DNA from: Cognatiyoonia koreensis
GTDB lineage: Bacteria > Pseudomonadota > Alphaproteobacteria > Rhodobacterales > Rhodobacteraceae
Direction: 5' to 3'
Assembly (NCBI RefSeq): GCF_900109295.1
Contig: NZ_FOIZ01000001.1
Location: forward strand, 868,001 to 932,000
Length of the DNA: 64,000 nt
Part shown: positions 1 to 64,000 of the stretch, one piece after another
Position numbering within the stretch: position 1 is the stretch's first letter
Layout of the letters: every line of letters starts with the position of its first letter
Notes under the pieces: generated by a model
What the model was told of the DNA's origin: nothing
What the model saw: the letters and a program-made list of their open reading frames with translations, nothing else
The model's database searches: none
Program-made: the position numbers and the translations under genes

Positions 1-328
1 CGCCGTTGCGAACGGCTTCGATCGCGGACCACATCGACGTGCCTTTGCCATTGCGCAGCACATGGCTTGGCTTGTCGGTCATTTTGACGACATCTTGCGC
101 ATCGTGGATCGTGACGCGATCTGCCAGGTTGTGTTTCGCCACAAGAGGGGCCAGTTCCGTTTCCGGCCCGTGGAGGATGACGCGCGCATCGGGCGCTTGC
201 GTCAAGAACGCAGAAAGGCCCGCAACCACCGTTGCAGGCCCGTTATCTCCGCCCATGGCGTCGACCGAAAGCACGTTGGACTTTTGCGCCTGCGCGGTCG
301 AGGAAGTCCCCGTCTGGCCTGGCGTCAT
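1..328 (-). CDS. plsX: Phosphate acyltransferase PlsX, N-terminal part (cut by window edge)
   Basis: Makes acyl-phosphate from acyl-ACP, the first step of the PlsX/PlsY route to phosphatidic acid. About 109 N-terminal residues are visible. The family signature S-V-D-A-M-G-G-D-N-G lies at about residues 21-30, followed by the expected alternating alpha/beta pattern. The ATG at 326-328 gives a leader of about 20 residues before the first strand, slightly longer than usual, so a later start is possible. It follows rpmF on the same strand after 23 bases, the standard yceD-rpmF-plsX order. The C-terminal two thirds lie outside the window. Confidence 0.93.
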   Translation of the reverse strand, partial: MTPGQTGTSSTAQAQKSNVLSVDAMGGDNGPATVVAGLSAFLTQAPDARVILHGPETELAPLVAKHNLADRVTIHDAQDVVKMTDKPSHVLRNGKGTSMWSAIEAVRNG

Positions 329-351
329 GTGTCGTGCTCCCTAGCGCTACT

Positions 352-558
352 TTACGCGGCGTCGTCGTCCAGATCGATTTCGTCGTTTGCTGCGATCACT
401 TCGCGTGTCGCGTAATGCCCGCAGGATGGGCAGACGTGGTGTGGGCGCTTCAGCTCGCCACAGTTGTCACACTCATTCGGGTTTGCCGCAACCAGTGCAT
501 CGTGCGCACGGCGGTTGTTCCGGCGGGATTTGGATACTTTGTTCTGCTGGACAGCCAT
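352..558 (-). CDS. rpmF: 50S ribosomal protein L32
   Basis: Small basic large-subunit ribosomal protein of 68 residues. It has the typical start [20 protein letters not shown] and a zinc-ribbon of two cysteine pairs (C-D-N-C and C-P-S-C), so this is the zinc-binding form. The acidic tail is normal for alphaproteobacteria. A purine-rich site (AAAGG) sits about 7 bases before the ATG. It lies between yceD and plsX. The 151-base gap to yceD leaves room for its own promoter, and I could not choose one with confidence. Confidence 0.97.
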
Positions 559-709
559 GTCGCAACCTTTGTTTTGTTGGGCAATCGGTGCCCGGATTTC
601 ACATTCTCGCCCGCGTTTAGGACATTCGTGCCACGCTGTCGAGAGGGGTGTTCAAGAGGGCGCGAACATACTGCGATTCTTATTTCGCGCAACCCTTTAT
701 CTTGCTGCT

Positions 710-1279
710 CTAGGAGCCGTCCTCCGGATCCTTCTTTTGCAATGCGTCGCGCAGCGCGCCAAGCCCCGCAAAGGGTTTTGCATCATCGTCGGTCATCGGT
801 TCTTTGCCGGGTTCGGTATGTACGACTTGCCCGACGCTTGCCCCTTCTGCCCGTGGAAACGCGGGCAACGCGAGCGCAAGTGCTTCGCTCATCACCACGG
901 CCAGATCGATTGTTTCGGGAAGTGGTTCGATCGTGTCGTCCTCGGGCATTTCGATTTCTGTCCCTGACATTTCGACGTAATCAGCGGTGTAATTGCGCGT
1001 CACGTCCTCATCAATTCGAGTGGTGACCGGATCCAATGTGACCACACAGGACTGGCTGACTGTTGCGCCCAGATGGGCCGTCAGCGTCCAGTCCTGTTTG
1101 CCAGTCGGTGCGATCTCTCCTGTGAATCGCAGTTTCTTGATCCCGAGGATGCCAAGTTCTTCTGCGATCCGCGCACGCTGCTTGGTATCGGGCACCAGAT
1201 CGAATGTCGTTGGTTTACGGTTTGCCAGATCGGCCAAACGCAAGTGTGAGCGGGTCTGTTCAGCCAAGGACCGTTCCAT
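710..1279 (-). CDS. yceD: YceD / DUF177 family protein (23S rRNA accumulation)
   Basis: 189 residues, start MERSLAEQTRSHLRLADLAN. The DUF177 domain covers most of the protein: a beta-rich N-terminal half with the C-V-V-T-L-D-P-V core near the middle, then an acidic segment (E-M-P-E-D-D-T-I-E-P-L-P-E) and a D-L-A-V-V-M-S-E helix, all typical of the family. YceD homologues are needed for normal 23S rRNA levels and are almost always next to rpmF, as here. The longer open frame upstream of codon ATG 1279 is noise: it overlaps bamE on the other strand. Confidence 0.9.
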   Translation of the reverse strand: MERSLAEQTRSHLRLADLANRKPTTFDLVPDTKQRARIAEELGILGIKKLRFTGEIAPTGKQDWTLTAHLGATVSQSCVVTLDPVTTRIDEDVTRNYTADYVEMSGTEIEMPEDDTIEPLPETIDLAVVMSEALALALPAFPRAEGASVGQVVHTEPGKEPMTDDDAKPFAGLGALRDALQKKDPEDGS

Positions 1280-1354
1280 TCTTGAACATTGGGGTGTGCA
1301 TGTTGTAAGCCTCGTTAAAAGGCGCAAGGCGCCAAGGCAAGAGGGCAGGCAGGG

Positions 1355-1822
1355 ATGACAGGACAGCGCGTGATGATTTCGCTCCGCCGATTGCTGGTTG
1401 CGGGGGCGGTGATGGGTGCGGTTGCCTGCACGCCAATCGTGCGCAACCACGGCTATATCCCGCTCTCCGAAGATCTGGCCCTGATCCAGGTCGGTGTCGA
1501 TACCCGTGAAAGTGTCATTGCTTCTGTCGGACCGCCAACCGCGAACGGCGTTCTGGATGGCAGCGGCTATTATTATGTCGCGAGCAAGTTCCGCCATTTC
1601 GGTGCCTTCGAGCCGGAAGAGATCGACCGCGAAGTGCTTGCTGTTTCCTTCAATGATGCGGGTGTCGTGACGAACATCGAACGCTTTGGTCTGGAAGACG
1701 GACGGGTCGTAGTTCTGTCACGCCGCGTGACCGACAATGGCGTGCGTGACAGCACGTTTATCCGTCAGTTGCTTGGGTCGATCGGTCGTTTCAACGCCGG
1801 CGATTTCCTCGGCGAAGGGTAG
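1355..1822 (+). CDS. bamE: Outer-membrane assembly lipoprotein BamE (SmpA/OmlA)
   Basis: Accessory lipoprotein of the BAM beta-barrel insertion complex. 155 residues. A lipoprotein signal ends in A-V-A-C with the lipidated cysteine at residue 25, followed by the SmpA/OmlA fold. Family marks are G-Y-I-P, L-x-x-I-x-V-G-x-D-T-R-x-x-V and I-A-S-V-G-P-P, then Y-Y-Y-V-A-S-K. A second in-frame ATG at 1373 (codon 7) has a better spaced AGGA upstream and gives a more usual signal peptide, so the true start may be there. Divergent from yceD with a 75-base gap. Other BAM genes are absent here; lptD, another BAM client, lies 14 kb away. Confidence 0.9.
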   Translation: MTGQRVMISLRRLLVAGAVMGAVACTPIVRNHGYIPLSEDLALIQVGVDTRESVIASVGPPTANGVLDGSGYYYVASKFRHFGAFEPEEIDREVLAVSFNDAGVVTNIERFGLEDGRVVVLSRRVTDNGVRDSTFIRQLLGSIGRFNAGDFLGEG

Positions 1823-1848
1823 GTGCGTGGCAACCACGCACCCGCCAT

Positions 1849-2241
1849 TCAGGATTCGGGTTCGAATTTCAACGCAGCTCCGTTGATGCAATAGCGTAGT
1901 CCTGTCGGTTTCGGGCCATCGGGAAAGACGTGCCCCAGATGACCTTCGCAGCGATTGCAGTGCACCTCGGTGCGGCGCATGAACAGGCTGCGATCTTCCT
2001 TTTCACCGACCATGTCTGAATCGATTGGCTGATAGAACGACGGCCAGCCCGTGCCGCTTTCGAATTTCGTTTCCTGTTCGAACAGGGGTGCGCCGCAACC
2101 TGCGCAGATGAAGGTGCCGGGGTCTTTGGGAAAGTCGTCATGGGTGCCCGCCCGTTCCGTCGCGTGTTTGCGCAACACCTTATAGGCCATGTCCGACAGC
2201 TCTTCGCGCCATTCGGCGTCAGATTTGATCACCTTGTCCAT
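1849..2241 (-). CDS. msrB: Peptide-methionine (R)-S-oxide reductase MsrB
   Basis: Repairs methionine-R-sulfoxide in oxidised proteins using thioredoxin. 130 residues, full length. Both zinc-binding pairs are present (C46-x-x-C49 and C95-x-x-C98), as are the substrate motif G-T-G-W-P-S-F at 63-69 and the active-site R-Y-C-I-N-G-A-A-L-K-F with catalytic Cys118. No signal peptide, so cytoplasmic. Transcribed convergently to bamE, with only 26 bases between the stops, and divergently from olsB. Stand-alone msrB without msrA is common in this order. Confidence 0.96.
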   Translation of the reverse strand: MDKVIKSDAEWREELSDMAYKVLRKHATERAGTHDDFPKDPGTFICAGCGAPLFEQETKFESGTGWPSFYQPIDSDMVGEKEDRSLFMRRTEVHCNRCEGHLGHVFPDGPKPTGLRYCINGAALKFEPES

Positions 2242-2310
2242 TTTGTCTTTCCTTCTGCGACTTCGCGCTTAACGTAGGGCGCGGGCGGGTGTCCGCCAAG
2301 AAGGGGTGCG

Positions 2311-3042
2311 ATGACAATTGCGTTTCACAAAGGCCGCTACGGTGTGCGGGTCGCGGCGGATGCGGCGGACTTGCATGCCTGCCAGACGCTGCGCCATCGC
2401 TGCTTTTTCGGAACGGACGGGGTGGACGCTGATCGATTCGATCCGCTTTGCACCCATGTGATGATTGCCGGAGATACCGGTTTGGTGGGAACGTTTCGCG
2501 TCATGCATGTACCCGATGCAGCGGCGCTGCCGCGCACCTATGCTGCGAAGGCCTATGATCTGGAACCGCTTGCCCGGTTCGACCAGCCGATGCTGGAAAT
2601 GGGCCGGTTTTGCATCGATCCGGCGGCGAAGGACGGCGATGTTTTGCGTCTGGCCTGGGGCGCGCTGACCCAGCTTGTCGATGCCCATGGCATCGGGCTG
2701 TTGTTCGGCTGTTCCAGTTTTGCCGGTACGGATCCTGCCCCATACGCCGCCGCCTTCGGCCTGCTTGCGTCGCAGTATTGTGGCCCTGCAACGCTGCGCC
2801 CCGCCCGGCTTGCGCCTGAGGTCGTGCCGCTTGTCGCTGACAGACAGCAGGGGGCTGCCGCGCAGTTGCCGCCCCTTTTGCGCACCTATCTCGCGATGGG
2901 CGGTTGGGTCAGCGATCACGCCGTGATCGACCGGCAGATGGCCACGCTGCACGTTTTCACGGGGCTGGAAATCGCGAAGGTGCCGCCCCAGCGCGCCCAT
3001 GCATTGCGCGCCCTGCTTGACCCTGCGAACAGCCATATTTGA
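2311..3042 (+). CDS. olsB: L-ornithine N-alpha-acyltransferase OlsB (ornithine lipid synthesis)
   Basis: First step of phosphate-free ornithine lipids: transfers a 3-hydroxyacyl group from ACP to ornithine, giving lyso-ornithine lipid. 243 residues of GNAT-type fold. The family pattern is G-R-Y-G-V-R-V-A near residue 8, then L-R-H-R-C-F-F, then the V-G-T-F-R-V-M strand and L-E-M-G-R-F-C-I-D-P, typical of the OlsB/PlsC-associated hydroxyacyl transferases. The second enzyme, OlsA, is not in the window. It starts 69 bases from divergent msrB, with a purine-rich site before ATG 2311. The ABC-F gene follows 45 bases later. Confidence 0.86.
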   Translation: MTIAFHKGRYGVRVAADAADLHACQTLRHRCFFGTDGVDADRFDPLCTHVMIAGDTGLVGTFRVMHVPDAAALPRTYAAKAYDLEPLARFDQPMLEMGRFCIDPAAKDGDVLRLAWGALTQLVDAHGIGLLFGCSSFAGTDPAPYAAAFGLLASQYCGPATLRPARLAPEVVPLVADRQQGAAAQLPPLLRTYLAMGGWVSDHAVIDRQMATLHVFTGLEIAKVPPQRAHALRALLDPANSHI

Positions 3043-3087
3043 GAGGGGGTCTTGCGCCTTGCCGGGTGGCGGTCTAGCTGGTCGCTC

Positions 3088-4896
3088 ATGGCACGTGCAC
3101 CCCATCTCCAGATATCCGACATCGCGCTGACTTTTGGCGGCGATCCTGTTTTCGAAGACCTGTCCCTTGTCGTTCAGCCGGGGGATCGGGTGGCGCTGGT
3201 CGGGCGCAACGGGTCGGGCAAATCCACGTTGATGAAAGTCATGGCGGGCCTGATCGAGCCAGATCAAGGCGCTGTCGTCGCGGCCCCCGGCGTGTCGGTC
3301 GGCTATATGGAGCAGGACCCGACGATGGACGGGTTCATGACGCTTGGTGAATATGCTGCCAGCGGGTTGGAGCCGGGCGAGGAATACAAGGTCGCGATTG
3401 TGGCCGAAGGTCTGAAGTTCGATCCCGAAGGGGCCGTTGCCACGGCGTCCGGCGGTGAGCGACGGCGTGCCGCATTGGCCAAGTTGATGGCCGAAGCCCC
3501 TGAATTGATGTTGCTGGACGAGCCGACCAACCATTTGGATATCGAAGCCATCGCTTGGCTGGAAGCGGAACTGGCGCAGACCCGTGCGGCCTTTGTCCTG
3601 ATATCGCACGACCGTGCGTTTCTGCGCGCCTTGACCCGCGCGACATTGTGGATTGATCGCGGGCAGGTGCGCCGCGCCGAACAGGGATTCGACGGTTTCG
3701 AGGACTGGCGCGACAAGCTGTGGGAAGAAGAAGACCAACAGCGCCACAAGCTGAACCGCAAGATCAAGGCCGAGGCCCGTTGGGCTGTCGAAGGTATTTC
3801 CGCCCGTCGCAAACGCAACCAGGGACGTGTGCGGGCCTTGCAGGACTTGCGCGCTGAACGTGCCGCGCAGATCAATCGGCAAGGCACGGCTGCGATGACC
3901 TTTGAAGGTGGCCAGCAATCCGGCCGCAAGGTGATTGAGGCAACAGGGCTTACCAAAACCTTTGATGGCAAGACCATCGTGAAGGACTTTGACCTGACGG
4001 TGCAGCGTGGTGACCGGATCGCGTTCGTCGGGCCGAATGGTGTCGGAAAAACGACGCTGATCAAGATGTTACTGGATCAGGTTCATCCTGATGCCGGGAC
4101 CGTCAAGCACGGTACGAATCTTGATATCGCGGTGTTCGATCAGGCGCGCGCGCAGCTTGATGCCGATATGTCGCTTTGGGAAAACCTTGCAAGCGATCCT
4201 GCCCTTGGCGGGTCCGGCAAAGCCGATCAGATCATGGTGCGTGGTCAACCGAAACACGTGGTTGGCTATCTCAAGGAATTCCTGTTCGATGATGCGCAGG
4301 CCCGCGCGCCTGTCCGGTCGCTGTCGGGGGGCGAAAAGGCGCGGCTGCTGCTGGCGCGGCTGATGGCGCGCGAAAGCAATCTGCTGGTGCTTGACGAACC
4401 GACGAACGATCTGGACATCGAAACGCTGGACTTGTTGCAGGATATTCTGGGCGAATATGACGGGACCGTACTGCTGGTCAGCCACGACCGTGATTTTCTG
4501 GACCGTGTCGCCACAACGACCATCGCGATGGAAGGCAACGGGCAGGCGGTCACCTACGCGGGTGGGTGGACCGATTACCGCAACCAGCGCGGCGGTGATT
4601 TTGTTGAGGCCCGTGAAGCGACGAAGCCGCTGGCCAAGAAGGTCGAAAAGGCCGCACCTGCGGCACCCAAGCAAAAGCTGTCTTTTACGGAAAAGCACCG
4701 GCTTGATGAATTGCCCGGCGTGATCGACAAGCTGACTGACGAGATCGGAAAGCTGGAAACCCTGCTTGCTGACCCTGATTTGTTCACCGCCAACCCGGTG
4801 AAGTTTCAAAAGGCCACGGATGCGTTGGTCGACCGGCAGGCGGCCTTGGCGGCGGCAGAGGACGAATGGCTGACGCTGGAAGAAAAAGCGGGTTAA
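3088..4896 (+). CDS. uup: ABC-F family ATPase, Uup type
   Basis: Ribosome/DNA-structure-associated ATPase with two ABC domains and no membrane part. 602 residues. First domain: Walker A G-R-N-G-S-G-K-S-T, signature A-S-G-G-E, Walker B L-M-L-L-D-E-P-T-N. Second: G-P-N-G-V-G-K-T-T, L-S-G-G-E-K-A, L-V-L-D-E-P-T-N. The linker is rich in charged residues. The C-terminal 70 residues form the coiled coil of Uup (LDELPGVIDKLTDEIGKLE and onward), which separates it from the EttA and YheS classes. ATG 3088 is chosen because the domain starts at once; the open frame runs 36 bases further upstream. Confidence 0.92.
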   Translation: MARAPHLQISDIALTFGGDPVFEDLSLVVQPGDRVALVGRNGSGKSTLMKVMAGLIEPDQGAVVAAPGVSVGYMEQDPTMDGFMTLGEYAASGLEPGEEYKVAIVAEGLKFDPEGAVATASGGERRRAALAKLMAEAPELMLLDEPTNHLDIEAIAWLEAELAQTRAAFVLISHDRAFLRALTRATLWIDRGQVRRAEQGFDGFEDWRDKLWEEEDQQRHKLNRKIKAEARWAVEGISARRKRNQGRVRALQDLRAERAAQINRQGTAAMTFEGGQQSGRKVIEATGLTKTFDGKTIVKDFDLTVQRGDRIAFVGPNGVGKTTLIKMLLDQVHPDAGTVKHGTNLDIAVFDQARAQLDADMSLWENLASDPALGGSGKADQIMVRGQPKHVVGYLKEFLFDDAQARAPVRSLSGGEKARLLLARLMARESNLLVLDEPTNDLDIETLDLLQDILGEYDGTVLLVSHDRDFLDRVATTTIAMEGNGQAVTYAGGWTDYRNQRGGDFVEAREATKPLAKKVEKAAPAAPKQKLSFTEKHRLDELPGVIDKLTDEIGKLETLLADPDLFTANPVKFQKATDALVDRQAALAAAEDEWLTLEEKAG

Positions 4897-4903
4897 GCAC
4901 AGA

Positions 4904-4931
4904 AAAAGGGGCGATATACATCGCCCCTTTT
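4904..4931. terminator. Bidirectional Rho-independent terminator
   Basis: An 11-bp stem (AAAAGGGGCGA, 4904-4914, with its complement 4921-4931) encloses a 6-base loop. It carries an A-tract on one side and a T-tract on the other, so it can work in both directions. It lies between the convergent ABC-F gene and the ferric binding protein gene. Confidence 0.9.
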
Positions 4932-4948
4932 CAATTCAAATCAGTTAA

Positions 4949-5953
4949 TTACCCGTCGAAGTTCACTTCTTCCATAATCCGCAGGGCCATGGGGCGGTGG
5001 GCTGCCAGATCGGACAGAGACGCCGTATCAGGCGTGAATGTTCCCCAGCTTGCCACGATATCGGATAATGCTGCCCCTTCGAGCACCGGGTATTCGTAGT
5101 TGCTTTCCGCGTAGATGCTTTGCGCCGTTGGCGAGACGAGGAATTCCATCAACTGGATGGCTTCGTCCTTATTGGGGGCCGATGTCGTCATCGCCACGCC
5201 CGACACGTTCACATGCGTGCCGCCGTTTTCAAACGTCGGGAATTCAATGCGCACCGCATTGGCCCATTCGGTCTGTTCTTCATCCGCAAGCATCTGGCCC
5301 ATGTAATAGGTGTTGCCCACAGCGATGTCGCATTCGCCGGCCCAGATCGCCCTGACCTGCGCGCGGTCGTTGCCTTCGGGCTTGCGGGCAAGGTTTTCGC
5401 GCACGGCCGCGGCCCATGCGCGGGCGCCATCTTCACCGACATGGTCGATCACCGCAGACAACAGGGCGAGGTTGTAGTTATGCACGCCGGATCGGCTGCA
5501 GATGCGCCCGTCCCATTTGTCAGAGGCGAGATCTTCGTAGGTGGTGACTTCCCCGTCGGCGACCCGGTCCTTGCTGGCGTAGATCACCCGCGCACGGGTC
5601 GTCAGCGCGAACCAGAGATTTTCGGGGCTGCGCAGCGTTTCTGGGATCGCCGCGGTCAGAACGTCGCTTTCAACCGGCTGTGTCAGACCTTCGTCGACGA
5701 TCTGTTTCAGGTTGGCAATATCGACTGTCATGATCAGATCGGCGGGTGAGCGGGCACCTTCGGCCTTGAGCCGTTCGACCATGCCTTCTTCCATGAAGTT
5801 CAGGTTCACGGCGATGCCAGTCTCGGCAGTAAAGGCATCCATCACGGGCTGGATCAGTTCCGCCTGACGGGTCGTGTAGATGGTCACGTCGGCATAAGCG
5901 GGGGCTGCGATTGCGGTGCAGGCGGAGGCCAACAAAGCGGTACGGAATGACAT
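4949..5953 (-). CDS. fbpA: Ferric iron ABC transporter, periplasmic binding protein (FbpA/AfuA type)
   Basis: Captures Fe3+ in the periplasm for an FbpABC-type importer. 334 residues with a Sec signal peptide (MSFRTALLASACTAIAAPAYA, cleavage after A-Y-A). The mature start V-T-I-Y-T-T-R is that of the class, as is V-G-N-T-Y-Y-M-G-Q with the paired tyrosines that ligate iron. The permease (fbpB) and ATPase (fbpC) are not next to it: the terminator at 4904 follows directly, so the gene stands alone here. A strong promoter with an operator-like palindrome lies upstream (5981-6009), which points to iron or Fe-S control. Confidence 0.9.
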   Translation of the reverse strand: MSFRTALLASACTAIAAPAYADVTIYTTRQAELIQPVMDAFTAETGIAVNLNFMEEGMVERLKAEGARSPADLIMTVDIANLKQIVDEGLTQPVESDVLTAAIPETLRSPENLWFALTTRARVIYASKDRVADGEVTTYEDLASDKWDGRICSRSGVHNYNLALLSAVIDHVGEDGARAWAAAVRENLARKPEGNDRAQVRAIWAGECDIAVGNTYYMGQMLADEEQTEWANAVRIEFPTFENGGTHVNVSGVAMTTSAPNKDEAIQLMEFLVSPTAQSIYAESNYEYPVLEGAALSDIVASWGTFTPDTASLSDLAAHRPMALRIMEEVNFDG

Positions 5954-5980
5954 GTAGAATCTCCTTGTCTGTCGGCGCAG

Positions 5981-6009
5981 AATTAATCCGACTAAAAGAG
6001 TCGGGTCAA
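5981..6009 (-). promoter_or_regulatory. fbpA promoter with IscR-type operator palindrome
   Basis: Reading the minus strand, TTGACC (6009-6004), a 17-base spacer and TTAATT (5986-5981) make a good sigma-70-type promoter 28 bases before the fbpA start. The spacer is filled by the inverted repeat CCGACTAAAAGAGTCGG (5988-6004). The repeat fits the E. coli type-1 IscR consensus YYGACTRWWWYAGTCRRST at 18 of 19 positions (my alignment by eye). A protein bound here would cover the region between -35 and -10, so repression is expected. Confidence 0.75.
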
Positions 6010-6012
6010 TAC

Positions 6013-6843
6013 CTAATCGTTTTTGTCGGATTTTCGTTCGCGCATTTTCGCCGCATCCCAGAGCGCATCCATTTCTGCCAGATCGCTGTCCGCCGGTGTG
6101 CGACCATCGGTGGCAAGCGCATCCTCGATCGCGGCAAAGCGACGGGTGAATTTCGTGTTGGCCGCACGCAACGCTTCTTCGGGGTCGATGTCGAGGTGGC
6201 GCGCAAGGTTTGCCATCACAAACATCAGATCACCGTATTCTTCGGTCATCTCTGCGTGGCTTTGGGTGTCGCGGGCTTCGATCAGTTCGGCGGCCTCTTC
6301 GGTGATCTTGTCCACGACCTGTGCCACATCGGGCCAGTCGAAACCGACGCGCGCGGCGCGCTTTTGCAGTTTGACCGCGCGGGTCAGGGCAGGCAGGTTG
6401 ATTGCCACGCCGTCCAGCGTGCGCGCCTGTGCCTTGCCGGCCCGTTCGGCCGCCTTGATCTTTTCCCAATCGGCGACCTGCTGGTCTGCCGTCTTGTCGC
6501 GGCTTTCGTCGCCGAACACATGGGGGTGGCGCGCAACCATCTTGTCGCTGATCGCTTTGACCACGCTGTCGAAGGTGAAATGTCCGGCCTCTTCACCCAT
6601 TTGCGTGTGATAGACTGTTTGCAGCAACAGATCGCCCAGTTCGCCCTCCAGCTCGGGCCAGTCGCTGCGGGCGATGGCATCGGCGACTTCATAAGCTTCT
6701 TCTATGGTATAGGGCGCGATGCTGGCGAAATCCTGTTCGATGTCCCACGGGCAACCCCTTTGCGGGTCGCGCAACCGGCGCATGATTTCAAGAAGACGTG
6801 GCATTCCGCCGTCGGGGTCGTGGATCAGGGCGTCATCTGGCAT
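6013..6843 (-). CDS. mazG: Nucleoside triphosphate pyrophosphohydrolase MazG
   Basis: House-cleaning enzyme that hydrolyses NTPs/dNTPs to monophosphates. 276 residues with two tandem MazG domains: the first with C-P-W-D, Y-T-I-E-E-A-Y-E-V-x-D and E-L-G-D-L-L-L-Q (metal-binding acidic helices), the second with K-I-T-E-E-A-A-E-L-I-E-A and E-Y-G-D-L-M-F-V. Start ATG 6843 (MPDDALIHDPDGGMPRLLEI) matches the family; the open frame upstream overlaps the divergent amidohydrolase and is noise. The stop lies 4 bases from the -35 of fbpA, but that promoter indicates a separate transcript. Confidence 0.95.
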   Translation of the reverse strand: MPDDALIHDPDGGMPRLLEIMRRLRDPQRGCPWDIEQDFASIAPYTIEEAYEVADAIARSDWPELEGELGDLLLQTVYHTQMGEEAGHFTFDSVVKAISDKMVARHPHVFGDESRDKTADQQVADWEKIKAAERAGKAQARTLDGVAINLPALTRAVKLQKRAARVGFDWPDVAQVVDKITEEAAELIEARDTQSHAEMTEEYGDLMFVMANLARHLDIDPEEALRAANTKFTRRFAAIEDALATDGRTPADSDLAEMDALWDAAKMRERKSDKND

Positions 6844-6901
6844 TGCACTCGGGTCTCCTTTGCGGTTCTGTTCTAGGGGACCGCCTAGGGGAGTGCCAGT
6901 C

Positions 6902-8065
6902 ATGCCAGTCATCAATCGCATCGCGGATTTTGCAGACGACATGAAGACATGGCGACGCCATTTGCACGCGCATCCCGAATTGCAGTTCGACTGCCACAAC
7001 ACCGCGGCCTTTGTCGTGGCGCGACTGAAGGACTTTGGCGTCGATGAGATCCACGAGGGTATTGCCACCTCTGGCGTTGTCGCGATCATCAACGGGCAGG
7101 GCGACGGACCGACCATCGGGTTGCGTGCTGACATGGATGCATTGCCGATGCAGGAAGAAACCGGTCTGCCCCATGCATCGACCGTTCCGGGCAAGATGCA
7201 TGCCTGCGGGCATGACGGGCACACGACGATGCTGCTGGGGGCGGCTCGCTATCTGGCCGAAACCCGTAATTTCTCGGGGCGCGTCGCGCTGATTTTCCAG
7301 CCTGCCGAGGAAGGTGGCGGCGGGGCCGGCGTCATGGTTGAGGAAGGCGCGCTGGACCGGTTCGAGATTGCGCAGGTTTATGCGCTTCACAATGTGCCGG
7401 GGTTGCCAGTTGGCCAGTTTCAGACCGTGCCGGGGCCGATCATGGCCGCCGTCGATACATTCTATATCCATGTGAAGGGGCGCGGCGGGCATGGAGCCTA
7501 TCCGCAAGACACGATTGATCCGCTGATCGCTGCTGTCGGCATGGTGCAGGCAATCCAGACCATCATCAGCCGCAACCACGATGGTCGCAAGGATCTGGTG
7601 GTGTCCGTGACGCAGATTCACAGCGGATCGGCGGACAATATCATCCCGGAGACGGCCTTTATCAACGGCACCGTCCGGTCGTTTGACAAAGACGTGCAGG
7701 CGCTGGTCATGGAACGGCTGGAAGCGATCGTGATGGGACAGGCGGCCAGTTACGGGGTCAGCGTGGAATACCGTTATGAGAAGGGTTATCCGGCGACGGT
7801 CAATGATCCTGAAAAGACCCAATTTGCGGCAGAGGTTGCGCAGGAGGTCGCTGGCGAGGCGGGTGTCAATATCGCGCAGATCCCCGAGATGGGCGCAGAG
7901 GATTTCGCCTATTTCCTTGAAGAACGGCCCGGCGCATATCTTTTTGTGGGCAACGGCGATACCGCAGGGCTGCATAACACCAAGTTCGACTTTGATGACG
8001 AAACCGCGAGTGCTGGCGCGTCGTTTTTCGCGCGCATCGTCGAGCGGGCGCAGCCGGTGGCTTAG
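6902..8065 (+). CDS. M20-family amidohydrolase (hippurate hydrolase / N-acyl-amino-acid hydrolase type)
   Basis: 387-residue metal-dependent hydrolase that cleaves an N-acyl or N-benzoyl amino acid; the exact substrate is not readable. M20 motifs in order: R-R-H-L-H-A-H-P-E-L near the start, G-L-R-A-D-M-D-A-L-P-M, M-H-A-C-G-H-D-G-H-T, Q-P-A-E-E-G-G-G-G-A, then the lid domain G-R-G-G-H-G-A-Y-P and the C-terminal G-A-E-D-F-A-Y-F. The binuclear metal ligands (H, D, E, H) all appear intact. No signal peptide. Divergent from mazG (58-base gap). The two ureohydrolases downstream on the same strand suggest use of arginine-derived or guanidino nitrogen compounds, which is inference. Confidence 0.88.
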   Translation: MPVINRIADFADDMKTWRRHLHAHPELQFDCHNTAAFVVARLKDFGVDEIHEGIATSGVVAIINGQGDGPTIGLRADMDALPMQEETGLPHASTVPGKMHACGHDGHTTMLLGAARYLAETRNFSGRVALIFQPAEEGGGGAGVMVEEGALDRFEIAQVYALHNVPGLPVGQFQTVPGPIMAAVDTFYIHVKGRGGHGAYPQDTIDPLIAAVGMVQAIQTIISRNHDGRKDLVVSVTQIHSGSADNIIPETAFINGTVRSFDKDVQALVMERLEAIVMGQAASYGVSVEYRYEKGYPATVNDPEKTQFAAEVAQEVAGEAGVNIAQIPEMGAEDFAYFLEERPGAYLFVGNGDTAGLHNTKFDFDDETASAGASFFARIVERAQPVA

Positions 8066-8070
8066 GGGTT

Positions 8071-8130
8071 CGGCTTTTCTGCGAAAAGCCGGATGCCTCC
8101 GGCGGAAGTTTGATTGGACAAAGAAAGACG
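8071..8130 (+). repeat. Intergenic hairpin repeat, copy 1
   Basis: A perfect 9-bp hairpin (CGGCTTTTC-TGC-GAAAAGCCG, 8071-8091) overlaps a second possible hairpin (GCCGGA-TGCC-TCCGGC, 8088-8103), followed by GGAAGTTTGATTGGACAAAG. It fills the gap between the amidohydrolase stop and the agmatinase start. The part GCCGGATG...CCTCCGGCGG followed by an A/T-rich stretch recurs at 13978-14026 in the same orientation relative to transcription. From memory, similar short elements are common between genes in Rhodobacterales. Confidence 0.6.
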
Positions 8131-8135
8131 GTTTG

Positions 8136-9104
8136 ATGGCGTTGGAAGATGCGAAAGGCCAGATCGATCTGGCGTTTACCCGCGAAGGGCGGCGTGGGTT
8201 GGCCTATGAAAATGCCTTTGGCGGGGCGGTGTCCTTTCTGCGACGGAATTATTCCAAAGAGATTGCCGGTGCCGATCTGGTGGTAACGGGCATCCCGTTT
8301 GATCAGGCGGTGACCCATCGGCCCGGCACCCGGTTCGGGCCTCGCGCGATCCGAGAGGCATCCTGTCTGCAGCCTTATGATCCGCCTTATGGCTGGGACG
8401 GGTTTGACCCCCTGTCTGACTTCGAGATCGTGGATTACGGCGACATGGCCTTTGATTACGCCAATGTGCGTGGCGTGCCCGATCTGGTTCAGGCGCATAT
8501 CGGGGGCATTCTTGCCAAAGGTCCGGGCACTGTGACGCTGGGTGGCGATCATTTCATCACGTTGCCGATCCTGCGCGCCTATGCCGAGAAATTTGGCCCC
8601 GTGGCGGTCGTGCAGTTCGATGCGCATTCCGATCTTTGGGCGGATGACGATATGAGCCGGATTGACCATGGTACGTTCATGTACAAGGCCGTGAAATCCG
8701 GTCTGGTCGATGTCGCGCGGTCCGTGCAGATCGGCATCAGGACCGAGTGCGATGACTACCTTGGCATGCGCTATATCGATGCGCGTACGTGCCACGAAAA
8801 GGGGGCCGCCTGGGTTGCTGCAGAGGTGAAGGCACAGGTCGCAGATGCGCCGACCTATGTCACCTTTGATATCGACGCGCTTGATCCGGCGTTTGCGCCG
8901 GGCACCGGCACACCGGTCTGGGGCGGTCTGGCGTCATGGCAGGCCGCGGCCATTCTGCGCGATATGGCTGGCATCAACGTTGTCGGTGGAGACGTGGTCG
9001 AGGTGTCGCCTCCTTATGATACCACCGGTGCGACGGCGATTGCGGGCGCACATGTGGCAATGGAGCTGTGCTGCCTTGCCCTTTGGCAGAAGAGGGGGAG
9101 CTGA
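8136..9104 (+). CDS. speB: Agmatinase-type ureohydrolase
   Basis: Hydrolyses agmatine (or a close guanidino compound) to an amine and urea. 322 residues, arginase/agmatinase fold. Binuclear manganese motifs: G-G-D-H-F-I-T-L-P, Q-F-D-A-H-S-D-L, T-F-D-I-D-A-L-D-P-A-F-A-P-G-T-G-T-P and E-V-S-P-P-Y-D. All metal-binding His and Asp positions are present. The start at ATG 8136 follows the repeat element. It overlaps the next ureohydrolase by one base (the final A of TGA is the A of ATG), so the two are translationally coupled. Agmatinase is the best family call; the true substrate is unproven. Confidence 0.88.
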   Translation: MALEDAKGQIDLAFTREGRRGLAYENAFGGAVSFLRRNYSKEIAGADLVVTGIPFDQAVTHRPGTRFGPRAIREASCLQPYDPPYGWDGFDPLSDFEIVDYGDMAFDYANVRGVPDLVQAHIGGILAKGPGTVTLGGDHFITLPILRAYAEKFGPVAVVQFDAHSDLWADDDMSRIDHGTFMYKAVKSGLVDVARSVQIGIRTECDDYLGMRYIDARTCHEKGAAWVAAEVKAQVADAPTYVTFDIDALDPAFAPGTGTPVWGGLASWQAAAILRDMAGINVVGGDVVEVSPPYDTTGATAIAGAHVAMELCCLALWQKRGS

Positions 9105-10045
9105 TGCCCAACCAGCCGATTTCAGGGAACGAACTGGCCCGCTTTTCGGGGCCGCAGACATTTATGCGCCTGCCGTCTGCGGTGAATGCTGCCGGACTGG
9201 ATGTCGGGTTTATCGGCGTGCCGATGGATATCGGCACATCATGGCGCTCTGGCACGCGGATGGGGCCAAAGCAGTTGCGCGAGCAATCGGCGATGATCCG
9301 GCCCTACAATATCCAGACAGGGGCTGCGCCGTTTGACGGGTTGCAGATGGCCGACCTTGGGGATGTACCGATCAACACGTTCTCCCTTGCGAAAAGTATT
9401 CGCATTATTACAGATACTTACGATGAATTTCTAAAATATGATGTGATCCCGGCCACGCTGGGTGGGGACCACACGCTGACGCTGCCAATCCTGCGCAGCA
9501 TTGCGCGCAAGCACGGACCCGTCGCGCTGGTTCATGTCGATGCCCATGCGGATGTCAACGACGAGATGTTTGGCGAGCGTGAAACACATGGCACCGTCTT
9601 TCGCCGCGCCTATGAAGAAAAGCTAATCCAGCCTGACAAGGTGTTTCAGATCGGATTGCGTGGCACGGGGTATACCGCCGATGATTTCACCGAGGCGGCG
9701 GGATGGGGGTTCACGCAGCATCTGGCCCCTGACCTTTGGCACAAGTCGCTGTCGCCCCTGGCCGCCGAGATCAAGGCGCAGATCGGCAACACCCCGACTT
9801 ATATCACCTACGACATCGACAGTCTTGATCCGTCCTTTGCGCCTGGCACCGGCACACCGGAGATTGGCGGGCTGACGACGATGCAGGCGATGGAGTTGAT
9901 CCGGGGCCTGCGCGGATTGCAGATTGTCGGTCTTGATCTGGTTGAAGTTTCGCCACCCTACGATACATCAGGCAATACAGCCTTGGTGGGTGCAAACATC
10001 ATGTTTGAAATGCTCTCGATCCTGCCGGGCGTGCCATACCGTTAG
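9104..10045 (+). CDS. Second ureohydrolase (guanidinobutyrase / guanidinopropionase-like)
   Basis: 313-residue enzyme of the same family as its upstream neighbour but clearly diverged. Mn motifs: G-G-D-H-T-L-T-L-P, H-V-D-A-H-A-D-V-N-D, D-I-D-S-L-D-P-S-F-A-P-G-T-G-T-P-E and E-V-S-P-P-Y-D. The loop N-D-E-M-F-G-E-R-E-T-H-G-T-V-F-R-R-A resembles guanidinobutyrases and guanidinopropionases (GbuA/GpuA) of Pseudomonas more than agmatinases, so a guanidino-acid substrate is likely. Starts inside the stop codon of the first gene. A 60-base A/T-rich stretch at 9390-9450 (K-S-I-R-I-I-T-D-T-Y region) uses codons unlike the rest. Confidence 0.85.
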   Translation: MPNQPISGNELARFSGPQTFMRLPSAVNAAGLDVGFIGVPMDIGTSWRSGTRMGPKQLREQSAMIRPYNIQTGAAPFDGLQMADLGDVPINTFSLAKSIRIITDTYDEFLKYDVIPATLGGDHTLTLPILRSIARKHGPVALVHVDAHADVNDEMFGERETHGTVFRRAYEEKLIQPDKVFQIGLRGTGYTADDFTEAAGWGFTQHLAPDLWHKSLSPLAAEIKAQIGNTPTYITYDIDSLDPSFAPGTGTPEIGGLTTMQAMELIRGLRGLQIVGLDLVEVSPPYDTSGNTALVGANIMFEMLSILPGVPYR

Positions 10046-10054
10046 GAGTGTCTC

Positions 10055-10507
10055 ATGCGCTGGATCGCGATTGCCATTGTTGTTTCTGTGCTGGGCGGCA
10101 TGGCTTATGTCCGGCTGGCGCCGGCCGATCACGCCGCGCTGAACCAACCCTCATACCCCAAGCCGGTTGGCGATTACCCATCCGCTGGCGGGTTCCATGC
10201 TGTGCGCCGGATGACGGCGTCCGAGGCGGATATGCTGAAGGCTGTCGATACGATCGCTCTTGGGACCGCACGCACAAAGCGCGTGGCCGGCAGCGTCGAA
10301 GACGGCATTCTAACTTATGAAACGCGCAGCCGGATCATGGGATTTCCAGATTACACGACAGTCTGGGTCGACAGCGGCATTGATGGTGATGGTCCACACC
10401 TGAACATCAAAGGACGCTTGCGGTTTGGGTCTGCCGATCTGGGTGTTAACAAGGCGCGTGTCGAAAGCTGGCTGGGCGCGCTTGGCCCCTTGATTGTTGA
10501 AGCTTGA
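10055..10507 (+). CDS. DUF1499 family protein, membrane-anchored
   Basis: 150 residues. One N-terminal hydrophobic segment (about residues 3-19, I-A-I-A-I-V-V-S-V-L-G-G-M-A) anchors it or acts as an uncleaved signal. The remainder matches the DUF1499 pattern: D-Y-P-S near 43, then the E-T-R-S-R-I-M-G-F-P-D-Y-T-T-V-W-V core and the R-L-R-F-G-x-x-D-L-G-V-N-x-x-R-V C-terminal motif. Function of the family is unknown. It begins 9 bases after the ureohydrolase and ends 18 bases before prfA, so it could be read with either. Confidence 0.82.
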   Translation: MRWIAIAIVVSVLGGMAYVRLAPADHAALNQPSYPKPVGDYPSAGGFHAVRRMTASEADMLKAVDTIALGTARTKRVAGSVEDGILTYETRSRIMGFPDYTTVWVDSGIDGDGPHLNIKGRLRFGSADLGVNKARVESWLGALGPLIVEA

Positions 10508-10525
10508 TACGCCAAGGCATACGCC

Positions 10526-11581
10526 ATGATTGCTTCTGACAAGATTGAACAGTTGATAGACCGCTTCCAGTTTCTGGAAGCCAAGATGTCGGGCGACATC
10601 GACGGTGGCGACATCGCGGCATTGGCCAAGGAATACAGCGATCTGAAGCCCGTTGTTGACACGGTGCAGAGCTACAAGTCGTTGCTGGCGGAGATCAGCG
10701 ACACCGAAGCGATGCTACGCGATCCCGAGATGCGCGCCTTGGCAGAGGCCGAGTTGCCGGACCTGCGCAGCCGCCTTGAGACCGCCGAGGAAGAGGTGCA
10801 ACTGGCGCTGCTTCCCAAGGACGCTGCCGATGCGCGCCCGGCCTTGCTGGAAATACGCCCCGGCACCGGCGGAGACGAGGCAGCGCTGTTCGCAGGTGAT
10901 CTGCTGCGCATGTATCAGCGCTATGCCGAGGCCCATGGCTGGAAGTTCGAGATACTTGAACAATCCCTGACCGAGCTTGGGGGAATCAAGGAAGTCGTTG
11001 CGCGGGTCGCAGGTGACGGGGTCTTTGCGAAACTGAAATATGAATCGGGCGTGCACCGCGTCCAGCGTGTCCCCGAGACCGAAAGCGGCGGGCGAATCCA
11101 CACCTCTGCTGCGACCGTGGCTGTGATGCCAGAGGCGCAGGACGTCGAGATTGATATCAATCCGAATGATCTGCGCATTGATACGATGCGCGCCAGCGGA
11201 TCGGGTGGGCAGCACGTCAACACGACCGATTCTGCCGTGCGCATCCTGCATATTCCGACAGGTCTGATTGTCGTCAGCTCCGAGAAATCACAACACCGCA
11301 ACCGCGAGATCGCGATGCAGGTGCTGAAGACCCGCCTGTTCGATATGGAACGACAGAAGGCGGATGATGAACGCTCTGCCGATCGCAAGGCGCAGGTGGG
11401 GTCGGGGGACCGGTCCGAACGCATCCGCACCTACAATTTCCCGCAAGGCCGCATGACGGATCACCGGATCAATCTGACACTTTATTCGCTTGGGCAGATC
11501 ATGCAGGGCGATCTGGATGAGGTCATCAACGCCTTGCAATCCGATGCACAGGCAACGTTGCTGGCCGAGATGGGCGCGTGA
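10526..11581 (+). CDS. prfA: Peptide chain release factor 1
   Basis: Terminates translation at UAA and UAG. 351 residues. The catalytic G-G-Q motif is at residues 227-229 in [16 protein letters not shown], and the RF1-type stretch [20 protein letters not shown] lies before it. No frameshift site, as expected for RF1. It overlaps prmC by 4 bases, so the release factor and the enzyme that methylates its GGQ glutamine are co-translated, an order conserved across bacteria. Confidence 0.97.
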
Positions 11582-12420
11582 CATTCCAGCAGGCGCTGGC
11601 CCATGGCACCGCTGTGCTGGCCAAGGCCGGGATTGCAAACGCGCATGGCGACGCGCGCAAATTGCTGTGCCACGCGGCCGGCGTCGCGTCTGACCGCTTG
11701 ACGCTTTTGCTGCGTGATCCGGTGGGCGCGGTCGCCGAGGCAAGTTTTTCGGAACTGATCGCGGCGCGTGTGGCGCATGTGCCTGTCTCGCATTTGGTCG
11801 GCGGGCGACAGTTTTTCGGCAGGTGGTTTGAAGTGACCTGCGATGTGCTGGACCCACGTCCCGAAACAGAAACACTGGTTGCAGGTGCCTTGGCTGAACC
11901 TATTGCGCGCGTTCTCGACCTTGGCGTCGGGAGCGGTGCGATCCTGTTGTCGCTTCTGGCTGAATGGCAGACCGCGCGTGGGGTCGGTGTGGATGTGTCG
12001 GATGCAGCGATTGCCGTTGCCGCGCGGAACGCCTCTGGGCTTGATATTACACCACGAGCCGTCTTGCAGGCCGGGAACTGGTATGATGGCCTTGACGAAG
12101 AGTTCGACCTTATCGTGTCGAACCCGCCCTACATTGCCGCAGACGAGATGGACGATCTGCAACCAGAAGTGCGCGACCACGAACCCCGCATCGCGCTGAC
12201 GGACGAAGCCGACGGGCTGACGCACTATCGGCATATCATTGCAAACCATGATCCCCACCTCATGCCGGGTGGTCGCCTGATGGTCGAAATCGGACCGACT
12301 CAAGCTGCGGCGGTGAAAGAGATGATGGGAATCGCAGGTCTGACTGAAATCACCGTGATTCCCGATCTGGATGGCCGTGACCGTGTCGTTTGGGGCAGAA
12401 AGCCGCGCAAAACGGCCTGA
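11578..12420 (+). CDS. prmC: Release factor glutamine N5-methyltransferase
   Basis: Methylates the GGQ glutamine of RF1 and RF2 using S-adenosylmethionine. 280 residues. SAM motif [15 protein letters not shown] (residues about 115-129) and catalytic V-S-N-P-P-Y-I-A. The start is GTG 11578, inside the last codons of prfA (GTGA overlap). N-terminal helical domain with [10 protein letters not shown], the RF-binding segment. Full length for the family. Confidence 0.95.
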
Positions 12421-12612
12421 AATGGGTGTATTTTCCGTATTTGTACTTGCCCTGCGCATCCAACCATGCTTTTTCGTCTGTATCGGAGGATGAGCAGTTG
12501 CTCTCGCTGATAAGTCGCCAGAAACGCTTGATCGCCCAAAACTGCTGCCGCGTGCATCGCGATCATCAAAGCGCAACCAAAGCCGTAGGGCTTGACGAAA
12601 GCACAGTCATTT

Positions 12613-13131
12613 ATGAGATCTTCGAAATCAAGGTCGCGGAATAAAAACCGCAATAATCGCCCCTCGGGCGGCAATATCATCAACCGCGTCTTCGACAGTT
12701 CAGGACCGGACGGAAAGGTGCGCGGCACGCCGCAGCAGATTATCGACAAGTATAACCAGCTTCACCGTGACGCCGTCCTTTCGGGCGACCGGGTGGATGC
12801 CGAAAACTTTGCCCAGCACGCCGAACACTATACCCGTTTGCTGGCCGAAGCGCAGCGCGAGGTTGATGCCAAGCGTGAAGAGCAGGAAGAACAGAACCGC
12901 CAGCGCCAGGCCGAACGTGACCGCGAGCGTGCCGAGCGTCTCAAAGCGCAGGAAGCCGCAGCAAACGACCCATCCGGCATGGATCAGCCATCCGCTGATA
13001 TCGGCGAGTCAACTGATGACAGTGGGCTGGTTGAAACCCCGGAAGAAGCACCAAAGCCCAAGCGCAAGCCACGGGCGCGCAAGCCGAAATCCGATCCTGT
13101 CGAAGACACGCCACCCGAGGCAGCGGAATAG
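12613..13131 (+). CDS. DUF4167 domain protein
   Basis: 172 residues. The N-terminal 80 residues match DUF4167: a basic start M-R-S-S-K-S-R-S-R-N-K-N-R-N-N-R, then N-x-x-N-R-V-F-D-S-S-G-P-D-G-K-V-R-G-T and the helix Y-N-Q-L-H-R-D-A-V-L-S-G-D-R-V-D-A-E-N-F-A-Q-H-A-E-H-Y. The middle is a highly charged predicted coiled coil (E-E-Q-E-E-Q-N-R-Q-R-Q-A-E-R-D-R-E-R), and the tail is lysine/proline-rich. This suggests a nucleic-acid-associated protein, though the family has no firm role. Follows prmC after 192 bases with nothing I can identify between. The stop is 1 base from the end of the convergent rsmA. Confidence 0.85.
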   Translation: MRSSKSRSRNKNRNNRPSGGNIINRVFDSSGPDGKVRGTPQQIIDKYNQLHRDAVLSGDRVDAENFAQHAEHYTRLLAEAQREVDAKREEQEEQNRQRQAERDRERAERLKAQEAAANDPSGMDQPSADIGESTDDSGLVETPEEAPKPKRKPRARKPKSDPVEDTPPEAAE

Positions 13132-13132
13132 C

Positions 13133-13975
13133 CTAACCCGCGTCCAGCTGCCGTGCGAGGGCGCAGAACGCTTCGAGGCTGACCTGTTCGGCGCGTTCAG
13201 TCGGTTTGATGCCTGCCGCTTTCAGATGCGTTTCGATATCCGGACTGACAGCTTTGAGGGCCGACCGCAGCATTTTGCGCCGCTGATTGAATGCCGCCGC
13301 GACCGTGCGGTTCAGGGTCTCTGCATTTGCCGGGAACCGCGGGGCGGGCAAAGCTTTCAGATGAACGACGGCGCTTGACACCTTCGGGGCGGGCGTAAAA
13401 GCCTCTGGCGGCAAATCCAACACGATCTGCGGATCCGCGCGCCACTGCGACAGCAGTGCAAGCCGCCCGTAAGCCTTTGATCCCGGTTGTGCCACGATGC
13501 GCTGCGCCACCTCGCGCTGAAACATCAGGGTCAGGCTGTCCCAGAATGGCGGCCAGTCCGGCGGGGTCAACCAGCGGACCAGCAGTTCCGTTCCGACATT
13601 GTAAGGCAGGTTGGCCGCAACCTTGATCGGCGGTGTCAGATGCGCAAGCGGGTCGACGTCAAGCGCATCCGCGTTGATGACCTCCAGCCGGCCCGGATAG
13701 CGATCACTGATCTCGGCCAGCGCCGCCATGCAACGCGAATCCTTCTCGATCGCCAGCACACGGCGCGCGCCTTCGGCCAAAAGCCCCCGGGTCAGACCGC
13801 CGGGACCGGGCCCGATTTCAAGAATATCGGCCGCGGACAAATCGCCCGCCAGACGCGCGATTTTCGCAGTCAGGTTCAAATCCAGCAAAAAATTCTGGCC
13901 CAGCGATTTCTTCGCCGCGATTCCGTGTGTCTCGATCACGGTGCGCAAAGGGGGCAGGTCGTCGATCTGGCTCAT
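13133..13975 (-). CDS. rsmA: 16S rRNA dimethyladenosine transferase RsmA (KsgA)
   Basis: Dimethylates A1518 and A1519 near the 3' end of 16S rRNA during small-subunit maturation. 280 residues. It opens with the family pattern [14 protein letters not shown] motif [15 protein letters not shown]; catalytic [16 protein letters not shown] near the C-terminus. Last gene of the lptF-lptG-lptD-surA-pdxA-rsmA run, as in many proteobacteria. Separated from pdxA by the repeat element at 13978-14026. Confidence 0.97.
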
Positions 13976-13977
13976 GC

Positions 13978-14026
13978 TGGCATCATCTTGCTGGAAATAC
14001 TCCCCCGCCGGAGGCGTCCATCCGGC
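13978..14026 (-). repeat. Intergenic hairpin repeat, copy 2
   Basis: Read on the minus strand: GCCGGATGGACGCCTCCGGC (14026-14007, hairpin arms GCCGGA and TCCGGC), then GGGGGAGTATTTCCAGCAAG. It shares the GCCGGATG...CCTCCGGCGG core and an A/T-rich follow-on with copy 1 at 8071-8130. In both cases it starts within 6 bases of an upstream stop codon and ends just before the next start codon of the same strand. The purine run GGGGGAG may also supply translation signals for rsmA. Confidence 0.6.
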
Positions 14027-14983
14027 TTATCCATGACGGGCCTCTGCCATCTTGTGGGCCATCCGCAAAGCAGCGATCATCGACGTTGCATCGGCAATGC
14101 CTTTGCCCGCAATATCGAAAGCCGTGCCATGATCGGGGGACGTGCGGACAAAGGGCAGCCCCAGCGTGACATTTACGCCGCCCGCGAAATCGAGCGTCTT
14201 GATCGGGATTAGCGCCTGATCGTGATACATGCAGACCGCGACGTCATACTGCGCGCGCGCCCCCGCATGAAACATCGTATCCGCCGACAGGGGGCCGCTG
14301 ATGTGCAGTCCTTGCGCGCGTAATGCATCCAGCGTCGGCGCGATCATCTCGATTTCTTCCATGCCCATCTTGCCGTCCTCGCCCGCATGCGGGTTCAGGC
14401 CGGCCACGGCGATGCGGGGGGCAGCAATCCCGAAATCCCGGCGCATGGCTGCGTGGGTGACAAGGATCGTGTCCGTCAGCGTGGCGGCGGTCAGCTGTGC
14501 TGGCACCGCTGACAAAGGGATGTGGATCGTCGCGGGCACCACCCGCAAGGTGTCGCAGGCCAGCATCATCACGACAGGCACATCACCGGCGAGCGCGGCA
14601 AGATATTCAGTATGACCGGGATAGGCGAAATCAGCCCCGTCGATCAGCGCCGCCTTGTGGATCGGTGCGGTGCAAAGCGCGCAACATTCGCCTGCTTTGA
14701 CCAGTTCGACACCGTGCGCGATGGCGTCGATAACCCCGCGCGCATGCATCGGATTTGGTACGCCCGGAATGCGCGGCGCACCAAGGTCCCGCGCGATCAC
14801 CTGAAAGTGCCGCACCGGATCACCGTCGCCTGCGTGTTTCCATGGCGTTCCGGCGGGCAGGTGTGTTGGATCGCCGATCCAGACGACGGGACATTCATCG
14901 CGCACCGCTTCCCACGCGGTGACAGCGATTTCTGGTCCGATGCCTGCCGGTTCGCCGCAACTGATCGCGACGGGTTTAACCAT
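14027..14983 (-). CDS. pdxA: 4-hydroxythreonine-4-phosphate dehydrogenase PdxA
   Basis: NAD-dependent enzyme of pyridoxal 5'-phosphate synthesis (DXP-dependent route). 318 residues. It opens with the family pattern V-A-I-S-C-G-E-P-A-G-I-G-P-E-I; metal ligand His motifs are G-H-T-E-Y-L-A, G-L-N-P-H-A-G-E-D-G and M-Y-H-D-Q-A-L-I-P-I-K; C-terminal end G-T-A-F-D-I-A-G-K-G. The start ATG 14983 overlaps the surA stop by 8 bases. The open frame extends upstream inside surA; that part is not PdxA. Confidence 0.96.
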   Translation of the reverse strand: MVKPVAISCGEPAGIGPEIAVTAWEAVRDECPVVWIGDPTHLPAGTPWKHAGDGDPVRHFQVIARDLGAPRIPGVPNPMHARGVIDAIAHGVELVKAGECCALCTAPIHKAALIDGADFAYPGHTEYLAALAGDVPVVMMLACDTLRVVPATIHIPLSAVPAQLTAATLTDTILVTHAAMRRDFGIAAPRIAVAGLNPHAGEDGKMGMEEIEMIAPTLDALRAQGLHISGPLSADTMFHAGARAQYDVAVCMYHDQALIPIKTLDFAGGVNVTLGLPFVRTSPDHGTAFDIAGKGIADATSMIAALRMAHKMAEARHG

Positions 14984-16181
14984 TCGTGATGGTGGCAGAG
15001 GCGCGCAAGTCTTCAAGAAGGGCCGCCGCGAAACCAGCAAGCCGCTGACTGCGCAACTGGTTGCGCACCGCTTCGCGGTCAACTGCACCACCTTCACCGA
15101 ACTGGCGCGAACACAGCATCAGGAAAACCCGTGTGTCGCCCGCGGCCCGCGTCAGGTTATAGGACACTTCGCCTGCATCAAGACGCGCCAGTTCCATGGC
15201 CACATCCTGTGGAATTTCAGCGACGGGCAGGGACGCGCGTTCCAGGACTTCCTGCGGCAAGCCGCGTGCTTCGCCGTAAAGGTCGTCGCATGTGTCCACA
15301 CGGGCGGCCAGCTGCTGGGCTGCGGTGACGCCGCCATCAGACCCGGCGGGCAGATAGAAGGCCGCATATTCGATTGCTGTCGGGGCTGGTGGTGCCTGCG
15401 GTACCTCACGCACGGCCCGCATCTGGAACAGCGCGACACCGTTCGGAATCTGGATCGGAGCGGTCACCTGACCGGGTGCAAGATCAAGAATGATCGAGCG
15501 CAGTTGCGGCGGGTAATTGCTGATCGGCAACCAGTCAAGCCGACCGCCACGCGCTTTGCTGGGCAGGGCCGATACCTGACGCGCCTGCGCCTCGAACGCG
15601 GCGGTGCTGGTCAGTTGCGAAATCTGCTGGGCCCGTGCCAGCGCCTGTGCGGCGCGTGGTGGCGGGGCCGGGATGATGATTTCAGACAGCAGGACTTCGA
15701 TACCGGAGCCGTCATTGCTGCCCGCGCGGCCAAGTGCGGCATCGACTTCGGCATCGCTGATTTGTGCCTGATTGCCATAGCGGCTGCGGATATAGTCCCG
15801 CCATGTCACGCCGATGCGCACAAAATCGGCCAGCGTTTTCTGATCGACCCCGTTCTGGGCAAGCAGGGTGTTGAACTGATCCAGCGACAGGTTCGCGCGA
15901 CCGGCAAAGGCTTCAAGTTCTGCCTGCAACGCTTCGTCCGTCAGACGCAGACCGCGCTGGTCGATGGCCTGTTGCTTCAGCCGGTCTTCGATCAGTTGTT
16001 CGCGCGCCAGTGCGTTCGGATCGCCCGGCGTGCGGAACAATTCCAGCAATCGCGCCCGTTGCTGCAGCTCGTAGACGGTGATGACATCGTCATTCACCTG
16101 AACCGCGGGCGAGAACTGCCCCTGTGCCACGGCGGCCCCGGCTGTCAGCATCAGGGCGGTCAGGAATTGGATCAGGCGCAT
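14976..16181 (-). CDS. surA: SurA-type periplasmic peptidyl-prolyl isomerase / chaperone
   Basis: Escorts unfolded outer-membrane proteins, including LptD, across the periplasm. 401 residues. Signal peptide M-R-L-I-Q-F-L-T-A-L-M-L-T-A-G-A-A-V-A. The N-terminal SurA domain (V-N-D-D-V-I-T-V-Y-E-L-Q-Q-R) is followed by one degenerate parvulin region (about 165-270, with A-R-G-G-R-L-D-W-L-P-I-S-N-Y-P-P). E. coli SurA has two parvulin domains; one is usual in this order. Lies 22 bases behind lptD, its main client, in the same operon. Confidence 0.9.
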   Translation of the reverse strand: MRLIQFLTALMLTAGAAVAQGQFSPAVQVNDDVITVYELQQRARLLELFRTPGDPNALAREQLIEDRLKQQAIDQRGLRLTDEALQAELEAFAGRANLSLDQFNTLLAQNGVDQKTLADFVRIGVTWRDYIRSRYGNQAQISDAEVDAALGRAGSNDGSGIEVLLSEIIIPAPPPRAAQALARAQQISQLTSTAAFEAQARQVSALPSKARGGRLDWLPISNYPPQLRSIILDLAPGQVTAPIQIPNGVALFQMRAVREVPQAPPAPTAIEYAAFYLPAGSDGGVTAAQQLAARVDTCDDLYGEARGLPQEVLERASLPVAEIPQDVAMELARLDAGEVSYNLTRAAGDTRVFLMLCSRQFGEGGAVDREAVRNQLRSQRLAGFAAALLEDLRASATITNG

Positions 16182-16203
16182 GGGTCGTCCTTCGTTGCTC
16201 TAC

Positions 16204-18294
16204 CTAGTTACAGCTTCTGGCCGGGCCTGCATCGGACCGACCGGCGCTAAAGCCGTTCAGTGACACAGATAACCCGTAGTCTGTTGACGGGTCCACTGTA
16301 GTCGAAGACGTGTAGCGGCGCGAGACCGAAAGATCGACCGTCACGCATTCGTTGCGCCATTCCACGCCAATCCCAGCGCGCGCGGGTTGGTCTTCGGTCA
16401 CGTCATAGCGCGTGTCAAAGCTGACCGCCCAGGCCGGGTTCAACTGCACCCTTGTGTCAATCAGCCATTCGGAAATCGGGTCGGGTCTGCCAAGCTCTTC
16501 GTCGGCGGTCTGCCAGATATAGCTGGCCGCCAGGTTCAGGCTGTCATCCTGCCAGTCGATCTTGGCCGCAGCCAGCGTGGGATCAAGATTGGCGCCAAGT
16601 TGCGCACGACCTTCAACACGAAAGCCTTGCGGGAGCGCGAACTGCCCCGCAACAAGCCAGTCAGAGGCGTTTCCTTTCAGGCCCGAGGTCTGCGTGAACT
16701 GGTCATTCACCTCTTCGCGGTACACGCGACCGATCGTCAGATGGGCGCTGCCGCCTTCGTTGCCTTGCCGACTCCAGTGCAAGCCGACGGCCCCGCGCAG
16801 CCCGGTTTCAACCGCGTCGTCACCCGGAAATCGCGACAGTGCAAACAGGTTTGCCGCATCGAATTCGGGGCGCGTACTGTCTTCATTCGGTGGCATGATG
16901 CCAAAAGTATCGGACCAACCGAGGGCAAGCATCGGTGTCAGCAGTTGTCGCGACCGGTTGGTCTTGCGCACCAGCGGATAGGAAAGTGTAATCTGTGCCG
17001 AGGGCACGGTGCGCACGCCATCACCGAAGGCGGTGTTGTCTTCCAATCGATAGGCGTCCGCGCGCAGACCTGCCTCTGTCCGTGTGATGAAACCTGCGTC
17101 GCTGATCCATTGCCGCTGCCAGTCGACGCCCGCCCCAAGCCGCGCCACATCACGTCCATCTGCGCCGACGTCGCTGCCATAACGCACGATCGCGTCAGCA
17201 CTTAAATCCCAGGTCAGCGTCCCGCCAAAGCGCGGAAAGCTGCGTTTGCGATAGCCGATATCGGCCACGATCGGTGGCAGCGTGCTGTTGGATTCATCGT
17301 CCCGCAAGGACACATAGTAGGTGAAACTTGTCTGGAAGAGGTCTGTGTCCCGCGCCCGCGTGATCCCGATAGCGCTGTCGAGCCGGTCCTTATCCGAGTA
17401 GCTGTAATCGAGCAGGTAAGCCGGATCGCTGACTGCTTCGACATCGAAGGTCAGTTTGAAATCGCGGGCCAGATCGAACGCGCCTTCGACAAAGATGTAG
17501 CTGCGCAGTTCCTCTGGCAGCAATGTATCGCGGCTTACCGCGGCTTCAGCCGTCAGATCACCACTGACGAACGCCTGACGATATTCCAGTTCAAGCGTCG
17601 TCGTCTCGCTTGATCCGTAGGGCGTCAGCGTCACATCGCGATGATCCCCGAGCGTCAGGAAGTAGGGCACCTTGATCCCCAGCCCCAACTGATCGGACGA
17701 GCGAATGCGTGGCGTCAAAAGCCCGTTTGCGCGATCAAGCGTCGGATCGGGCAGGCGTGCGCGGGGCAGCCAGAAGATCGGCACGCCGCGAACGTGGAAA
17801 GTGGCATTTGTAAAATAAAGCTGCTGTGCCTCTTCGTCGTGGACCACACGCTCGGCCCGGATTTCCCACAATGGGGCCTGTGTGCCGCAGACCTGACAGG
17901 AGGTGACGGCCGTCTTGTAGAGCTGCGAATACCGCCCTTCGGCCCTGTCAATCTGGTTGGCCGCAAGCTGTAGTTGCTGGTTCAGTACCAGCCGGGCCCC
18001 CTGCAGGATGCCGTTTTCGAGTTGCGGATCAAGTGCGGCGCGGTTCGCCGTCAGGATTGTTCCGTCTGGCCCTTGAATGAAGATCGGTCCGTCAATGGTC
18101 AGCCGGTCCGTGGTTTGGTCGAAGGTGATCTGCCGCGCCGTGAGGCGGGTGCCGTCATAGATCACCTCGATATTACCGGATGCGATCAGGCGCGTGCTGT
18201 CTTCGATCACCACGTCATCGGCAACAAGCGTTGCGACGCCCTGCGCAAGCGCTGCGCAGGGCAGAAGACACAAAAGAAACACCAGAAGCCGCAT
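16204..18294 (-). CDS. lptD: LPS-assembly protein LptD
   Basis: Outer-membrane barrel that inserts lipopolysaccharide into the outer leaflet. 696 residues. Signal peptide M-R-L-L-V-F-L-L-C-L-L-P-C-A-A-L-A-Q. An OstA/jellyroll domain (about 25-140) precedes the barrel. Four cysteines remain in the mature chain: two in S-C-Q-V-C-G before the barrel and two near the C-terminus (E-C-V-T-V-D and the penultimate residue). This matches the disulfide arrangement needed for LptD maturation. ATG 18294 overlaps the lptG stop in ATGA. The frame continues upstream through lptG but that part is not coding. Confidence 0.95.
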   Translation of the reverse strand: MRLLVFLLCLLPCAALAQGVATLVADDVVIEDSTRLIASGNIEVIYDGTRLTARQITFDQTTDRLTIDGPIFIQGPDGTILTANRAALDPQLENGILQGARLVLNQQLQLAANQIDRAEGRYSQLYKTAVTSCQVCGTQAPLWEIRAERVVHDEEAQQLYFTNATFHVRGVPIFWLPRARLPDPTLDRANGLLTPRIRSSDQLGLGIKVPYFLTLGDHRDVTLTPYGSSETTTLELEYRQAFVSGDLTAEAAVSRDTLLPEELRSYIFVEGAFDLARDFKLTFDVEAVSDPAYLLDYSYSDKDRLDSAIGITRARDTDLFQTSFTYYVSLRDDESNSTLPPIVADIGYRKRSFPRFGGTLTWDLSADAIVRYGSDVGADGRDVARLGAGVDWQRQWISDAGFITRTEAGLRADAYRLEDNTAFGDGVRTVPSAQITLSYPLVRKTNRSRQLLTPMLALGWSDTFGIMPPNEDSTRPEFDAANLFALSRFPGDDAVETGLRGAVGLHWSRQGNEGGSAHLTIGRVYREEVNDQFTQTSGLKGNASDWLVAGQFALPQGFRVEGRAQLGANLDPTLAAAKIDWQDDSLNLAASYIWQTADEELGRPDPISEWLIDTRVQLNPAWAVSFDTRYDVTEDQPARAGIGVEWRNECVTVDLSVSRRYTSSTTVDPSTDYGLSVSLNGFSAGRSDAGPARSCN

Positions 18295-19388
18295 CAGCCG
18301 TCCTCTTGATGCAAGAGCATCCCCATCGCAAGCCCGATCGCCGCCAGCGGCGGTGCCCATGCGGCCAGCATGGCAGGCAACTGCCCGTTTTCGCCCAGGA
18401 TCTGGGCAAAGTTGCGCAGGAAATAGATCGCAAAGGACAGCAGGATTGCCAGCATGATCATCACGCCGGTCCGCCCGCCGCGCTGGTGGCGCAAGGTGAA
18501 GCTTGCGCCGATCATGACCATTGCCACCAGAAAGACCGGCAATGCCAATTCCATCTGGAACCAGACCTGATGGCGTTGTGCTGAGAAGCCGGCGCTTTGC
18601 AGGCGGTCGATGAACGCAGGCAATTCCCAGATCGGAATGGACGACGGGGTGCCAAAGCTGTTGCGAATTTCGTCCGCTGTCAGTGTTGAGGGTATGCGCA
18701 GGCTGTCGTGGTCGGTCGCGGCGGCCTCTGGCACGATATCGCGGTCCAATGGCCAGCTTTTTGCGTTTGTCAGCGCCCATGCCCCGGCTACGAGCGCGGC
18801 CCGTTCAGCCTCGATGCGGCGCAATGGTCCTGACTCGCCTGCGAATGTCAGGAAAGTGACGTTACTGAGTTCCGTGCCATCGAGGTTCGAGCCCGCTGCG
18901 CGGATTACCGTCTGTTCGCCGCTTCCGCCCTGTCGTAGCCAAAGTCCTGTTTCGCCAAGGATCAGCGCGCTGCCTTCGCCACGCAGATCGCTGCTGCGCA
19001 GTTCATATTGCTGGGTGGTGGCCGCGACGATCGGGTTCAGGATCGCGATTGCGGCAATACCAAGCGTGAGCGCCACCAGAAGCGGCGCACTCAACGCCCG
19101 CAACGCCGATCGCCCCGCCGCGCGGGTGACGACCAATTCGGACGACCGCGCAAGGCTGAGGAACAGCGCAATGGTCGCGATGATCATGATCAGCGGCAGG
19201 ATACGGTAGATGCCCTGCGGGATGTTCAGAAGCGCAAGGATAAGGATCTGGCCGAACGTCACCTCGTCCCCTGAAAAGCGTCGCAGCTGGTCCACCAGAC
19301 CGATGAACGTCAGGATCAGCAGGAAAATCGTGAACACGCCGAGAAAGGCAAAAAAGAAACGGCGGGCGAAATAGCGGTGCAGGATCAT
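18294..19388 (-). CDS. lptG: LPS export ABC transporter permease LptG
   Basis: Inner-membrane half-permease of the LptB2FG extractor that pulls LPS from the inner membrane. 364 residues with the YjgP/YjgQ layout: three N-terminal membrane segments (about 10-30, 55-85, 98-118), a large periplasmic beta-jellyroll and three C-terminal membrane segments. G-D-E-V-T-F-G-Q-I-L near residue 40 and the coupling helix region S-S-E-L-V-V-T-R-A-A-G are present. Overlaps lptF upstream by 4 bases and lptD downstream by 1 base. The ATPase LptB is elsewhere. Confidence 0.93.
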   Translation of the reverse strand: MILHRYFARRFFFAFLGVFTIFLLILTFIGLVDQLRRFSGDEVTFGQILILALLNIPQGIYRILPLIMIIATIALFLSLARSSELVVTRAAGRSALRALSAPLLVALTLGIAAIAILNPIVAATTQQYELRSSDLRGEGSALILGETGLWLRQGGSGEQTVIRAAGSNLDGTELSNVTFLTFAGESGPLRRIEAERAALVAGAWALTNAKSWPLDRDIVPEAAATDHDSLRIPSTLTADEIRNSFGTPSSIPIWELPAFIDRLQSAGFSAQRHQVWFQMELALPVFLVAMVMIGASFTLRHQRGGRTGVMIMLAILLSFAIYFLRNFAQILGENGQLPAMLAAWAPPLAAIGLAMGMLLHQEDG

Positions 19389-20509
19389 GATTGCACCTGA
19401 ACGCGGCGCTTGAAAAGGGCGGGCCGTCCCGAAAGAAACAGCAACGCCCAGATGATAAGAAAGCCGGTGATGATCGACAGGTACGTGCTGAACCAGAGCT
19501 GTGGATTGCTGCGGGCAATGTTCAGGCCGACAGTTTCCAGCGCTTTGATAACGATGATCAAAAAGATCGCACCGATGATCTGTCGCCAGACACCGAACCG
19601 GCTGAACCCGCCGACAAGCAAGGCCGAAAAGCCCAAAAGCGCACCGACAGTGCCAAGCAGCGCCTGCCCGAAGCGGTCATGCCCTTCGGAAATCAGGCGG
19701 GCGGCATCTTTGCCGGTTTCTTCTTCCAGCTCGGGCGTGGGGTTGAGCAGTTCCCATGTCATCAGTTCCTGGGACGCACGTCCGTCACGCTCTGCCACGG
19801 CCATCAGGTCGCCGATGTTATAGGCGAAATCGGCAAAAGAGGTAATGAACAGCCGCTGGTCGCTGGTCCGCAACGTCTGTGCCAGCCCGTCGACCATAAC
19901 AAGCTGCGCATCCCCGTCGGTGCGCACGAGGTAGGCCTTTGCTGCCGTGTAGGTCAGATGCGAGTCCGGATCACGGATGTCGGACAGGAGGATGTCGCGC
20001 AATTCGCCTTCGGGCGTAATGTCGCGGATGTAGACGGTGATCCCGTCTGCCGGTTCCATGAACTGCCCTTCGGTCAGTAGCCGGGCAGAGACGTTCTGCG
20101 CAATCTCCGCGCGTCTTTCGTTCAACTGCGCGGTGGATAGCGGCACAAGGTAGTGCATCAGCACCAACATCAGTGCAAAGACGATCAGGCCGAAATACAA
20201 AACAGGCCGCGCCAGTCGGTAAGCGGAAAAGCCGGTGGCCTGCACGACAACAAGTTCGGATTCCGTGGCCATGCGGTTGGTCACATAGACCGAAGCCGCA
20301 AAGGCCGAAAGCGGCAGGGCAAGCCGGATCACCGCAGGCAAGGACAGGGCCGTGAATTCCAGAAAGACCCCGGCTGACTGCCCGTCCGCGATCAACCGGT
20401 CGAATAGGACGACAGCGCGGTTGATCCAATAGACCATCACCAGAACGAGGCTGAAAAAGCCGAACACGACCATCAGTTGTGACAGCATATATCTGTCAAA
20501 TCGTGCCAC
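19385..20509 (-). CDS. lptF: LPS export ABC transporter permease LptF
   Basis: Partner permease of LptG. 374 residues, same YjgP/YjgQ architecture: N-terminal R-F-D-R-Y-M-L-S-Q-L, membrane segments at about 12-32, 52-75 and 100-122, a periplasmic domain, then three C-terminal segments. The coupling helix E-S-E-L-V-V-V-Q-A-T-G-F-S is visible. First gene of the six-gene minus-strand run to rsmA. Its promoter should lie in the 126-base gap shared with divergent pepA; I found no convincing -35/-10 pair there. Confidence 0.93.
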   Translation of the reverse strand: MARFDRYMLSQLMVVFGFFSLVLVMVYWINRAVVLFDRLIADGQSAGVFLEFTALSLPAVIRLALPLSAFAASVYVTNRMATESELVVVQATGFSAYRLARPVLYFGLIVFALMLVLMHYLVPLSTAQLNERRAEIAQNVSARLLTEGQFMEPADGITVYIRDITPEGELRDILLSDIRDPDSHLTYTAAKAYLVRTDGDAQLVMVDGLAQTLRTSDQRLFITSFADFAYNIGDLMAVAERDGRASQELMTWELLNPTPELEEETGKDAARLISEGHDRFGQALLGTVGALLGFSALLVGGFSRFGVWRQIIGAIFLIIVIKALETVGLNIARSNPQLWFSTYLSIITGFLIIWALLFLSGRPALFKRRVQVQS

Positions 20510-20635
20510 GGACCGCTTATCCCCAATTCGTTTTGCGACAAACTAGCCCAAGCAGGCAGGGGATGGAACGGATAACTGGCGTTTTGGCAGCGCTCAAGCT
20601 AGGGATTGCCGAAACCTGACAGAAAGGAAGCGCGC

Positions 20636-22102
20636 ATGTCCGATCCGATCCAGATCCAGTTCAAGGAAACCGATTTGAACCGCGTTGCAGACGCACCCGG
20701 TGTGATCGCCGTTTTCGTGGACGAAGATGGCAAACTGGACGCCGGTGCACGCAAGGTGAACACGCTGACCCGCAAGGCGATTGCACGTCTGGCCGCAGGT
20801 GAGCCCTTCAAGGCAATGAAGCTGGGGGAGGCGACGCAGATGGCTTATCCCGGTGGCCTTGCGGCTGTGTCAGTTGTCGTGGTCAAGCTGCCCCGCAATC
20901 CAGACGTGGCGACGGCGCGCGCGGCAGGGGCCGCCTTGGCCAAGGTCCATTCCGGCGTGCCGATGCTGATCCTTGCCGGTGCGATCAGACGCGCAGATGA
21001 GATCGCGCTGGGGATGGCGTTGCGCTGTTATGCCTTCGAACGTCACCAGACCCATGAACCCAAATCTTACGGCCCGGTGACAATGATGGCCTCCAAGCCC
21101 GAAGCGCTGGCGAAATCCGCGCAGAACGGTGCGGCTGTGACCGAAGGCGTATTCTTCACGCGTGATTTGACGAATGAACCCGCCAACGTGCTGACTACCG
21201 ATGATTTCGCGGCCCGTCTGGCGGCGATGCAGGAACTGGGTCTGGACGTGGAAATCCTTGAAGAGGACGCATTGAAGGAACTTGGCATGGGCGCATTGTT
21301 GTGCGTCGGGCAAGGTTCGGCCAGCCCGTCCAAGGTTGTGGTCATGCGGTGGAATGGTGGCGGGTCCGAAGCCCCGTTTGCGCTGGTCGGAAAGGGTGTT
21401 GTCTTTGACACCGGCGGTATCAGTCTCAAGCCCGGTGCCGGCATGGAAGACATGACGATGGACATGGGCGGTGCCGGTGTCGTTGCTGGTGTCATGCGCA
21501 CGCTGGCGCTGCGCAAGGCCAAGGCCAATGTGGTCGGGCTGGTCGGATTGGTTGAAAACATGCCATCGGGGACGGCCACGCGGCCCGGTGATGTGGTCAC
21601 ATCCATGAAAGGCACGACGATCGAGGTCATCAACACGGATGCGGAAGGGCGGTTGGTGCTGGCGGATGTGCTTTGGTACGCGCAGGACCGCTTCAAGCCG
21701 CGGGCGATGATCAATCTTGCCACGTTGACGGGCGCAATCGTCATTGCGCTGGGCCACGAGAACGCAGGCGTTTTCAGCAATTCAGAAGCGCTGGCCGGTG
21801 ATTTCCTCAAGGCTGCGGATGCAGAGGGCGAGGGGGCATGGCGCATGCCCATGGGTCCCGCTTATGACAAACAGCTGAAATCGCAATATGGCGATATCCG
21901 CAACAGTGTCGGTCGCCCCGCCGGCGCAATTACCGCGGCGCAGTTCCTTGGCCGTTTTGTCAATGACGACGTGCCGTGGTGCCATCTGGATATCGCGGGC
22001 GTCGCATCCGTGAAGTCCGAGACGACATTCGCGCCCAAGGGTGCCACAGGCTGGGGCGTCATGGCGCTGAACCGGCTGATTGCGGACATGTACGAGGGAT
22101 AG
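20636..22102 (+). CDS. pepA: Leucyl aminopeptidase PepA (M17)
   Basis: Cytoplasmic metallo-aminopeptidase that trims N-terminal leucine and other residues. 488 residues. Metal and active-site motifs: G-K-G-V-V-F-D-T-G-G-I-S-L-K-P, M-D-M-G-G-A and N-T-D-A-E-G-R-L-V-L-A-D. The start ATG 20636 is chosen for its Shine-Dalgarno AGAAAGGAAG at proper spacing; the frame begins 30 bases earlier. holC follows after 1 base, a conserved pairing. Confidence 0.96.
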   Translation: MSDPIQIQFKETDLNRVADAPGVIAVFVDEDGKLDAGARKVNTLTRKAIARLAAGEPFKAMKLGEATQMAYPGGLAAVSVVVVKLPRNPDVATARAAGAALAKVHSGVPMLILAGAIRRADEIALGMALRCYAFERHQTHEPKSYGPVTMMASKPEALAKSAQNGAAVTEGVFFTRDLTNEPANVLTTDDFAARLAAMQELGLDVEILEEDALKELGMGALLCVGQGSASPSKVVVMRWNGGGSEAPFALVGKGVVFDTGGISLKPGAGMEDMTMDMGGAGVVAGVMRTLALRKAKANVVGLVGLVENMPSGTATRPGDVVTSMKGTTIEVINTDAEGRLVLADVLWYAQDRFKPRAMINLATLTGAIVIALGHENAGVFSNSEALAGDFLKAADAEGEGAWRMPMGPAYDKQLKSQYGDIRNSVGRPAGAITAAQFLGRFVNDDVPWCHLDIAGVASVKSETTFAPKGATGWGVMALNRLIADMYEG

Positions 22103-22103
22103 G

Positions 22104-22559
22104 ATGGGCGCGGTCTATTTCTATCACCTGACAGAGACGCCGCTTGAAGCGACCTTGCCCACGCTGTTGTCCAAGTCCCGCGATGCGGGTTGGCGGATTC
22201 TGGTGCGCGGTACTGATGCGGCCTTGCTTGAACGCTTGGATAACGTGCTTTGGCAGGGACCGGTCGACAGCTTTGTGCCGCACGGGCTGGCCGGTGGACC
22301 ATATGACGCGGAGCAGCCCATACTGCTGGGGGCGGATGTTTCGTCAGATGGCTTTGACTGCGTCATGAGCGTGTCAGGTGCCGAGGTCGCGCCCGAGGAG
22401 GTCACGGCACTGCAACGCACCTGCGTGCTGTTCGACGGACACGACGGTGCCGCGCTGGATCACGCCCGCACACAGTGGAAAACACTGACCCAGGCAGGCG
22501 TGTCCGCGCAATACTGGGCGCAGGACAACGGGCGGTGGGCAATGAAGGCGCAAGCCTGA
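22104..22559 (+). CDS. holC: DNA polymerase III subunit chi
   Basis: Clamp-loader accessory subunit that links the replisome to SSB. 151 residues. The family pattern is F-Y-H-L-T near the start, L-L-x-K-x-x-x-x-G-W-R-I-L-V, L-D-x-x-L-W and F-V-P-H-G. Its partner target, the C-terminal peptide of SSB (D-D-E-I-P-F), is encoded at 56455. Immediately behind pepA and surely co-transcribed with it. Confidence 0.93.
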   Translation: MGAVYFYHLTETPLEATLPTLLSKSRDAGWRILVRGTDAALLERLDNVLWQGPVDSFVPHGLAGGPYDAEQPILLGADVSSDGFDCVMSVSGAEVAPEEVTALQRTCVLFDGHDGAALDHARTQWKTLTQAGVSAQYWAQDNGRWAMKAQA

Positions 22560-22574
22560 CCGGCCGGACGCGGA

Positions 22575-22673
22575 TCAGAACGCGAATTCGGGATTGAAAT
22601 CTTCTGGCAGCGCGGTTGTGCTGGCGCAGGCGGCAAGGCCCAGAAAAGCGCAAATCATCACCATACGTGTCAT
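22575..22673 (-). CDS. Very small lipoprotein (32 residues)
   Basis: ATG at 22673-22671, TGA at 22577-22575, 32 codons. The first 15 residues are a compact lipoprotein signal (M-T-R-M-V-M-I-C-A-F-L-G-L-A-A) with the lipidated cysteine at 16 in L-A-A-C. The mature peptide is only 17 residues, ending D-F-N-P-E-F-A-F. It lies 9 bases behind the retropepsin gene on the same strand, so co-transcription is likely, and tail-to-tail with holC. Unknown function. Support is the intact lipobox and position only. Confidence 0.7.
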   Translation of the reverse strand: MTRMVMICAFLGLAACASTTALPEDFNPEFAF

Positions 22674-22682
22674 GTCATCATC

Positions 22683-23261
22683 CTAACGTGTCAGCACCAA
22701 AGCGTTGTCGCGGATTTCAATGCTTCTGAACGATTCCAGATAGGACATCCCAAGCAGTGATCCGTCCATCTGGCCATCGTTGACGACGGCGGGCAGGTTG
22801 CGATCAATGATCCCTTCCAACGCGACGCTTTGAAGTGTCACAGGGGCGGTCCGCACGATGCCGTTCGCTGTCGAGGCCTGACCCGAGTAATTCAGGCTTT
22901 CCGGTTCAAGCCCGACGCGGCGGGCGTCATCCTGTGTCAGAACGACCTGCGACGCACCGGTATCGACCAGGAAGTCGATGGGTACGCCGTTCACATCCAA
23001 CGTCAGATGATAGTGGCCGTCGCGAAAACGGGGCGCGATGATTTCGCCGCCTTCCGCAACCGCCTGACGGGGCGAATGGCGGTTGGTGATATCGTTATAG
23101 AGTCCGATGCCGCCCAGCATACCGAGGAAAATCAGGACCCAGATGGCGGCCTGCTGCATCGACTTGGACAAATCCTGACGCATGGACGCCCAGAAACTGC
23201 CGCCAATACAGACCAGCAGGATCAGAAGGTACACCACGCGCATGAGCATATCGTCATTCAT
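22683..23261 (-). CDS. Retropepsin-like aspartic protease, membrane-anchored (TIGR02281 type)
   Basis: 192 residues. Two hydrophobic segments (about 9-25 and 39-56) are followed by a single-domain aspartic protease fold with the catalytic motif V-D-T-G-A-S (Asp100) and the second signature L-L-G-M-S-Y-L near the C-terminus. Like retroviral proteases, one such domain should act as a dimer. Family members in alphaproteobacteria are clan AA enzymes whose substrates are largely unknown. Between marC (16 bases) and the tiny lipoprotein (9 bases), all minus strand. Confidence 0.87.
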   Translation of the reverse strand: MNDDMLMRVVYLLILLVCIGGSFWASMRQDLSKSMQQAAIWVLIFLGMLGGIGLYNDITNRHSPRQAVAEGGEIIAPRFRDGHYHLTLDVNGVPIDFLVDTGASQVVLTQDDARRVGLEPESLNYSGQASTANGIVRTAPVTLQSVALEGIIDRNLPAVVNDGQMDGSLLGMSYLESFRSIEIRDNALVLTR

Positions 23262-23277
23262 GGCACTGATATATGTG

Positions 23278-23907
23278 CTAGCCGCCGAGACCGAAACCCC
23301 TCAGACCATCCAGAATGAACTGAACGGCAAGTGCGGCCAAAAGCATTCCCAGAACCCTGGTGACAATGTTCAATCCCGTCCGGCCCAGCAGGCGTTCCAG
23401 AAATGATGCGGACAGAAATGCGACGAAGACGATCAGCAGGACCGCGAACAACACACCGCCCACGGCCAAGACCTCGGCACTGCCGTCCGCCTGTCCCGTC
23501 AGCAGGATAATCGTCGTGATGGTGCCCGGCCCGACAATCAGCGGCAAAGCCAGCGGAAAGATCGACGGATCGTCGTCAAGGTGGCTGGCGGCCTCGTTGG
23601 CTTCACCGGCCTTGCGGGCCTGTCGGCGCTGAAACAGCATTTCAAGCGCGGTCAGGAACAACAGGATGCCACCCGCGATGCGGAATGCATCCATGGAAAT
23701 ACCGACGAAATTCAGCACGGCTTCGCCCAGCAAGGTGAAGACAACCATGAGCGCACCGGCCGTAAGGCAAGCCCGGATTGCGACGCCGCGGCGTTGCGCC
23801 GGGGTCATGCCTTGCGTCAGCGCGATGAACAAGGGCGTCAGCCCCAGCGGGTCGATGATGATGAACAGCGTCGTGAACGCAGTGATCAAGGCGGGAAGTT
23901 CGGTCAT
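23278..23907 (-). CDS. MarC family integral membrane protein
   Basis: 209 residues with six predicted membrane helices. Family patterns: F-I-I-I-D-P-L-G-L-T-P-L-F, the G-I-S-M-D-A-F-R-I-A-G-G-I-L-L-F stretch and P-L-I-V-G-P-G-T-I-T-T. Despite the historical name, no role in multiple antibiotic resistance is established. The ATG overlaps the stop of the ABC-F gene upstream by 4 bases. Confidence 0.92.
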   Translation of the reverse strand: MTELPALITAFTTLFIIIDPLGLTPLFIALTQGMTPAQRRGVAIRACLTAGALMVVFTLLGEAVLNFVGISMDAFRIAGGILLFLTALEMLFQRRQARKAGEANEAASHLDDDPSIFPLALPLIVGPGTITTIILLTGQADGSAEVLAVGGVLFAVLLIVFVAFLSASFLERLLGRTGLNIVTRVLGMLLAALAVQFILDGLRGFGLGG

Positions 23908-25751
23908 GCCTGCGCCTTTTCAAGCTTTTCAAGTGCTGCCATCCAAAGCGCCTCGGCCTTTTCAAGACCGGCCATCACTTCAGCATATTTCTTGTTCCAG
24001 GTTTCCAACTCGCCCTTTTTGGCATCCTCATAAAGTTCCGGGTCCGCCAGTTTCTTGGCAAGTTTGTCGCGCATGTCATTGATCTTGTTGACACGTTCTT
24101 CGCATTTGCGGGCATCTGACTTGAGCGCGAGCATCTCGTCACGGCTGGCGCGTTTTGGTTTTTCGGGGGCAGGTTTCGACTTTTCAACCTTGTCAGGCGT
24201 CAGCAACATCTTGCGATAGGACGGCAGATCGTCCTCGTAAGGTTTCACGCGGCCGCCCGACACCAGCCAAAGCCGGTCAGCAACCAGCGACAACAGGTGC
24301 ATGTCGTGGCTGACAAGAATGACGGCACCCGAATAGGCAGTCAGCGCCTCGACCAAGGCCTCGCGGCTTTCGATATCGAGGTGGTTCGTTGGTTCGTCGA
24401 GGATCAACAGGTGCGGTGCGGGCAGGGTGGCCAGCAACAGCGACAGACGCGCCTTCTGACCGCCCGAAAGCCGCCCGACCTCGGTTTCGGCCTGATCCGC
24501 GCCAAGGCCAAAACTAGCCAACCGCGCGCGCAGCTTGGCCTGGCCTTCGTGTGGGCGTTCACGGAACAGATGGTCCAGCGGCGTTTCCTCGACCCGCAGT
24601 TCGTCCACCTGATGCTGGGCGAAAAAGCCGATGCGCAGCTTGTTGGACGTCACCATCTTGCCGCGTGCGACATCAAGGCGGCCAGATAACATCTTGGAAA
24701 GCGTAGATTTTCCTTCACCGTTGCGGCCCAGCAGTGCGATCCGGTCGTCCTGGTCGATCCGCAAGTTCAGATCGTGCAGTACGATGTTGTTGCCGTAACC
24801 GACGGCGGCACCTTCGGTTGCGATAATCGGGGGCGAGAGTTCTTCGGGTTCGGGGAACGTGAAAACGGTGCGTGCGGCGTCTTCGGGCGCGCGGATGGTT
24901 TCCATTTTTTCCAGCATCTTGACGCGTGACTGCGCCTGTTTCGCCTTGGAGGCCTTGGCCTTGAAGCGGTCAACAAAGGCTTGCAAATGGGCGCGCTTGT
25001 CGGCCTGCTTCTTTGCGGCGGACGCCATCAGCGCCCGCTTTTCGGCGCGTTGTTTTGCGAAATTGTCGTAGTTGCCGGTGTAATAGGTCAGCGATTTGTC
25101 TTCGAGGTGCAGAATGCCGCCAACGGACCGGTTCAGCAGCTCGCGGTCGTGCGACACGATAAGAACCGTGTGCGGGTATTTGACCAGATACGCCTCGAGC
25201 CACAGCGCGCCTTCAAGGTCGAGGTAGTTGGTCGGTTCGTCCAGAAGCAGCAGATCGGGTTCGCTGAACAGCACCGCCGCAAGGGCCACGCGCATCCGCC
25301 AGCCCCCCGAAAAGGCCGAACAGGGCATGGATTGTTCTTCATGGGTAAACCCCAGGCCTTTGAGGATCGTCGCTGCCCGTGCTTCGGCAGACCATGCGTC
25401 TATATCGGTCAGGCGAGTCTGGATATCGGCGATGCGTGTGGGGTCGGTGGCGGTTTCCGCCTCGGCCAGCAGCGCTTCGCGCTCGGTATCTGCCCGCAGC
25501 ACTGTGTCGATCAGCGACACCTCATTGCCAGGCACTTCCTGACTGACGCCGCCGATCTTCCAACCGCGTGGAATGTTGACGCTGCCCGTGTCCAGCACCC
25601 ATTCGCCACGGATGACCTTGAACAGGCTGGTCTTGCCAGTGCCGTTGCGCCCCACAAGGCCAACTTTGTGGCCAGCCGGGATCGTCACACTGGTGTGTTC
25701 AATCAGCGTGCGGCCTTGAATCGAATAGGTGATGTCTGAAATCTTGAGCAT
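23904..25751 (-). CDS. ABC-F family ATPase, YheS-like
   Basis: Second ABC-F protein of the window, 615 residues. Domain 1: G-R-N-G-T-G-K-T-S-L, F-S-G-G-W-R-M, L-L-L-L-D-E-P-T-N-Y-L-D. Domain 2: [30 protein letters not shown]. The linker is long and lysine-rich, and a C-terminal coiled-coil extension runs through about 540-615. These traits fit the YheS class of translation-associated ABC-F proteins. ATG 25751 (M-L-K-I-S-D-I-T-Y) is the family start. No sign of antibiotic-resistance specialisation. Confidence 0.9.
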   Translation of the reverse strand: MLKISDITYSIQGRTLIEHTSVTIPAGHKVGLVGRNGTGKTSLFKVIRGEWVLDTGSVNIPRGWKIGGVSQEVPGNEVSLIDTVLRADTEREALLAEAETATDPTRIADIQTRLTDIDAWSAEARAATILKGLGFTHEEQSMPCSAFSGGWRMRVALAAVLFSEPDLLLLDEPTNYLDLEGALWLEAYLVKYPHTVLIVSHDRELLNRSVGGILHLEDKSLTYYTGNYDNFAKQRAEKRALMASAAKKQADKRAHLQAFVDRFKAKASKAKQAQSRVKMLEKMETIRAPEDAARTVFTFPEPEELSPPIIATEGAAVGYGNNIVLHDLNLRIDQDDRIALLGRNGEGKSTLSKMLSGRLDVARGKMVTSNKLRIGFFAQHQVDELRVEETPLDHLFRERPHEGQAKLRARLASFGLGADQAETEVGRLSGGQKARLSLLLATLPAPHLLILDEPTNHLDIESREALVEALTAYSGAVILVSHDMHLLSLVADRLWLVSGGRVKPYEDDLPSYRKMLLTPDKVEKSKPAPEKPKRASRDEMLALKSDARKCEERVNKINDMRDKLAKKLADPELYEDAKKGELETWNKKYAEVMAGLEKAEALWMAALEKLEKAQA

Positions 25752-25878
25752 GTCGCGGCTTTGCCTGATCCGCGTGACGCGGTCAATGCGATAGGGCCTT
25801 TCCATGCCACCCACCCCATGTTAGGGCGCGCCCACATGGTATTCCGGGGCGCGCGCCCCATGATCAAAGGACAAGACA

Positions 25879-26301
25879 ATGGCGATCCAACGCACATTTT
25901 CCATCATCAAACCCGACGCGACAAAGCGTAACCTGACAGGCCAGATCGTGGCCAAATTCGAAGAAGCCGGCCTGCGTATCATCGCATCCAAGCGCATCCA
26001 GCTGACACTGGCCCAAGCCCAGCAGTTCTATGGTGTGCACAAGGATCGTCCATTCTTTGACGAGCTTTGCGAATTCATGATTTCCGAGCCGATCGTCGTG
26101 CAGGTTCTGGAAGGCGAAGACGCCATCGCAAAAAACCGTGAAGTCATGGGCGCAACCAACCCCGCAGACGCCGCACCTGGCACGATCCGCAAGGAATTCG
26201 CGCTTTCCATCGGTGAAAACTCTGTCCACGGCTCTGACGCGCCGGAAACAGCCGCAGAAGAAATCGCGTTCTTCTTTTCGGGACTCGAACTGGTCGGCTA
26301 A
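25879..26301 (+). CDS. ndk: Nucleoside diphosphate kinase
   Basis: Balances NTP and dNTP pools by phosphotransfer through a phosphohistidine. 140 residues, full length. Start [13 protein letters not shown]; active-site His117 in E-N-S-V-H-G-S-D-A. Purine-rich site AAAGGACAAG upstream of the ATG. Divergent from the ABC-F gene: the 127-base gap contains two GC palindromes (GGGCGCGCCC and GGGGCGCGCGCCCC). Followed by its own terminator. Confidence 0.97.
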
Positions 26302-26326
26302 ATCTAGCGATCTCTGCCAAACTGAC

Positions 26327-26363
26327 AAAGCCGCTGCGCCGCCAGGTGCGGCGGCTTTTTCTT
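26327..26363 (+). terminator. Rho-independent terminator of ndk
   Basis: A stem AAAGCCGC (26327-26334) with GCGGCTTT (26351-26358), continued inward by further pairs (two of them G-U) to a 4-base loop, and followed by TTC and TTT. It lies 26 bases after the ndk stop. Confidence 0.88.
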
Positions 26364-26454
26364 TGCCTGTCGGTTTCGTGTGTCGTGGTTGACGAAAATC
26401 AATAAAGGCAGTCTGCGGGATGCTAGAATGCACGTGGCCAAGAAGGAGGCACGC

Positions 26455-26964
26455 ATGCAAACGAACGCCGTTCCGCATCTGGACCAAAGCATCAATACCA
26501 CCGGCTGTTGTCCGAAATTCAATCCCGACGGATGGGACGATCAGACCCTGCATTTCGAAGACAAACCTTTCGTCAAGGCGACGACCAGGTCAGCTGTCCA
26601 TATTCCGTTGAATATGGGCACGGTCTTTGGCCGCGTGCAGAACCATATCGAAGAGGCCGGCGCATACGACCAAGACGACATCATCGTGTTGAGCCAGGAT
26701 CAGTCACGCTGGAAAGCAGACCACTATTTTTCGGTGTCCGGCGTTGTCGCGGATGAAGACATGACCACGCTGTCGGGCGATTTCGTCACCAAGGTGTTCG
26801 AAGGACCCTATCGCGACGCAAAGCAGTGGTATGAAGAGATGAAATCGCTGGCCGCGCAAAGAGGCAGCACAAGCGAAGATGTTTATTTCTTCTACACGAC
26901 CTGCCCGCGCTGCGCGAAAGCGTACGGTCAGAATTATGTCGTCGGGGTTGCCCGGATCAACTAG
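26455..26964 (+). CDS. Conserved cysteine-motif protein of unknown function ('hydrolase' family)
   Basis: 169 residues from ATG 26455, chosen over two upstream in-frame ATGs because it has a near-perfect Shine-Dalgarno AAGGAGG at 26443-26449. Marks: T-T-G-C-C-P-K-F-N-P near the start and a C-terminal F-F-Y-T-T-C-P-R-C-A-K-A-Y-G-Q-N-Y-V-V with a C-x-x-C pair. From memory, widespread homologues with the same C-P-K-F and T-T-C-P-x-C-A-K-A-Y-G motifs are annotated only as 'hydrolase'; no activity is established. The cysteines suggest a metal or redox site. The last 4 bases (CTAG) are shared with the stop of the convergent DUF4112 gene. Confidence 0.82.
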   Translation: MQTNAVPHLDQSINTTGCCPKFNPDGWDDQTLHFEDKPFVKATTRSAVHIPLNMGTVFGRVQNHIEEAGAYDQDDIIVLSQDQSRWKADHYFSVSGVVADEDMTTLSGDFVTKVFEGPYRDAKQWYEEMKSLAAQRGSTSEDVYFFYTTCPRCAKAYGQNYVVGVARIN

Positions 26965-27362
26965 CCGGGCAGGGGCAGGCTGCGCGCAGGCTGCACGACC
27001 GCCGCGCGGGCCGCCCGTTTGTTCAGGTTCCGTTCGAGCGCACGGTAGTTGCGGATATTTGCGTTATAAAGCACGTCGAAAAGGTCACCGACGATGGGGA
27101 CCATGCCGATGAAATAGTCGGCCAGCGTGTTCAACGTCATATATGCCAATGCGCCGGGCGTGGCACCCAACTGGCGCGCCTTCCAGATCAGCCAGACCGA
27201 CGGAAGCAGGGCCATCGTGTCGCCAACCACGGGCACGAGACCGAGAATATTGTCGAGCCCGACAGAAATATTTGTGCGCGGAATGTAAAAAAGTGCATCC
27301 ATGCGCCACGCGATTTTGCGCAGCGCCGCAAGTTCAAAGTCGATATCCTGTTCTATGTTCAT
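26961..27362 (-). CDS. DUF4112 family membrane protein
   Basis: 133 residues from ATG 27362. Pattern of the family: L-D-x-x-F-Y-I-P-x-T-N-I-S-V-G-L-D-N-I-L-G-L-V-P-V-V-G-D, one hydrophobic stretch, then a second G-M-V-P-I-V-G-D-L-F-D repeat, giving two re-entrant or membrane segments. Basic C-terminal tail. Unknown function. The reading frame continues upstream to 27413 but the domain starts at M-N-I-E-Q-D. Its TAG stop overlaps that of the plus-strand neighbour in the palindrome CTAG. Confidence 0.82.
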   Translation of the reverse strand: MNIEQDIDFELAALRKIAWRMDALFYIPRTNISVGLDNILGLVPVVGDTMALLPSVWLIWKARQLGATPGALAYMTLNTLADYFIGMVPIVGDLFDVLYNANIRNYRALERNLNKRAARAAVVQPARSLPLPG

Positions 27363-27460
27363 ACCCTTAACATAGCAATCCATCACGGAAATGTGAAGGG
27401 GGTTCACATCCAAATCGTCTGATTTGCCTGCAGCGAACCCGCAAAAAGGGATGAATCCGG

Positions 27461-27790
27461 TCAGGCAGGAGGGTCGATGACCCCAATCCGGTTCAGGAAT
27501 TGTTCGAGTTCAGAGCGATCCGTATCAAAGCTTTGGGATTTCAGCTGATCGAATTTCTTGCGCAGGGCGTCTTTTTCCGCGCCCTTGCAATCGTTCCACG
27601 GGCGGCCCTGCAAGCCCATGTGCAACACGTAGTAGGCGATAAAGTGCGGTCGCGTGCCATTCTGCAAGAGTTTCTCGTACGCGGCATCCGCGCCGACCTC
27701 TCTCAGGGCCTCGGCAGAGGATATGCCAGCAGCCTTCAGTTCCTTTGCAAAGGCGGGGCCGATGTTGCGAATGGTTGTCAGGTCAGCCAT
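27461..27790 (-). CDS. TfoX C-terminal domain protein
   Basis: 109 residues. The N-terminal part is a helix-hairpin-helix-like TfoX C-domain (L-T-T-I-R-N-I-G-P-A-F-A-K-E-L-K-A-A-G-I-S-S-A-E-A-L). The family N-terminal domain is missing, a stand-alone arrangement that is common. The start is the second ATG (27790). Only 22 bases separate it from the U-tract of the candidate small RNA at 27813, so its expression may depend on read-through of that terminator. No evidence for a competence role here. Confidence 0.82.
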   Translation of the reverse strand: MADLTTIRNIGPAFAKELKAAGISSAEALREVGADAAYEKLLQNGTRPHFIAYYVLHMGLQGRPWNDCKGAEKDALRKKFDQLKSQSFDTDRSELEQFLNRIGVIDPPA

Positions 27791-27812
27791 GGGCAAATCC
27801 TAGCGCCTGACC

Positions 27813-27915
27813 AAAAAAAGGGCCAGCGGCGGATCGACCAAACGGGAGGAGAAAGGTCGCGCGCACCACTGGCCGGAGCGGAGCCTCAAGACAGCGCAAG
27901 GGAGGGGTGCGCCAT
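27813..27915 (-). ncRNA. Candidate anti-Shine-Dalgarno (CcsR/'cuckoo'-like) small RNA or mRNA 3' end
   Basis: Read on the minus strand there are two hairpins. The first is GCGCA (27912-27908), loop CCCCTCCCT, TGCGC (27898-27894). The second is long: GGCCAG...CTGGCC (27874-27869 with 27826-27821) with inner stem CGACC/GGTCG (27859-27855 with 27839-27835) and a 15-base loop containing CTCCTCCC. Seven T follow at 27819-27813, so the second hairpin is also a Rho-independent terminator. C/U-rich anti-Shine-Dalgarno sequence in two successive loops is the mark of CcsR/cuckoo RNAs in alphaproteobacteria. It starts about 26 bases after the stop of the 43-codon ORF and may be processed from that mRNA. 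Confidence 0.65.
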
Positions 27916-27940
27916 CACTTTGGCTGATCGTCCGCGTGGA

Positions 27941-28072
27941 TCAGATACTGGCAAAATCCTTGAAGATCAGCGGTTTGTCTTTGCCGTCTTCAGGTTTCTT
28001 TGCCGTTGCCGCAGGTTTCTGTGGCTTTGAATTCTTTGGAGTGGACGTCCCGATAGGCTGTGCCGATGCCAT
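27941..28072 (-). CDS. Small hypothetical protein (43 residues), upstream of anti-SD hairpins
   Basis: ATG 28072-28070 to TGA 27943-27941. Start M-A-S-A-Q-P-I-G-T-S-T-P, a lysine/proline-rich middle (K-P-Q-K-P-A-A-T-A-K-K-P-E-D-G-K-D-K-P) and a short ordered-looking end L-I-F-K-D-F-A-S-I. AAGGA at 28085-28081 is well spaced before the ATG. No family recognised; it lacks the W/R pattern of the DUF1127 proteins that accompany CcsR RNAs in R. sphaeroides. Support: translation signals, codon use in keeping with the genome, and its position on the same strand directly before the two hairpins. No other ORF explains this part of the 431-base gap. Confidence 0.5.
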   Translation of the reverse strand: MASAQPIGTSTPKNSKPQKPAATAKKPEDGKDKPLIFKDFASI

Positions 28073-28221
28073 GGTCCTGTTCCTTTTGCTGCCTTTGTTG
28101 CGCGTTGTCCCTGCGCGTCACCTCTTAGCGGGTGTAGAAAAACCGTTGCACACGACCTTGGCCGAAAACCGGCGGAAATAAGGCAAGAATGTGGCGCGGC
28201 CTGTAGATCGTGCGGAACGCC

Positions 28222-30318
28222 TTATTTTGACCGGCGTTTCGGTGTTGCGTTTGGTCCTTTTCCACCCGGTTTTGACCGTGGTTTGCCGCCTGGCGGGACA
28301 AATCGCTTTGACGTATCGGACGCACTTGCGCGCGGCTTGCCTGCCGGTTTCGCACCGTCCGGCTTGCGGAACGGCTTTTCACCGGGCTTGCCCTTGCGTG
28401 GCGGTTTGCCATCGCTCTTGCCCTTGAAGGGAGGTTTTGCATCACCTTTGCTCTTGAACGGTGGCTTTGCGTCGCCCTTGCCTTTGAAGTCAGGTTTGCC
28501 ACCGTCCTTGCTTTTGAATGGCTTTTTCGCTTTCACCGCGTCGCCGTGATCCTTGCGAGGCGGTTTGCTGCGCGGCTTGTAAGGTGCGGGATCATCGGCG
28601 GCACCGGGGATTGGCTTGATCGCGTCTTGTTGCGGGGCGCGCGATGGTGGTGGGGCCGACCGGTCTTGTGGTTTGTCATAGGACTTCTTGCTGGGCCGCG
28701 CACCGCGTTCGCTGATCTGCGGCACGCCATCAAGCGCCTTCAGGGTGGCCTGATTTTCAAGCCGCATATCGTTGCCGACGGCTTTCAGGAATCCTGGCAC
28801 CGCATCTTCCCTGATCTCGACGAAGGTTTCGTTCGGCTGGATACGGATCGCCCCGATTTCACGCTTTGTGATGTCACCGGCCTTGCAGATCATTGGCAAA
28901 AGCCAACGGGCTTCGGCCTTGCCTTCGCGCCCGACATCGACGCTGAACCACTTGGACGGACCAAAGGGCTCGCGTTCCTTGCGCTCGCGCTTTTCACGCG
29001 GTGGTGGCGGGGCGTTCGGATCAATAATGGCAATGTCTTCCGGGGCGGATGCCTTGCCGGCATAAAGGCGCAGATAGGCGGCGGCAATTTTCTCTGGTGC
29101 GTGTTGCGCCAGCAGCTTTTCAGCGAAGGCCCGTTCGCCTTCGGTGAATTCCTCGGTCCAGACGTCATCCGTCAGCAGACGTTCCTCATCACGCGCCTGC
29201 ACTTCATCCGCAGAGGGCGGTGCTGCCCATTCGGCCTTGAGCTTGCCCCACTTCAACAAATTTTCTGCGCGCCTGCGCATCTTGGGCGGCACGATCATCG
29301 CCGAAATGCCTTTGCGACCCGCGCGACCGGTCCGACCGGACCGGTGCATCAGTGTTTCCGCATTGGTGGGCAGTTCTGCGTGGATCACCAGTTCAAGGTT
29401 CGGCAGGTCGATGCCACGTGCCGCCACATCGGTTGCCACACAGACCCGCGCACGTCCGTCGCGCATGGCTTGCAATGCGTGCGAGCGTTCGGTTTGCGAC
29501 AATTCACCCGACAATGCGACAACCGCAAAACCCCGGTTGGACAGGCGGGTGGTCAGACGTGTCACCATTGCGCGGGTATTGGCGAAAACGATGGCATTGG
29601 GGGCTTCGTAATAGCGCAACACGTTGATGATCGCGTTATCCGCATCATGCTGGGCCACGGTCAGTGCGCGATAGGCGATATCGGTATGTTGCGTCGCCTT
29701 CGAGACGGTGCTGATCCGTATCGCGTTGCGCTGATAGGATTTGGCCAGCTTTTCAATCATCGGCGGGACGGTTGCTGAAAACATCAGCGTGCGGCGGGTC
29801 TCGGGCGCTTTGCCAAGGATGAATTCTAGGTCTTCACGAAAGCCGAGGTCCAGCATTTCATCCGCTTCATCCAGCACGATTGCGCGGATACCCGACATAT
29901 CAAGCGAGCCGCGCAGGATGTGATCTTTCAAACGTCCAGGGGTAGCGACGACAATATGAGCCCCGCGTTCCAGCGTGCGCTTTTCGGTGCGCATATCCAT
30001 GCCACCCACACAGGACGCCATGACAGCACCGGCACCGGCGTAAAGCCATGACAGCTCGCGCTTGACCTGCAGCGCCAGTTCACGAGTCGGCGCGATGATC
30101 AACGCGCGGGGTGTGTCGGCAGGGCCAAAGTGTCCGTCATCGTTCAGGATCGTCGGCCCGATAGCCAGACCAAAGCCCACCGTCTTTCCCGATCCGGTTT
30201 GCGCGGACACAAGCAGATCATGCCCTTCGTGCTGCGGGTCGGTAACGGCCTCTTGCACAGGGGTCAGCGTGTCGTAGCCTTGCTTGGCAAGGGCATCGGC
30301 GAGGGTCTGGATCATCAA
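28222..30318 (-). CDS. DEAD-box RNA helicase, DeaD/CsdA-like, with low-complexity basic tail
   Basis: Unwinds structured RNA, typically in ribosome assembly or mRNA turnover, often in the cold. 698 residues. Motifs: Q-T-G-S-G-K-T (I), P-T-R-E-L-A (Ia), D-E-A-D (II), S-A-T (III), H-R-S-G-R-T-G-R-A-G (VI). A DbpA-type RNA-binding domain follows (about 450-530, W-L-L-P-M-I-C-K-A-G-D-I-T-K-R-E-I-G). The last 170 residues are disordered, with tandem units of the type G-D-A-K-P-P-F-K-S-K. Their DNA is correspondingly repetitive (28380-28510). Confidence 0.92.
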   Translation of the reverse strand: MMIQTLADALAKQGYDTLTPVQEAVTDPQHEGHDLLVSAQTGSGKTVGFGLAIGPTILNDDGHFGPADTPRALIIAPTRELALQVKRELSWLYAGAGAVMASCVGGMDMRTEKRTLERGAHIVVATPGRLKDHILRGSLDMSGIRAIVLDEADEMLDLGFREDLEFILGKAPETRRTLMFSATVPPMIEKLAKSYQRNAIRISTVSKATQHTDIAYRALTVAQHDADNAIINVLRYYEAPNAIVFANTRAMVTRLTTRLSNRGFAVVALSGELSQTERSHALQAMRDGRARVCVATDVAARGIDLPNLELVIHAELPTNAETLMHRSGRTGRAGRKGISAMIVPPKMRRRAENLLKWGKLKAEWAAPPSADEVQARDEERLLTDDVWTEEFTEGERAFAEKLLAQHAPEKIAAAYLRLYAGKASAPEDIAIIDPNAPPPPREKRERKEREPFGPSKWFSVDVGREGKAEARWLLPMICKAGDITKREIGAIRIQPNETFVEIREDAVPGFLKAVGNDMRLENQATLKALDGVPQISERGARPSKKSYDKPQDRSAPPPSRAPQQDAIKPIPGAADDPAPYKPRSKPPRKDHGDAVKAKKPFKSKDGGKPDFKGKGDAKPPFKSKGDAKPPFKGKSDGKPPRKGKPGEKPFRKPDGAKPAGKPRASASDTSKRFVPPGGKPRSKPGGKGPNATPKRRSK

Positions 30319-30384
30319 ATCGGTCTTTCGGTGCGGCGATGGGGTGCGCCTAAGCCTGTTAGGTGGCTTTGTATAGAGGGTGAT

Positions 30385-30972
30385 TCATGTGTTGGTGCTG
30401 AACCACACGTTAATTCGCGCAGAAAGCGCTTCCCAGATAGCGGGGGCGCCGCGACGAACCTTGATCCCGACCCGTGTTTCCAGATGTTCAACCGTCACGT
30501 TGAAATCGCGCCACGATCCACCGCCGGATTCAAGGTTGGCAATGACAGGCTGCACACGATCGATGGATTTTGCGAAAATCGCGTCGTCTGTCTCTGCCGC
30601 TTCGAATTCGTCCCAAAGCGCGCGACACGCGTCCGCCTGATCAGCCGGCAATAACGCAAAGATACGATCAGCGGCAGCCTGTTCGATCGCGGCCTGCGCT
30701 GCGACATCGCGTGCGGCAGCACTGTGGATCGGGATATCGCCCGCGTCGATCTCTACCAGATCATGCAGCAACAGCATCTTGATCACGCGGTCGACATTCA
30801 CAGGTCGTTCGGCGTGTTCGGCCATGACCAGCGCATAAAGCGCGATATGCCAGCTGTGTTCGGCCGAATTCTCGCGCCGGGTCGCGTCATTCAGCGTTGT
30901 TCCACGCACGACGGATTTCAGCTTGTCCGCCTCGTTCAGGAACGCAAGTTGCTGGTGGATCCGTTCGCTCAT
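30385..30972 (-). CDS. HD-domain phosphohydrolase (YfbR/5'-deoxynucleotidase-like)
   Basis: 195 residues. HD-domain metal motif: E-H-S-W-H (His39), L-L-L-H-D-L-V-E (His70-Asp71) and a later Asp in K-S-I-D-R-V-Q-P. This is the class of YfbR-type 5'-deoxynucleotidases and related nucleotide phosphohydrolases. The substrate cannot be read from sequence. Start ATG 30972 overlaps the stop of the gene above by 4 bases; last gene of a four-gene minus-strand operon beginning at 32445. Confidence 0.85.
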   Translation of the reverse strand: MSERIHQQLAFLNEADKLKSVVRGTTLNDATRRENSAEHSWHIALYALVMAEHAERPVNVDRVIKMLLLHDLVEIDAGDIPIHSAAARDVAAQAAIEQAAADRIFALLPADQADACRALWDEFEAAETDDAIFAKSIDRVQPVIANLESGGGSWRDFNVTVEHLETRVGIKVRRGAPAIWEALSARINVWFSTNT

Positions 30973-31433
30973 GCGGGAAATTGCGATTTCATGCGCGCAG
31001 CAGGTGGTCGCGCGGCTTTCGTGACAAGAAGGCGGTCGAAGAACTGCGGATCGGGAAACGCATCCCATGGATAATGTCCGTGGCACGCATTCGCGAACGC
31101 TTCAATGATTGCAGGTTCGTGGATTGCGACGTTTTCAAACCCGTTCGATTTGGCCTCGGCGAGTTTGAAGACCTTTTCGATCTGCGGCAGTTGTTCGAAC
31201 CCGATGATCGGCCAAGTGCCATCGGCAAAGTGATCAGGGCGCGTCAGCACCAGTGCGATCATTTCGGAAAGGTTCAAAGGCGCGGAGGTGTCGTCCGGTG
31301 TCAGCCGTTTCAGCGACAAAAGGCAGAGCACACTTTTCTCTGGTGTTTTTTCGACTTCGATGACCTGACCGACCGTGTGATCGCCGTTCAGCAGAGGAAC
31401 AAGGAAGATGTCTGCTTCTTGCGGCGCAGGCAT
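30969..31433 (-). CDS. Unknown protein, weakly Imm26-like
   Basis: 154 residues, no signal peptide, no cysteine-rich or catalytic motif I recognise. The opening D-I-F-L-V-P-L-L-N-G-D-H-T-V-G-Q-V-I-E-V, followed by a beta-rich stretch and W-P-I-I-G-F, resembles the start of Imm26-type domains (F-x-V-P-L-x-x-G-x-x-x-x-G-x-V), which include contact-toxin immunity proteins. That resemblance is faint and no toxin gene is nearby. Translationally coupled to the HD-domain gene (ATGA overlap). Confidence 0.72.
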   Translation of the reverse strand: MPAPQEADIFLVPLLNGDHTVGQVIEVEKTPEKSVLCLLSLKRLTPDDTSAPLNLSEMIALVLTRPDHFADGTWPIIGFEQLPQIEKVFKLAEAKSNGFENVAIHEPAIIEAFANACHGHYPWDAFPDPQFFDRLLVTKAARPPAARMKSQFPA

Positions 31434-31437
31434 TGTC

Positions 31438-31788
31438 CTACCATCCCTTACGCTTGGGCTTTGGTGCGTCCTCGACCGGTGTCTCCTCGACAGCCGGTTC
31501 GGGCGGTTCTTCCACGGTTTGCGCAACTTCGATAACAGGTGCCGGTTTCGGGGCACGCTTGGCTGGCGGCTGCGCACCGCGCTTGATGGCGGCTTCGGCC
31601 AGCAATTCGCGCGCGCGGGCTTCTGCACGGCGCACCCGCACGGCGGTCAGATAAGCTTCTTGCAAAGACTGTGAAGATGCGCCGAGCAGTTCACCGATCT
31701 GGTCAACGATTTTCGGGCTGCCCGATGCTTCTGCTTCGGCGAGCGCCAAATCCGCCAGTTCGTTTGCTGTTTCTTCGGTATAGTTCAT
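31438..31788 (-). CDS. Unknown acidic/proline-rich protein, 116 residues
   Basis: The N-terminal 70 residues are predicted alpha-helical (N-Y-T-E-E-T-A-N-E-L-A-D-L-A-L-A-E-A-E-A; V-R-R-A-E-A-R-A-R-E-L-L). The C-terminal 45 residues are a proline/glutamate-rich disordered tail ending P-K-P-K-R-K-G-W. Family not recognised. Three bases behind the alpha/beta hydrolase and 4 bases before the next gene, so certainly part of the same operon. Confidence 0.75.
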   Translation of the reverse strand: MNYTEETANELADLALAEAEASGSPKIVDQIGELLGASSQSLQEAYLTAVRVRRAEARARELLAEAAIKRGAQPPAKRAPKPAPVIEVAQTVEEPPEPAVEETPVEDAPKPKRKGW

Positions 31789-31791
31789 GGA

Positions 31792-32445
31792 TCAGCGCGT
31801 GTTTTCCGTGAGGCGACGACGGACATAATCGGTGACATGGTCGATCATCGGATCCATGTGCGGGTCTTCAAAGAAGTGACCGGCACCTTCCATACACTCG
31901 TGCGTGATCGTGATACCCTTTTGTTCGTGCAATTTGTTCACAAGGTTCACGGTGTCTTGCGGCGGGGCCACACGGTCGTTCGTGCCGTTGATGATCAAAC
32001 CGGATGACGGGCAGGGCGCAAGAAAGCTGAAGTCATACATGTTCGCCGGGGGTGATACGCTGATAAAGCCCGTGATCTCGGGGCGTCGCATTAAAAGCTG
32101 CATGCCGATCCAGGCACCGAAAGAGAACCCGGCGACCCAGCAATGTTTTGCGTTGTTGTTCATCGACTGCAGATAGTCGAGTGCGGATGCCGCGTCAGAC
32201 AGTTCGCCCACGCCCTGATCGTATTCGCCCTGCGAGCGACCGACGCCGCGGAAATTGAACCGCAACACGGTAAAGCCCATGTTATAGAATGCATAATGCA
32301 GATTATAGACGACCCGGTTGTTCATCGTACCGCCGAACTGCGGATGTGGATGCAGGACAATCGCAATCGGTGCATCACGGTCTTTTTGCGGATGGTAGCG
32401 GCCTTCGAGGCGGCCTTCTGGGCCGGGGAAGATGACTTCGGGCAT
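31792..32445 (-). CDS. Alpha/beta hydrolase (dienelactone hydrolase-like superfamily)
   Basis: 217 residues, start M-P-E-V-I-F-P-G-P-E-G-R-L-E-G. Features of the COG2945-type hydrolases: H-P-H-P-Q-F-G-G-T-M-N-N, F-N-F-R-G-V-G-R-S-Q-G, nucleophile elbow G-F-S-F-G-A-W with Ser, and His in the late G-A-G-H-F-F. The catalytic Asp is probably in G-T-N-D-R-V-A-P-P. Substrate unknown. First gene of the four-gene minus-strand operon. Its start lies 53 bases from the Irr-type palindrome at 32498. Confidence 0.87.
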   Translation of the reverse strand: MPEVIFPGPEGRLEGRYHPQKDRDAPIAIVLHPHPQFGGTMNNRVVYNLHYAFYNMGFTVLRFNFRGVGRSQGEYDQGVGELSDAASALDYLQSMNNNAKHCWVAGFSFGAWIGMQLLMRRPEITGFISVSPPANMYDFSFLAPCPSSGLIINGTNDRVAPPQDTVNLVNKLHEQKGITITHECMEGAGHFFEDPHMDPMIDHVTDYVRRRLTENTR

Positions 32446-32497
32446 TCTGTTCCGTTTCGTGGGGCCCGCGCTTTTCTTGACGAAAACGCTCAGGCAC

Positions 32498-32514
32498 TTT
32501 AGAAGGATTCTAAA
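32498..32514. promoter_or_regulatory. Perfect iron-control palindrome (Irr box / ICE type)
   Basis: TTTAGAAGGATTCTAAA: 7-bp perfect inverted repeat with a 3-base spacer, the form known for the Irr-bound iron control element (TTAGAA-N3-TTCTAA core). It lies 92 bases before the iscR start and 52 bases before the start of the divergent alpha/beta hydrolase, so it can serve either or both. The A/T-rich perfect palindrome stands out strongly in this GC-rich DNA. Confidence 0.82.
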
Positions 32515-32606
32515 TCGACCGCTCAAGGCGTCCGACGGGGTTGGCTTGACCTAATCATGTGCGCCGCCCACGTCAATGGAATTGCGGATTTACGGGGGTT
32601 TGCGCG

Positions 32607-33071
32607 ATGAAACTCAGCACCAAAGGTCGCTATGCGATGGTCGCCATGGCCGATCTTGCATTGCAGGACGGTGGGACGCTGACAAATCTGACCGAAATTT
32701 CCAAGCGACAGGACATTTCCTTGCCTTATCTGGAGCAGTTGTTCGTGAAATTGCGCCGCGCCGGTCTTGTCGAATCCGTGCGCGGTCCGGGCGGCGGCTA
32801 TCGTCTGGCCGCCCCGCCTTCGGACATTCGCGTGTCAGATGTGCTTGAAGCTGTGGATGAAACTGTGAACGCGCTGCACAAAGGGGCAGGGGCGTCGGGG
32901 GCGGCGTCCGGGTCGCGGGCGCAATCCATGACCAACCGTTTGTGGGAAGGACTGTCTGCACAGGTCTATGTCTTTTTGCATCAGGCGCGTCTGTCTGATG
33001 TCGTCAGCAACGGGCTTGCACCCTGTCCAGCGGTGCCAGCCCTGTTTGAAGTGGTGGACGACGATGCCTGA
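32607..33071 (+). CDS. iscR: Rrf2-family regulator IscR, cysteine-poor form
   Basis: Regulator of Fe-S assembly. 154 residues. Opens with the winged helix M-K-L-S-T-K-G-R-Y-A-M-V-A-M-A-D-L-A, then L-P-Y-L-E-Q-L-F-V-K-L-R-R-A-G-L-V-E-S-V-R-G-P-G-G-G-Y. The three cysteines that hold the [2Fe-2S] cluster in E. coli IscR are all absent: the region reads A-L-H-K-G-A-G-A-S-G-A-A-S-G-S-R. The only cysteine is Cys140 near the C-terminus. R. sphaeroides IscR has the same loss yet still binds a cluster. First gene of the suf operon; the desulfurase start lies within its last codons. Confidence 0.92.
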   Translation: MKLSTKGRYAMVAMADLALQDGGTLTNLTEISKRQDISLPYLEQLFVKLRRAGLVESVRGPGGGYRLAAPPSDIRVSDVLEAVDETVNALHKGAGASGAASGSRAQSMTNRLWEGLSAQVYVFLHQARLSDVVSNGLAPCPAVPALFEVVDDDA

Positions 33072-34119
33072 ACGACAGCGCATCTATTTCGATCACAACG
33101 CGACAACACCCCTGCGCGACGAAGCGCGCACTGCGATGATCGCGGCGATGGATGTCGCGGGAAACCCGTCGTCTGTCCACGCCGAAGGGCGCGCGGCCAA
33201 AGGACTTGTCGAAAAGTCCCGGATGGCAGTGGCCGAGGCGGTTGGCGCATCGAATGCCGATGTAATCTTTGTTTCTGGCGCGACCGAAGCGGCGGCACTT
33301 GCCCTGGCGGGGCGCGGGCTTCATGCCTCTGCACTGGAACACGAGGCTGTTTTGGCGTGGGTTGATCCGGTGCTGCCGGTGGTGAATGGCGTCGTGCAGG
33401 TCAGCGATCCGGCGCATACGGCGCTTCAGTTGGCCAACTCTGAAACAGGTATCGTGCAAGCATTGCCCAAAGGACTTGCCGTTTCCGATATCACGCAAGG
33501 TTTCGGAAAACTGCCGTTCGCTTACGGCTGGTCCGGTGTGGAAATGGTGTTCCTGTCGGCCCACAAATTTGGCGGCCCCAAAGGCATCGGCGCATTGATC
33601 GTGCCGCAAGGGCATGAAATCGCCGCACAAATCAAAGGCGGCGGTCAGGAAATGGGCCGTCGGTCGGGAACGGAAAACGTGCTGGCGATTGCCGGATTCG
33701 GTGCCGCATGCGCTGCGGCGCAACAGGATTTGGCGAACGGGGTCTGGGACCGGGTTGCAGAACTTAGAAATATTCTAGAAAAGGCCATTGGCGCGGCAGA
33801 AAAGAGTACTATTTTTGTCGGGAAAGACTTTGCGCGATTGCCGAACACGTCCTGCATGATCAGTGCAGGCTGGAAAGGCGAAACGCAGGTCATGGCGATG
33901 GATTTGGCGGGGTTTGCCGTATCGGCGGGCTCTGCGTGCTCCAGCGGTAAGGTCAAGGCCAGCAAGGTGTTGCAGGCCCTTGGCTACGATGATGATGCGG
34001 CGGGGTCTGCCTTGCGGGTGTCATTGGGGCCGCAGAACACGGAAGAAGAGGTCTTGCGCTTCGTTGACGCATGGACCGCGAAAAGAACAAAGGTGCGCGG
34101 CGCAACGGCCGCTGCTTGA
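33064..34119 (+). CDS. Cysteine desulfurase (NifS/IscS class)
   Basis: PLP enzyme that takes sulfur from cysteine for Fe-S clusters. 351 residues. Start M-P-E-R-Q-R-I-Y-F-D-H-N-A-T-T-P-L; PLP-lysine motif S-A-H-K-F-G-G-P-K-G; active-site cysteine loop S-A-G-S-A-C-S-S-G-K-V. The class-I (IscS/NifS) loop differs from SufS encoded at the end of the operon, so the operon carries two desulfurases. Overlaps iscR by 8 bases. An A/T-rich patch at 33764-33780 with rare AGA and CTA codons contains a near-match to the iron-control palindrome. Confidence 0.92.
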   Translation: MPERQRIYFDHNATTPLRDEARTAMIAAMDVAGNPSSVHAEGRAAKGLVEKSRMAVAEAVGASNADVIFVSGATEAAALALAGRGLHASALEHEAVLAWVDPVLPVVNGVVQVSDPAHTALQLANSETGIVQALPKGLAVSDITQGFGKLPFAYGWSGVEMVFLSAHKFGGPKGIGALIVPQGHEIAAQIKGGGQEMGRRSGTENVLAIAGFGAACAAAQQDLANGVWDRVAELRNILEKAIGAAEKSTIFVGKDFARLPNTSCMISAGWKGETQVMAMDLAGFAVSAGSACSSGKVKASKVLQALGYDDDAAGSALRVSLGPQNTEEEVLRFVDAWTAKRTKVRGATAAA

Positions 34120-34131
34120 GAGGAAAGAGAT

Positions 34132-35655
34132 ATGGCTGCTTTGGACAATGTGGACGTCAAAGATGGTGTCGATCAGGATACCGTTGACGCGGTAAAAGAA
34201 CTTTCCGGCACCTACAAACACGGCTGGAACACCGAGATCGAGATGGAATACGCCCCCAAGGGCGTGAACCCCGACATCGTCAAGCTGATTTCCAGCAAGA
34301 ACAAGGAACCCCAGTGGATGACAGATTGGCGTCTGTCGGCCTTTGACCGCTGGGAAAAGATGGAAGAACCGACCTGGGCCATGGTCAGCTATCCTGACAT
34401 CGACTTTCAGGACATCTATTACTATGCGCGCCCGAAAAGCATGGAAGAAAAGCCCAAGTCGCTGGACGATGTCGATCCCAAACTGCTGGAAACCTATAAG
34501 AAGCTTGGGATTCCGCTGAAGGAACAGGCCATTCTGGCGGGCGTCGAAGGGGCCGAAAACATGCCAGCGGAAGGTCGCAAGGTCGCCGTTGATGCGGTCT
34601 TTGATTCCGTATCCGTCGGCACGACCTTTCAGAAAGAGCTTGAAAAGGCCGGCGTCATCTTCTGTTCGATCTCCGAGGCGATCGAAAAGCACCCCGACCT
34701 TGTGAAAAAGTACCTTGGCACCGTCGTGCCGCCGTCTGACAACTTCTATGCGACGTTGAACAGCGCGGTCTTTTCGGACGGGTCGTTCGTCTATGTGCCC
34801 GAAGGGGTGCGCTGCCCGATGGAACTGTCCACCTATTTCCGCATCAATGCTGAAAACACAGGGCAGTTCGAACGCACACTGATCATTGCGGCCAAAGGAT
34901 CATACGTGTCCTATCTTGAAGGCTGCACCGCACCCAAGCGCGACACGGCCCAGTTGCACGCAGCCGTCGTGGAAATCATCGTCGAGGAAGACGCCGAGGT
35001 GAAATATTCCACGGTCCAGAACTGGTATCCGGGCGATGAAGACGGCAATGGCGGCATCTATAACTTCGTGACCAAGCGCGCTGACTGTCGGGGTGATCGG
35101 TCCAAGGTGTCATGGACGCAGGTCGAAACCGGCTCTGCCGTCACATGGAAATATCCAAGCTGCATCCTGCGCGGTAACGAAAGCCAGGGCGAATTCTATT
35201 CGATCGCCATCGCCAACAACATGCAGCAGGCCGACACCGGCACGAAGATGGTGCACCTGGGCAAGAACACCAAGAGCCGGATCGTCTCCAAGGGGATCAG
35301 CGCGGGCAAGGCGCAGAACACCTATCGCGGTCTTGTGTCGATGCACCCAAAAGCCAAGGAATCGCGCAACTACACGCAATGCGACTCGCTTTTGATTGGC
35401 GACAAATGCGGTGCGCATACAGTGCCTTACATTGAAGTGCGCAACAATTCGTCGCGCGTGGAACACGAAGCGACAACATCCAAGGTGGATGACGACCAAC
35501 TGTTCTATTGCCGCAGCCGTGGCATGGATGAAGAGGAAGCGGTCGCACTTGTCGTCAACGGGTTCTGCAAGGAAGTGCTGCAGGAACTGCCAATGGAATT
35601 CGCGATGGAAGCGCAGGCGCTTGTGGCGATTTCGCTGGAAGGATCCGTCGGCTAA
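34132..35655 (+). CDS. sufB: Fe-S cluster assembly scaffold SufB
   Basis: Scaffold subunit of SufBC2D on which new Fe-S clusters are built. 507 residues, full length. Family hallmarks: [31 protein letters not shown] near the centre, [16 protein letters not shown] and a late [14 protein letters not shown] with conserved Cys. Strong AGAGGAAAGAG before the ATG. Confidence 0.97.
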
Positions 35656-35772
35656 GTATGATTTGCGCAACAAGACATAACTGCCGTGGTGCCGTCATGG
35701 CGCTGCCTCACTTCGGCCTTGATCGGATTGCATATCCGAACGCGGGGGCGATGACGGACGAGGCACAGGCAC

Positions 35773-36327
35773 ATGTCGGACCGCATGCAAGAGCAGCTGT
35801 CGGTTTTCAACGCGCGGATCAAGCGCATCGAAGACCCACGCAACATCTACTATCGCGACCCGGAATCGGGGATCAACATTCCCAAGCGAGTGTCCAAGGC
35901 CGCCGTTCTGGGCAAGGGCAAGCACGCAAAACCAACGCTCTTTGGCCTTCTGATGGCGCTGATTGTCGGTCTGGCCTGTTTGGCTGCGGCCCGATACGGG
36001 CGATTCAACCTTGCGGGCATCGTGGAAGATCCGACATCGGCACATATCGTCATGCTGATGGATTTCGGCATCGCTGCCGTCATGGCCTTTGTTCTGGGCG
36101 GGATGATCAACCAGAAATCCATGCGTCACATGATGGCGCAAACGGCGGGGATCGCCGTGATGGCTGTCGCCATGCACAATCTGGTCTGGATGTATCCGGC
36201 CGAATTCGCCCAGGTCTACACGCAGGCCTACGTGGACGAAGTGCGCAGTGCCACGCAGCCAAACACGATCTACGTCGGCGGCGAAACCTTCGCCTTGCCC
36301 GACAATCCAAAACTCGCGTCGCTTTAA
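35773..36327 (+). CDS. Membrane protein of unknown function within the suf operon
   Basis: 184 residues (start could also be the second Met, 35782). Cytoplasmic basic N-terminus with R-I-K-R-I-E-D-P-R-N-I-Y-Y, three predicted membrane segments (about 55-73, 90-110, 121-143), then a soluble tail. No known domain recognised. It lies between sufB and sufC on the same strand. From memory, a membrane protein in this slot recurs in Rhodobacterales suf operons, hinting at a linked but undefined role. The long overlapping frame at 35658-36401 is a shadow. Confidence 0.8.
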   Translation: MSDRMQEQLSVFNARIKRIEDPRNIYYRDPESGINIPKRVSKAAVLGKGKHAKPTLFGLLMALIVGLACLAAARYGRFNLAGIVEDPTSAHIVMLMDFGIAAVMAFVLGGMINQKSMRHMMAQTAGIAVMAVAMHNLVWMYPAEFAQVYTQAYVDEVRSATQPNTIYVGGETFALPDNPKLASL

Positions 36328-36420
36328 ACAGCTTCACACGTCACAGCATCATTGCCCTGCCTGGTTTGCGCCGCGGCGGGGTTTTCGTCATTTCCGCATA
36401 ATACCCCGAGGAGCAGATAC

Positions 36421-37176
36421 ATGTTAGAGATCAAAGGCTTGAAAGTCGATCTTGAGGAAGAAGAGAAATCCATCCTCAAAGGCGTTGACCTGAGAATCGA
36501 ACCCGGCACCGTGCATGCGATCATGGGTCCGAACGGGTCGGGCAAGTCTACGCTGTCCTACGTGCTGTCAGGCAAGGACGGGTACAAGGTGACAGGTGGT
36601 TCGGCACTTCTTGAAGGTGCTGACCTGCTCGAGATGGAACCCGAAGAGCGCGCGGCCGCTGGTCTGTTTCTTGCGTTTCAGTACCCTGTCGAAATCCCCG
36701 GTGTCGGCAACATGACGTTCCTGCGCACAGCCGTGAACGCACAGCGCAAGGCGCGCGGCGAAGACGAACTGTCTGCTGGTGAATTCCTCAAGGTTGTTCG
36801 CGAAAAGGCCAAGGCGCTCAAGATTGACGCCGATATGCTCAAGCGTCCCGTGAACGTTGGTTTCTCGGGCGGCGAAAAGAAGCGGAACGAGATTTTGCAG
36901 ATGGCGATGCTTGAACCAAAGATGTGCATTCTGGACGAAACGGATTCCGGTCTTGATGTGGATGCGATGAAACTGGTTGCGGAAGGTGTGAATGCACTGC
37001 GCTCTGAAGGGCGTTCATTCCTTGTCATCACGCACTACCAGCGTCTTTTGGACCACATCCAACCAGACGTCGTGCACATCATGGCCGACGGCAAGATCAT
37101 CAAGTCCGGTGGTCCGGACCTTGCCTTGGAAGTTGAGAACAACGGCTACGGCGCATTGCTGGCAGAGGTTGCCTGA
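36421..37176 (+). CDS. sufC: Fe-S assembly ATPase SufC
   Basis: ABC-type ATPase of the SufBC2D complex. 251 residues. Walker A G-P-N-G-S-G-K-S-T, signature F-S-G-G-E-K-K-R-N-E, Walker B C-I-L-D-E-T-D-S-G-L-D, switch His in I-T-H-Y-Q-R. Start ATG 36421 after GAGGAGCAG. The stop TGA lies 1 base before the sufD ATG. Confidence 0.97.
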   Translation: MLEIKGLKVDLEEEEKSILKGVDLRIEPGTVHAIMGPNGSGKSTLSYVLSGKDGYKVTGGSALLEGADLLEMEPEERAAAGLFLAFQYPVEIPGVGNMTFLRTAVNAQRKARGEDELSAGEFLKVVREKAKALKIDADMLKRPVNVGFSGGEKKRNEILQMAMLEPKMCILDETDSGLDVDAMKLVAEGVNALRSEGRSFLVITHYQRLLDHIQPDVVHIMADGKIIKSGGPDLALEVENNGYGALLAEVA

Positions 37177-37177
37177 G

Positions 37178-38458
37178 ATGGCTCTTCCCAAGTTGAAAGC
37201 GGACGCCACCCAAGCGCGGCTGGCCGTCATGGACCTGCCCGCTGGCGGTGATGCGAACCGGCAAGCTGCCTTGGCACGGGTCTCTGCGATGGGCCTGCCG
37301 CACAAACGCGACGAATACTGGAAATACACCGATCCCGCGACATTGGTGCAACCTGACGCGCCTGAAGCGGCCTTGTTTCACAACGACGAAGGCCCACTTT
37401 TCGATGAAATCGACCGGGTAAAGATCGTTTTTGTCGACGGCGTTTATGATGAGAGCCTTTCAAGTGATCTGGCGGCCGAAGGTGTCGAAATCGGTCTTCT
37501 GGCCGATGCGCTGAGTGCTGACATTCACTGGGCGCAAGACATGTACGGTACGCTCGAAGTGCGCGGTCAGGTCCCGGTTGAACGCTCACTTGCTGCGTTG
37601 AACACGGCATTTGCCACAAACGGGGCCGTGATCCGCGTGACCGGTCAAGCATCCAAGCCGATCAACCTGATCTATCTGCATCAGCAGACCACTTCGGATG
37701 CGGCATTGCACAACCTTGTCAAAGTCGAAGCCGGTGCCACGGTCACGTTGCTTGAAACCGGCCCGGCTGCGGCACGTTTCTCGAAGACGCTAGAGGTCGA
37801 TATCGCGGAAGGTGGCACGTTCCATCATGTCCGCGCGCAAGGGCGCGACCATGAGCGCCGCGCGATCACACATTGCTTTGCCCGCGTGGCCGATGAAGCC
37901 ACGTTCAAGTCTTTCACGCTGACCGTAAACGGCAAACTGACGCGCAACGAAACGGTGATCGATATTGTTGGTGATAACGCGGTCGCGCATGTGGCTGGCG
38001 CGTGCCTTGGTGATGGTGCTGATTTTCATCACGATGACACCGTCTTTGTCACACATGACGCCGTCGATTGCGAAAGCCGTCAGGTGTTCAAGAAAGTGCT
38101 GCGCAACGGCGCGACCGGTGTGTTTCAGGGCAAGATCCTTGTGAAGGAAGGCGCGCAAAAGACGGATGGCTATCAGATCAGCCAGTCGCTTTTGCTGGAT
38201 GAAGACAGCGTCTTCCTCGCCAAGCCCGAGTTGGAGATCTATGCGGACGACGTGGCCTGTTCGCACGGGTCCACCTCTGGTGCGATTGACGAAGACGCGC
38301 TGTTCTATCTGCAATCTCGTGGCATTTCGCACAAGCAAGCCGTCAATCTGTTGACCATCGCCTTCCTTGCCGAGGCACTGGAAGAGATCGACGATCAGGA
38401 ACTTGCCGACCAGCTGCGCAACCGGCTTGAGGGATGGTTGTCCCGGCACGGAAGCTAA
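37178..38458 (+). CDS. sufD: Fe-S assembly protein SufD
   Basis: SufB paralogue that completes the SufBC2D scaffold. 426 residues. N-terminal helical part (R-D-E-Y-W-K-Y-T-D-P), beta-helix core, and the conserved C-terminal V-A-C-S-H-G-S-T-S-G-A-I-D-E-D-A-L-F-Y with the functionally important His. Adjacent to sufC (1-base gap). Confidence 0.96.
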   Translation: MALPKLKADATQARLAVMDLPAGGDANRQAALARVSAMGLPHKRDEYWKYTDPATLVQPDAPEAALFHNDEGPLFDEIDRVKIVFVDGVYDESLSSDLAAEGVEIGLLADALSADIHWAQDMYGTLEVRGQVPVERSLAALNTAFATNGAVIRVTGQASKPINLIYLHQQTTSDAALHNLVKVEAGATVTLLETGPAAARFSKTLEVDIAEGGTFHHVRAQGRDHERRAITHCFARVADEATFKSFTLTVNGKLTRNETVIDIVGDNAVAHVAGACLGDGADFHHDDTVFVTHDAVDCESRQVFKKVLRNGATGVFQGKILVKEGAQKTDGYQISQSLLLDEDSVFLAKPELEIYADDVACSHGSTSGAIDEDALFYLQSRGISHKQAVNLLTIAFLAEALEEIDDQELADQLRNRLEGWLSRHGS

Positions 38459-38461
38459 GGC

Positions 38462-38968
38462 ATGGCCGTCAGCACTGACATGATCCGTACATGGCGGCAG
38501 CCGCGCGTCGTGATGCGCAAGCTGCTCGCCATGGGCCAGCGCGAGGATCGGGCCATCGCCTATCTGATGGCGGCCTGTTTTATCATTTTCGTCGCCCAAT
38601 GGCCACGCCTGTCCCGGCGCGCTGCGGGATTTGAAGTACCGGAAGGTGTCGAGGTGCCAGAGCTGACGCAGCTGATGGCCTATGAATTTCTGGCGTGGAT
38701 CATGATCTGGCCGTTGGTCATGTATGTTTTGGCGGCATTCATCCACATGATCGCGATGCTGTTCGGGGGCAAAGGGTCTTGGTACTCCGCCAGACTGGCG
38801 TTGTTCTGGACACTCCTTGCAACCACGCCGGCCTTGCTGCTTTATGGGCTGATGGCCGGTTTCCTTGGCCCGGGTCCGGGGACCGATCTGGTGGGTGCAA
38901 TCTGGCTTGCGGCCTTTGCAGTTATCGGGTTCCTTTGCCTGCGCGAGGCCGAGAAAGAACCCGTATGA
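38462..38968 (+). CDS. Yip1-like membrane protein (first of pair)
   Basis: 168 residues with four predicted membrane segments (about 33-48, 78-98, 112-132, 142-160). Marks: Y-E-F-L-A-W-I-M-I-W-P-L-V-M-Y-V and G-G-K-G-S-W-Y-S-A-R, consistent with a YIP1-type domain. Starts 3 bases after sufD and overlaps the next gene (ATGA). Function unknown. Its place inside the suf operon, before sufS, is shared in many Rhodobacterales (recollection, not checked here). Confidence 0.78.
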   Translation: MAVSTDMIRTWRQPRVVMRKLLAMGQREDRAIAYLMAACFIIFVAQWPRLSRRAAGFEVPEGVEVPELTQLMAYEFLAWIMIWPLVMYVLAAFIHMIAMLFGGKGSWYSARLALFWTLLATTPALLLYGLMAGFLGPGPGTDLVGAIWLAAFAVIGFLCLREAEKEPV

Positions 38969-39552
38969 CACTCAACGCCCTGATACAGCTGATTTTTCAG
39001 TCATTCACGAACCCGCGTGATATCGCACAGGCGCTGACGTCATGGCAGTTTAGTCGCAACGCCTTGTGGTCGGCGTTTGCGATTGTTGCGATCATTTCGG
39101 GAATCCTGAATTTCGCGATGGGCGGGTTCGTCGGGGAAGACCCGCTTGCGGCCGCGATGCTTCAGACACCGATGCTTGCGACGATGATTGTCGCGGTGAC
39201 GAATATCGTGATGGTGTTCTGCCTGCACTTTGTCGGGCAAATGCTTGGTGGCAAAGGGGAATTCTCGGATACGCTGCTGGTCGTGATCTGGCTGCAGGTC
39301 GTCGGCATTCCGGTGCAACTGCTACAGCTGCTGATGCTGATTGCCGCACCCGGGCTTTATACCGCCGTTGTACTGGCCGGTGGCATCATCGTGTTCTATG
39401 TCACACTGCACTTCATTGACGTGCTGCACCGCTACAATAGTCTTTGGGCCGCCTTTGGCACCGTTGTCATCAGCGGCCTTGGGGTGGCAATCGGGTTTGC
39501 CATGATCATCGCCGTCATCGGTGGTGCCGCCGTCCAGTCAGGAGCCATTTGA
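38965..39552 (+). CDS. Yip1-like membrane protein (second of pair)
   Basis: 195 residues with five predicted membrane segments. Contains G-Q-M-L-G-G-K-G-E-F-S-D-T-L-L-V-V-I-W-L-Q-V, which lines up with G-G-K-G-S-W-Y-S-A-R-L-A of the upstream gene, so the two are probably paralogues from an old duplication. Overlaps its neighbours by 4 bases (5' side) and 1 base (sufS). Unknown role; candidates include membrane recruitment of the Suf machinery, which is inference. Confidence 0.78.
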   Translation: MTLNALIQLIFQSFTNPRDIAQALTSWQFSRNALWSAFAIVAIISGILNFAMGGFVGEDPLAAAMLQTPMLATMIVAVTNIVMVFCLHFVGQMLGGKGEFSDTLLVVIWLQVVGIPVQLLQLLMLIAAPGLYTAVVLAGGIIVFYVTLHFIDVLHRYNSLWAAFGTVVISGLGVAIGFAMIIAVIGGAAVQSGAI

Positions 39553-40772
39553 TGTACGACGTCCAGAACATACGGTCCGATTTCCCGATCCTGTCACGTG
39601 AAGTGAATGGCAAACCGCTGGTCTATCTTGATAACGGTGCGTCTGCGCAAAAACCGCAGGTCGTGATTGACGCGGTCACGCGCGGCTATGCCGAAGAATA
39701 TGCAAACGTGCATCGCGGGCTGCACTACCTCAGCAATCTTGCCACCGAGAAATACGAGGCTGTGCGCGGCAAGGTTGCCCGTTTCCTTGGCGTGCCTTCC
39801 GAAGACAGCATCATCCTTAATTCCGGTACGACCGAAGGCATCAACATGGTCGCTTACGGCTGGGCGATGCCCCGGTTCGAGGCAGGCGATGAAATCGTGC
39901 TGTCGATCATGGAACATCACGCCAATATCGTGCCTTGGCATTTCTTGCGCGAACGGCAGGGCGTCGTGATCAAATGGGTCGATGTGGATACCAATGGCGA
40001 TCTTGATCCGCAAAAGGTGATCGACGCGATCGGCCCCAAGACCAAGCTGGTCGCCGTCACGCACATGTCGAACGTGCTGGGCACGGTCGTCGATGTAAAG
40101 GCAATCACCGAAGGTGCGCATGCCAAAGGCGTTCCCGTTCTTGTGGATGGTTCGCAATCTGCGGTGCATATGCCCGTGAATATCAGTGACATCGGGTGTG
40201 ATTTTTACGCGATTACGGGCCACAAGCTTTATGGTCCCTCCGGGTCCGGCGCGATTTACGTCTCGCCAGAGCGAATGGCCGAAATGCGCCCCTTCCTTGG
40301 TGGTGGCGACATGATCAAGGACGTGCGCCGCGACGGTGTCGATTATAACGACGCGCCAATGAAGTTCGAGGCGGGCACCCCTGGCATCGTTCAAACCATC
40401 GGCATGGGCGTCGCGCTTGATTACATGATGGATATCGGGCTCGACAATATCGCGGCGCACGAGGCGTCATTGCGCGATTATACGAAAAGCAAATTCGATG
40501 GGCTGAACTGGGTTCAGGTGCAGGGCCAGAGTGCGGGCAAAGGCGCTATCTTTTCCTTCACGCTCGAAGGGGCCGCACATGCACATGACATTTCCACGGT
40601 GCTGGACAAAAAGGGCGTCGCCGTCAGGGCGGGCAGCCATTGCGCCATGCCGCTAATGGATCACATGGGCGTTCCGGCGACATGCCGTGCATCATTCGGG
40701 ATGTATAACACGACGGAAGAAGTGGACGTTCTGGTCGAAGCACTTGAACTTTGCCACGAACTTTTCAGCTAG
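39552..40772 (+). CDS. sufS: Cysteine desulfurase SufS
   Basis: PLP-dependent class-II desulfurase feeding sulfur to SufBCD. 406 residues. Y-L-D-N-G-A-S-A-Q-K-P start, H-R-G-L-H-Y-L-S-N, E-H-H-A-N-I-V-P-W, PLP-lysine I-T-G-H-K-L-Y-G-P, and active-site R-A-G-S-H-C-A-M-P. Last plus-strand gene of the suf operon: no sufE, sufT or sufA follows in this window, since a convergent peroxidase gene is next. Confidence 0.96.
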   Translation: MYDVQNIRSDFPILSREVNGKPLVYLDNGASAQKPQVVIDAVTRGYAEEYANVHRGLHYLSNLATEKYEAVRGKVARFLGVPSEDSIILNSGTTEGINMVAYGWAMPRFEAGDEIVLSIMEHHANIVPWHFLRERQGVVIKWVDVDTNGDLDPQKVIDAIGPKTKLVAVTHMSNVLGTVVDVKAITEGAHAKGVPVLVDGSQSAVHMPVNISDIGCDFYAITGHKLYGPSGSGAIYVSPERMAEMRPFLGGGDMIKDVRRDGVDYNDAPMKFEAGTPGIVQTIGMGVALDYMMDIGLDNIAAHEASLRDYTKSKFDGLNWVQVQGQSAGKGAIFSFTLEGAAHAHDISTVLDKKGVAVRAGSHCAMPLMDHMGVPATCRASFGMYNTTEEVDVLVEALELCHELFS

Positions 40773-40778
40773 AAACAA

Positions 40779-40802
40779 CGGGACAGGTCAAAGCCCGTCC
40801 CG
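40779..40802. terminator. Probable terminator between sufS and peroxidase
   Basis: Inverted repeat CGGGAC (40779-40784) and GTCCCG (40797-40802) with a 12-base loop, between two convergent stops. It lacks a clear T-tract on either side, so termination here may be weak or Rho-assisted. Confidence 0.45.
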
Positions 40803-40826
40803 CCATTCTGTCAACAGGTTGAACGC

Positions 40827-42296
40827 TTAACCGCAGAACAGGTCTTCGCGATATTTGACATCGTCGCGATGCTTTTCGACGAAGGCCATGATGTTGGCCA
40901 TCGAACAGGTATCGCCAAATCCCGACCATGGCGTGAAGCCCGGCACATGGAGGACGCTTTCGTAGTCTTCTTTCAGAATACGCGCAAAGACAGAGGCAAC
41001 AATCTTGCCGCCGACACCGGTCAGCTTGCCTTTGCCGCTCTCTTGCGCTTCTTGCAGGCAGTAGAACCACAGCGGCGTCTTGGTGATGTGCTTGTCGCGC
41101 AGTTCCTTGGGTGCGGTCAGTTCCGGTATGCCCAGATGGCGGGCCATTTGCTGGCCTGACGGAAGCTGCATCGCCGTGCGGTCGCGCAGGATGTTGCGCA
41201 GCGCGAGCTTTTTGGCCTGGGGAAGAGGAATCTGGTGATCGCCCCATGTCAGCCCGCTGCCCACGATGAAATCGGGCAATTCGAACAGGGTGTTTGCCAT
41301 GTCCGTACCTACGGGCAGCGCCTTTTGCGCGTTTGGCCCGAAGAATTGCGCCATTTCCACCGTGGCCCCCGGATCACGTGGACCAAAGCCACGCAATGCA
41401 AATAGATCCAGCGGTGCCTCGCCGTGGCGCAGCGTGTATTCGTGCTGCACCGTGGCATGCCCAAAGCGATACGCCGCGACCGAGAATTCAGCCGGCATCA
41501 TGGGTCCGTGCGGGAAGATGTCATGGGACAGCGCATGGTCGATATCGTGCTGATCAACAAAGGCCGGCAGGAATTCGTTCAGCACGATCCACTGGTAATG
41601 CAGTCGGATAAAGCGGCGGACCTCTTCAAAGGTGCGCAGACCCGGGTTGATGCTGTCATGCCAGACGTCCGACCGAATCCCCATCGCGGCACAATTCGCG
41701 ATGTCATGACCTGCATCGCCATTTTCCTTGGCCTGCGTCATCAGGATGTTGTGCAGCGCAACGAACGCACCCTGCACCTGACTGACAAGGATATTCTCGT
41801 CGTTGCGAAAATCCCCGATCAGCGCGCGACCCTTGCAATTGCGAGCTAGGTCGTAAGGGTTGTCTTCGCGGCCGAACAAAAGGAATTCATGCGCATCTCC
41901 TTGGCCGTACAGATAGGGTGACGCTTCCGGGCCGTCGCCATAGACGCAATCAAGGTCAAGGTTGGGCGTGCGGATATTGCGGATCGAGCGTGGATCAATC
42001 TTGGTGCCGATCGCACTTGTCGCATCCAGTGTGATGTCATGGTCAATGAATTGACCCAGGAAGGTCATTCCGGCGTCGGCCGTGCCGGGCTTTACCTTGT
42101 TCACGCGCATGGATTCCACAAGGTCGTCAAAGGCGTTGACGATATGTGCGTGGCTTAGGTTTCCCGTGACCGGGTTTGCGGCCAGAAGATAGCCGAAGGT
42201 ATCCGGCAACGGCCGGTCGTCATTCAACGCATGATGGTTCAAGCACTCTTTAAGAAACAGGTCGAGACGGGACATCCCGTGGGGCATCTTGGTCAT
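40827..42296 (-). CDS. Animal-type heme peroxidase
   Basis: 489 residues, no signal peptide. The signature G-Q-F-I-D-H-D-I-T-L (residues 81-90) carries distal His86 and the calcium-binding Asp87 of the animal heme peroxidase / cyclooxygenase superfamily. The proximal-His helix is A-A-Y-R-F-G-H-A-T-V-Q-H-E-Y. Other marks are R-N-I-R-T-P-N-L-D-L-D, D-F-R-N-D-E-N and N-E-F-L-P-A-F-V. Bacterial members include fatty-acid and halide oxidisers; the substrate here is unknown. Convergent with sufS. GGAGAAGACAG lies before the ATG. Confidence 0.9.
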   Translation of the reverse strand: MTKMPHGMSRLDLFLKECLNHHALNDDRPLPDTFGYLLAANPVTGNLSHAHIVNAFDDLVESMRVNKVKPGTADAGMTFLGQFIDHDITLDATSAIGTKIDPRSIRNIRTPNLDLDCVYGDGPEASPYLYGQGDAHEFLLFGREDNPYDLARNCKGRALIGDFRNDENILVSQVQGAFVALHNILMTQAKENGDAGHDIANCAAMGIRSDVWHDSINPGLRTFEEVRRFIRLHYQWIVLNEFLPAFVDQHDIDHALSHDIFPHGPMMPAEFSVAAYRFGHATVQHEYTLRHGEAPLDLFALRGFGPRDPGATVEMAQFFGPNAQKALPVGTDMANTLFELPDFIVGSGLTWGDHQIPLPQAKKLALRNILRDRTAMQLPSGQQMARHLGIPELTAPKELRDKHITKTPLWFYCLQEAQESGKGKLTGVGGKIVASVFARILKEDYESVLHVPGFTPWSGFGDTCSMANIMAFVEKHRDDVKYREDLFCG

Positions 42297-42454
42297 CTGT
42301 CTTCTCCGAAAAATGGATTCTGTAAAAATGATCGTTTGAAAGTGGGCTCAGGTTGACGCAAAGGTCACCAATCCCTCAAGTGGGGTTTTCCCGACCCGCG
42401 GGCGGCGCGCGGCAAAACATCCGGCACCGGAATGGCACTGACCCTGATTTTCGA

Positions 42455-42483
42455 TTGCGGGGCAGGTGCCACGCTTGTATAGG
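42455..42483 (+). promoter_or_regulatory. tRNA-Arg promoter
   Basis: TTGCGG (42455-42460), 17-base spacer, TATAGG (42478-42483), placing transcription start about 2 bases before the tRNA at 42492. Good spacing and position make this a confident sigma-70-type promoter. Confidence 0.75.
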
Positions 42484-42491
42484 CAAGGCGT

Positions 42492-42568
<77 letters not shown>

Positions 42569-42593
42569 TTCCAGATCACCTACCGATCAAGAC

Positions 42594-42619
42594 AAAAAAA
42601 ACGGCGGGTTTCCCCGCCG
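42594..42619 (-). terminator. Rho-independent terminator of the DUF882 gene
   Basis: On the minus strand: CGGCGGG (42619-42613), GAAA loop, CCCGCCG (42608-42602), then eight T (42601-42594). It lies 29 bases after the DUF882 stop and separates it from tRNA-Arg. Confidence 0.9.
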
Positions 42620-42648
42620 CATCATACGTCATCGTCATTTTGGAAAGC

Positions 42649-43218
42649 TTAGCGGCCCCAGGTGCGGACCTGACCGCAATCCATGTGCACAAAGTTGGAC
42701 CCCGAATACCGGCCAACGCCACCCGCACCGCAGGATGCGGCGGCACGCGCCATTTGCGTTACAGACCGGCTGGACAACCGCAGGTCAGCGGCCTGACCGC
42801 GCATGTGAAGCGAATTGCGTGCAACGCCCGATGACCGGCTGCGCAGCATCGCGTTCGTCTCGGGAGACCGGTAGCCGGACAAAAGCATATAGGGTTCGGA
42901 TGTGTCCATCAGGCGCAAAGAGGCGGCCATGATGTCGACGTTGCGGGTATCCATGTTGACTGTTTTGCCGTTTCGCCAGTCGCGCATGAAGATGTTGATC
43001 TCGCGCAGCGCTTCGCCGATGTACTGGCCTTCGATCCAGTAGATCGTGTCCAGCCGTTCCCCGGTACGACCGGAGTACATCTTGATGCGCCGGATGTCGC
43101 CACCGCCGCGCAAGAAGCCTGCTGCATTTGCAAATGTTGGTGCGGCGGTAACTGCTGTGGCGGCGAATGCGCCCAATAGTCCACGCCGGGTAAAGCCCGA
43201 TGAATCGCGTTTTTTCAT
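42649..43218 (-). CDS. YcbK-like DUF882 / M15-type peptidase, Tat-exported
   Basis: 189 residues. Twin-arginine signal at the N-terminus (F-T-R-R-G-L-L-G-A-F-A-A-T-A-V, cleavage near A-N-A). The mature domain resembles zinc-dependent D,D-carboxypeptidases of peptidase family M15A: S-G-Y-R-S-P-E-T-N, N-S-L-H-M-R-G-Q-A-A-D-L-R and V-H-M-D-C-G-Q-V, supplying the metal ligands His, Asp, His. Likely acts on peptidoglycan peptides in the periplasm. Divergent from an L,D-transpeptidase gene, echoing the E. coli ycbB-ycbK pair. The folded Tat route suits a metalloenzyme loaded in the cytoplasm. Confidence 0.88.
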   Translation of the reverse strand: MKKRDSSGFTRRGLLGAFAATAVTAAPTFANAAGFLRGGGDIRRIKMYSGRTGERLDTIYWIEGQYIGEALREINIFMRDWRNGKTVNMDTRNVDIMAASLRLMDTSEPYMLLSGYRSPETNAMLRSRSSGVARNSLHMRGQAADLRLSSRSVTQMARAAASCGAGGVGRYSGSNFVHMDCGQVRTWGR

Positions 43219-43565
43219 ATGCCTAGCGCCTGTCCCGTCGCTCAATCTGATGCACAGTTTTACACCGTGCTTTGCTATCTCATCCCCAGATGCATTTGCG
43301 TTATGGCATATGATCAGTTTCAGACCAAGACATCTTTGGCAAAAAGTCCTTGGGGGCAAGAAATCGGCAAAATCCTGCGCATTTTCATTTCGCGCGCGAT
43401 GGTGTGGCAGATTTGCCAACGGTTCAGATTGGAAGCGCGCCAGTCTGGCTGATCACGGAAATTGTGAATAGACAAAGCCTTGCGCGCCCTTTGGTATGGT
43501 TTCCAATACTCGCGTATGCGCTGCCGTGCATCTAACAATAAGAACAAGCCTATCGGGAGACCGTC
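43219..43565. other. 347-base divergent intergenic region
   Basis: Lies between the DUF882 gene (minus) and the L,D-transpeptidase gene (plus), so it should hold both promoters. It is more A/T-rich than its surroundings. I found no convincing -35/-10 pair, strong hairpin with U-tract, or supported small ORF. A short inverted pair TTTGGCA (43336) / TTTGCCA (43413) is present but distant. Open frames of 60-85 codons here lack translation signals and recognisable protein features. Confidence 0.5.
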
Positions 43566-45188
43566 TTGTCGTCTTTGTACCCATTGTCCGCAAGGACATC
43601 GTTTTCATTTGTCTTGGCTTTTGTTTCTGGCCTCGTTCTTCTTTTCACTGCAGGCACACCTGCCACCGCGCAGGTCACAGCATTCCGTCAGGCCGTCGCC
43701 GAAGCTGCGGCGCGCGACGAAGATCTTGCCGCGTTTTATCGCGCACGCGAATTTCAGGGCATCTGGTCAGGTCAATCACCCGAAGATCAGGCGCGCCGCA
43801 ATGCGCTGCTGACGGCCTTTGCGGATGCGAGCAATCACGGGCTTCCGACAGCGCGATATGATCCGGCGCAGGTCATGGCGCAGCTGCGCGCAGCCAGAAC
43901 GCCCGCCGAACAGGGACAGATGGAAGTCGAACTGTCCCGGCTTTTCATGCAATACGCCCGCGACGTGCAGACGGGCGTCCTTGTGCCGCGCGAGGTGGAT
44001 AACCTGATCAAACGCGAAGTGCCCTATCGGTCCAGACTGGAAACGCTTGAAGGGTTCCTTGCCGCCAATCCGGCAGGTTACTTGCGTGCCTTGCCGCCAT
44101 CGTCACCCGAATACACGCGCCTGATGCGGGAAAAACTGCGCCTTGAGTCGCTGGTGCGACAAGGCGGATGGGGCCCACAGGTATCAGCGTCTGCGTTGGA
44201 AATCGGATCATCCGGCCCCGCCGTCGTCGCGTTGCGAAATCGTCTGATCGCCATGGGTTTTCTCGACCGCACGGCCACCCAGACCTATGACGCGACTATC
44301 GTCGCCGCAGTTCAGAAGTTCCAGCAGGCCAACGGGCTGGCTGTGGATGGCGAAGCAGGTCCCGGCACGATGCGCGAAATCAACACGTCGCTCAACACGC
44401 GTCTACAATCCATCGTCGTCGCGATGGAGCGTGAGCGCTGGTTGAACCGCCCCCTGGGCGACCGGCACGTCTGGGTCAACCTCGCCGATTTCTCTGCTTC
44501 GATCGTGGATGATGGGCGCGTCACCTTCAGCACGCGGTCTGTGATTGGTGCAGGTGATCGTGATCGCCAGTCGCCGGAGTTCTCAGACGAAATGGAATTC
44601 ATGGTGATCAATCCAAGCTGGTACGTCCCGCGTTCGATCATCACCAAGGAATATCTGCCGCAGTTGCAGCGCAACCGTAATTCCGTGCGTCACCTTGAAA
44701 TCACCGACAGCCGTGGTCGCACAGTGAACCGCGCCAATGTTGATTTCAGCCGTTTCAACGCGCGCAACTTTCCTTATGCGATGCGCCAGCCGCCAAGCCA
44801 GCGTAATGCGCTCGGACTCGTCAAGTTCATGTTCCCGAACCAGTACAACATCTATCTGCACGACACGCCGGCCAAGAACCTGTTCAGCCGCGAAGTCCGC
44901 GCCTATAGCCACGGGTGCATCCGTTTGAACGATCCGTTCGATTTCGCTTACGCGCTGCTTGCGGTGCAGGAAAGCGATCCGGTCGGGTTCTTTCAAGCGC
45001 AGCTGAACACAGGGCGCGAAGCCCGCGTCAATCTGGACACGCCCGTACCCGTCCACCTTGTCTATCGCACAGCATTTACCAACGTGACCGGTAGCCTGCA
45101 GTTCCGTCGCGACGTTTATGGGCGTGATGGGCGGATTTGGAACGCGCTGGCACGGGAAGGGGTGGTCCTGAACGCACTTCAGGGCTAA
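43566..45188 (+). CDS. L,D-transpeptidase, YcbB (LdtD)-like
   Basis: Forms 3-3 crosslinks in peptidoglycan. 540 residues. Signal peptide or anchor in the first 36 residues (V-L-A-F-V-S-G-L-V-L-L-F, then A-T-A-Q), an N-terminal scaffold domain, a peptidoglycan-binding domain (about 210-280, V-Q-K-F-Q-Q-A-N-G-L-A-V-D-G) and a C-terminal YkuD catalytic domain with the motif Y-S-H-G-C-I-R-L, catalytic Cys451. The order of domains is as in E. coli YcbB. Divergent from the YcbK-like gene, so the two wall enzymes may share control. lpxD starts 29 bases after the stop. Confidence 0.93.
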   Translation: MSSLYPLSARTSFSFVLAFVSGLVLLFTAGTPATAQVTAFRQAVAEAAARDEDLAAFYRAREFQGIWSGQSPEDQARRNALLTAFADASNHGLPTARYDPAQVMAQLRAARTPAEQGQMEVELSRLFMQYARDVQTGVLVPREVDNLIKREVPYRSRLETLEGFLAANPAGYLRALPPSSPEYTRLMREKLRLESLVRQGGWGPQVSASALEIGSSGPAVVALRNRLIAMGFLDRTATQTYDATIVAAVQKFQQANGLAVDGEAGPGTMREINTSLNTRLQSIVVAMERERWLNRPLGDRHVWVNLADFSASIVDDGRVTFSTRSVIGAGDRDRQSPEFSDEMEFMVINPSWYVPRSIITKEYLPQLQRNRNSVRHLEITDSRGRTVNRANVDFSRFNARNFPYAMRQPPSQRNALGLVKFMFPNQYNIYLHDTPAKNLFSREVRAYSHGCIRLNDPFDFAYALLAVQESDPVGFFQAQLNTGREARVNLDTPVPVHLVYRTAFTNVTGSLQFRRDVYGRDGRIWNALAREGVVLNALQG

Positions 45189-45217
45189 ACCTGTCCCCGA
45201 ATAATCCCGGGGGCCGG

Positions 45218-46255
45218 ATGGCACAGACAGTCAAAGATATTGCTGCGGCACTGGGGGCAGAAGCCTTTGGTGCCGTTGATCTTTTGGTAGAGCGGCTGGC
45301 AGAACCCCAGGGGGCGGGTACTGGGGATCTTGCCCTTGCGATGTCACCGAAATACGCCGACGCGCTGGCTGCGACCAAGGCGCGGGCCGCCGTTGTCTGG
45401 GCCGACGCGGACTGGTCATCACTCGGCCTTGAAGCTGCAATCGTCGTGCCACGTGCACGACTGGCGATGGCAGGGCTGACGGCGGCATTCACACGCTCCG
45501 TCAACTTTGAAGGTATTCATCCCACAGCAATCATTCATGCGACCGCAACGATTGGCCAGAATGTGCATGTTGGGCCCTACACCATCATCGCGGCGGGCGT
45601 GCAGATTGATGAGGGCTGCTGGATCGGTCCGCAGGTGAACATCGATGCAAACAGCCACATCGGCGCGCAGACCCAGATCGAAGCGGGTGTGCGGATCGGC
45701 CAGGGGGTGCAGATCGGGGCCCGCGTCGCCTTGCAACCCGGCGTCGTGATCGGCGCTGACGGGTTTTCCTTTGTCACGGCTGACCTGTCCAACGAAGAAC
45801 GCGCCTTTGCGACCGCGGGGCGCACGCCACTGGCACCGCCGCAGGATGCGACACGCCATAAGATCCACTCTCTTGGTAGCGTGGTGATTGGCGACGATGT
45901 CGATATCGGCGCGAACAGTACGGTCGATGCGGGCACGATCCGGCCCACACGGGTTGGTCGCGGCACCAAGATCGATAACCTTGTGCAGGTCGGCCATAAT
46001 GTCATTGTCGGCGAAGAATGCGTGTTGTGCGCGCAAACAGCCGTGGCCGGATCTGCGGTGATCGGGGATCGTTGCGTGCTTGGCGGTAAGTCCGGCGTAA
46101 AGGACAACATCCGTCTGGGCATGGACGTCGTCGTCGGGGGTGCCGGGATCGTTCTGTCCGACGTGCAGGATGGGCGTTTCATGATGGGCTATCCCGCTGT
46201 CGAAATGCCCGCCTTTCGGGCTGCACAAAAGGCGCTGCGCAAACTGGTCGTCTAG
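45218..46255 (+). CDS. lpxD: UDP-3-O-acylglucosamine N-acyltransferase LpxD
   Basis: Adds the N-linked 3-hydroxyacyl chain in lipid A synthesis. 345 residues. N-terminal uridine-binding domain, then a left-handed beta-helix of hexapeptide repeats (I-H-P-T-A-I-I-H-A-T-A-T-I-G and many I-G-x-x-x units, about 110-320), with catalytic-type His in L-V-Q-V-G-H-N-V-I-V-G. It is not in the usual bamA-lpxD-fabZ-lpxA-lpxB cluster but before an acyl carrier protein and a ketosynthase, so it could be a second or relocated copy. ATG 45218 is preceded by GGGGGCCGG, a weak ribosome site. Confidence 0.93.
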   Translation: MAQTVKDIAAALGAEAFGAVDLLVERLAEPQGAGTGDLALAMSPKYADALAATKARAAVVWADADWSSLGLEAAIVVPRARLAMAGLTAAFTRSVNFEGIHPTAIIHATATIGQNVHVGPYTIIAAGVQIDEGCWIGPQVNIDANSHIGAQTQIEAGVRIGQGVQIGARVALQPGVVIGADGFSFVTADLSNEERAFATAGRTPLAPPQDATRHKIHSLGSVVIGDDVDIGANSTVDAGTIRPTRVGRGTKIDNLVQVGHNVIVGEECVLCAQTAVAGSAVIGDRCVLGGKSGVKDNIRLGMDVVVGGAGIVLSDVQDGRFMMGYPAVEMPAFRAAQKALRKLVV

Positions 46256-46318
46256 TTTGCGGTTTCAAACGGGGACCAAAGTGACTACATCGCGGTCAGC
46301 AAGCAAAGAGTGTAAATC

Positions 46319-46576
46319 ATGAGCATTCAGAACAAGGTCATCGCGATTATCGCGGAACAGGCGTTGTTGACACCCGAAGACATCGCGCTGGACAATACGC
46401 TCGAAGAATTGGGGATCGACAGTCTTGCGCTGGTCGAAAGCATTTTCGCCATCGAAGAGGCGTTCGACATCAACGTGCCTTTCAACGCCAATGACCCAAG
46501 CGAAAGTGAATTCGACATTTCATCCGTTGGATCCATCGTCAAAGCGGTCGAAACGCTCGTCAAAGAACAGGCCTAG
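46319..46576 (+). CDS. Acyl carrier protein (specialised)
   Basis: 85 residues. Phosphopantetheine site L-E-E-L-G-I-D-S-L-A-L-V-E with Ser35. It differs from housekeeping AcpP in sequence and has no adjacent fabD/fabG. Placed 63 bases behind lpxD and 3 bases before a ketosynthase. The arrangement suggests a dedicated chain-elongation or acyl-donor unit, perhaps for a special lipid A acyl group as AcpXL does in rhizobia. That link is inference: AcpXL proteins are longer and otherwise placed. Confidence 0.88.
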   Translation: MSIQNKVIAIIAEQALLTPEDIALDNTLEELGIDSLALVESIFAIEEAFDINVPFNANDPSESEFDISSVGSIVKAVETLVKEQA

Positions 46577-46579
46577 CAC

Positions 46580-47788
46580 ATGCGCCGCGTTGTCATCACA
46601 GGCGCGGGTACGATCAATCCGCTGGGCAGTGACGTGCCAGCGACACTTGCGGCCATGCGCGAAGGACGCTGCGGTATCGGCCCGTTGGATATCCGTGATG
46701 TTGACCGGCTGCAGATCCAGATCGGTGGCCAAGTGCGCGACTATGATGAGTACGCGCATTTCAACCGCCAGCAGATTGCGTTGTATGACCGCTTTACACA
46801 ATTCACCTTGCTGGCCGCCCGCGAGGCAATCGCCGAGGCTGGGCTTGCGTTTACCGGCCCGCTCGCTGATCGCTCTGGCGTTGTGCTTGGCACGTCCGGC
46901 GGTGGTTTGAATACCCAAGACGAGAACTATCGTGCCGTCTATGAAGAGGGCAAGAACCGCGTGCATCCATTCATCGTTCCCAAGCTGATGAACAACGCCG
47001 CCGTCAGTCAGGTGTCGATGGAATGGAACCTGCGGGGGCCGTCATTTACTGTCGCGACCGCCTGTGCGTCGTCCAATCATGCGATGGGTCAGGCCTTCAA
47101 CATGGTGCGTTGCGGTATGGCCGATGTGATGATCACGGGTGGCTCTGAATCGATGCTGTGTTTCGGGGGGATCAAGGCGTGGGAAGGTCTGCGCGTGATG
47201 TCCAAAGACGCCTGCCGTCCGTTCAGCGCAACACGCAACGGTATGGTGCAGGGCGAAGGTGCCGGCGTTTTCGTGTTCGAGGACTTTGAACACGCGAAAG
47301 CCCGCGGTGCCAACATCCTTTGCGAAGTCGCCGGGTTCGCCATGTCCTCGGACGCGTCCGACATCGTGATGCCGTCCAAACAAGGGGCTGCGCGGGCTAT
47401 TGCCGGGGCGATCCGTGATGCGAAACTCCCTAAGGAAAGCGTGGGCTATATCAACGCCCACGGGACAGGAACCGCCGCCAACGACAAGACGGAATGCGCC
47501 GCCGTCGCGGATGTCTTTGGCGCTCATGCGGATCAGCTGATGATCTCATCGACGAAATCAATGCATGGGCACCTGATTGGTGGCACGGGTGCGGTCGAAC
47601 TGCTCGCATGTATTATGGCATTGCGCGACGGGATCATTGCCCCAACCATCGGTTATGAAGAACCGGACCCGGAATGCGCGCTAGACGTCGTCCCGAATGA
47701 AGCGCGAGACGCAAAGGTCGATGTCACGCTGTCAAACGCCTTTGCGTTCGGCGGATTGAACGCAGTGCTTGCGCTGAAGCGGGCATAG
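46580..47788 (+). CDS. Beta-ketoacyl-ACP synthase, FabF/NodE-like
   Basis: Condensing enzyme that extends an acyl chain with malonyl-ACP. 402 residues. Catalytic triad complete: Cys162 in T-A-C-A-S-S, His294 in N-A-H-G-T-G-T, His331 in S-M-H-G-H-L-I-G-G. Paired with the ACP at 46319 (3-base gap). Resembles FabF-like synthases that serve specialised acyl chains. Substrate chain length not predictable. Terminator at 47791 follows directly. Confidence 0.92.
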   Translation: MRRVVITGAGTINPLGSDVPATLAAMREGRCGIGPLDIRDVDRLQIQIGGQVRDYDEYAHFNRQQIALYDRFTQFTLLAAREAIAEAGLAFTGPLADRSGVVLGTSGGGLNTQDENYRAVYEEGKNRVHPFIVPKLMNNAAVSQVSMEWNLRGPSFTVATACASSNHAMGQAFNMVRCGMADVMITGGSESMLCFGGIKAWEGLRVMSKDACRPFSATRNGMVQGEGAGVFVFEDFEHAKARGANILCEVAGFAMSSDASDIVMPSKQGAARAIAGAIRDAKLPKESVGYINAHGTGTAANDKTECAAVADVFGAHADQLMISSTKSMHGHLIGGTGAVELLACIMALRDGIIAPTIGYEEPDPECALDVVPNEARDAKVDVTLSNAFAFGGLNAVLALKRA

Positions 47789-47790
47789 AA

Positions 47791-47819
47791 AAGCCGCCCG
47801 CATCTAGATGGGGCGGCTT
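47791..47819. terminator. Bidirectional terminator
   Basis: AAGCCGCCC (47791-47799) pairs with GGGCGGCTT (47811-47819); the enclosed CATCTAGATG is itself a palindrome that can extend the stem. It sits between the convergent ketosynthase and IalB-family genes. The U-tract is short on both strands. Confidence 0.75.
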
Positions 47820-47834
47820 ACTTGAAATCCATGG

Positions 47835-48497
47835 TTACTCGGCAGGTGCGAGCGTTTTTTCCAGTGCAGCAGTAAAGCCGGACAGCGAAACGGTCAGCAG
47901 AACCTCTTCATCAGGTGCCGCAGCGGGAACAAGACGCAGGGTCGCGGAATTGCCCCGCTTGAACTGGTTCACCTCGTCCTGCGTGAAACCGACACGGGCA
48001 ACACAACCGGCGGCATTGCAGAATGTGAACGGATAGCGGCGTGCAGCACTGCCATCAACGGACATGGTCAACTGTTCCGTCAGCAGGGTTTCAAGCGGCA
48101 CGACGATCGTGGCACCGGCAGCGGCCCGGCCACCATCGGGCAGCGGGAACATGCTGATTTCAGCAACGGCATTGTCCTGCTCGTCGCGCAGCAGTTGGTA
48201 AAGCTGGCAAGGGTCGGCCTGGCCTTCGGCAGCCTTCAGGCAGCGCAATGACCATGCATCAAAAGTATCCAGAATATAAGGCTGGCCGACTGTTGGTTCG
48301 CCCTGCGCGGTTTCGATCGGCTCACCAAGGCTCAGATCGCCGGTGGGGTCCGCTGCGGGTGCCTCTTCGGCCTCTGTTTGGTCGGTCTGTGCCTCTTCCG
48401 CGGGTGCCTCGGTCTCGGTCGTGGCTTCCTGCGCGAAAGTGGTCGTGCCTGCCGACAGCATCAAGGCCAGCAAGGCGGGTTTCATCGGGTTCAACAT
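47835..48497 (-). CDS. Invasion-associated locus B (IalB) family periplasmic protein
   Basis: 220 residues. Signal peptide M-L-N-P-M-K-P-A-L-L-A-L-M-L-S-A-G with cleavage near F-A-Q. An acidic, alanine-rich linker follows (about 24-60, E-T-E-A-P-A-E-E-A-Q-T-D-Q). The IalB domain has D-A-W-S-L-R-C, C-Q-L-Y-Q, F-C-N-A-A-G-C-V-A-R-V-G-F and the conserved cysteines. The name comes from Bartonella; in free-living alphaproteobacteria the role is unknown and need not be virulence. Start chosen at ATG 48497 for GGAG 7 bases upstream. Upstream lie a hairpin with U-tract (48600-48622) and the small-RNA candidates. Confidence 0.87.
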   Translation of the reverse strand: MLNPMKPALLALMLSAGTTTFAQEATTETEAPAEEAQTDQTEAEEAPAADPTGDLSLGEPIETAQGEPTVGQPYILDTFDAWSLRCLKAAEGQADPCQLYQLLRDEQDNAVAEISMFPLPDGGRAAAGATIVVPLETLLTEQLTMSVDGSAARRYPFTFCNAAGCVARVGFTQDEVNQFKRGNSATLRLVPAAAPDEEVLLTVSLSGFTAALEKTLAPAE

Positions 48498-48597
48498 CGT
48501 TCGCTCCACAATTTCTTTGCGTTTTTTTCCGCTTATCATGGGGGTAAAGGCGTGTCAGGCACAAAATAAGCGGATCGGCGAAAGCTGGCACCGGAAT

Positions 48598-48659
48598 TGA
48601 AAAAGGGTCCGCATGCGGACCCCATTTCGTTTCTCCCTGTCGGACTTGGCCGACTAATT
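48598..48659 (-). ncRNA. Candidate short RNA or attenuator leader upstream of the IalB gene
   Basis: On the minus strand, TTGACG (48694-48689), 17 bases, TAGCGT (4871-48666 region, i.e. 48671-48666) form a plausible promoter; the -10 is weak. Transcription would start near 48659. The RNA holds hairpin GTCGG/CCGAC (48654-48639) and then the perfect 18-base palindrome GGGTCCGCATGCGGACCC (48622-48605), followed by five T (48604-48600), a terminator. Length about 60 bases. It could be a free small RNA or a premature-termination leader for the IalB gene 100 bases downstream. A 29-codon ORF beginning ATGGGG overlaps the terminator; I do not call it. Confidence 0.45.
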
Positions 48660-48708
48660 GGCGACACGCTACGCAATGACAACCTATCCGTCAACCGGCA
48701 ATTTCGGG

Positions 48709-48788
48709 CAAAAAAATGCCGCGCCAACGCGGCGCGGCCAGTCTGACAGGGAGGTGTCAATCAAGGACCGTGGGGGAGGATACGGTCT
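48709..48788 (-). ncRNA. Candidate anti-Shine-Dalgarno (CcsR/'cuckoo'-like) small RNA
   Basis: Three consecutive hairpins on the minus strand. SL1: GACCGT (48787-48782), loop ATCCTCCCCC, ACGGTC (48771-48766). SL2: TGACA (48759-48755), loop CCTCCC, TGTCA (48748-48744). SL3: GCCGCG (48733-48728), loop TTGG, CGCGGC (48723-48718), then seven U after one A (48716-48710), a clear Rho-independent terminator. Both non-terminator loops present CCUCC, the anti-Shine-Dalgarno core, as in R. sphaeroides CcsR RNAs. A possible -10 TATTCA (48799-48794) places the 5' end near 48788, for about 80 bases. It has no flanking DUF1127 gene. Confidence 0.7.
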
Positions 48789-48858
48789 TGATGTGAATAG
48801 ACTGGCACAGATTGGTTAAGAATGTATTTTGTCCGGAACGAATACAGGGAAAGACGCA

Positions 48859-50403
48859 ATGACAGATGGGATTTTCGTAGGCGGCGGTGGCGAAGGCTAC
48901 AGCTTGGCACAGACGCTCTTGCTGGATAAATCAAACCGGCACGGGCTGGTCGCAGGGGCAACCGGAACCGGAAAAACCGTAACATTGCAAATTCTTGCGG
49001 AAGGTTTTTCAAGTGCGGGCGTGCCGGTGTTCCTGTCTGACGTCAAAGGTGACCTATCAGGTCTGGCCGCGTCAGGCACAGCAGATTTCAAGCTGCATGA
49101 ACCTTTCATGAAGCGGGCAGAAACCATCGGGCTTGATCTGGTTTACGACCAGTTTCCGGTGACATTCTGGGATCTGTTCGGTCGTCAGGGGCATCCGATC
49201 CGCGCGACTGTCGCCGAAATGGGGCCATTGTTGCTGTCGCGTTTGATGGAACTGACGGACGTGCAGGAAGGCGTGTTGAACGTCGCCTTCCGCGTGGCCG
49301 ACGAGGAAGGTTTGCCGCTTCTTGACCTCAAGGACTTGCAGGCCTTGCTGGTGTGGGTCGGGCAGAACGCGAACGACCTGTCCTTGCGCTATGGCAACGT
49401 GGCGTCCTCGTCTGTCGGGGCGATCCAGCGCCAGTTGCTGGTGCTTGAAAATCAGGGCGGCTCGCAGTTGTTCGGGGAACCTGCATTGGATTTGTCAGAC
49501 ATCATCCGCACTGATACCGACGGCCGCGGCGTCGTGAATATCCTTGCTGCCGATCAGCTCATGGGCAGCCCGCGCCTTTATGCGACGTTCCTGCTGTGGC
49601 TGTTGTCCGAGCTATTCGAAGAATTGCCAGAGGTCGGCAACCCGGACAAACCCAAGCTCGTGTTCTTCTTTGACGAAGCTCACCTGCTGTTTGACGATGC
49701 GCCCAAGGCGTTGGTGGACAAGGTCGAGCAGGTTGCGCGGCTGATCCGCTCCAAGGGGGTCGGGGTGTTCTTCATCACCCAGAACCCAGCCGACGTGCCA
49801 GAGGATGTGCTGGGCCAGTTGGGCAACCGCGTGCAACATGCGCTTCGTGCATTCACGGCCAAGGATAACAAGGCACTGAAACAGGCGGCTGAAACCTATC
49901 GTCCCAACCCCAAATTCGACACGGCAGAGGCCATTCAACAGGTCGGTACGGGCGAGGCTGTGACGTCGTTGCTTGATGCCAAAGGCATCCCGTCGATCGT
50001 CGAACGCACGCTGATCCGTCCGCCATCATCGCAGCTTGGCCCGATCACGCAAACCGCACGCAAGGCGATCATGAATGCATCCCCCATGTCGGGCAAATAC
50101 GACAAGACCCTGGACCGCGACAGTGCCTTTGAAATGCTGACAAAACGCGCCGAAGCGGCAGCCAAAGCTGCGGAAGAGGCCGAAGAGGCAGAACAAGCCG
50201 CGGACGAACAAGAGCGCGAACACAAGAAAGCCCGCCGCTATTCGGGCAAGCAGGTGTCGCGTTCGACCTCACGGCGCAGCAAATCATCGACCGCCGAAGG
50301 ATTCGGGATCGCGCTGGCTTCGGTTGTGGCCAAGGAACTGAAAGGAACGACCGGCAGACGCATCGTGCGCGGCTTGCTAGGTGGCCTGTTCAAAGGGCGG
50401 TAG
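48859..50403 (+). CDS. HerA-like ATPase / helicase (DUF853, YjgR type)
   Basis: 514 residues from ATG 48859 (CAGGGA upstream). Walker [12 protein letters not shown] (about 33-43), Walker [14 protein letters not shown], and a later sensor-like I-T-Q-N-P-A-D-V-P. FtsK/HerA superfamily, hexameric ring ATPase class; E. coli YjgR is the model and its role is not settled. An alanine/glutamate coiled stretch (about 420-450) and a basic serine/arginine tail precede the C-terminal [10 protein letters not shown]. No NurA nuclease partner is nearby. Upstream lies the small-RNA region on the other strand. Confidence 0.9.
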
Positions 50404-50577
50404 GTGGCCGATCACGCACTGCATCTTGGCGCGCGCTACGTCATTTTCGCGCTCGCCGCCATTGGCGCGGCGTTTTCTGCTGATTGATTTCACGGTCTTC
50501 AACGCTGCCATCAGCGAAGCGATCGTGAACGCAAGCACAACAGCGCCGTCGAACGTGTCACCGGGCTAGGGCTGGGA

Positions 50578-51879
50578 TCAAAGCCGCCTGATCTTGAGCA
50601 ACGCAAGACGGTTCTCTTCCTTCTCGACCACCTCGAAACGGAAGCCGTGAAAGCTGAACACCTGACCCTGCACCGGGATCATCTGCGCCTCGTGGATGAC
50701 AAGCCCGGCGACGGTGTTGGCTTCGTCGTCAGGCAAGTTCCAGTCGTGCGCACGATTGAGGTCGCGGATCGTCATGGACCCGTCGACCAGATATGCGCCG
50801 TCCTCGGTTTTTTCGATCTGCTCGTCTTCGTCATCGTCGAACTCATCCGCGATTTCGCCGACGATTTCTTCCAGAATGTCTTCAAGCGTGATCAGGCCCT
50901 GCAGGGTGCCATATTCATCCACCACCAGCGCAAAATGGCTTTTGCGCTTCAGGAACTGGCGCATCTGTTCGTCCAGCGTCGTGGTTTCGGGGACAAAATA
51001 GGGCTGCATCGTCACGCTCAGGATATTGAAATCATCCAGTTCCTTGGCGGTGACCACACCGTCGTTCATCATCTTGTGCATTGCGCGCAGCAGATCCTTG
51101 GCATGCAACACACCCACGATGTTTTCCTGTGTTTCGCGGAACAGGGGCAGGCGGGTGTGATTGCTTTCCAGGCAAAGACGCAAGATGTCGGCAGGGGGCA
51201 GGTCCACGTCGATCATCTCGATGCCGGAACGGTGCAGCATGACCTCTTCGACATAGCGTTCATTCAGATCAAGCGCGCCCAGAATGCGGTCGCGGTCTTC
51301 CTTTTCCACGATCCCTTCGGAATGGCCAAGGGACAGGGCACCGGCTATTTCTTCGCGCACCGCAAGGATGTTGCTGTCCGGGTCAGTTTCGACACCGAAC
51401 ACACGCAGCACGCCGCGCACAAGTACACGGACAGCGGCAACAATGGGTGAAAAGACCAGCACGACAATCGCAATCGGACGGGCAACACGCGCTGCGACGA
51501 TTTCCGGATAGGTGATGGCGAATGTTTTCGGCAGCACCTCCGCAAAAATGAGGACCAGCAACGTCATGATCAACGTTGCGAATGCGACGCCGTTCTGGCC
51601 GAAAACCTTTGTCAGAACGGCTGTCGCCAGCGACGTCGCCAAGATATTCACAACGTTGTTGCCAAGCAGGACGGACCCGATCAGCCGCTCGCTGTCCTCG
51701 GTCACCTCCAGCGCTGTCTGCGCGCCCTTGTTGCCCTTGTCCGCATTGGCACGCAGTTTGCCGCGCGATGCGGCGGTCAGTGCCGTTTCCGAGCCCGAGA
51801 AAAACCCGGAGAGAACAAGCAGAACAAGAATTGCGGCCGCCGTCATCCAGAATGCGGCGTCAAAAGAAGAGGGATCCAT
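50578..51879 (-). CDS. CNNM / CorC-HlyC family transporter-like protein with CBS domains
   Basis: 433 residues. N-terminal CNNM (DUF21) membrane domain with G-F-F-S-G-S-E-T-A-L-T-A and L-L-G-N-N-V-V-N-I-L-A-T, three or four membrane segments to about 150; two CBS domains (about 205-325, with H-T-R-L-P-L-F and V-V-D-E-Y-G-T-L-Q-G-L-I-T-L-E-D); C-terminal CorC/HlyC domain. Members act in magnesium or cobalt efflux; the hemolysin label is historical. The 174-base gap to the HerA-like gene contains only weak short ORFs on both strands. Confidence 0.93.
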   Translation of the reverse strand: MDPSSFDAAFWMTAAAILVLLVLSGFFSGSETALTAASRGKLRANADKGNKGAQTALEVTEDSERLIGSVLLGNNVVNILATSLATAVLTKVFGQNGVAFATLIMTLLVLIFAEVLPKTFAITYPEIVAARVARPIAIVVLVFSPIVAAVRVLVRGVLRVFGVETDPDSNILAVREEIAGALSLGHSEGIVEKEDRDRILGALDLNERYVEEVMLHRSGIEMIDVDLPPADILRLCLESNHTRLPLFRETQENIVGVLHAKDLLRAMHKMMNDGVVTAKELDDFNILSVTMQPYFVPETTTLDEQMRQFLKRKSHFALVVDEYGTLQGLITLEDILEEIVGEIADEFDDDEDEQIEKTEDGAYLVDGSMTIRDLNRAHDWNLPDDEANTVAGLVIHEAQMIPVQGQVFSFHGFRFEVVEKEENRLALLKIRRL

Positions 51880-51936
51880 CAGTGGCTTTCAGGGGGTGAC
51901 ATAATCTGTTGGTTATGGGGTGTCTGCCCGTGTGCT

Positions 51937-52878
51937 TCAAGGGTCTGTCTTGCGGGAAAGCGGGTGATGTTCCATCACAAGCTCGGTCAGGCGTTCGTCC
52001 AGGACGTGTGTATAGATTTCGGTTGTCGCGACATCGGCATGGCCCAGCATCGTCTGGATGGCGCGCAGGTCGGCACCACCGGCCAGAAGATGCGTGGCAA
52101 AGGCGTGACGCAGCGTGTGCGGCGTGACCTTGTCGGGTGACACGCCCGCGTTGACGGCTAGTGTCTTGATCAGTCCGAAAAAACGGTGGCGGGTCAGATG
52201 GCCGTCCTTGCCGCGCGATGGAAACATGAACTTTGATGGCGGGTGGCCGTCCTTGCGGGCGGCATCCTCGGCGGTGTCGCGTTCTATCAGGTAATCGGCC
52301 ATCGCTTCGCGAGCTGGCGGCGACAGGGGGACCATCCGCTCTTTACCGCCTTTGCCGCGCACGAGCAGCATGCGCGGATCGCCACGGGCAGCCGAAACGG
52401 GCAGGGTCACCAATTCGGTGACGCGCATACCTGTCGCGTAAAGCAGTTCCATCAGGCAGGTATTGCGCAGCGACGCCTTTCCGGAATCGCGCGCGGCGGT
52501 CAGCAGCCTGCCGACCTCTTCCACGGTAAGTGTTTTGGGCAGGGCCTTGGATTTGCCCGGACCTTTGATCTGGATGGCAGGGTTGTCTGCGCGCCAGCCT
52601 TCCTCGAATGCAAAACGGTACAGTTGACGGATCGCAGACAAGCGGCGCGCTCGCGTGGCCTTGGATAGACCTTCGCGGTCGCAATCAATCAGGAAACCTT
52701 CGACGTCATCCTGTGCAGCGTTTGCGAAGTGCAGCTTCTTGTCTGCCAGCCAATCGCTGAAAATCCGCAGATCACGGGCATAGGCCAACTGCGTATTGGT
52801 CGCCGCGTCCAGTTCTGCGGCCTGTGCCTCAAGAAAAGCCTGCACCCAATGGGCCATCGGCTGGTTTGCCGCCGTCAT
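51937..52878 (-). CDS. xerD: Site-specific tyrosine recombinase XerD
   Basis: Resolves chromosome dimers at dif with XerC and FtsK. 313 residues. N-terminal SAM-like core-binding domain (about 10-95) and a catalytic domain with all residues present: Arg in A-T-G-M-R-V-T-E-L, Lys in R-G-K-G-G-K-E-R, His-x-x-Arg in H-T-L-R-H-A-F-A-T-H, His in L-G-H-A-D, Tyr in E-I-Y-T-H-V. No phage genes nearby, and the position next to aroK-aroB is usual for alphaproteobacterial xerD, so it is the housekeeping enzyme. Overlaps the gene above by 4 bases. Confidence 0.93.
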   Translation of the reverse strand: MTAANQPMAHWVQAFLEAQAAELDAATNTQLAYARDLRIFSDWLADKKLHFANAAQDDVEGFLIDCDREGLSKATRARRLSAIRQLYRFAFEEGWRADNPAIQIKGPGKSKALPKTLTVEEVGRLLTAARDSGKASLRNTCLMELLYATGMRVTELVTLPVSAARGDPRMLLVRGKGGKERMVPLSPPAREAMADYLIERDTAEDAARKDGHPPSKFMFPSRGKDGHLTRHRFFGLIKTLAVNAGVSPDKVTPHTLRHAFATHLLAGGADLRAIQTMLGHADVATTEIYTHVLDERLTELVMEHHPLSRKTDP

Positions 52879-54413
52879 ATCGAACGTTCCAGCAGCAGGT
52901 ATTGTAGGGACGCCTTGCGCGCCACGTCTTCCAGCCCCACCCGGCGTAGCACAGACAGTGCATCGGTCATTGACTGCGTGTCACCGGCAGAGGCCGCTTC
53001 GAACAAGGCAATGGTGCGCAACAGCGCTTCGCCCAGTTTGCCCGCATCCAGCAGATCCGCGATAACCTGCGGCGGGTTCGCCCCGTTGAAAGCCGCCTGC
53101 ACCGCGCGTTCGTCCGGGGTATTCGCGCGGGTTTCCTGTGGCACACCTTTGGCGAGTGCGATCAGGAAAGGCGAGATATTTTCCGCAGCCATGGCAACCG
53201 CTTCGTAATCATCCGACAGCAGGCCGATTATCTCTGCAAGCTCTGCGGCATTCCCTGACAGATCGAGGTCTTGCAGTTCGGCGGCGTAAAGCCGGGCGAA
53301 GGCCACTTCGCTCTTGATTTCTTTCATGGCCGTCCAGGCATCGGGCAATGTTTGCGATATGGCGGTCGCATCACCTGCAGCAAGCGCACGGTCAAAGGCC
53401 TGAAATGACGACGCGCGATCCCAGACGCCACCAGAGGCAGAAGGCGTGCGCGAGGTATATAACTCCTGCAACACGTTCGGGTCGATGGCGTCCGCCTGAA
53501 TAAGCCGCTCCGCCGCTTCCAGTTGCGCTTTCAACCCGGCTGTGTCGCGCAGGTCGGCATGGGCAAAGGCAAGCGGCAGGTTATCCGTGGGAAAGCCTTC
53601 CCCGATCGCCTCGCGCATCCGGAAAACAAGCGGGCTGATCCGGCTCGGCTCCGGCAGGCTGTCTTCTCCCTCGTAAAGTTCGGGGTCAAGAAAGCGGGAC
53701 AGTAACGCTTCTTCTTCTTCGGTGATATCACCCAGCACGCGATGCGTGTTCAACGTCAGGGCTGCACGGGTCCAGTCACCACTGCGCGCCAAACAGAAAA
53801 TGCGCGCGGGGAACGTGGGGGCGACGGCAGGCCGTTCATCCATGATGGTGCAGGCATCGTCTTCTGTGCCGGTCAACAACGCGACATCAAATAGGCGGCG
53901 GAATTGGTCGGGCGTATCGCCACCTGCCTGCTCCAGCAACGCCTGGGCTTCTTGCAAGGTCCCCTGATCCAGCAGCTTGTCGACACGGGCCAGAAACAGC
54001 GGGCCGTCCGGACTGGCCGCGAGTGGGGGATCGGCCTCTGCTAGCATCAGGACCACCAGAAAATCCTTGATCGCGGGCAGGGTGGGCATTGCTTCTGCCT
54101 GAACGAGGGTCACCAGCAACGCTTCGTCGCTGCCGGCCCACAGGCTGCGCGGCAAGCCGGTCACGTTCGAGGGAAGCAATCCAACAGGATCAGGTGAGGG
54201 ACCATCAAGTGGCGTGACGCGGACAGGTGGCGGGTCGGCATTGTCGGTCACGGCGGGTTCGTCGATTGGTTTGGCTTGCGGCGCTTCCGGGGCCGCAGTC
54301 GCGGGTGTCACGCTTTGTGAGAGCCAGTCGATTGCAGACAGGGGGGAACCATCCTGCGCGGCGGCGGTACCCGCCAGCAGTGTCACAAGAATGGCCGTGC
54401 GCCTGACAGGCAT
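52875..54413 (-). CDS. Exported protein of unknown function, 512 residues
   Basis: Signal peptide M-P-V-R-R-T-A-I-L-V-T-L-L-A-G-T-A-A-A with cleavage before Q-D-G. A proline-rich linker (about 40-75) leads into an all-helical body with repeated leucine/alanine helices (L-L-D-Q-G-T-L-Q-E-A-Q-A-L-L-E-Q-A), suggesting a TPR-like superhelix; I recognise no exact family. Two cysteines sit in E-D-D-A-C-T-I-M and F-C-L-A-R. Stop overlaps the xerD start (ATGA); a 50-residue membrane protein gene precedes it by 1 base. The start ATG 54413 is favoured by the signal peptide. Confidence 0.8.
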   Translation of the reverse strand: MPVRRTAILVTLLAGTAAAQDGSPLSAIDWLSQSVTPATAAPEAPQAKPIDEPAVTDNADPPPVRVTPLDGPSPDPVGLLPSNVTGLPRSLWAGSDEALLVTLVQAEAMPTLPAIKDFLVVLMLAEADPPLAASPDGPLFLARVDKLLDQGTLQEAQALLEQAGGDTPDQFRRLFDVALLTGTEDDACTIMDERPAVAPTFPARIFCLARSGDWTRAALTLNTHRVLGDITEEEEALLSRFLDPELYEGEDSLPEPSRISPLVFRMREAIGEGFPTDNLPLAFAHADLRDTAGLKAQLEAAERLIQADAIDPNVLQELYTSRTPSASGGVWDRASSFQAFDRALAAGDATAISQTLPDAWTAMKEIKSEVAFARLYAAELQDLDLSGNAAELAEIIGLLSDDYEAVAMAAENISPFLIALAKGVPQETRANTPDERAVQAAFNGANPPQVIADLLDAGKLGEALLRTIALFEAASAGDTQSMTDALSVLRRVGLEDVARKASLQYLLLERSI

Positions 54414-54414
54414 A

Positions 54415-54567
54415 CTAATTCGTTTCCAATACCACCGGCGTATTGATCTGCTCGCTTGGCGGGGCAAAGTCCGCCGGAAAGAAAATCGGCCCCACATAAG
54501 CATAGGCGATCAGACTTGCGGCTGCCAATAGCGTCAGAAAGAATACCGCTTTGATCAAACGCCACAT
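54415..54567 (-). CDS. Small single-pass membrane protein, 50 residues
   Basis: Start M-W-R-L-I-K-A-V-F-F-L-T-L-L-A-A-A-S-L-I: one membrane segment at about residues 5-28, then a short exported tail with P-P-S-E-Q-I-N-T-P-V-V-L-E-T-N. One base before the 512-residue exported protein, so the two form a unit upstream of xerD. No family recognised. The frame upstream of ATG 54567 extends to 54657 without a good start. Confidence 0.72.
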   Translation of the reverse strand: MWRLIKAVFFLTLLAAASLIAYAYVGPIFFPADFAPPSEQINTPVVLETN

Positions 54568-54701
54568 TTTGAGTGCCCCAACTTTTCTGCTGCCTGCCTG
54601 ATGCGGTCTGTCACCGCTTAATGTCTGGTTTATATATGGCCTTTTCGGCAATATCACGCCATTGAAGAGAAGAAATTTAAACTAAGCGGCGGCTAGCCGA
54701 T

Positions 54702-55295
54702 GTGCGGATCAGGCGAGAACCATTGAAGACCACGAAACAGGAACCGGCAGGAGGCGCATTGCGCCGCACCGTGGTGCTTGTGGGCATGATGGGATGCGGC
54801 AAGACAGCCATCGGGCGCGCGCTTGCCGCGCGGCTGAAGGTGCCGTTTCTCGACAGTGACGCTGAAATCGAACAGGCCGCGCAAGCCACCATCGCCGAAA
54901 TCTTTGCCCGCGACGGCGAGGATTTCTTTCGCGAGCGTGAGGCCGAAGTGATTGAACGGCTTTTGTCAGGGCCGCCCGCAATTCTGTCGACCGGCGGTGG
55001 GGCCTATCTGGCCGAACGCAACCGCAACAGCATTGCCGCCAAAGGCGTTGCTGTCTGGCTTGACGCGCCATTGCCGCTGCTTTGGGAACGGGTCCGGCAC
55101 AAGGATACGCGCCCGCTTTTGCGCACGCCTGATCCGCTGGCGACGCTGACCGAAATTTTCCACCAGCGCACACCGATCTACAAACTGGCGCAGCTGCGCG
55201 TCGCAGTGCAGTCCGGCGCGTCCATCGATGCCACGACGCAAGCCGTGATCGACGTCCTGAAAGCAGCAGGCGACCTACCGGAGAACGTGACATGA
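54702..55295 (+). CDS. aroK: Shikimate kinase
   Basis: Phosphorylates shikimate in aromatic amino acid synthesis. 197 residues. P-loop G-M-M-G-C-G-K-T-A-I-G, shikimate-binding D-S-D-A-E-I and F-R-E-R-E-A-E-V-I, S-T-G-G-G-A-Y. The start is uncertain: GTG 54702 is the first codon of the frame; TTG 54723 is an alternative closer to the domain. Overlaps aroB by 4 bases; the pair aroK-aroB is conserved. Confidence 0.94.
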   Translation: MRIRREPLKTTKQEPAGGALRRTVVLVGMMGCGKTAIGRALAARLKVPFLDSDAEIEQAAQATIAEIFARDGEDFFREREAEVIERLLSGPPAILSTGGGAYLAERNRNSIAAKGVAVWLDAPLPLLWERVRHKDTRPLLRTPDPLATLTEIFHQRTPIYKLAQLRVAVQSGASIDATTQAVIDVLKAAGDLPENVT

Positions 55296-56401
55296 GTGCC
55301 AAGACTGTCCCTGTGAACCTGCCGGGCCGTGCCTACGACATCCTGATCGGGCCAGATGTGATCAGCGTCGCCGGAGCGCGGATTCGCGCCATGGGTGGGC
55401 GCAAGCATATTGCCATCATCACAGATGAGAACGTCGCCGCGCTGCATTTGCAAACGTTGCAAGACAGCCTGCAATCAACAGACCTCACGTCAGAGGCACT
55501 GATCCTGCCGCCGGGGGAAGGCACGAAAAGCTGGCCGATGCTGGAACGGTCGGTCGAATGGTTGTTGGCACAGAAGGTTGAACGCAACGACGTGGTCATC
55601 GCATTCGGCGGCGGCGTCATTGGGGACCTTGCCGGTTTTGCGGCGGCAATCCTGCGGCGCGGCGTGCGCTTTGTGCAGATCCCGACGTCGCTTCTGGCGC
55701 AGGTCGACAGTTCGGTCGGCGGAAAAACGGGAATCAATTCGCCCAGCGGAAAGAACCTGATTGGGGCGTTTCACCAACCCAGCCTGGTGCTGGCCGATAC
55801 AGCATTGCTGTCCACGCTGGAAAGTCGGGATTTTCTGGCCGGGTATGGCGAGGTGGTCAAATATGGGCTGCTTGGCGATGCCGCCTTCTTTGAATGGCTC
55901 GAAGCGCACGGACCGGCAATGGCCAAAGGGGACATGGATGCACGGGTGCGCGCGGTGACGCGATCGTGCGAAATGAAAGCCGATATTGTCGAACGCGACG
56001 AGACTGAACAGGGGGACCGCGCGCTTTTGAACCTTGGCCATACCTTCTGTCATGCGCTTGAGGCGGCAACAGGCTATTCGGACCGGCTGCTCCATGGGGA
56101 AGGGGTCGCCATCGGTTGCGCGCTGGCATTTGAACTCTCGGCGCGGATGGGGCTGTGCAGTCAGGAAGACCCGAGCCGTGTGCGTGCACATCTGCGCGAC
56201 ATGGGGATGAAGGTCGATATCCGCGACATTCCCGGTGACATGCCCGGTGCCGAAGCGCTTCTGAACCTGATGGGGCAGGACAAGAAAGTCGTCGATGGCA
56301 AGCTGCGGTTCATCCTTGCCCGCGGGATTGGAGACGCGTTCATCGCGTCCGATGTCCCGTCAGATGCGGTCATCACTGTGTTGAAAGACGCGCTGCACTG
56401 A
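55292..56401 (+). CDS. aroB: 3-dehydroquinate synthase
   Basis: Second step of the shikimate pathway: makes dehydroquinate from DAHP with NAD and zinc. 369 residues. G-G-G-V-I-G-D-L-A-G-F-A-A, P-T-S-L-L-A-Q-V-D-S-S-V-G-G-K-T-G-I-N and zinc ligands including the E in L-A-G-Y-G-E-V and H in N-L-G-H-T-F-C-H-A-L-E. Complete and ordinary. Confidence 0.97.
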   Translation: MSAKTVPVNLPGRAYDILIGPDVISVAGARIRAMGGRKHIAIITDENVAALHLQTLQDSLQSTDLTSEALILPPGEGTKSWPMLERSVEWLLAQKVERNDVVIAFGGGVIGDLAGFAAAILRRGVRFVQIPTSLLAQVDSSVGGKTGINSPSGKNLIGAFHQPSLVLADTALLSTLESRDFLAGYGEVVKYGLLGDAAFFEWLEAHGPAMAKGDMDARVRAVTRSCEMKADIVERDETEQGDRALLNLGHTFCHALEAATGYSDRLLHGEGVAIGCALAFELSARMGLCSQEDPSRVRAHLRDMGMKVDIRDIPGDMPGAEALLNLMGQDKKVVDGKLRFILARGIGDAFIASDVPSDAVITVLKDALH

Positions 56402-56403
56402 AA

Positions 56404-56430
56404 AGAAAACAGGCGCAGCAGTGCTGCGCC
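56404..56430 (-). terminator. Rho-independent terminator of ssb
   Basis: Minus strand: GGCGCAG (56430-56424), 5-base loop, CTGCGCC (56418-56412), followed by TGTTTTCTTTT toward 56401. It sits 25 bases behind the ssb stop; the convergent aroB ends just beyond. Confidence 0.82.
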
Positions 56431-56454
56431 CGTGTCATTACAAAACTCGGTAGA

Positions 56455-56976
56455 TCAGAACGGGATTTCGTCGTCCATGTCACTGGGGGCACTGCCGCCG
56501 CCGCCACCTTGGTTCGATGATCCGCCGCTGCCGCCACCATAGCCGCCGCCGCTGTCGTAACCGCCGCCGCCGCCGTATCCGCCCTGATCGCCGCCACCAT
56601 AGCTGCCACCACCGCCGCCTTCGCTGCGACCATCCAGCATTGTCAGCGTGCTGTTATAGGGGCGCAGGACGACTTCGGTCGAATAGCGGTCCTGACCGGA
56701 TTGGTCCTGCCATTTGCGGGTTTCAAGCTGACCTTCGATATAGACCTTCGAACCCTTTTTCAGATACTGCTCTGCCACTTTGGCCAGCGGTTCGGAAAAG
56801 ATCGCGACAGAGTGCCATTCCGTGCGCTCGCGGCGTTCGCCGGTGGTGCGGTCTTTCCAGTTTTCGGATGTGGCAATGCGCAGGTTGCAGACCTTTCCGC
56901 CATTCTGGAATGTGCGCACTTCCGGGTCGCGGCCCAGATTGCCGATGAGAATGACTTTGTTCACTGATCCGGCCAT
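56455..56976 (-). CDS. ssb: Single-stranded DNA-binding protein
   Basis: 173 residues. OB-fold at 1-110 ([31 protein letters not shown]), a long glycine/tyrosine-rich disordered linker (about 118-163, repeats of G-G-G-Y), and the conserved acidic tip D-M-D-D-E-I-P-F that recruits replication and repair partners such as the chi subunit (holC, 22104). The linker makes the DNA at 56510-56630 visibly repetitive (GCCGCCGCC). Confidence 0.97.
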
Positions 56977-57103
56977 GCCGATCCCCCGATTGATTCTGCG
57001 TGTTGGCGTAAGCTATCAAGCTTAACGGGGGCTTAAAACGCAAGACTCGCCTATTTTGAATTTTGCTTTATGGTCCTTCCGAGTTGTCGACGTGAGGATT
57101 GTA

Positions 57104-57685
57104 ATGCGTGTTTTGATTGGGGCATGTGCCGTATCGCTTCTGGCAGGAACAGCTATCGCGGATACAGTGTCGACAAGGTCGCGTACCGCATTGTTCCAAA
57201 ACCAACTTTCCGTGCTAGATAACCGGGCTTCGCAACAATACAACAATTCGATCCGTCTGCAGCCACCACGTGCGGTCGTGCCGCAAAATGCCGGATCCGT
57301 GCCGCGCTTCAACGGATCGTATCGTGGTCCGTACCTGAATCTCGCCCGTGCTGCCGCTGCAAAGCACGGCGTGCCAGAGGATTTGTTTCTACGTCTGATC
57401 CAGCAGGAAAGCGGTTGGAATTCCCGCGCACGTTCCCACAAGGGGGCGTTGGGGCTCGCCCAGCTGATGCCCGGAACAGCGCAATACCTTGGCGTTAATC
57501 CACATGATGTCGGTCAGAACCTTGAAGGTGGTGCGCGCTATCTGCGCGAGCAATACAATACCTTCGGCAGTTGGCGACTGGCACTGGCCGCATATAACGC
57601 GGGCCCGGCAGCGGTGCAGCAACACGGCGGTGTGCCGCCTTACCGTGAAACACAAAATTACGTTCGGATCATCTGGGGTAGCTGA
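57104..57685 (+). CDS. Lytic transglycosylase, SLT domain
   Basis: 193 residues. Signal peptide [19 protein letters not shown] with cleavage near A-D-T. C-terminal SLT goose-lysozyme-like domain with catalytic Glu in [22 protein letters not shown] and A-L-A-A-Y-N-A-G-P. Cleaves peptidoglycan glycan strands non-hydrolytically. Start ATG 57104 gives the signal peptide at once. Divergent from ssb. Confidence 0.92.
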
Positions 57686-57711
57686 TCGGCGGTCCTGACG
57701 GACCCCCGATC
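57684..57711. terminator. Bidirectional hairpin between convergent genes
   Basis: GATCGG-C-GGTCC (57684-57695), loop TGAC, GGACC-C-CCGATC (57700-57711): 11 base pairs with one symmetrical C-C mismatch. It begins inside the stop codon of the lytic transglycosylase and precedes the stop of the ABC ATPase gene. T-tracts are poor on both sides. Confidence 0.6.
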
Positions 57712-57719
57712 ATTTCTGC

Positions 57720-59789
57720 CTACTCAGCGGCGATCTTGATCACTGGCTCCATATTCGCGAGTTCGGCGTCGCTCAGATGGCATTTGATCTGATGGCCGTC
57801 CGCGACATGGCGCACCGGCGGCACTTCTTTTTCGCAAAGTCCACCCGCAACCTTGTCTTTCCAACGGCAGCGCGTCTGGAACGGGCAGCCGGGCGGCGGA
57901 TTCATCGCCGACGGGATATCGCCCTCTAGCACGATGTGCTTTTTCTGAACGCTGGTGTCAGCGATTGGAACAGCGGACAAAAGGGCTTCGGTGTAGGGGT
58001 GGTAGGGCGGCGAAAAGACCTGATCGGTGCTGCCCAATTCGACCACGTGCCCAAGGTACATGACCATCACGCGATCGGACAGATAGCGGACGATACTCAG
58101 GTCATGGCTGATGAACAGCAGCGTTGTCTTGTGCTGGCGCTGAATTTCCATCAGCAGGTCCGTCACGGCCGCCTGTACCGATACGTCAAGTGCTGAGACC
58201 GGTTCGTCGGCGACCACGATCCGCGCATCACCGGCAAAGGCCCGCGCGATACCCACACGCTGTTTCTGTCCACCTGACAACTGGCGTGGCATCCGGTCGG
58301 CAAATGCGCGGGGCAGTTTCACCAGATCAAGCAGTTCCAACATGCGCTGGCGTCGTTCCTTGTCGTTCTTGCCGACCTTGAAGATTTCAAGCGCGCGCAT
58401 GATCTGTCGTCCGACCGTCATCGACGGGTTCAGCGTGTCGAACGGATTCTGGAAGACCATCTGGATATCGGCGATGGTTTTCGTGTCGCGATCTTCGATG
58501 CGCGTATTCCCAATGGCCTTGTTATCAAGCAGGATTTCCCCGTCCGTTGCGGTTTCCAACCCCATGAGAACCTTGGCAAACGTCGATTTTCCGCAACCGG
58601 ATTCGCCGACGATAGCCAGCGTTTCGGACTCGCGCGCTTCAAAGCTGAGTGTTTCGTTGGCCTTGACCACCTTCTTGTCGCCGCCACCGAACAGCGCATT
58701 GGCCGCGACCTCGTAGTATTTCTTGAGGTTGTCCATTTTCAGAACGACGGGTCCGGGCTCGCCTTTGACCTTTTGCTCGCCCAATTCTAGCGGGGCATTC
58801 CAGTCAATTTCTTCATGTCGCAGGCAGCGTGTCTGGTGTCGGTCGTTTCCATGGACCGTTTCCATCGGGATGAATCCCTGATCGCAACGTCCTGCCTCGA
58901 AGTAGTCGCAGCGCGGTCCGAAGTTGCAGCCATCCGGGCGTTCGTGGGGCAGGGGAAAGTTCCCGGGAATCGCGATCAGCGGCCGTGCGTTCTTGTCGGC
59001 ACCGGGCAGGGGGATCGACCGGAAAAGGGCTTGCGTATAGGGGTGCTGCATTTCGTCAAAGACGTCTTCGATGCTGCCGCGTTCCACTGCTTCACCGGAA
59101 TACATCACGCAAATCCGGTCACAGGTTTCGAGCACTAACCCCAGGTTATGACTGATAAAAAGCATCGACGTGCCGTATTTCTTGCCGAGGTCCTTGACCA
59201 GTTCGACCACGGCGGCTTCCACGGTTACGTCAAGCGCGGTCGTGGGTTCGTCAAGAATCAGTAGATCGGGTTTGGACATGAGCGCCATTGCGATCACGAT
59301 GCGCTGCTGCTGCCCGCCGGAAAGCTGGTGCGGATAGCTGCCCAGAATCCGTTGCGGGTCGGGCAGTTTCACGTCCGTTACCACTTCCAACGCGCGTTTC
59401 ATCGCTGCGCCCTGACTTATGCCTTCATGGATCATCGGCACTTCGGCCAGCTGCTGACCGATCTTCATTGCCGGATTCAAGGACGCCATAGGCTCTTGAT
59501 AAATCATCGCAATTTTCGATCCGCGGATGTCACGCAGTTCTTCGGACGTCATCGTGCAGAGGTCGCGGCCCTTGTACATGATCGAGCCGTTGACGATTTT
59601 TCCGTTCACGCCAAGGTCTTGCATGACCCCAAGTGCGACGGTGGATTTCCCGCAGCCGGATTCACCAACCAGACCAAGCGCTTCGCCGGGCATGATCTTG
59701 GCCGAGAAGTCCATGACGGCCGGGATTTCCCGCAGCCGCGTAAAGAAAGAGATGGAGAGTTTGTCGATCTCGAGGATGGGTTCGGCCAT
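57720..59789 (-). CDS. Dipeptide/oligopeptide ABC transporter, fused double ATPase (DppD-DppF)
   Basis: 689 residues carrying both nucleotide-binding domains in one chain. Domain 1: [34 protein letters not shown]. Domain 2: [34 protein letters not shown]. Each half ends in the oligopeptide/dipeptide transporter C-terminal extension with C-x(n)-C-P-F-Q-T-R-C-type Cys, often an Fe-S-like site. Works with the permeases at 59868 and 61497 and the binding protein at 62636. Start ATG 59789 chosen at [10 protein letters not shown]. Confidence 0.93.
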
Positions 59790-59867
59790 GTTATCTTCTC
59801 TCATTATTTGGGCTGTGATTTGCGTGCACAGGGCGTGCACTGCGCGTGCACCGGGATATGCACATCA

Positions 59868-61484
59868 TCAATCCCTTAGGCTTTCTTCACGCAGCCCGTC
59901 CGCCAGCAGGTTCAGACCCAGCACGAGGGTCAGAAGTGCGATGGCGGGTGGAATGGCAGGGTGAACGTAGATCAACAGCAGCTTGCGCCCTTCGTTAATC
60001 GTGGACCCCCAGTCGGGGCTTTCGGATGACAGGCCAAGACCGAAGAAGCCGAGTGTTCCGAGCAGGATCGTGGTGTAGCCGATCCGCAGGCAGAAATCGA
60101 CGATCAGCGGGCCGCGCGCGTTGGGCAGGATTTCCCAGAGCATGACATACCAAGGCCCTTCGCCCCGCGTCTGCGCGGCGGCTACATAATCCCGCGTGCG
60201 CAGATCAAGCGCGAGGCCGCGCACGATCCGGAACACCGTCGGCGAATTCACGAAGACGACCGACACGAACACCACGAGAATATCTAGGTCGAAGAGGTCG
60301 AACCATTCCGGCAGGAAGTTGATAACCGTGCCTTTCTGGTTGATCATCGACAGGTACAGCCAGACCAGCGCGCCGATCACGACGGCCATGACCGGCAGTC
60401 GCTTTGCCGGTTGCGTGTGATAGCGCGAATTGAGCAGGACCCAGAAGAAGACCACCGGAAAGACGAATAGCACGGCGGCCAGATAGGACGGGATGCCGGT
60501 CGCCACGATTTCAGGTGTCACCAAAAGGTAGAACAGCAGGATCACCGGAAAGGCGAGCACAAGGTTCGCGATGAATGACAGCACGGTGTCGAGCCGACCG
60601 CCGTAGAAGCCAGCGGGCAGGCCTAGTGTGATGCCGACCATGAAGGCGAAAACCGTCGCAAGGGGGGCGATGAGGATAACGAAGACCGATCCTTCGACCA
60701 CGCGGCTGAAGATGTCGCGCGCGAGGTTATCGCCGCCCAGAAGGTAATGCGGGATCGCCCCCGCTGTATCGTCTGGCACCGGCACGCCCGGTCCTTTGTT
60801 CTTGAGGCCGGATACCTGGGACAGCCCGTCATGCGTGCCGATCAGGTCGAAGACGCCGACAAAGAAAGCTGTGAAAACCCAGAACATGACAAGCGCAAAG
60901 CCGATCATGCCGATCGTACTGTCAAAGAGTTTGCCATAAAGGCCGAGCCGTCGCTTGAACTTGATCGACAGCGCGAAGGTGACCGCCAGTGCAATCCAGA
61001 CCGGCAGGAAGCGCTTGGACATCTCGCCAACGATACCGGCACTGCCGTAGGGCAGCAGGAAGGGCACGATGACATAGATCAGGATCAGCGCCAGCAACGC
61101 AATTGCGGCAAACGGCAAGAGCTTTTCACCGACACCTTCGGGAAAGACCGATGACACGAAAAACGTTAGCCCGACCCCGATCACGATGGTCGCAAGGAGG
61201 GTTGTCCAGATGTTGCCTCCGATGGCTGAGAGCGGGTTTCCGAAAGCCGCATTCGCGAGAAAGATCGCAAATGTCATCATGATTGCAGCCGTAATGAACG
61301 CAGGCAACGACGTTCCGCCTGTGGCAACAGCCGTGCCGTCGGCATTGACCGCCACGGTTTGTTCGACGCGCAGTGCGGACTGCACAACAGTCAGAACAAT
61401 TGCTATCGCGAACACGATGAAGACGACGGTCGTGATCAGGTTCAGGTATGCGCCGAGGGCGCCAGTCCAGCTAAGCGGTTCCAT
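59868..61484 (-). CDS. ABC transporter permease, DppC type, with long N-terminal membrane extension
   Basis: 538 residues, nearly twice a typical DppC. The C-terminal 300 residues are the BPD_transp_1 permease with the EAA loop (A-A-A-Q-T-R-G-E-G-P-W-Y-V-M-L-W-E-I-L-P-N). The first 220 residues add several membrane segments (about 10-35, 65-85, 95-115, 128-150, 163-180, 195-218). Such extensions recur in Rhodobacterales dipeptide systems. Follows dppB after 12 bases. Confidence 0.9.
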   Translation of the reverse strand: MEPLSWTGALGAYLNLITTVVFIVFAIAIVLTVVQSALRVEQTVAVNADGTAVATGGTSLPAFITAAIMMTFAIFLANAAFGNPLSAIGGNIWTTLLATIVIGVGLTFFVSSVFPEGVGEKLLPFAAIALLALILIYVIVPFLLPYGSAGIVGEMSKRFLPVWIALAVTFALSIKFKRRLGLYGKLFDSTIGMIGFALVMFWVFTAFFVGVFDLIGTHDGLSQVSGLKNKGPGVPVPDDTAGAIPHYLLGGDNLARDIFSRVVEGSVFVILIAPLATVFAFMVGITLGLPAGFYGGRLDTVLSFIANLVLAFPVILLFYLLVTPEIVATGIPSYLAAVLFVFPVVFFWVLLNSRYHTQPAKRLPVMAVVIGALVWLYLSMINQKGTVINFLPEWFDLFDLDILVVFVSVVFVNSPTVFRIVRGLALDLRTRDYVAAAQTRGEGPWYVMLWEILPNARGPLIVDFCLRIGYTTILLGTLGFFGLGLSSESPDWGSTINEGRKLLLIYVHPAIPPAIALLTLVLGLNLLADGLREESLRD

Positions 61485-61496
61485 AAGCGGCCTCCT

Positions 61497-62522
61497 TTAT
61501 GCGATGCGAATGCGTGGATTGAGGAATACGTAGCCGACGTCCGAAAGCAGCTGCGTGACGAGAACGACAAAGACCGAGACCACCGAAACGGCAAGCAGGA
61601 GTTCAATGTCGTTATTGGAAGCGGCCTGCACCAGTGTCCAACCAAAGCCCTTGTAGTTGAACAGGGTCTCGACAATCACCACGCCGTTCAGCAGCCAAGG
61701 GAATTGCAGCATGATCACCGTGAAGGGCGCGATCAGCGCGTTTCGCAGCGCGTGTTTCATGACGATATTCGGAAAGCTGACCCCTTTGAGCCGTGCCGTG
61801 CGGATGTATTGCGCTGTCATGACCTCGGTCATGGAGGCCCGTGTCATCCGTGCGATGTACCCAAGCCCGTAAAGTGCAATCGTGATGACGGGCAGGAAGA
61901 AGTTGTTGAAGTTGGCATCATCCATCGCCGCTGTCGCCGTTCCCTTGAAATACTGCATTCCGAAGAGTGGCGTTGCAAAGACGGCGATCAGGATGACACC
62001 AGAGACGTATTCAGGTGTCGCTGTCGAGACGATGGACACTGTCGAAAGCGACCGGTCAAGTCGCGATCCTTCGCGCATCCCGGCTAAAACCCCGATCACC
62101 AAGGCACCTGGCACCATGATGAGCATGACGCAGAGCATCAGTTTGCCCGTCAGCCCAAGCCGGGTGCTGATGATCGTGCTGACGTCGTCCTTGAAGACCG
62201 TTGAAAAACCCCAATCCCCTTGCAGCACGCCGCAGAACGTTTTCCCATCCTCGCAACGCCGCCGCACTTCGCCATCCGAACCTTCGACTTCGTAACCGGG
62301 CAGCACACCCAGCCATTGACCGTATTTGATCGGAAGCGGTTCAAGATATCCGTTGTTCGTCAGGTAGCTGGTGACCTGTTCATCTGACATCCGGAAGTTG
62401 CCTTCGGTTTTCGCCAGCTTTTCAAGGTTCGGATAGAGGTTCGTCAGCCAGAAGACGATGAATGTCAGGCATAAAGCCGTGAGCAGCATCACCCCAAGGC
62501 GGCGCAGAATAAACAGTCCCAT
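61497..62522 (-). CDS. ABC transporter permease, DppB type
   Basis: 341 residues. N-terminal membrane helix (I-L-R-R-L-G-V-M-L-L-T-A-L-C-L-T-F), a periplasmic stretch with a cysteine pair (R-R-C-E-D-G-K-T-F-C), five further membrane segments, and EAA motif Y-I-R-T-A-R-L-K-G-V-S-F. Partner of the extended DppC-type permease. Preceded by the terminator-like hairpin at 62596. Confidence 0.92.
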   Translation of the reverse strand: MGLFILRRLGVMLLTALCLTFIVFWLTNLYPNLEKLAKTEGNFRMSDEQVTSYLTNNGYLEPLPIKYGQWLGVLPGYEVEGSDGEVRRRCEDGKTFCGVLQGDWGFSTVFKDDVSTIISTRLGLTGKLMLCVMLIMVPGALVIGVLAGMREGSRLDRSLSTVSIVSTATPEYVSGVILIAVFATPLFGMQYFKGTATAAMDDANFNNFFLPVITIALYGLGYIARMTRASMTEVMTAQYIRTARLKGVSFPNIVMKHALRNALIAPFTVIMLQFPWLLNGVVIVETLFNYKGFGWTLVQAASNNDIELLLAVSVVSVFVVLVTQLLSDVGYVFLNPRIRIA

Positions 62523-62595
62523 AAAGGCCCCTGATGGTCAGTGTTGGGGGGCGTGCCCCCGGATCACGCCCGGCGTTGACCGCCGGTGCGTCAGC

Positions 62596-62626
62596 AAAAA
62601 AGGCCGCACCCTTGCGTGGTGCGGCC
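62596..62626 (-). terminator. Terminator-like hairpin between binding protein and permease genes
   Basis: Minus strand: GGCCGCAC (62626-62619), loop, GTGCGGCC (62609-62602), six T (62601-62596). It lies 9 bases after the binding-protein stop and inside the operon, so it probably trims expression of the permeases below that of the binding protein. Confidence 0.85.
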
Positions 62627-62635
62627 CTGATCACA

Positions 62636-64000
62636 TTAGGCTGCAAGCCCGATCTTGTAGATATGCGGCAGATACGCGATGTGCATATCCCAGCCCACAA
62701 AGCCCGGCTTGGCGTGGCGGTAGAGCGAACGCCAGTACGGCTGGATCGTCACACCTTCGTCGGACATGATCGCCTGCAGCTTTGCCATGACTTCGCGGCG
62801 ACCATCGGCATCCGCGATCGAGTTGGCTTCTGCCAGCAGCGTGTCGAATTCGGCGTTTGCGAAACCGGATTCGTTCCATGCCTCGCCAGAGCGATAGGCC
62901 AGGCCGAGGATCTGCGTATCCAGCGGACGGTGGTTCCAGTTCGTCGAAGAGAACGGGTACTGTGTCCAGTCGTTCCAGAAGGTCGCGCCCGGAATGATTG
63001 TCCGCTTCACGTTGAAGCCCGCATCACGCAACTGGGCGGCAACCGCGTCAGTTGTGTTCTTGCGCCAGTCATCGTCGATCGAGGTGATCTCGAATTCGTA
63101 GTCCTGCATTCCGGCTTCGGTCAGCAGTTCCAGCGCGCGGTCCGGGTTGTATTCCAGCCCCGGGACGTCTGCCCATGCGGGGTGCATCGGCCCGACGTGC
63201 TGGTTGCGTGCTTCGACGCCGCGGTTTGCGTAGCCAAGTTCGAGACACACCGCGTTGTTGACGGCGTGTGCGATGGCCTGACGGACGCGCTTGTCCGCGT
63301 AAGGCTTCATCCCGTCGACTTCGGCCTGCTGGTTTGGACGGATGACGATCGTCGCGCCGGAGGCCACTTCGGAACGTTCCCAGCCGATCCCTTCGACAAC
63401 ATCAACGAAGTCGCCGACGGTTTCATAGAACATGTCCACTTCGTCAGCCGCAGCAGCGGCGATCCATGCGGATGGATCCGTGCCGTAGTCGACGTATTCG
63501 ATCCGGTCCAGATACGCGCCCTTGCCAGCGGCATAGCCCCACCAATCATGGCCTTCGTTGCGCACCAGCGTGGATTTGACGCCCACTTCGTGTGTTTCGT
63601 TGAGATACGGGCCTGTGCCGATCTGATTGTCCAGCATCGTATCGGCGCTGAAGCCAGCGGGCACGATTGCTGCCGGATAGTCGGACATGCCTGCGATCAG
63701 CGAGATGTCGGAGGCTGGCAGGTTCAGCTTGACGGTGTGTGTGTCCACGACTTCGATTGCGCCGTCGATCGCCTTTTCAGTGTCGGCGTCGATCAGAATG
63801 GCGAAGCGGCCAGCCATGGAGTTGCCTTCCACGGACTTGTCACACCATCCGGTGATGTTGCGTGCCACGTCTTCGGCTGTGAAGTCGGAACCGTCGTTCC
63901 ATTTTACGCCCTGACGCACGTTCAGCACGTATTCGGTGGCGTCGTCATTCACGGACCAGCTTTCCAGAAGCATCGGTGCGAACGAACCGTCGGAGTTGTA
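62636..64000 (-). CDS. Peptide ABC transporter substrate-binding protein (family 5), N-terminus missing
   Basis: 455 residues visible, open to the window end, so the signal peptide and first lobe start are outside. Family-5 marks: [14 protein letters not shown] opening (here L-L-E-S-W-S-V), F-x-L-R-x-G-V-K-W-x-D-G equivalent ([10 protein letters not shown]), T-A-E-D-V, and [10 protein letters not shown]. Binds the peptide or related solute for the permeases downstream. The gene continues past position 64000. Confidence 0.93.

Follow-up and report, generated by a model that had tools for sequence, protein, structure and literature searches.

A conserved small-ORF family in Rhodobacteraceae and a cuckoo-like anti-SD element in the predicted 3′ UTR of one lineage

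Organization of the small-ORF locus

The window analyzed in this study is a stretch of 64,000 nucleotides from the genome of Cognatiyoonia koreensis, and the locus of interest lies on its minus strand. In the direction of that strand, a DEAD-box helicase gene, which ends at 28222, is followed by a direct-repeat GCC box, a small ORF, two hairpins, a U7 tract, a TAGGAT hexamer, and a gene for a TfoX_C-domain protein (Table 1). A preliminary description of this DNA had proposed an ORF of 43 codons with a ribosome site, followed 26 bases later by two hairpins with anti-SD loops, the second of which also provides the U7 terminator. We recovered the ORF, with AAGGA eight bases ahead of its ATG, and both hairpins as described, although the distance from the stop codon to hairpin 1 measures 24 rather than 26 bases.

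Table 1. Features of the small-ORF locus, given in window positions
Feature	Position	Strand	Basis or remark
Direct-repeat box CGCCACATTCTTGCCTTATTTCCGCC, GCC at 11-bp steps (GCC-N8-GCC)	28171-28196	minus	Putative activator site of the small ORF
Small ORF, 43 codons (43 aa), MASAQPIGTSTPKNSKPQKPAATAKKPEDGKDKPLIFKDFASI	28072-27941	minus	C-terminal motif F-x-D-[WYF]-A-S-I-stop
Hairpin 1, 9-bp stem, anti-SD loop CCCCUCCCU	27916-27890	minus	Counterparts elsewhere on different stems
Hairpin 2, long GGCCAG...CTGGCC stem (terminator stem)	27874-27821	minus	Counterparts in G002 and other genera
U7 tract of intrinsic terminator	27819-27813	minus	Sequence
TAGGAT 6 nt upstream of the tfoX ATG, putative -10 of a leaderless promoter	27802-27797	minus	Sequence
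TfoX_C-domain gene, 109 aa	27790-27461	minus	Pfam PF04994, E 1.2e-19

The loop of hairpin 1 (CCCCTCCCT) occupies positions 27907-27899. The terminal loop of hairpin 2 (UUUCUCCUCCCGUUU) holds the anti-SD sequence CUCCUCCC, and within this loop CTCCTCCC is located at positions 27851-27844. Folding of the region from 27940 to 27811 gave -54.3 kcal/mol (z = -3.3), and one of 200 dinucleotide shuffles was as good. The window contains only 6 copies of the hexamer CCTCCC, against 28.4 expected. Two of these copies lie close together at the small-ORF locus, and another two at positions 48749-48779. A terminator scan of the window did not list hairpin 2, probably because the scan permits only loops of 3-8 bases.

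No promoter-like site was found between the small ORF and the hairpins. This result and the 24-nt spacing strongly imply that the ORF and the hairpins are co-transcribed. The tfoX_C gene is probably carried on a separate transcript. At 19 of 46 loci, the tfoX ATG is preceded at 6-8 nt by a hexamer of the TAnnnT type, whereas the small-ORF ATG has one at this distance at none of 47. Judging from these hexamers, tfoX_C appears to have its own leaderless promoter in many genera of the family. Furthermore, in three Cereibacter species and in genome G301, a terminator rather than tfoX_C comes after the small ORF.

The motif of the upstream box is seen 5′ of the small ORFs in many genera. GCC-N8-GCC is present in 28 of 47 regions upstream of the small ORFs, whereas other spacings occur in 2-13. 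A series of three GCCs with an 11-bp period is found at 15 of 47 loci in the forward direction and at none of 47 in reverse. A longer form of the box, with at most one mismatch, has five matches in the C. koreensis genome. One is ahead of the small ORF, and two others, each with one mismatch, precede a short ORF that by eye is pilin-like (G000:C1:121069; no Pfam match at E ≤ 0.01) and an ORF that by eye is L,D-transpeptidase-like (G000:C2:957256); the remaining two lie elsewhere.

A passage in one report quotes GCC-N8-GCC as the ChvI consensus of S. meliloti and gives TTGC-N3-GCAA as the Caulobacter motif (PMC9731502). The box described here resembles those of the ChvI regulon in its 11-bp GCC direct repeat upstream of a small ORF. 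However, the S. meliloti consensus comes from a lineage other than that of our host, the Caulobacter motif differs, and our box is a putative site. Control of the small ORF by ChvI is a lead and not a result. A CenR box (TGA-N8-TGA) was also considered and set aside, because the repeat at the locus is GCC.

A small-protein family with a constrained C-terminal tail

Relatives of the small ORF were sought at 92 Rhodobacteraceae loci, which comprise 90 of the 104 genomes of the family in which PF04994 was matched, plus G001 and G002, two genomes from the genus of our host. Small ORFs with the tail [F/I]-x-D-[W/Y/F]-A-[S/A]-[I/L]-stop lie just 5′ of the TfoX_C-domain gene at 47 of these loci. When the tight tail motif was sought within 450 nt upstream of tfoX_C, it was present on the forward strand at 47 of the 92 loci (shuffle mean 0.05), whereas none of the 92 had it on the reverse strand or in the next 450 nt upstream. 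A looser tail pattern gave 48 forward matches, one reverse match, none further upstream, and a shuffle mean of 0.45.

The D of the tail is invariant among all 47 small ORFs, although the search pattern permitted five residues at this position. Likewise, the conserved tail codons vary synonymously, with D encoded by GAC in 25 cases and GAT in 22, and S encoded by AGC, TCG, AGT, or TCA. Outside the tail the proteins are rich in P, Q, A, T, S, and K, a composition that suggests they are probably disordered. On the strength of these comparisons of sequence, we conclude that the small ORF is a real gene.

When family genomes were searched with a 43-row profile of the tail (A2), 188 of 394 gave matches at E ≤ 0.3. 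Searches of Pfam and NCBIfam with the small ORF and seven relatives gave no matches at E ≤ 1. By these comparisons, the small protein is a member of an uncatalogued, conserved family that is widespread in Rhodobacteraceae, has a very constrained C-terminal tail, and falls outside the searched Pfam and NCBIfam models. This protein family is a less expected part of our results than the cuckoo-like 3′ UTR.

A protein search of 101 genomes with the single sequence returned the ORF of the window as its sole match, and a DNA search with the locus gave only short matches, in 18 of 247 other genomes. These searches missed the family because conservation is confined to the last ~8 residues. An initial profile built from three sequences was noisy. 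With profile searching, a second match in the C. koreensis genome (E 0.24) was rejected, since its DWAS stretch is located away from any stop codon.

A second type of small ORF with an F-T-D-W-A-S-I tail was observed in five genomes (G106, G285, G250, G175, and G194). These ORFs carry a [D/E]-R-R stretch, three of the five have FCTAH near the start, and no tfoX was recognized within 320 nt downstream of any of them. In G106, CTCCTCCC repeats and a terminator come after the second-type ORF.

Distribution of the hairpins among related loci

The small ORF and tfoX are separated by at least 100 nt at 14 of the first 47 loci, and these long gaps were chosen without regard to the loop motif. A hairpin loop bearing CTCC is found in 9 of the 14, compared with a mean of 2.95 and a maximum of 6 in mononucleotide shuffles. 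Two such loops are found in 5 of the 14 (shuffle mean 0.36, maximum 2), and the complementary strand has none in any long gap. When a fixed 160 nt upstream of tfoX is considered instead, the separation is weak, with CTCC loops at 11 of 47 loci that have the small ORF versus 5 of 45 loci that lack it. None of the five loops from loci lacking the ORF contains CCTCCC.

We then considered a wider set that adds 97 ORF loci from the profile searches, representing about half of the 188 matched genomes (60 taken by place). All 97 additional loci carry the tight tail motif. After removal of 16 repeats of the original 47 and of a second locus from G154, a genome already counted, the set holds 127 entries, which include two loci from G106 and R. 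sphaeroides, added by hand. The start of tfoX_C was recognized just downstream in at least 101 of the 127 entries; the count is a minimum because the recognition pattern failed to pick up one or more evident starts, such as that of G037. A CTCC loop together with a run of five or more Ts is present in 14 of the 127 entries, 13 of which are among the 101 tfoX-linked loci and represent 12 genera (G000, G002, G174, G165, G205, G187, G171, G147, G051, G434, G337, G310, and G244). The fourteenth element, from G106, belongs to the different small ORF that shares the tail.

Because the T run was part of the criterion, every one of the 13 tfoX-linked elements has it. Of these elements, 11 contain CCTCCC (dinucleotide shuffles 2.17, maximum 6) and 5 contain it twice or more (shuffles 0.2, maximum 2), both comparisons being partly circular because the elements were picked for CTCC loops. 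The reverse complement, GGGAGG, is present in none of the 13. The stems differ in sequence, each element folds alone, and a common GGCCAG/CTGGCC base of hairpin 2 is shared by several genera. Conservation of the hairpins rests on folding the elements singly, since a MAFFT alignment misplaced the 5′ arms. The elements are not uniform: hairpin 2 lacks the motif in G165 and in G187, CCTCCC is predicted to be partly paired in hairpin 2 of G434, the elements of G165 and G310 are without CCTCCC, and the fold z-scores are modest in G205 (-1.8) and G171 (-2.4).

At the tfoX-linked loci, the element accompanies Y, F, or L, and never W, ahead of the last three residues of the tail. It is present at 13 of 34 non-W loci versus none of 67 W loci (Fisher 1.1e-7). 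This distribution is as expected if the element arose in one lineage of small ORFs, with lineage read here from the tail residue. Overall, the element is absent from 88 of the 101 tfoX-linked loci.

Three genomes of the same genus were compared, and all three carry the small ORF beside tfoX_C. In G002, hairpin 2 alone is kept; its loop carries CCTCCC, and the 95 nt after the ORF have a z-score of -3.7. G001 has the small ORF with neither hairpin. The preliminary description had named an ORF broken in close relatives, with hairpins retained elsewhere, as one pattern that would speak against it. No such case was seen in these three genomes, and the converse, an ORF retained without hairpins, occurs in G001. 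Because the hairpins are missing from most family loci and from G001, they are not needed for the basic function of the ORF.

Interpretation of the 3′ region

In passages of the published reports, cuckoo RNAs are described as having 2-4 hairpins whose helices are unconserved and whose loop motif is conserved (PMC4504443), with the motif given as CCUCCUCCC in Rhizobiales and alpha-r14 (PMC3927594, PMC10746234). Our locus is similar to members of this family (NfeR1/alpha-r14 and SmelA075/RS0680a) in having C-rich anti-SD loops on unconserved stems, as far as those sources describe them (PMC8625941, PMC3927594, PMC10746234, PMC4504443). It has two hairpins (one in G002), and the stems vary across the 12 genera. 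The exact 9-mer CCUCCUCCC is found in 2 of the 13 elements and not at the present locus, where the loops are CCCCUCCCU and UUUCUCCUCCCGUUU. Therefore, we refer to the element as cuckoo-like and not as a member of the cuckoo family.

Portions of two reports on R. sphaeroides state that the DUF1127 gene ccaF1 gives rise to CcsR1-4 from its 3′ UTR and that RNase E participates in maturation of the 3′ hairpins (PMC10253847, PMC8625941). The arrangement of CcsR1-4 and ccaF1 is comparable to ours in that hairpins lie within the 3′ part of a small-protein mRNA with a terminator at the end (PMC10253847). Our locus differs from CcsR and cuckoo RNAs in its non-DUF1127 protein, its shorter or degenerate loop motif, its position beside tfoX_C, and its two hairpins, the last of which is itself the terminator. 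The DUF1127 host gene of the CcsR/ccaF1 (CIN1) locus has no counterpart here, given the Pfam and NCBIfam searches with the ORF and its seven relatives.

The RSP_7527-UdsC locus of R. sphaeroides offers another comparison. Its published accounts include a small-protein mRNA of ~300 nt in which RNase E cuts the 3′ UTR to yield an sRNA of ~70 nt ending at the terminator (PMC6238624, PMC9779115), and in this respect it is like the architecture proposed here. However, the ORF at the published coordinates encodes MTRTNGQDMQDYV..., which is unrelated to the tail family, and we rejected the possibility that our small ORF is a homolog of RSP_7527/UdsC. When the transcript start, cleavage site, and UdsC terminator (nt 39-67) reported in the literature are placed on G301, they coincide exactly with a 57-codon ORF and its terminator, and for this reason we took G301 to be strain 2.4.1. 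The R. sphaeroides member of the tail family is located at 1,569,336-1,569,464 and has a plain terminator.

Additional C-rich hairpin arrays are present in the C. koreensis genome. A CcsR-type array at G000:C1:1640268-1640521 contains seven CTCCTCCC motifs, six of them within exact CCTCCTCCC matches, and is preceded by a DUF1127 ORF (PF06568, E 2.7e-12). Within the window, a cuckoo-like RNA at 48705-48800 on the minus strand has two hairpins with C-rich loops (UCCUCCCCC and CCUCCC; z = -4.8) and a separate GC-rich terminator after them, and it lies between neighboring genes. No convincing small ORF was found directly ahead of it, although mechanical ORFs exist there. The preliminary description had taken two such loci in 64 kb to suggest a family in this genome. 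The second RNA element is real, but it lacks the convincing small ORF, and the canonical CcsR-type array elsewhere follows a DUF1127 ORF.

We show here, on the basis of DNA sequence, the ORF, the predicted hairpins and terminator, and their conservation. These data support the existence of a conserved small-protein mRNA whose 3′ UTR would be a cuckoo-like anti-SD element in one lineage. We consider it probable that the locus encodes an mRNA with a cuckoo- or CcsR-like regulatory 3′ UTR, in which a small protein is combined with anti-SD hairpins and the second hairpin is the terminator. Transcription would start below the GCC-N8-GCC activator box and produce a short monocistronic mRNA to be translated into a small protein whose C-terminal tail hardly varies. 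The 3′ UTR might act within the mRNA or after endonucleolytic release of an RNA of ~100-130 nt. Its C-rich loops would pair with the purine-rich ribosome-binding sites of other mRNAs and thereby reduce their translation. The release of a 3′ RNA and its action in trans are what we infer by analogy with the published CcsR and NfeR1 RNAs.

This region could instead be an ordinary strong terminator whose C-rich loops are a compositional accident or an aid to termination, with no regulatory RNA. Plain terminator-like hairpins do occupy the same place in G146, G036, G177, the three Cereibacter loci, and G301, and G001 has no hairpin. Even so, we judge this explanation unlikely, because 9 of 14 long gaps place an anti-SD sequence in a loop, more than in any shuffle, and such loops are spread over 12 genera on differing stems. 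Moreover, hairpin 1 is superfluous for termination, and CCTCCC is a hexamer that the window otherwise disfavors. A cis-acting 3′ UTR, which would serve decay of its own transcript, docking of an RNA-binding protein, ribosome capture, or nearby translation without releasing an sRNA, seems to us rather unlikely. The tie between the element and one lineage of small ORFs favors such a role, as does the statement in one source that the DUF1127 protein CcaF1 helps to process its own ccaF1-CcsR transcript (PMC10253847). Against it, the SDs of the small ORF and of tfoX match the loops by eye through only short AGGA-type complementarity, and similar loops are found in the 48705-48800 array, which has no convincing linked ORF.

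We regard a leader-peptide attenuator as very unlikely. In such an arrangement, translation of the ORF, perhaps with stalling at its conserved C terminus, would set termination at hairpin 2 ahead of tfoX. The close adjacency of tfoX_C, the motif flush with the stop codon, and the terminator between the two genes would all suit this mechanism. However, a leaderless -10-like element of tfoX lies after the terminator (19 of 46 loci), Cereibacter keeps the ORF without an adjoining tfoX_C, and the distance from the stop codon to the first CTCC ranges from 12 to 71 nt. No alternative antiterminator fold was noticed in the course of the other analyses.

Returning to the regulatory 3′ UTR, the preliminary description had envisioned the same architecture as CcsR with a different, unrecognized small protein. 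The protein is indeed of an uncatalogued conserved family that is neither DUF1127 nor RSP_7527, and anti-SD hairpins with a terminator are found in 12 genera, but the hairpins proved optional, as seen at the 88 loci and in G001 that lack them. A more ambitious proposal is a new dual-function Rhodobacteraceae family. An uncatalogued, disordered protein with the D-[W/Y/F]-A-[S/A]-[I/L] tail would be produced together with an anti-SD sRNA that is specific to one lineage, under a ChvI-like (envelope-stress) box, and would be a partner of the RNA or of its pathway, much as CcaF1 is for CcsR. We consider this possible but doubtful.

If the regulatory reading is true, anti-SD hairpin RNAs extend beyond DUF1127 loci and orphan arrays to a second, unrelated small-protein family. 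Relatives with a plain terminator or without a hairpin would then form a natural series on how a 3′ UTR turns into a regulatory RNA. Our literature search, which did not extend to the original description of cuckoo RNAs or the earliest report on CcaF1, found no paper on the locus.

A search of Rfam at the gathering score gave no match at the locus, and the only matches in the whole window were to tRNA and Cis52. The Cis52_sRNA match spans 61742-61920 on the plus strand (93 bits). In Ruegeria, cis52 is listed in one report as lying antisense to a gene for an oligo/dipeptide ABC permease (PMC4809877), and the match in our window may reflect merely conserved coding sequence.
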